10,983 nt of DNA from an uncultured Oscillospiraceae bacterium. Its GTDB lineage: Bacteria; Bacillota_A; Clostridia; Oscillospirales; Oscillospiraceae. Made by a program: the position numbers and the translations under genes. The notes beneath the pieces were generated by a model, which saw nothing but the letters and a program-made list of their open reading frames with translations, was not told the DNA's origin and searched no databases. The DNA lies in the NCBI GenBank assembly GCA_900757695.1, contig CAAEOU010000172.1, positions 1 through 10,983 of the forward strand. The letters run 5' to 3'. Positions 1 to 10,983 of this stretch are shown piece by piece (positions within the stretch are counted from its first letter, which is position 1; each line of letters starts with the position of its first letter).

Positions 1-349
1 CGTCCACCACCTTTGTAATAATCACGCAGAACCATTCGGTGGAAAAATGCAGATCATATTGGTGCAGGAGTTTTTTCAGTCTCTCGCCACTTGGCACTTC
101 GTTTTGCAGCAGATTCTTTAGTATGTTCTCCTGAAGCAGGCTTCCGGTGTGCGCCAGCTGCGATTTCTGCCGCAAGACCGTGCGGTACAGCTTCCAGATG
201 ACGCAGAAAGCCAGCAGAAATAACATCAAAAATGCCCCCACCGCAGCACTGAGCAGGCCGTAACACAGGGACAGGAAAAGGATACCAGCCGCAGCTGCAA
301 CAGAAAACAATAGCAGGGGCCACGGATGCGTTTGAAGTAATTTCTTCAC
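1..349 (-). CDS. Membrane-anchored AraC-type regulator, N-terminal part (runs off the left edge)
   Basis: Seen: a GTG start at 349-347 preceded by GGAGG with a 7-nt gap; an upstream ATG at 363 reaches a stop after five codons. The 116 visible residues begin MKKLLQTHPWP, then two hydrophobic stretches (about residues 10-30 and 33-53) separated by a very short loop. A basic juxtamembrane segment follows (KLYRTVLRQK), then a helical linker and 'LLQENILKNLLQNEVPSG' leading into a beta strand 'FCVIITKVV'. Known: that linker plus strand is typical of the sensory region of large Clostridia AraC regulators whose HTH lies at the C terminus, here outside the window. There is no room for an extracellular sensor between the helices, so signal sensing would be within the membrane or cytoplasm. 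Inferred: it is divergent from, and probably controls, the solute-binding protein/reductase unit. A PucR/CdaR-like regulator is an alternative, since the DNA-binding domain is not visible. Confidence 0.7.
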   Translation of the reverse strand, partial: MKKLLQTHPWPLLLFSVAAAAGILFLSLCYGLLSAAVGAFLMLFLLAFCVIWKLYRTVLRQKSQLAHTGSLLQENILKNLLQNEVPSGERLKKLLHQYDLHFSTEWFCVIITKVVD

Positions 350-399
350 GTTTTCACCTCCATCTGCTGGATACGGCAGTTTTTTGCAACTTTTTGCTT

Positions 400-428
400 A
401 TTATACGAAAATTCGTTGAAATTTGCAA
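400..428 (-). promoter_or_regulatory. Sigma-A-type promoter for the leftward regulator
   Basis: On the minus strand TTGCAA (428-423) is followed by exactly 17 nt and a perfect TATAAT (405-400). The expected start site is about 45 nt before the GTG codon. It is the best promoter in the divergent region, which suggests the regulator is made without help while the rightward operon has a weaker promoter. Confidence 0.8.
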
Positions 429-437
429 GGGATTTGC

Positions 438-515
438 TGCATATTTGACATAGGGATGCATTTTTGACAATCTGCATTTCACCGGAAAATATGCTGCTTT
501 TTTCGTCAAAAATGC
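438..515. promoter_or_regulatory. Three copies of a TGCATnTTTGACA-like element, candidate operator
   Basis: TGCATATTTGACA (438-450) and TGCATTTTTGACA (457-469) are direct repeats matching at 12 of 13 positions, 19 bp apart start to start. A third copy lies inverted at 505-515 (GTCAAAAATGC), a perfect 11-bp inverted partner of 458-468. The pair sits just upstream of the regulator -35 box; the inverted copy sits upstream of the candidate promoter for the solute-binding protein gene. Paired direct repeats of about two helical turns are usual for AraC-family proteins, so binding by the divergent regulator is a reasonable inference. No direct proof is visible. Confidence 0.5.
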
Positions 516-538
516 GAGCTGTGTGAAAAAAGCAAGCG

Positions 539-567
539 TTGCAATCCAGTATAAAACAGTTCAAAAT
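539..567 (+). promoter_or_regulatory. Weak candidate promoter for the solute-binding protein operon
   Basis: TTGCAA (539-544) with a 17-nt spacer leads to CAAAAT (562-567), a 4/6 match to TATAAT. An alternative -10 is TATAAA (550-555), but the region 17 nt before it (AAAAAG) is not a -35 box. Either way the promoter is poor, as expected for one needing an activator. Confidence 0.35.
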
Positions 568-617
568 AAAAGCATCTCAGCCACAGCTGGAAAATAAAAC
601 GAAGGAGCGTTTGCAAC

Positions 618-2366
618 ATGAAAAAAGAAAAGTTATTCTCTCTGCTGCTGGCAGCCTGTATGCTCATCGGTCTGCTCAGTGCCTGCGGCGGCACATCGTC
701 CGGCGCTTCCACCAGCGGAAGTGCATCGTCCGGTGCTTCAGCCGATGCCGACACAACATCTTCCATTGAAAACTCAGCGGTGGAAGCCACAGCTTCCGCC
801 CAGCCCGCAGAGCAGACCGGCGATACAGCAGATCTGCATTCCTCCGCTCAGGAGGGAACCCCGGGTGAATCCATCAGCTACCCCATCGGAGACGGCAGTC
901 AGGAACTGAGCATGTTTATGCTCTTTACCCTCAGCAATTATTTTGACTCCCCCGCAGACAGCGTCTATTGGCAGGCCTTTGAGGAAGCAACCGGCGTCAA
1001 CGTCAACTTCACGCCGACAGATAATGAAAGTCAGGCCGAGAAATTCTCGCTGATGGTGGCCTCCGGGGACTACACCGATCTCATGCACAACTTCAATAAC
1101 CTCTATTCCGCAGGACTGGACAACGCAGTGGAGCAGGAGATCATTCTCCCGCTGAACGACTATATGGATTGCCTGCCGGATTACATGGCAGCAATTTCAC
1201 AAAACGACACTATGTCTAAGGCAGCCGTCACCGACGACGGAAACTACGCAGTCGTGCGGGGCTTTTATGACTGCATTTCCTATACCAATTATGGTCTGGT
1301 AATCCGTCAGGACTGGCTGGATGACTTGAATATGGAAGTTCCGCATACCTACGATCAGCTCTATGACGTTATGAAAGCATTTGTCAGTGAAAAGGGCGCA
1401 TCCTACGGTGTCTTTGTTCCCTATACCGGCGTAATCTTTGGCGATTATCTGGTAGCGGGCTATGGTGTGTCCGGTTTCACCTTTGATGCAACCCGTTCTC
1501 CCTTCTATCAGGTGGACGGTGAGGTAAAATTTGGCGCCATTGAGGACGGCATGAAGGACTACCTGACCATGATGCATCAGTGGTACGATGAGGGACTGGT
1601 GGACCATGACTTCACCTCTTATACCGCAAACTTCACCTATCCAGATGACAGCGACATTACCAATGAAGAAGTCGGAATCTGGGGCTGTATTACGGGCCTG
1701 ATCTCCGCATATCCCACATGGTTTGATGAAGGCTCCAGCTTCCAGCTCAGTGCTATGGCAGACATGGTCAAGGAAGAGGGCGATATGAACCATTTCTCCT
1801 ACGCCCGTGATCTGTCTCTGGGCGGCACCGGAATTGCGATCTCTGCCAACTGCGAGGATCCGGAGCTGGCCGCAAAGTTCCTCAATTATAATTTTACAGA
1901 CGAAGGATACCTTCTCAACAACTATGGCGTTGAGGGTGTCTCCTATGAATATGTGGACGGCAAGCCTCAGTTTACCGAAGCGGTAACCGCCAATGAAACC
2001 ATGCCAACCAACTATGCACTGGCTTACTATGCGCAGTCCACCAACGGTGCTTTTATCATTGACAGCCATCGAATGGACAGCACCTACAATGACGTACAGC
2101 TGGGTGCAGCAGCAATCTGGGATTCCGTTACAGACGGCGCTTACGACTATCCCAGCTTTGTTACTCTGACCTCCTCTGAAAGTGAGTCCTTCTCTAAGAC
2201 ATATTCTGATATCAACAGCTATGTGCAGGAGATGATCCTGAAGTTTATCATCGGTGAGGAATCTCTGGACAACTGGGACAGCTACGTGGAAAATGTAAAG
2301 GCCATGGGCATTGACACCTGCATTGAAATTAAGCAGGACGGCTACGACCGCTACATGGAACGCTAA
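618..2366 (+). CDS. Extracellular solute-binding lipoprotein, family 1 (LplA/YtcQ-like)
   Basis: The 582-residue protein has a clear lipoprotein signal: MKKEKLFSLLLAACMLIGLL then the lipobox L-S-A-C with Cys23, so it should be lipid-anchored on the outer face of the membrane. Residues 24 to about 90 are a low-complexity Ser/Gly/Thr/Ala and Glu linker. The mature binding domain starts near residue 95 (ELSMFMLFTLSNYFDSP), followed by 'FEEATGVNVNF' and 'FSLMVASGDYTDLM', hallmarks of large family 1 binding proteins. Known: these deliver sugars, oligosaccharides or other small molecules to ABC permeases. The ATG at 618 follows AAGGAG with a 10-nt gap. Odd: no permease or ATPase gene follows; the next gene, 19 nt away, is a flavin reductase. 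The protein may use distant permeases or act in sensing with the divergent membrane regulator. The ligand cannot be read from the sequence. Family assignment is firm; role is inferred. Confidence 0.9.
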   Translation: MKKEKLFSLLLAACMLIGLLSACGGTSSGASTSGSASSGASADADTTSSIENSAVEATASAQPAEQTGDTADLHSSAQEGTPGESISYPIGDGSQELSMFMLFTLSNYFDSPADSVYWQAFEEATGVNVNFTPTDNESQAEKFSLMVASGDYTDLMHNFNNLYSAGLDNAVEQEIILPLNDYMDCLPDYMAAISQNDTMSKAAVTDDGNYAVVRGFYDCISYTNYGLVIRQDWLDDLNMEVPHTYDQLYDVMKAFVSEKGASYGVFVPYTGVIFGDYLVAGYGVSGFTFDATRSPFYQVDGEVKFGAIEDGMKDYLTMMHQWYDEGLVDHDFTSYTANFTYPDDSDITNEEVGIWGCITGLISAYPTWFDEGSSFQLSAMADMVKEEGDMNHFSYARDLSLGGTGIAISANCEDPELAAKFLNYNFTDEGYLLNNYGVEGVSYEYVDGKPQFTEAVTANETMPTNYALAYYAQSTNGAFIIDSHRMDSTYNDVQLGAAAIWDSVTDGAYDYPSFVTLTSSESESFSKTYSDINSYVQEMILKFIIGEESLDNWDSYVENVKAMGIDTCIEIKQDGYDRYMER

Positions 2367-2385
2367 GGCTGGAAGGAGTAGTTCA

Positions 2386-4335
2386 ATGAAGGTAACATAT
2401 TCACATTTGCTTTCGCCGATTCAAATTGGCTCCCATACCATTCGAAATCGGATCATCGCATCCAATGCGCCGCCTCATTTTATCTGCGGAGCAGAAAATG
2501 CACCGGAAGATGCCTTCCTTACATACTATGGAAATCTTGCAAAGAACGGCGCAGGCATTGTGGTGGTAACGGATTGGTCAACAAACCAGAAAAGCTCCCC
2601 TGCTCTGGATGTGCAACGGTATCCCTACTATGATATCAGCGATCCCGCCGTAACCAACAACCTTTCTCTGCTGGCCGAAAGCGTACACTACTATCGCTCT
2701 AAGATTCTGATCTCCAAGCTGGGTTCCTTCCCGGATGGCTATGACGTGTGTGATTGTGACGCACCGGCAAAGCCGCGTCCCGGAACCTCCGGCGGCCCTC
2801 TTCGGGCCGCCACTGAGGAGATCATGGATGCCTCCATTCAGAAGCTTCTGGACGTCTTTGCGGTCTATCAGACCTGCGGTTTTGACGGGGTATCCCTGCA
2901 TATGTCTTATCAGAGCTTTTTCGGCGGCAGCTTTCTTTCTCCGCTGACCAATCATCGTACAGATGAATACGGTGGTTGTCTGAAGAATCGTGCACGATTC
3001 CCATTGCGGCTGTGCCGTGCAATCAAAGAGCGATTTGGAACAGACTTTCTGGTTGAGGTACTCATCAGTGGTGAGGAACGTGCAGGCGGTATCTCCGTAG
3101 ATGACACCATAGAATTTGCCAAGCTGGCGGAAGGATTAATTGACATTCTCCAGATTCGGGCAATGGATATCGAGCTCTCCCATCCCACCGGCTACAACTC
3201 CGTAGACAGAGCGCCGGTCACACTCCATGTGGCCGAAGCCGTCAAAAAGAGCGGAACCGGCATCGTCATTGCACCGGTCGGCGGTTATCAGGATCTTTCC
3301 TTTAACGATCAAATCATTGCAGAAGGAAAGTGCGATATGATAGCCATGGCACGGAGCTTTATTGCAGACCCGGACTACAGAGAAAAGGCCTATCAAGGTC
3401 GTGGCGATGATGTTGTCCCCTGTGTCCGCTGTAACAAATGCCACGTGGCACATATGAAAGGGCCATGGATCAACGTTTGTTCTGTAAACCCCACCTATGG
3501 CATTGCGCACCGGCTGGAACGGCTGAACAAACCGTCTCAGGGCGGAAAGCGCATTGCCATAATCGGCGGCGGCCCGGCGGGCATGCGCGCAGCACTGTAC
3601 GCTGCCGAAGTTGGTCATCAGGTAACCCTGTATGAAAAGTCAGACAAGCTGGGCGGTCAGCTATTCCATGCAGATTATGCCGCATTTAAGTGGCCGCTGA
3701 AAAAATACAAGGACTGGCTGGTGGCACAGCTGAAAAAGCAGCCCGTAGAGCTTCGGCTTGGTACCCTGCCCGCTCCGGAGGAAATCGAAGCGCAAGGATA
3801 TGATGTTGTCATTGCAGCCACCGGCGCAACACACCGTCTCCCGCCCATTGCCGGAATCAACAGCAGCATTCGCACCCCCATTGAGGTGTTTGGACATGCA
3901 CAGGAACTGGGCGAATCCGTCATTGTAATCGGTGGTGCGGAAACCGGAACGGAAACAGCGCTTTATCTGGCAGAGGAAGGGCACAAGGTCACGATTCTCT
4001 GCCGAAAGGACCGGCTGGCCTACGATGCAACATTGATCCACTTCTACTTCAGCATGATGGAGCGCTGCCAACAAAACCCAAACCTGACGATTGTGCTTCA
4101 GGCAGAAACCACTAGAATTGACGGAAACACTGTGTACTATACCGACAAAAATGGGGCACATAAAATTCATGCGGATACCATTGTTGCCAGCGGCGGCGTG
4201 GAACCCAATATGGATGCGGCCCTAGCCTATTGGGGCACAGCCCCGGTATTCCATATGATTGGAGACTGCGCCGAAAAGCACGGTAATTTGCAAAAGTGCA
4301 ATCGCATGGCATATGCAGCGACCCACACCCTGTAA
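2386..4335 (+). CDS. NADH:flavin oxidoreductase, 2-enoate / 2,4-dienoyl-CoA reductase type (FMN, Fe-S, FAD)
   Basis: 649 residues, the usual full length for this three-cofactor class, which reduces activated C=C bonds with NAD(P)H. Residues 1 to about 340 form the OYE-like FMN barrel: 'LLSPIQIGSHTIRNRI' at the N terminus, then 'FDGVSLHMSYQ' (His172), 'FLSPLTNHRTDEYGG' and 'MARSFIADPD' (321-330). A 4Fe-4S ligand set follows: Cys346, Cys349, Cys352 and Cys365 (CVRCNKCH then CSVNP). A dinucleotide fold begins at 390 with GGGPAG (394-399), a second has GGAETG (516-521), and the FAD-contact GDC is at 626-628. Start chosen at 2386 because GGAAGGAG sits 7 nt upstream; the frame stays open into the preceding gene but has no ribosome site there. 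Odd: the third cluster cysteine is one residue closer than in E. coli FadH (CxxCxxC rather than CxxCxxxC), and the usual GYL tyrosine near the flavin is not obvious. Substrate unknown; bile-acid, cinnamate-like or flavonoid-like enones are all possible. Confidence 0.9.
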   Translation: MKVTYSHLLSPIQIGSHTIRNRIIASNAPPHFICGAENAPEDAFLTYYGNLAKNGAGIVVVTDWSTNQKSSPALDVQRYPYYDISDPAVTNNLSLLAESVHYYRSKILISKLGSFPDGYDVCDCDAPAKPRPGTSGGPLRAATEEIMDASIQKLLDVFAVYQTCGFDGVSLHMSYQSFFGGSFLSPLTNHRTDEYGGCLKNRARFPLRLCRAIKERFGTDFLVEVLISGEERAGGISVDDTIEFAKLAEGLIDILQIRAMDIELSHPTGYNSVDRAPVTLHVAEAVKKSGTGIVIAPVGGYQDLSFNDQIIAEGKCDMIAMARSFIADPDYREKAYQGRGDDVVPCVRCNKCHVAHMKGPWINVCSVNPTYGIAHRLERLNKPSQGGKRIAIIGGGPAGMRAALYAAEVGHQVTLYEKSDKLGGQLFHADYAAFKWPLKKYKDWLVAQLKKQPVELRLGTLPAPEEIEAQGYDVVIAATGATHRLPPIAGINSSIRTPIEVFGHAQELGESVIVIGGAETGTETALYLAEEGHKVTILCRKDRLAYDATLIHFYFSMMERCQQNPNLTIVLQAETTRIDGNTVYYTDKNGAHKIHADTIVASGGVEPNMDAALAYWGTAPVFHMIGDCAEKHGNLQKCNRMAYAATHTL

Positions 4336-4344
4336 GGAGGAATC

Positions 4345-4962
4345 ATGGAACCAGTATTGATTGATTTGGCAGAACTGGGACGAGAAGCCGGTGTTCCGGA
4401 GCTGGAACGAATTGCTCCCAATGGGATACATGTAACCTTCCAGTCATGGAATGGCACGTACGTGCAAAAAATCATAACCCATCTGCAAAAAATTCAGCCT
4501 GAAAAGCTGATTTTGACGGGTCATGTGGATCCATGGGTCACGATGTCCGTCATACTGTCCCTGAACGCATCAGAGCTCTATTCCCGTGTTCCCGCCGGCG
4601 ACATGCGACTGGAACCGCTGCCCAGAGGCATGTACGACACCGATATTATAACAATGCACCAGACAGACGGGGATGTCTTTCTTACCTTTGATGGTAATGC
4701 ATTGGAAAAGAAAAGTGGCAGTCCGGAAAAGGTCCGTATGGATCAGGTCGTGCTCCCGGATGTGGGACCAGGGAAAAACATCTACCTTGTGGCAGACGGA
4801 AAATTTCCACATCAGCTGGCCGTGGCCTACAGCCTGTCGAGGGAATGTAAGCGCTTCTATATGGGCACCTCATCCTCCCCCAGCTGCAACACCGGCGTTT
4901 ACTACTGCTGCAAGGGCATCAATGAATCAATCGGCGATACCATCGCCAGAAAAACTCTCTGA
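4345..4962 (+). CDS. Uncharacterised 205-residue operon protein
   Basis: I do not recognise a family. GGAGG overlaps the stop codon of the reductase gene and lies only 4 nt before the ATG, so translation is probably coupled. The protein is soluble-looking, with no signal peptide or membrane segment. It shows alternating strand/helix stretches: 'KLILTGHVDPWVTMSVIL' near residues 54-71, an acidic/aromatic middle 'YDTDIITMHQTDGDVFLTFD', then 'NIYLVADGKFPHQLAVAYSL', which would fit an alpha/beta fold. The C-terminal third holds a short Cys cluster (SCNTGVYYCC) that might bind a metal or cofactor. Its place between a C=C reductase and a SnoaL-like protein suggests a role in the same conversion, or in handling its substrate or product. 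That is inference from position only. Confidence 0.8.
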   Translation: MEPVLIDLAELGREAGVPELERIAPNGIHVTFQSWNGTYVQKIITHLQKIQPEKLILTGHVDPWVTMSVILSLNASELYSRVPAGDMRLEPLPRGMYDTDIITMHQTDGDVFLTFDGNALEKKSGSPEKVRMDQVVLPDVGPGKNIYLVADGKFPHQLAVAYSLSRECKRFYMGTSSSPSCNTGVYYCCKGINESIGDTIARKTL

Positions 4963-4978
4963 GAAAGAAGGTATTATT

Positions 4979-5731
4979 ATGGAAATGAAAGAACAGTTGG
5001 AGCAGCTCTCCGCCCGTATGGATCACTTGGAGCACGAAAATGCCCGTTTGGATGCGGTGGTGCAGATTCAGAACATTATGTCTCTCTACTCCTATTATCA
5101 TGCATCCAACATGCATAAGGCCTGCGCCGAGCTGTTTGCCCGACATACCCCCGGCGTGGCCGTAGATATCCCGCATATCGGTGTATATGACAGCGGTTAT
5201 GAAGGGATCATTCGCTGCTATGAAATCGCCCACGAGTCCCTCACCCCCACAGAGGAGTCGAAAAAGGGCATGATGATGCTGCGCCCCTTTACCACGCCCG
5301 TCATTCAGGTAGCCGCAGACGGAAAGACCGCCAAAGGGCTCTGGCTCTCCCCGGGTCTGACCACAGGCGGCAATCCCCAGATAGGCTATCAGGCAAGCTG
5401 GGCATGGATCAAATACGGCTGTGACTTCGTTCTGGAAGAGGACGGCTGGAAAATCTGGCACCTGCGGGTCTATGGAATCTTCATGACCCCCTTTGAAGAG
5501 TCATGGGTCACCTCCTCCCAGAAGGTCATCCCGCCGGAGGAGCTGGAGAAAAAGAAGAAGATGATGGCAGAACGTGAAAAAAATCGCCCTGCCGGTGCTG
5601 CACCTGACAGAACCAATGATGATTACGACTGGACCTACGGCACGGATAAGATTTACCCCACAGATATGCCGGTTCCGCCGACCCCATATGACACATGGGA
5701 TGACAGCATGACCTTTATGTATCAGGGCTAA
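4979..5731 (+). CDS. SnoaL/NTF2-like protein with C-terminal extension
   Basis: 250 residues starting at the ATG after AAGG with a 7-nt gap; the open frame upstream overlaps the preceding gene and lacks a ribosome site. Residues 2-25 are a heptad-like charged helix (MKEQLEQLSARMDHLEHENARL). Residues about 26-175 match the SnoaL-like cone fold: 'IMSLYSYYHASNMHKACAELFA', the strand 'FTTPVIQVAADGKTAKGLW', and 'EEDGWKIWHLRVYGIFMTPF'. Residues 180-250 are a Lys/Glu-rich helix and a Pro/Asp/Tyr-rich tail absent from short family members. Known: the fold includes cyclases, isomerases and the bile-acid 7-alpha-dehydratase BaiE. From memory, aligning with BaiE puts Tyr37 at its Tyr30, but Ala42 (or Asn44) at Asp35 and Thr105 at His83, so BaiE-type catalysis is not supported. 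It is the last gene of the operon. Enzyme, binding protein or partner of the reductase all remain possible. Confidence 0.8.
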   Translation: MEMKEQLEQLSARMDHLEHENARLDAVVQIQNIMSLYSYYHASNMHKACAELFARHTPGVAVDIPHIGVYDSGYEGIIRCYEIAHESLTPTEESKKGMMMLRPFTTPVIQVAADGKTAKGLWLSPGLTTGGNPQIGYQASWAWIKYGCDFVLEEDGWKIWHLRVYGIFMTPFEESWVTSSQKVIPPEELEKKKKMMAEREKNRPAGAAPDRTNDDYDWTYGTDKIYPTDMPVPPTPYDTWDDSMTFMYQG

Positions 5732-5771
5732 TAATACTGCCGTCCGGCGTATACGCATCCAGACTGTTCCG

Positions 5772-5794
5772 GATGAAAGATCGTTTCATCTTTT
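5772..5794 (+). terminator. Hairpin terminator after the solute-binding protein/reductase operon
   Basis: GATGAAA (5772-5778), loop GATCG, TTTCATC (5784-5790), then TTTT and a T-rich stretch CGCTTTGTTTG. The 7-bp stem is AT-rich and modest, but the position, 40 nt past the stop codon with a T tract, fits a rightward terminator. Confidence 0.5.
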
Positions 5795-5826
5795 CGCTTT
5801 GTTTGTAACAAAAGCGCTGTATAACA

Positions 5827-5865
5827 TAGGGACTGCTGCAAAACACACGTTTGCAGCAGTCCCTA
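5827..5865 (-). terminator. Long hairpin between convergent operons, probable pepTV terminator
   Basis: A perfect 16-bp stem (5827-5842 with 5850-5865) with a 7-nt loop contains GGGACTGCTGCAAA and its complement. It begins 12 nt after the pepV stop codon. The T tract on the minus strand is weak (TATGTTATAC), and on the plus strand a pyrimidine-rich run follows, so it may work in both directions or mainly protect transcript ends. Confidence 0.6.
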
Positions 5866-5877
5866 CTTCACTTTCTC

Positions 5878-7296
5878 TTATTCTTCGCCGCAAAGGCTCA
5901 CAATGGCATCCGCAAAAATCTTCACAGAGGCCACCAGCTCGTCTACCACTGCAAACTCGTCATTGCCGTGCATGCGGTTATCCGTGCCGGGCATGGTGCA
6001 GCCAAAGGCTACGCCGTTTTTCATGTTATGGCAGTAGGTGCCGCCGCCAATGGCCAGCGGCTTTGCGTCCTTGACACCAGTGAACTTCTCATAGCTCTTC
6101 AGCAGGGTCTGCACAAAGGGGCTGTCCTCCGGCACGTGGTGGGGCGGCTTCATGGGAATATCCTTCAGTGCCAGCCCCTTGGACGCACAGGCCCGCATGG
6201 CCGTATACTTCATGTTCTGGTCGTTGGCGCAGATCGGGCATCTGGAGTCAAACTGGGCCTCCAGAGATGTAGGAGTCACATGGATGATATCCAGACTCAG
6301 AGTCAGCTCGCCGGACATCTCGTCCTCCATTTTCACTCCGAGGCCCTGTCCCAGATAATCCCCATGGGGGATCAGCTCATGCAGGCCCCGAATCGCCTTC
6401 ACCTGCGGGGATTCCGGCAGATGCATGGAAGCCGCCAGATGCAGCATGGCCGTAATGGCATTGTTGCCACCCTGGGGAGATGCCGCATGGGCACCCTCCC
6501 CCTGTGCATCAATGGCGATGGTGTTCTTGTCCAGCTCTGTTACCGTAAAGCTGACACCGGTGGCTTCCTTTGCTCCTGCGCAGTAGATCTCCGCAACGGT
6601 CTTCCGCATGCCCTCGATCTCCATATGGCACTTATCCGGCACCACATTGATCTTCAGACCCGCATCAATCTCCTTGATCCGGGGCAGCTGGGAGTCGGCC
6701 TGAAACTCTCCAAAGATCGTACCGATCAGGCCGCCCTTTTCGATGTTGATCAGCGGGTAATCTGCATCGGGAGAAAAGGTGTATTTTGCCTCCGGCTCCC
6801 GGTCATAGTAATAGGCAATGTCGCCGCTGCCGCACTCCTCATCGGTGCCCCAGATCAGGCGTACATTGTGCTTCAGGGGAACATTCAGCTCCTTCAGACA
6901 CCGGAGCGCATACAGCGCCGCAACCCCGGGGCCTTTATCATCGGAGGTGCCGCGGCCATAGATCTTTCCATCCTTCACAATGGGATCAAACGGGCCTGTG
7001 ACCGTCCATCCCTCCGCCACCGGCACGCAGTCCATGTGACTGAGAATGTCCAGATGATGGTCATTGTTCGGCAGAAAATCCACCGTTCCCACATAGCCGT
7101 CATAATTGGTGGTTTTGAAGCCATAGCCTCCGGCAATCTCCAGCGCCTTTTTCAGCGCCGCATCCGGTCCGGGGCCAAATGGCACACCTTCCTGCGGCTC
7201 TCCCCGGTCAGAGGGAATCCGCACCAGCTTTTTGATGTCCTCCAGAAATTCCTCACGATGGGCCTCGGCCCACTGGGAAATGATCTCTTTATCCAT
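5878..7296 (-). CDS. pepV: PepV-type M20 metallodipeptidase
   Basis: 472 residues, close to Lactobacillus PepV. It hydrolyses dipeptides in the cytoplasm with a di-zinc centre. Visible sites match PepV almost number for number: His87 and Asp89 (SHMDCVPV), bridging Asp119 (GRGTSDDKGP), general base Glu153/Glu154 (GTDEECGS), Asp177 (SPDADYP), His270 in the lid (GEGAHAASP) and C-terminal His443 (NRMHGNDE). Start chosen at 7296: AGGAG lies 9 nt upstream, and the alternative ATG 33 nt earlier lacks a site and sits within pepT. The gene overlaps the end of pepT by 8 nt, so both are surely cotranscribed and probably translationally coupled. No separate promoter is seen. Known relatives also include Staphylococcus Sapep, so exact dipeptide range is open. 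Confidence 0.93.
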   Translation of the reverse strand: MDKEIISQWAEAHREEFLEDIKKLVRIPSDRGEPQEGVPFGPGPDAALKKALEIAGGYGFKTTNYDGYVGTVDFLPNNDHHLDILSHMDCVPVAEGWTVTGPFDPIVKDGKIYGRGTSDDKGPGVAALYALRCLKELNVPLKHNVRLIWGTDEECGSGDIAYYYDREPEAKYTFSPDADYPLINIEKGGLIGTIFGEFQADSQLPRIKEIDAGLKINVVPDKCHMEIEGMRKTVAEIYCAGAKEATGVSFTVTELDKNTIAIDAQGEGAHAASPQGGNNAITAMLHLAASMHLPESPQVKAIRGLHELIPHGDYLGQGLGVKMEDEMSGELTLSLDIIHVTPTSLEAQFDSRCPICANDQNMKYTAMRACASKGLALKDIPMKPPHHVPEDSPFVQTLLKSYEKFTGVKDAKPLAIGGGTYCHNMKNGVAFGCTMPGTDNRMHGNDEFAVVDELVASVKIFADAIVSLCGEE

Positions 7297-8527
7297 GGAT
7301 ATTCGCTCCTTTTCCGTAGGTATATACAATATGGCAGAGAATTTTCGGCATGGTTTCCAGTCCTCTCACGGTGACAAACTCATGAACGCCATGGAACTGA
7401 TAGCCGCCGGTAGACAGATTGGGGCAGGGCAGCCCCTTAAAGCTGAGGCTGGCGCCATCGGTACCGCCGCGAATGGGCTGGGTCTTTGGTTCGACGCCAT
7501 AGGCCCGGAATGCTGCGGCGGCATTTTCAATGAGATGCATATGCGGCTGGATCTTTTCCCGCATATTGTAGTAGGTCTCCCTGATCTCCACCTCTGCGGT
7601 GCCCGCACCGTACTTTGCATTGATCAGCTCCGCTGCGGACTGCATAAACCGCTCCTTGGCTCGGAGCTTCTCCAGATCGTGATCCCGCAGAATATACCGA
7701 AGGAATGCATCTGTGACGCTTCCGCCCATTTCATCCAGATGATAAAAGCCCTCATAGTCCGCAGTGTGCTCCGGAGTCTCCGCCTCCGGCAAAAGGCCGT
7801 GGAATTCCGTTGCAATGGCAGCAGCATTGACCATCAGATCCTTTGCAGAGCCGGGATGCACCCCAACGCCATGGAAGGTCACCTTTGCAGATGCCGCATT
7901 AAAGTTCTCATATTCCAGCTCCCCAAGCGGGCCTCCGTCTACGGTATAGGCAAAGTCACAGCCAAATGCCTTTACGTCAAAAAGCTCCGGTCCTTCCCCG
8001 ATCTCCTCATCGGTGGTAAACGCCACCTTTACGGTTCCGTGGGGCTGATCCGTGTGCAGCAGCTCCTCGGCCATGGTCATAATCTCCGCAATGCCGGCCT
8101 TGTCATCCGCCCCCAGCAGCGTGGTGCCATCAGTAACGATGATATCCTCGCCCACCACCTCACTGAGGCACTCATAGCCGGTATCCGGGGACATGGACAC
8201 CGTATCGTTCAGCTGGATGGTACCGCCGTCATAGTTTCGGATGATTCTGGCCTTAACATTCTTTCCGGACGCCGCACAGGATGTATCCATGTGGGCAAGG
8301 AAGCCCAGCACAGGAACCTTACGCTCCGTATTGGCCGGAATGGTGCCGAATACCGCGCCATCCTCCGGTGTCATATGCACATCCTGAAGTCCCAGCGCCC
8401 GCATCTCTTCCATGAGCTTTTCTGCCAGCACCTTCTGGCCGAGCGTAGAAGGCCGAAGACCCGATGTCTCGCTGGATGTGGTCTCTACGGTAATATACTC
8501 TAAAAATCGACTGGTTGCCGTTGTCAT
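7289..8527 (-). CDS. pepT: Peptidase T (M20 aminotripeptidase)
   Basis: 412 residues, the family's usual size. It removes N-terminal residues from tripeptides in the cytoplasm. Zinc and catalytic residues are all visible: His79 and Asp81 (FLAHMDTS), Asp141 (LLGADDKAG), Glu174/Glu175 (TTDEEIGEG), Asp197 (TVDGGP), and His382 in HGVHEF. Substrate-site signatures FHGVGVHPGSAK and PIRGGTDGASLS are intact. Start at 8527 is set by AGGAGG 8 nt upstream; a further ATG 21 nt earlier would place the ribosome site inside the gene. It is first in a two-gene unit with pepV, consistent with stepwise breakdown of imported tri- and dipeptides. A promoter lies directly upstream at 8549-8576. Confidence 0.96.
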   Translation of the reverse strand: MTTATSRFLEYITVETTSSETSGLRPSTLGQKVLAEKLMEEMRALGLQDVHMTPEDGAVFGTIPANTERKVPVLGFLAHMDTSCAASGKNVKARIIRNYDGGTIQLNDTVSMSPDTGYECLSEVVGEDIIVTDGTTLLGADDKAGIAEIMTMAEELLHTDQPHGTVKVAFTTDEEIGEGPELFDVKAFGCDFAYTVDGGPLGELEYENFNAASAKVTFHGVGVHPGSAKDLMVNAAAIATEFHGLLPEAETPEHTADYEGFYHLDEMGGSVTDAFLRYILRDHDLEKLRAKERFMQSAAELINAKYGAGTAEVEIRETYYNMREKIQPHMHLIENAAAAFRAYGVEPKTQPIRGGTDGASLSFKGLPCPNLSTGGYQFHGVHEFVTVRGLETMPKILCHIVYTYGKGANIHG

Positions 8528-8538
8528 AGTATGCACCT

Positions 8539-8559
8539 CCTGATCCATATTCTATCAGG
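8539..8559. repeat. Inverted repeat over the pepT -10 box and ribosome site
   Basis: CCTGAT (8539-8544) and ATCAGG (8554-8559) are perfect 6-bp inverted copies separated by 9 nt. One arm touches the -10 hexamer and the other touches the Shine-Dalgarno sequence. It could be an operator for a repressor; a leader hairpin is less likely because transcription probably starts inside it. Chance is possible for so short a repeat. Confidence 0.3.
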
Positions 8560-8576
8560 TTATGGTTAGAAGTCAA
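8549..8576 (-). promoter_or_regulatory. Promoter of pepT-pepV
   Basis: Minus strand TTGACT (8576-8571), 16-nt spacer, TAGAAT (8554-8549). Both boxes match consensus at 5 of 6 positions. The predicted start lies close to 8542, giving a leader of only about 15 nt before the ATG at 8527. Confidence 0.7.
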
Positions 8577-8667
8577 TTCTTTTCTTCCATCATACCCCCA
8601 GCAAGAGGTCACCCCTTCTTCCCTTTCGATTTACAATCTTTCGTTGTATCCAATTTTCCCCATTATC

Positions 8668-8695
8668 TTTACATCCTTTTCCTATCTGGTATAAT
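8668..8695 (+). promoter_or_regulatory. Promoter of the cytidylate kinase-like gene
   Basis: TTTACA (8668-8673), 16-nt spacer, TATAAT (8690-8695) with the extended -10 TG at 8687-8688. A small GGAAG/CTTCC stem (8702-8706 with 8716-8720) lies in the short leader before AAAGGAGG. Confidence 0.75.
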
Positions 8696-8740
8696 AAAAA
8701 AGGAAGTATACTTGTCTTCCATTAGAAAGGAGGATTTCCA

Positions 8741-9346
8741 ATGAAATATAATATTATTACCATAAACCGTGAGTTTGCCTCCTGCGGCAGTGAGATTGCC
8801 CAGCAGGTGGCCCAGCGCCTCCATATCACTTATGTGGACAAGTTTCTGATCACCGAGGCCGCACAGCAGGGCGGATTCCGAGCAGACCGTGTCGAGGCAA
8901 CAGACGAGCAGCTGGCCTCCCGCTTTGAATACTCTCAGGCCGAGGCCGCACACTATTACGCCACTGCCAGCTCTGCTCTGCCCACCACTGCGCAGATCGC
9001 TGAAATTCAGTTTAAGCTCATTGAAGAAATGGCCCAGCGGAGTCCCTGCGTCATTGTAGGCCGCTGCGCCAATCATGTGCTGCGCAGCCGGGACGATGTA
9101 CTGGATATATTCATTCATGCCAGCCGGGATGTCCGCATCCACGAAACTATGAAGATGTTCTCCCTGAAGGAAAATGAAGCGGTTCGGCTTCTAAAACGCA
9201 CCGATAAGGCCCGGAAGGCCTACTACAAAAACTATACCGGTATGGACTGGAACGACCCGAATTCCTACCACATGGTGCTCAACAGCGATCTTCTCCCCAT
9301 GGAGCTCTGCGTCAAGCTGATTTGTGATGCCTATCAGGGCATCTGA
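8741..9346 (+). CDS. Cytidylate kinase-like family protein
   Basis: 201 residues with the pattern of the Cytidylate_kin_2 family, a P-loop kinase-like group common in Clostridia and without an agreed physiological role. It shows 'ITINREFASCGSEIA' (residues 6-20), where relatives have REYGSGG and true Cmk has a Walker A loop; here the glycine-rich loop reads ASCGS. It also has 'YVDKFLI' (31-37), the 'GRCANHVL' segment (107-114), and the closing 'YYKNYTGMDWNDPNSYHMVLNSDLL' region spanning 161-185. No canonical GxxxxGK[ST] is present, so CMP kinase activity should not be assumed. The ATG follows a strong AAAGGAGG. The gene stands alone, with its own promoter and a strong terminator, and is divergent from pepT. 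Confidence 0.9.
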   Translation: MKYNIITINREFASCGSEIAQQVAQRLHITYVDKFLITEAAQQGGFRADRVEATDEQLASRFEYSQAEAAHYYATASSALPTTAQIAEIQFKLIEEMAQRSPCVIVGRCANHVLRSRDDVLDIFIHASRDVRIHETMKMFSLKENEAVRLLKRTDKARKAYYKNYTGMDWNDPNSYHMVLNSDLLPMELCVKLICDAYQGI

Positions 9347-9390
9347 GCATTTTCCTTGCCGCTCAGTTCTATTCCTACCCGTCAATCAGA

Positions 9391-9439
9391 AGCAGCCGTG
9401 CATTGGAATCCCAGTGCACGGCTGCTCTATTATTGTTTG
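9391..9439 (+). terminator. Strong intrinsic terminator after the kinase-like gene
   Basis: AGCAGCCGTGCATTGG (9391-9406) pairs with CCAGTGCACGGCTGCT (9411-9426): 16 pairs including one G-U, with loop AATC. It is followed by CTATTATTGTTTG. It lies 45 nt past the stop codon. Confidence 0.9.
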
Positions 9440-9491
9440 TGTGATTGCAGCATTGAAGCCACTTTTCTCTTTCCTCCTCCGCTTTCAGCTC

Positions 9492-9919
9492 CTATCCAAG
9501 CCAGCTGCGGCTCCGGTACAGGAATGTCACAGACTGTCCGCGGGTACACTTATGGTCGGTGGCAAACTTCCCTCCGCCAACGCCATCGGTGACCCCGTTT
9601 TCCACTGCCCAAAGCACTGCGGGATAATAGTATTCCGTTTCCTTCAGATCCGTAAAGGAAGAAGCCTGCTCCTGCGCCTCAGGCGCTCCCAGATACCGCC
9701 ACAAAACGTCACGATCTGAGTATGGGTACAGGTCTCATTGGGACTGAATCGGGTTGCCGCAGTACCGGTAGTGACCCTGTTCTCCACTGCCCAAAGCACT
9801 GCGTCATAGTAGTATTTTCCCTCCAGCACATCCGTAAAGGGGTTGGCCGTGTTTTGGGGAGCGGGAGAGCCCACGGCACGCCACAGCATTGTTACGATCT
9901 GTCCCCGTCTTCGTTTCAT
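9492..9919 (-). pseudogene. Frameshifted two-repeat SLH-domain remnant
   Basis: Two S-layer homology repeats are readable on the minus strand. First frame from ATG 9919: MKRRRGQIVTMLWRAVGSP, 'PFTDVLEGKYYYDAVLWAVE', 'FSPNETCTHTQIVTF'. Then the reading moves to another frame with 'LWRYLGAPEAQEQ', 'FTDLKETEYYYPAVLWAVE', 'KCTRGQSVTFLYRS' and a stop at 9492. One base is missing in the A run at 9703-9706 (T run on the coding strand); restoring it gives one continuous frame of about 142 residues. Known: SLH domains, usually three at a protein end, bind secondary cell-wall polymers. No signal peptide or effector domain remains, yet GGGAGG lies 5 nt before the ATG, so the fragment may still be started. 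It is most likely the tail of a decayed surface protein. A sequencing error in the homopolymer, or a short SLH protein, is the alternative. Confidence 0.75.
9589..9840 (-). repeat. Two 70-bp direct repeats encoding the SLH units
   Basis: 9589-9658 and 9771-9840 align without gaps over 70 bp and share long identical cores, such as TCCACTGCCCAAAGCACTGC. The offset is 182 bp, one short of 183 (61 codons), which independently supports a single lost base between them. Confidence 0.8.
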
Positions 9920-10116
9920 AGTTACCTCCCATGTGTTCAAAATGTCCTTTCGATCCTGCTTTGACATCAGTATTTCCGACATTTTCTTACAAAAAGTTCT
10001 GAATATCATACCATATTTTCATTCTATTTGTATACACAAAAAAAGTAATTATATGTCTTTTTGTGCTTTTCTTTCAGCGCTTTCCCTTCGAATTCTCTCC
10101 GTTTCATGTTCCAAGC

Positions 10117-10145
10117 TTTGCATGTGCTTGAAAATCTGTTATAAT
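10117..10145 (+). promoter_or_regulatory. Promoter of the right-hand regulator
   Basis: TTTGCA (10117-10122), 17-nt spacer, perfect TATAAT (10140-10145) with extended TG at 10137-10138. It predicts a leader of about 100 nt. The flanking 9920-10116 stretch is AT-rich and otherwise holds only a weak leftward extended -10 (TATGAT, minus strand, near 10007) that might serve the SLH remnant. Confidence 0.75.
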
Positions 10146-10155
10146 AATGATCGCT

Positions 10156-10210
10156 GAACAAGTCCATCCGGACTTGAAAACACTGGATTTTAAGATTTTC
10201 GAACTTGTTC
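10156..10210 (+). promoter_or_regulatory. Leader with mutually exclusive inverted repeats
   Basis: Element 1, GAACAAGTCC (10156-10165), can pair its CAAGTCC with GGACTTG (10170-10176, loop ATCC), or its GAACAAGT with ACTTGTTC (10203-10210). The two pairings compete for the same bases. Elements lie just after the predicted start and before AAGGAGG at 10236. They may be a leader switch or repeated protein sites; no terminator T tract follows. Confidence 0.45.
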
Positions 10211-10250
10211 CTTATACATGATCCCGGAATTGCTCAAGGAGGTACCCCTC

Positions 10251-10983
10251 ATGGACGGTTTGATGCAAACTACCATTCCGCAGGAGCGAATTACCCGTGA
10301 TGCCCTGCGGGATCTCTTTTTTATCAACTTTCTCTCAGGCAGCGTGTATGACTCAGAAGCCGCCATCCGCTCCGCCGCCCGCGAAGTCGGGCTGACCTTT
10401 CCGCACCCACTGTTTCTGGTGCTGATTGCCCGGACAGAGCACTGGGGAAGCGCCTTTGCAAAGGGCGAAGCGGATCTCCGGGAATGTCATTTTATCCTCC
10501 GCAATGCGTTGGAAAACGGTTTTTCAGGCATCTGTCAGGCCGCCAATGTGCTGGGAGAAATGACTGCTATCATCAATCTGGAAGCCCTGCCGGAGTCCGG
10601 CATTGACGGAATTGCACAATCTGCGGGGCAGATTCTTGAAATACTGGATTCCGAATTTGGCGTATCTGCCACCATTTCAATTTCCCGGCTCTATCATAAT
10701 CTGGAGCAGCTGCCGCAGGCCTTTCAGGACGCACGGCATGTACAGGAATACATCCAGCTGATGGGCGATGACGCTCCCGTGACCGCCTACGAGCAGCTGA
10801 CTCACCCCTATCTCAGCCGACCTCCGGCATCATACTTCGATATGGAGCATCAATTGGCCCGCTGTGTAAAATCCAAGGATTTTTCCGGCTTTCAGGAGAT
10901 TCTGCACCGATTTATCGACAGTGAGTTCACCTCTTCCCGTCCCACTGTAGACACCTTCCGATTCCGGGTCTATGGCATGGTCA
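10251..10983 (+). CDS. Soluble AraC-type regulator, N-terminal part (runs off the right edge)
   Basis: The 244 visible residues start at an ATG 8 nt after AAGGAGG. No membrane segment is present. Residues about 16-60, 'RDALRDLFFINFLSGSVYDS' then 'PLFLVLIARTEHWG', match in pattern the segment seen in the left-edge regulator. A GGDEF-like sensory core follows, with 'FGVSATISISRLYHNLEQLP' then 'AFQDARHVQEYIQLMG' (residues about 130-170). 'FDMEHQLARCVKSKDFSGF' and the following helices are the usual connector before a C-terminal AraC HTH, which lies outside the window. Known: this layout occurs in Clostridia AraC regulators of uptake and carbohydrate genes; PucR/CdaR proteins share the middle domain and are the main alternative. 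Its target is likely downstream and not visible. The long leader suggests extra control. Confidence 0.75.
   Translation, partial: MDGLMQTTIPQERITRDALRDLFFINFLSGSVYDSEAAIRSAAREVGLTFPHPLFLVLIARTEHWGSAFAKGEADLRECHFILRNALENGFSGICQAANVLGEMTAIINLEALPESGIDGIAQSAGQILEILDSEFGVSATISISRLYHNLEQLPQAFQDARHVQEYIQLMGDDAPVTAYEQLTHPYLSRPPASYFDMEHQLARCVKSKDFSGFQEILHRFIDSEFTSSRPTVDTFRFRVYGMV

Follow-up and report, generated by a model that had tools for sequence, protein, structure and literature searches.

The window analysed here is a 10,983-nt stretch of DNA from an uncultured Oscillospiraceae bacterium. It contains four co-directional ORFs separated by gaps of 19, 9 and 16 nt, flanked by a gene fragment at the window edge and by a hairpin:

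2..349, minus strand: N-terminal part (116 aa, two hydrophobic segments) of a cut membrane-anchored protein, possibly a regulator
618..2366, plus strand: family 1 extracellular solute-binding lipoprotein (SBP), 582 aa
2386..4335, plus strand: OYE-type FMN/[4Fe-4S]/FAD enoate reductase, 2,4-dienoyl-CoA reductase-like, 649 aa from the ATG at 2386
4345..4962, plus strand: predicted tandem Csx3-like (SAVED-like) protein, 205 aa
4979..5731, plus strand: SnoaL_4 (NTF2-like) protein, probable dehydratase/isomerase, 250 aa
5827..5865, no strand: hairpin with a 16-bp stem, between convergent genes

An initial sequence-only reading of these genes was borne out in part. It had described a surface-anchored family 1 binding protein (PF01547, 8.8e-15, with a lipobox-like LSAC read at the N-terminus) 19 nt from a 2-enoate-reductase-type flavoenzyme (PF00724, 1.8e-36, plus Pyr_redox_2 in Pfam), a SnoaL-like fourth protein (PF13577, 8e-11), and no permease; a Pfam scan of nine window ORFs detected neither a permease nor a cas domain. 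The terminator that it placed at the end of the cassette is not established: despite the 16-bp stem, the region's 8 terminator-like sites are hardly above the 5.1 ± 2.3 in shuffled sequence. Nor is the membrane-anchored AraC regulator: the 2..349 protein is truncated by the window edge, with its DNA-binding part outside the window and no Pfam regulator domain in the fragment present.

Convergent with the cassette, 5878-8527 (minus strand) encodes two M20 peptidases in adjoining genes, one PepV-like dipeptidase and one peptidase T, and a cytidylate-kinase-like protein (Pfam) is also encoded downstream. Remnant-looking ORFs at 9492-10009 (minus strand) resemble by eye what we take to be S-layer-homology repeats. 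A GGDEF_2 fragment (Pfam) at 10218-10982 (plus strand), truncated by the window end, has a weak relative at L115 308-1543.

The reductase has the three domains of OYE enoate reductases, namely an FMN barrel, a [4Fe-4S] motif whose cysteines are kept (CVRCNKC...C, a CxxCxxC..C cluster), and an FAD/NAD domain. Its top PDB sequence matches are 6qkg and 1ps9 (2,4-dienoyl-CoA reductase), and its nearest relative in the fetched loci stands at 47.6% (L039). Mycofactocin OYE 2, long bilirubin reductase and BaiCD are its top NCBIfam models, all well under their cut-offs; we rejected assignment as a bilirubin reductase (NF045599, 296.8 bits versus a cut-off of 750) or as mycofactocin FadH-OYE 2 (319.9 versus 793). 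Among the fetched loci, the 14 closest relatives of the SBP are 29-39% identical to it.

The SnoaL protein has homologues at 68% and 61%, and at 43% (L003) and 41% (L030) among the fetched loci. It is encoded by a single gene, as are these two best-scoring relatives; members of gene trios in L004 and L008 score almost as high. Its Arg102 occupies a column that holds His in 51 of 81 aligned SnoaL genes. No SnoaL matches came from a scan of viral_contigs.

Relatives and predicted fold of the 205-aa protein

The third gene had been called unrecognised. That description stands insofar as its 205-aa product has no Pfam (E 0.1), NCBIfam or PADLOC match, but it missed a likeness to Csx3 and SAVED proteins that emerged once relatives had been collected. 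Searched alone, the protein hit a single cluster of 26 sequences in the protein database and no relatives in genome_contigs or viral_contigs. A SnoaL alignment (A1) found 80 loci in genome_contigs (96 confirmed) from rumen and gut Oscillospiraceae, other Clostridia and many Actinobacteria; ORFs were mapped on 39 of the 80. A six-frame search of 15 genomes behind SnoaL loci (threshold E ≤ 1; best match 3e-10) revealed relatives of the 205-aa protein in 4, at 22-30% identity, several of them within SnoaL arrays; on these short loci, one has a binding protein as its neighbour.

At E 0.01 the resulting family profile matched 7 of 400 genomes in the family of G001, of which the weak match in G337 (E 0.008) was dropped. 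The protein family comprises 14 genes across 7 genomes. At E 1e-4 the profile matched one genome in each of three other draws: 1 of 394 for the order and 1 of 391 for the class (G001 itself in both), and 1 of 397 for the family of G005 (G005 itself). An alignment search that scored the best 7,992 candidates returned 38 protein clusters, 37 of them new and all lacking a precomputed Pfam domain. Neighbours of single SnoaL genes in L012, L030, L003 and L036 were tried as further Csx3-like candidates, and none of the six proteins, one of which was itself a SnoaL, matched.

Two lines of evidence support predicting a tandem Csx3-like (SAVED-like) architecture for the 205-aa protein. Its structural model adopts the Csx3 fold, with Crn3/Csx3 and SAVED as the closest known folds. 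The 14-sequence family alignment is also linked by profile comparison to tandem Csx3 proteins (97.1%, P 5e-11, score 77.7), compared with scores of at most 22.9 in 30 column shuffles, 11.5 for the reversed profile and at most 21.5 against SnoaL, OYE and SBP profiles; one of the linked proteins matches AfCsx3 (E 1.5e-9). Without an alignment, the AF2 model was poor (pLDDT 44.6). PDB sequence searches returned only what we took to be chance matches, with a best E of 0.004 for the protein alone (SIRP and antibody chains) and 0.89 for a seven-sequence family profile. The protein does not match PF09620 in Pfam at E 0.1, and PF09620 was found in 0 of 15 and 0 of 5 genomes behind the analysed loci, in searches in which no positive control matched.

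A set of Csx3-domain proteins from the phylum of the Dehalococcoidales genome G408 (L117-L136, with L126 and L135 excluded because the ORF taken from them was not the matching one) is similar in layout. They share with the 205-aa family a W...L...G-x-x-x-x-W arrangement and two Csx3-like units, which in these proteins lie towards the C-terminus. Unlike it, they possess an additional N-terminal domain, P-loop-like by eye, and 15 of 18, counted by eye, carry D-x-R in the first Csx3 domain.

Linkage to SnoaL_4 genes and stability of the cassette

SnoaL and Csx3-like parts occur within single ORFs in four genomes (503 aa in G001, 526 aa in G004, 534 aa in G002 and 506 aa in G134, the last truncated by a contig end). 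The SnoaL part was recognised by tblastn with the window SnoaL in three (E ~1e-9) and by an iterated profile built here in all four (207-211 bits); in L095, the one tested with Pfam SnoaL_4, it scored 18.1 versus a cut-off of 24. A Gly/Pro-rich linker joins the two parts in L095.

Seven further Csx3-like genes lie within 10 kb of SnoaL_4 genes, so that 11 of 14 are fused or linked. The other three are G002:C65, G004:C190 (on a 3.5-kb contig) and G005:C100 (on a 14.5-kb contig), whose frame has lost its C-terminal part. Taking an upper-bound chance per gene from the SnoaL count of each genome, the linkage gave P values of 4.8e-6 for all genes (11/14), 6.6e-4 for the unfused (7/10) and 4.0e-4 with near-identical pairs merged (6/8), which serve as guides, because paralogues are not independent and some genomes were found via SnoaL loci. 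SnoaL_4 matches numbered 10-42 per genome in the seven genomes with 205-aa relatives, versus 0, 1, 0, 0 and 0 in five others drawn from the family; G003 has 16 SnoaL_4 matches without a Csx3-like match.

Two Csx3-like proteins of 222 aa are encoded remote from SnoaL genes (L091 9798-10466 and L093 1637-2305). The L091 gene adjoins those for a 492-aa DUF218 protein with seven hydrophobic segments and a histidine-phosphatase-family protein, and the L093 gene has neighbours of 492 and 201 aa.

SnoaL_4 genes tend to stand in threes. On 30 stretches including the window, picked for a SnoaL or Csx3-like gene and thus not a random sample, 66 of 87 SnoaL_4 genes (called with our own gene finder and scoring >60 bits against our own profile; 35 runs) stand in trios (16 runs) or in sixes (3 runs). 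The remainder are 13 single genes, two runs of two, both at a stretch end, and one run of four. Trios or runs of six are found in L092, L094-L096, L113, L114, L008, L026, L046 and L080, among others. BaiE and scytalone dehydratase are homotrimers, which makes heterotrimers a natural guess for the SnoaL trios; the arrangement suggests that they encode heterotrimeric enzymes. The SnoaL_4 family is strongly expanded in G002 and G004, with 41 matches in the 3.1-Mb genome of the former and 42 in the 2.4-Mb genome of the latter.

The SBP and the reductase are less constant companions. Among 13 stretches of 3.5 to 20 kb with a Csx3-like gene (the window, L091-L097, L113-L116 and L140), some of them short enough to conceal more, the SBP family is present on 7 (window, L092, L094, L095, L096, L115, L116) and an OYE on 4 (window, L092, L094, L113). 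The stable core is therefore SnoaL plus the Csx3-like protein, with the SBP common and the OYE optional. The proposal of an undescribed cassette survives in part: SnoaL_4, the third-gene family and a permease-less SBP recur together in gut and rumen genomes, but a fixed four-gene unit is not supported. In line with the suggested pairing with an AraC regulator, the regulators beside such genes in L095, L115 and L092 are AraC-type, whereas L113 has a LysR.

An SBP without a permease is a recurrent arrangement in this setting, since hydropathy revealed none beside the SBPs in L094, L095, L115 and L116. In L092 the sole hydrophobic protein is 142 aa long, and L096 carries an ABC exporter pair. We accordingly rejected the idea that a permease has merely been lost from the window, although Opp-type permeases in L113 and L097 (Pfam), and probably L114 (SBP_bac_5, hydropathy), speak against that rejection, as do two genes of ~300-460 aa (clusters c18 and c19) that precede a more distant SBP in L015, L041 and L059 and may encode permeases.

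Other neighbours include a flavodoxin-domain protein (L094), an FAD/[4Fe-4S] protein (L116), MBL-fold proteins (L095, L015, L077), GH3 enzymes (L015, L041) and a protein with a FAS1-like dehydratase region (L012). They fit reductive handling of glycosylated natural products and prove nothing. A protein of cluster c7 adjoins SnoaL_4 genes in L015, L021, L041, L071, L077 and L079, and the two members tested (L015, L077) have the MBL fold.

Candidate functions

We give roughly even odds (about 0.5) to the reading that these genes form an anaerobic cassette that dehydrates and reduces a small molecule, with the 205-aa protein either joining the SnoaL enzyme as a partner subunit or regulating it by sensing a ligand. 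Going by the protein families, the lipoprotein would capture a compound at the cell surface, the SnoaL_4 enzyme would eliminate water from it or isomerise it, and the iron-sulfur OYE enzyme would use NAD(P)H to reduce an activated C=C bond; the substrate may be a plant- or host-derived enone, enoate or hydroxy precursor. Overall, the cassette probably strips oxygen groups from a food or host molecule. The partner or regulator role, which the 205-aa protein could have taken on with its ring-nuclease residues gone, is suggested by the SnoaL fusions in four genomes and by the gene linkage. That anaerobic gut metabolism recruited a tandem Csx3/SAVED-like fold to serve an often heterotrimeric SnoaL_4 enzyme, either as one of its subunits or as its allosteric ligand sensor, is a tentative proposal, to which we give slightly less than an even chance.

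The same fusions to one SnoaL of an array could point to a catalytic role, with the tandem Csx3-like protein supplying a heteromeric SnoaL enzyme with, say, a hydrolase, lyase or cofactor-carrier subunit; the near-invariant residues W35, G59, W64, K144, C188 and G197 might also be cited for such a role. Several of these positions align with the Csx3 core, however, and may be structural, and we know of no catalytic precedent, which counts against this reading; we consider it unlikely.

Less likely still is a defence or signalling role in which the protein controls the cassette as a ring nuclease active on cyclic oligonucleotides, or as a sensor of them, even though Crn3/Csx3 and SAVED are the closest folds. 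In the available text of PMC7371418, Crn3 requires H60 and D69, its R71A and H80A variants are much weaker, and H57 is a conserved residue. Transferred by hand through alignments of ~10% identity, in which single columns may be off, H57, H60, D69, R71 and H80 correspond to Y162, S165, G174, S176 and I192 in the second half of the 205-aa protein, and D69/R71 to V82/A84 in the first; neither D-x-R nor the histidine pair is present at Crn3-equivalent positions. Nor did PADLOC give a match. The search for cyclases covered Csm1 and SMODS: Csm1 was found in 0 of 7 relative-bearing genomes of unstated completeness (7 of 14 controls matched) and SMODS in 0 of 7 (3 of 14 controls matched). Taken together, the lost residues and the lack of Csm1 and SMODS matches in these genomes make ring-nuclease activity unlikely, and the protein may bind a ligand other than cyclic oligonucleotides. 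It further differs from Crn3/Csx3 (PF09620) in its metabolic neighbourhood, with no CRISPR genes in the window, and in the SnoaL fusions of its relatives; compared with SAVED proteins (Cap4, Cap5, CalpL, SAVED-CHAT) it is shorter and lacks an effector domain, and the SMODS cyclase of such systems was not found in the genomes bearing its relatives.

Chance adjacency of four unrelated genes in this species would accord with the patchy presence of the OYE and SBP on Csx3-like stretches; their common strand, the short gaps between them and the fusion or linkage of the Csx3-like gene to SnoaL make it very improbable.

The dehydration-then-reduction reading draws on bile-acid 7-dehydroxylation, which, according to the available text of PMC10382948, employs SnoaL_4 proteins (BaiE/BaiI) and OYE-type flavoenzymes (BaiCD/BaiH). 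The window likewise sets these two superfamilies side by side in gut Clostridia, and dehydration followed by enone reduction would be common to both. The reduction pathway proposed from this analogy thus stands at the level of families, and the bile-acid assignment does not: an actual bai-like operon is scarcely credible, since the reductase matches the BaiCD model NF041087 at 6e-85 but reaches only 285.6 bits versus a cut-off of 825, Pfam found no CoA ligase, CoA transferase or 3-HSDH in the nine window ORFs, several relatives come from rumen or omasum MAGs, and the window adds a permease-less SBP and the Csx3-like protein.

Significance

A literature search, to which most subscription papers were closed, returned no report joining SnoaL with Csx3 and, in the texts available, none of such a SnoaL/OYE cassette from gut or rumen. 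In those texts, Csx3, CARF and SAVED proteins are discussed in connection with antiviral second messengers, either as their sensors or as their ring nucleases. If our reading is true, the window and its relatives represent a new job for the Csx3-like fold, a branch of the Csx3/CARF/SAVED folds that stands apart from immunity, and a SnoaL complex of a new type. A family of degenerate tandem Csx3-like proteins fused to metabolic SnoaL enzymes would indicate where, beyond immunity, such folds have ended up or originated, and would caution against labelling such proteins as defence genes. The SnoaL_4 expansions reach 42 matches per genome, with most of the genes on the stretches read standing in trios, and they point to an anaerobic chemistry of the rumen and gut that has been little explored.
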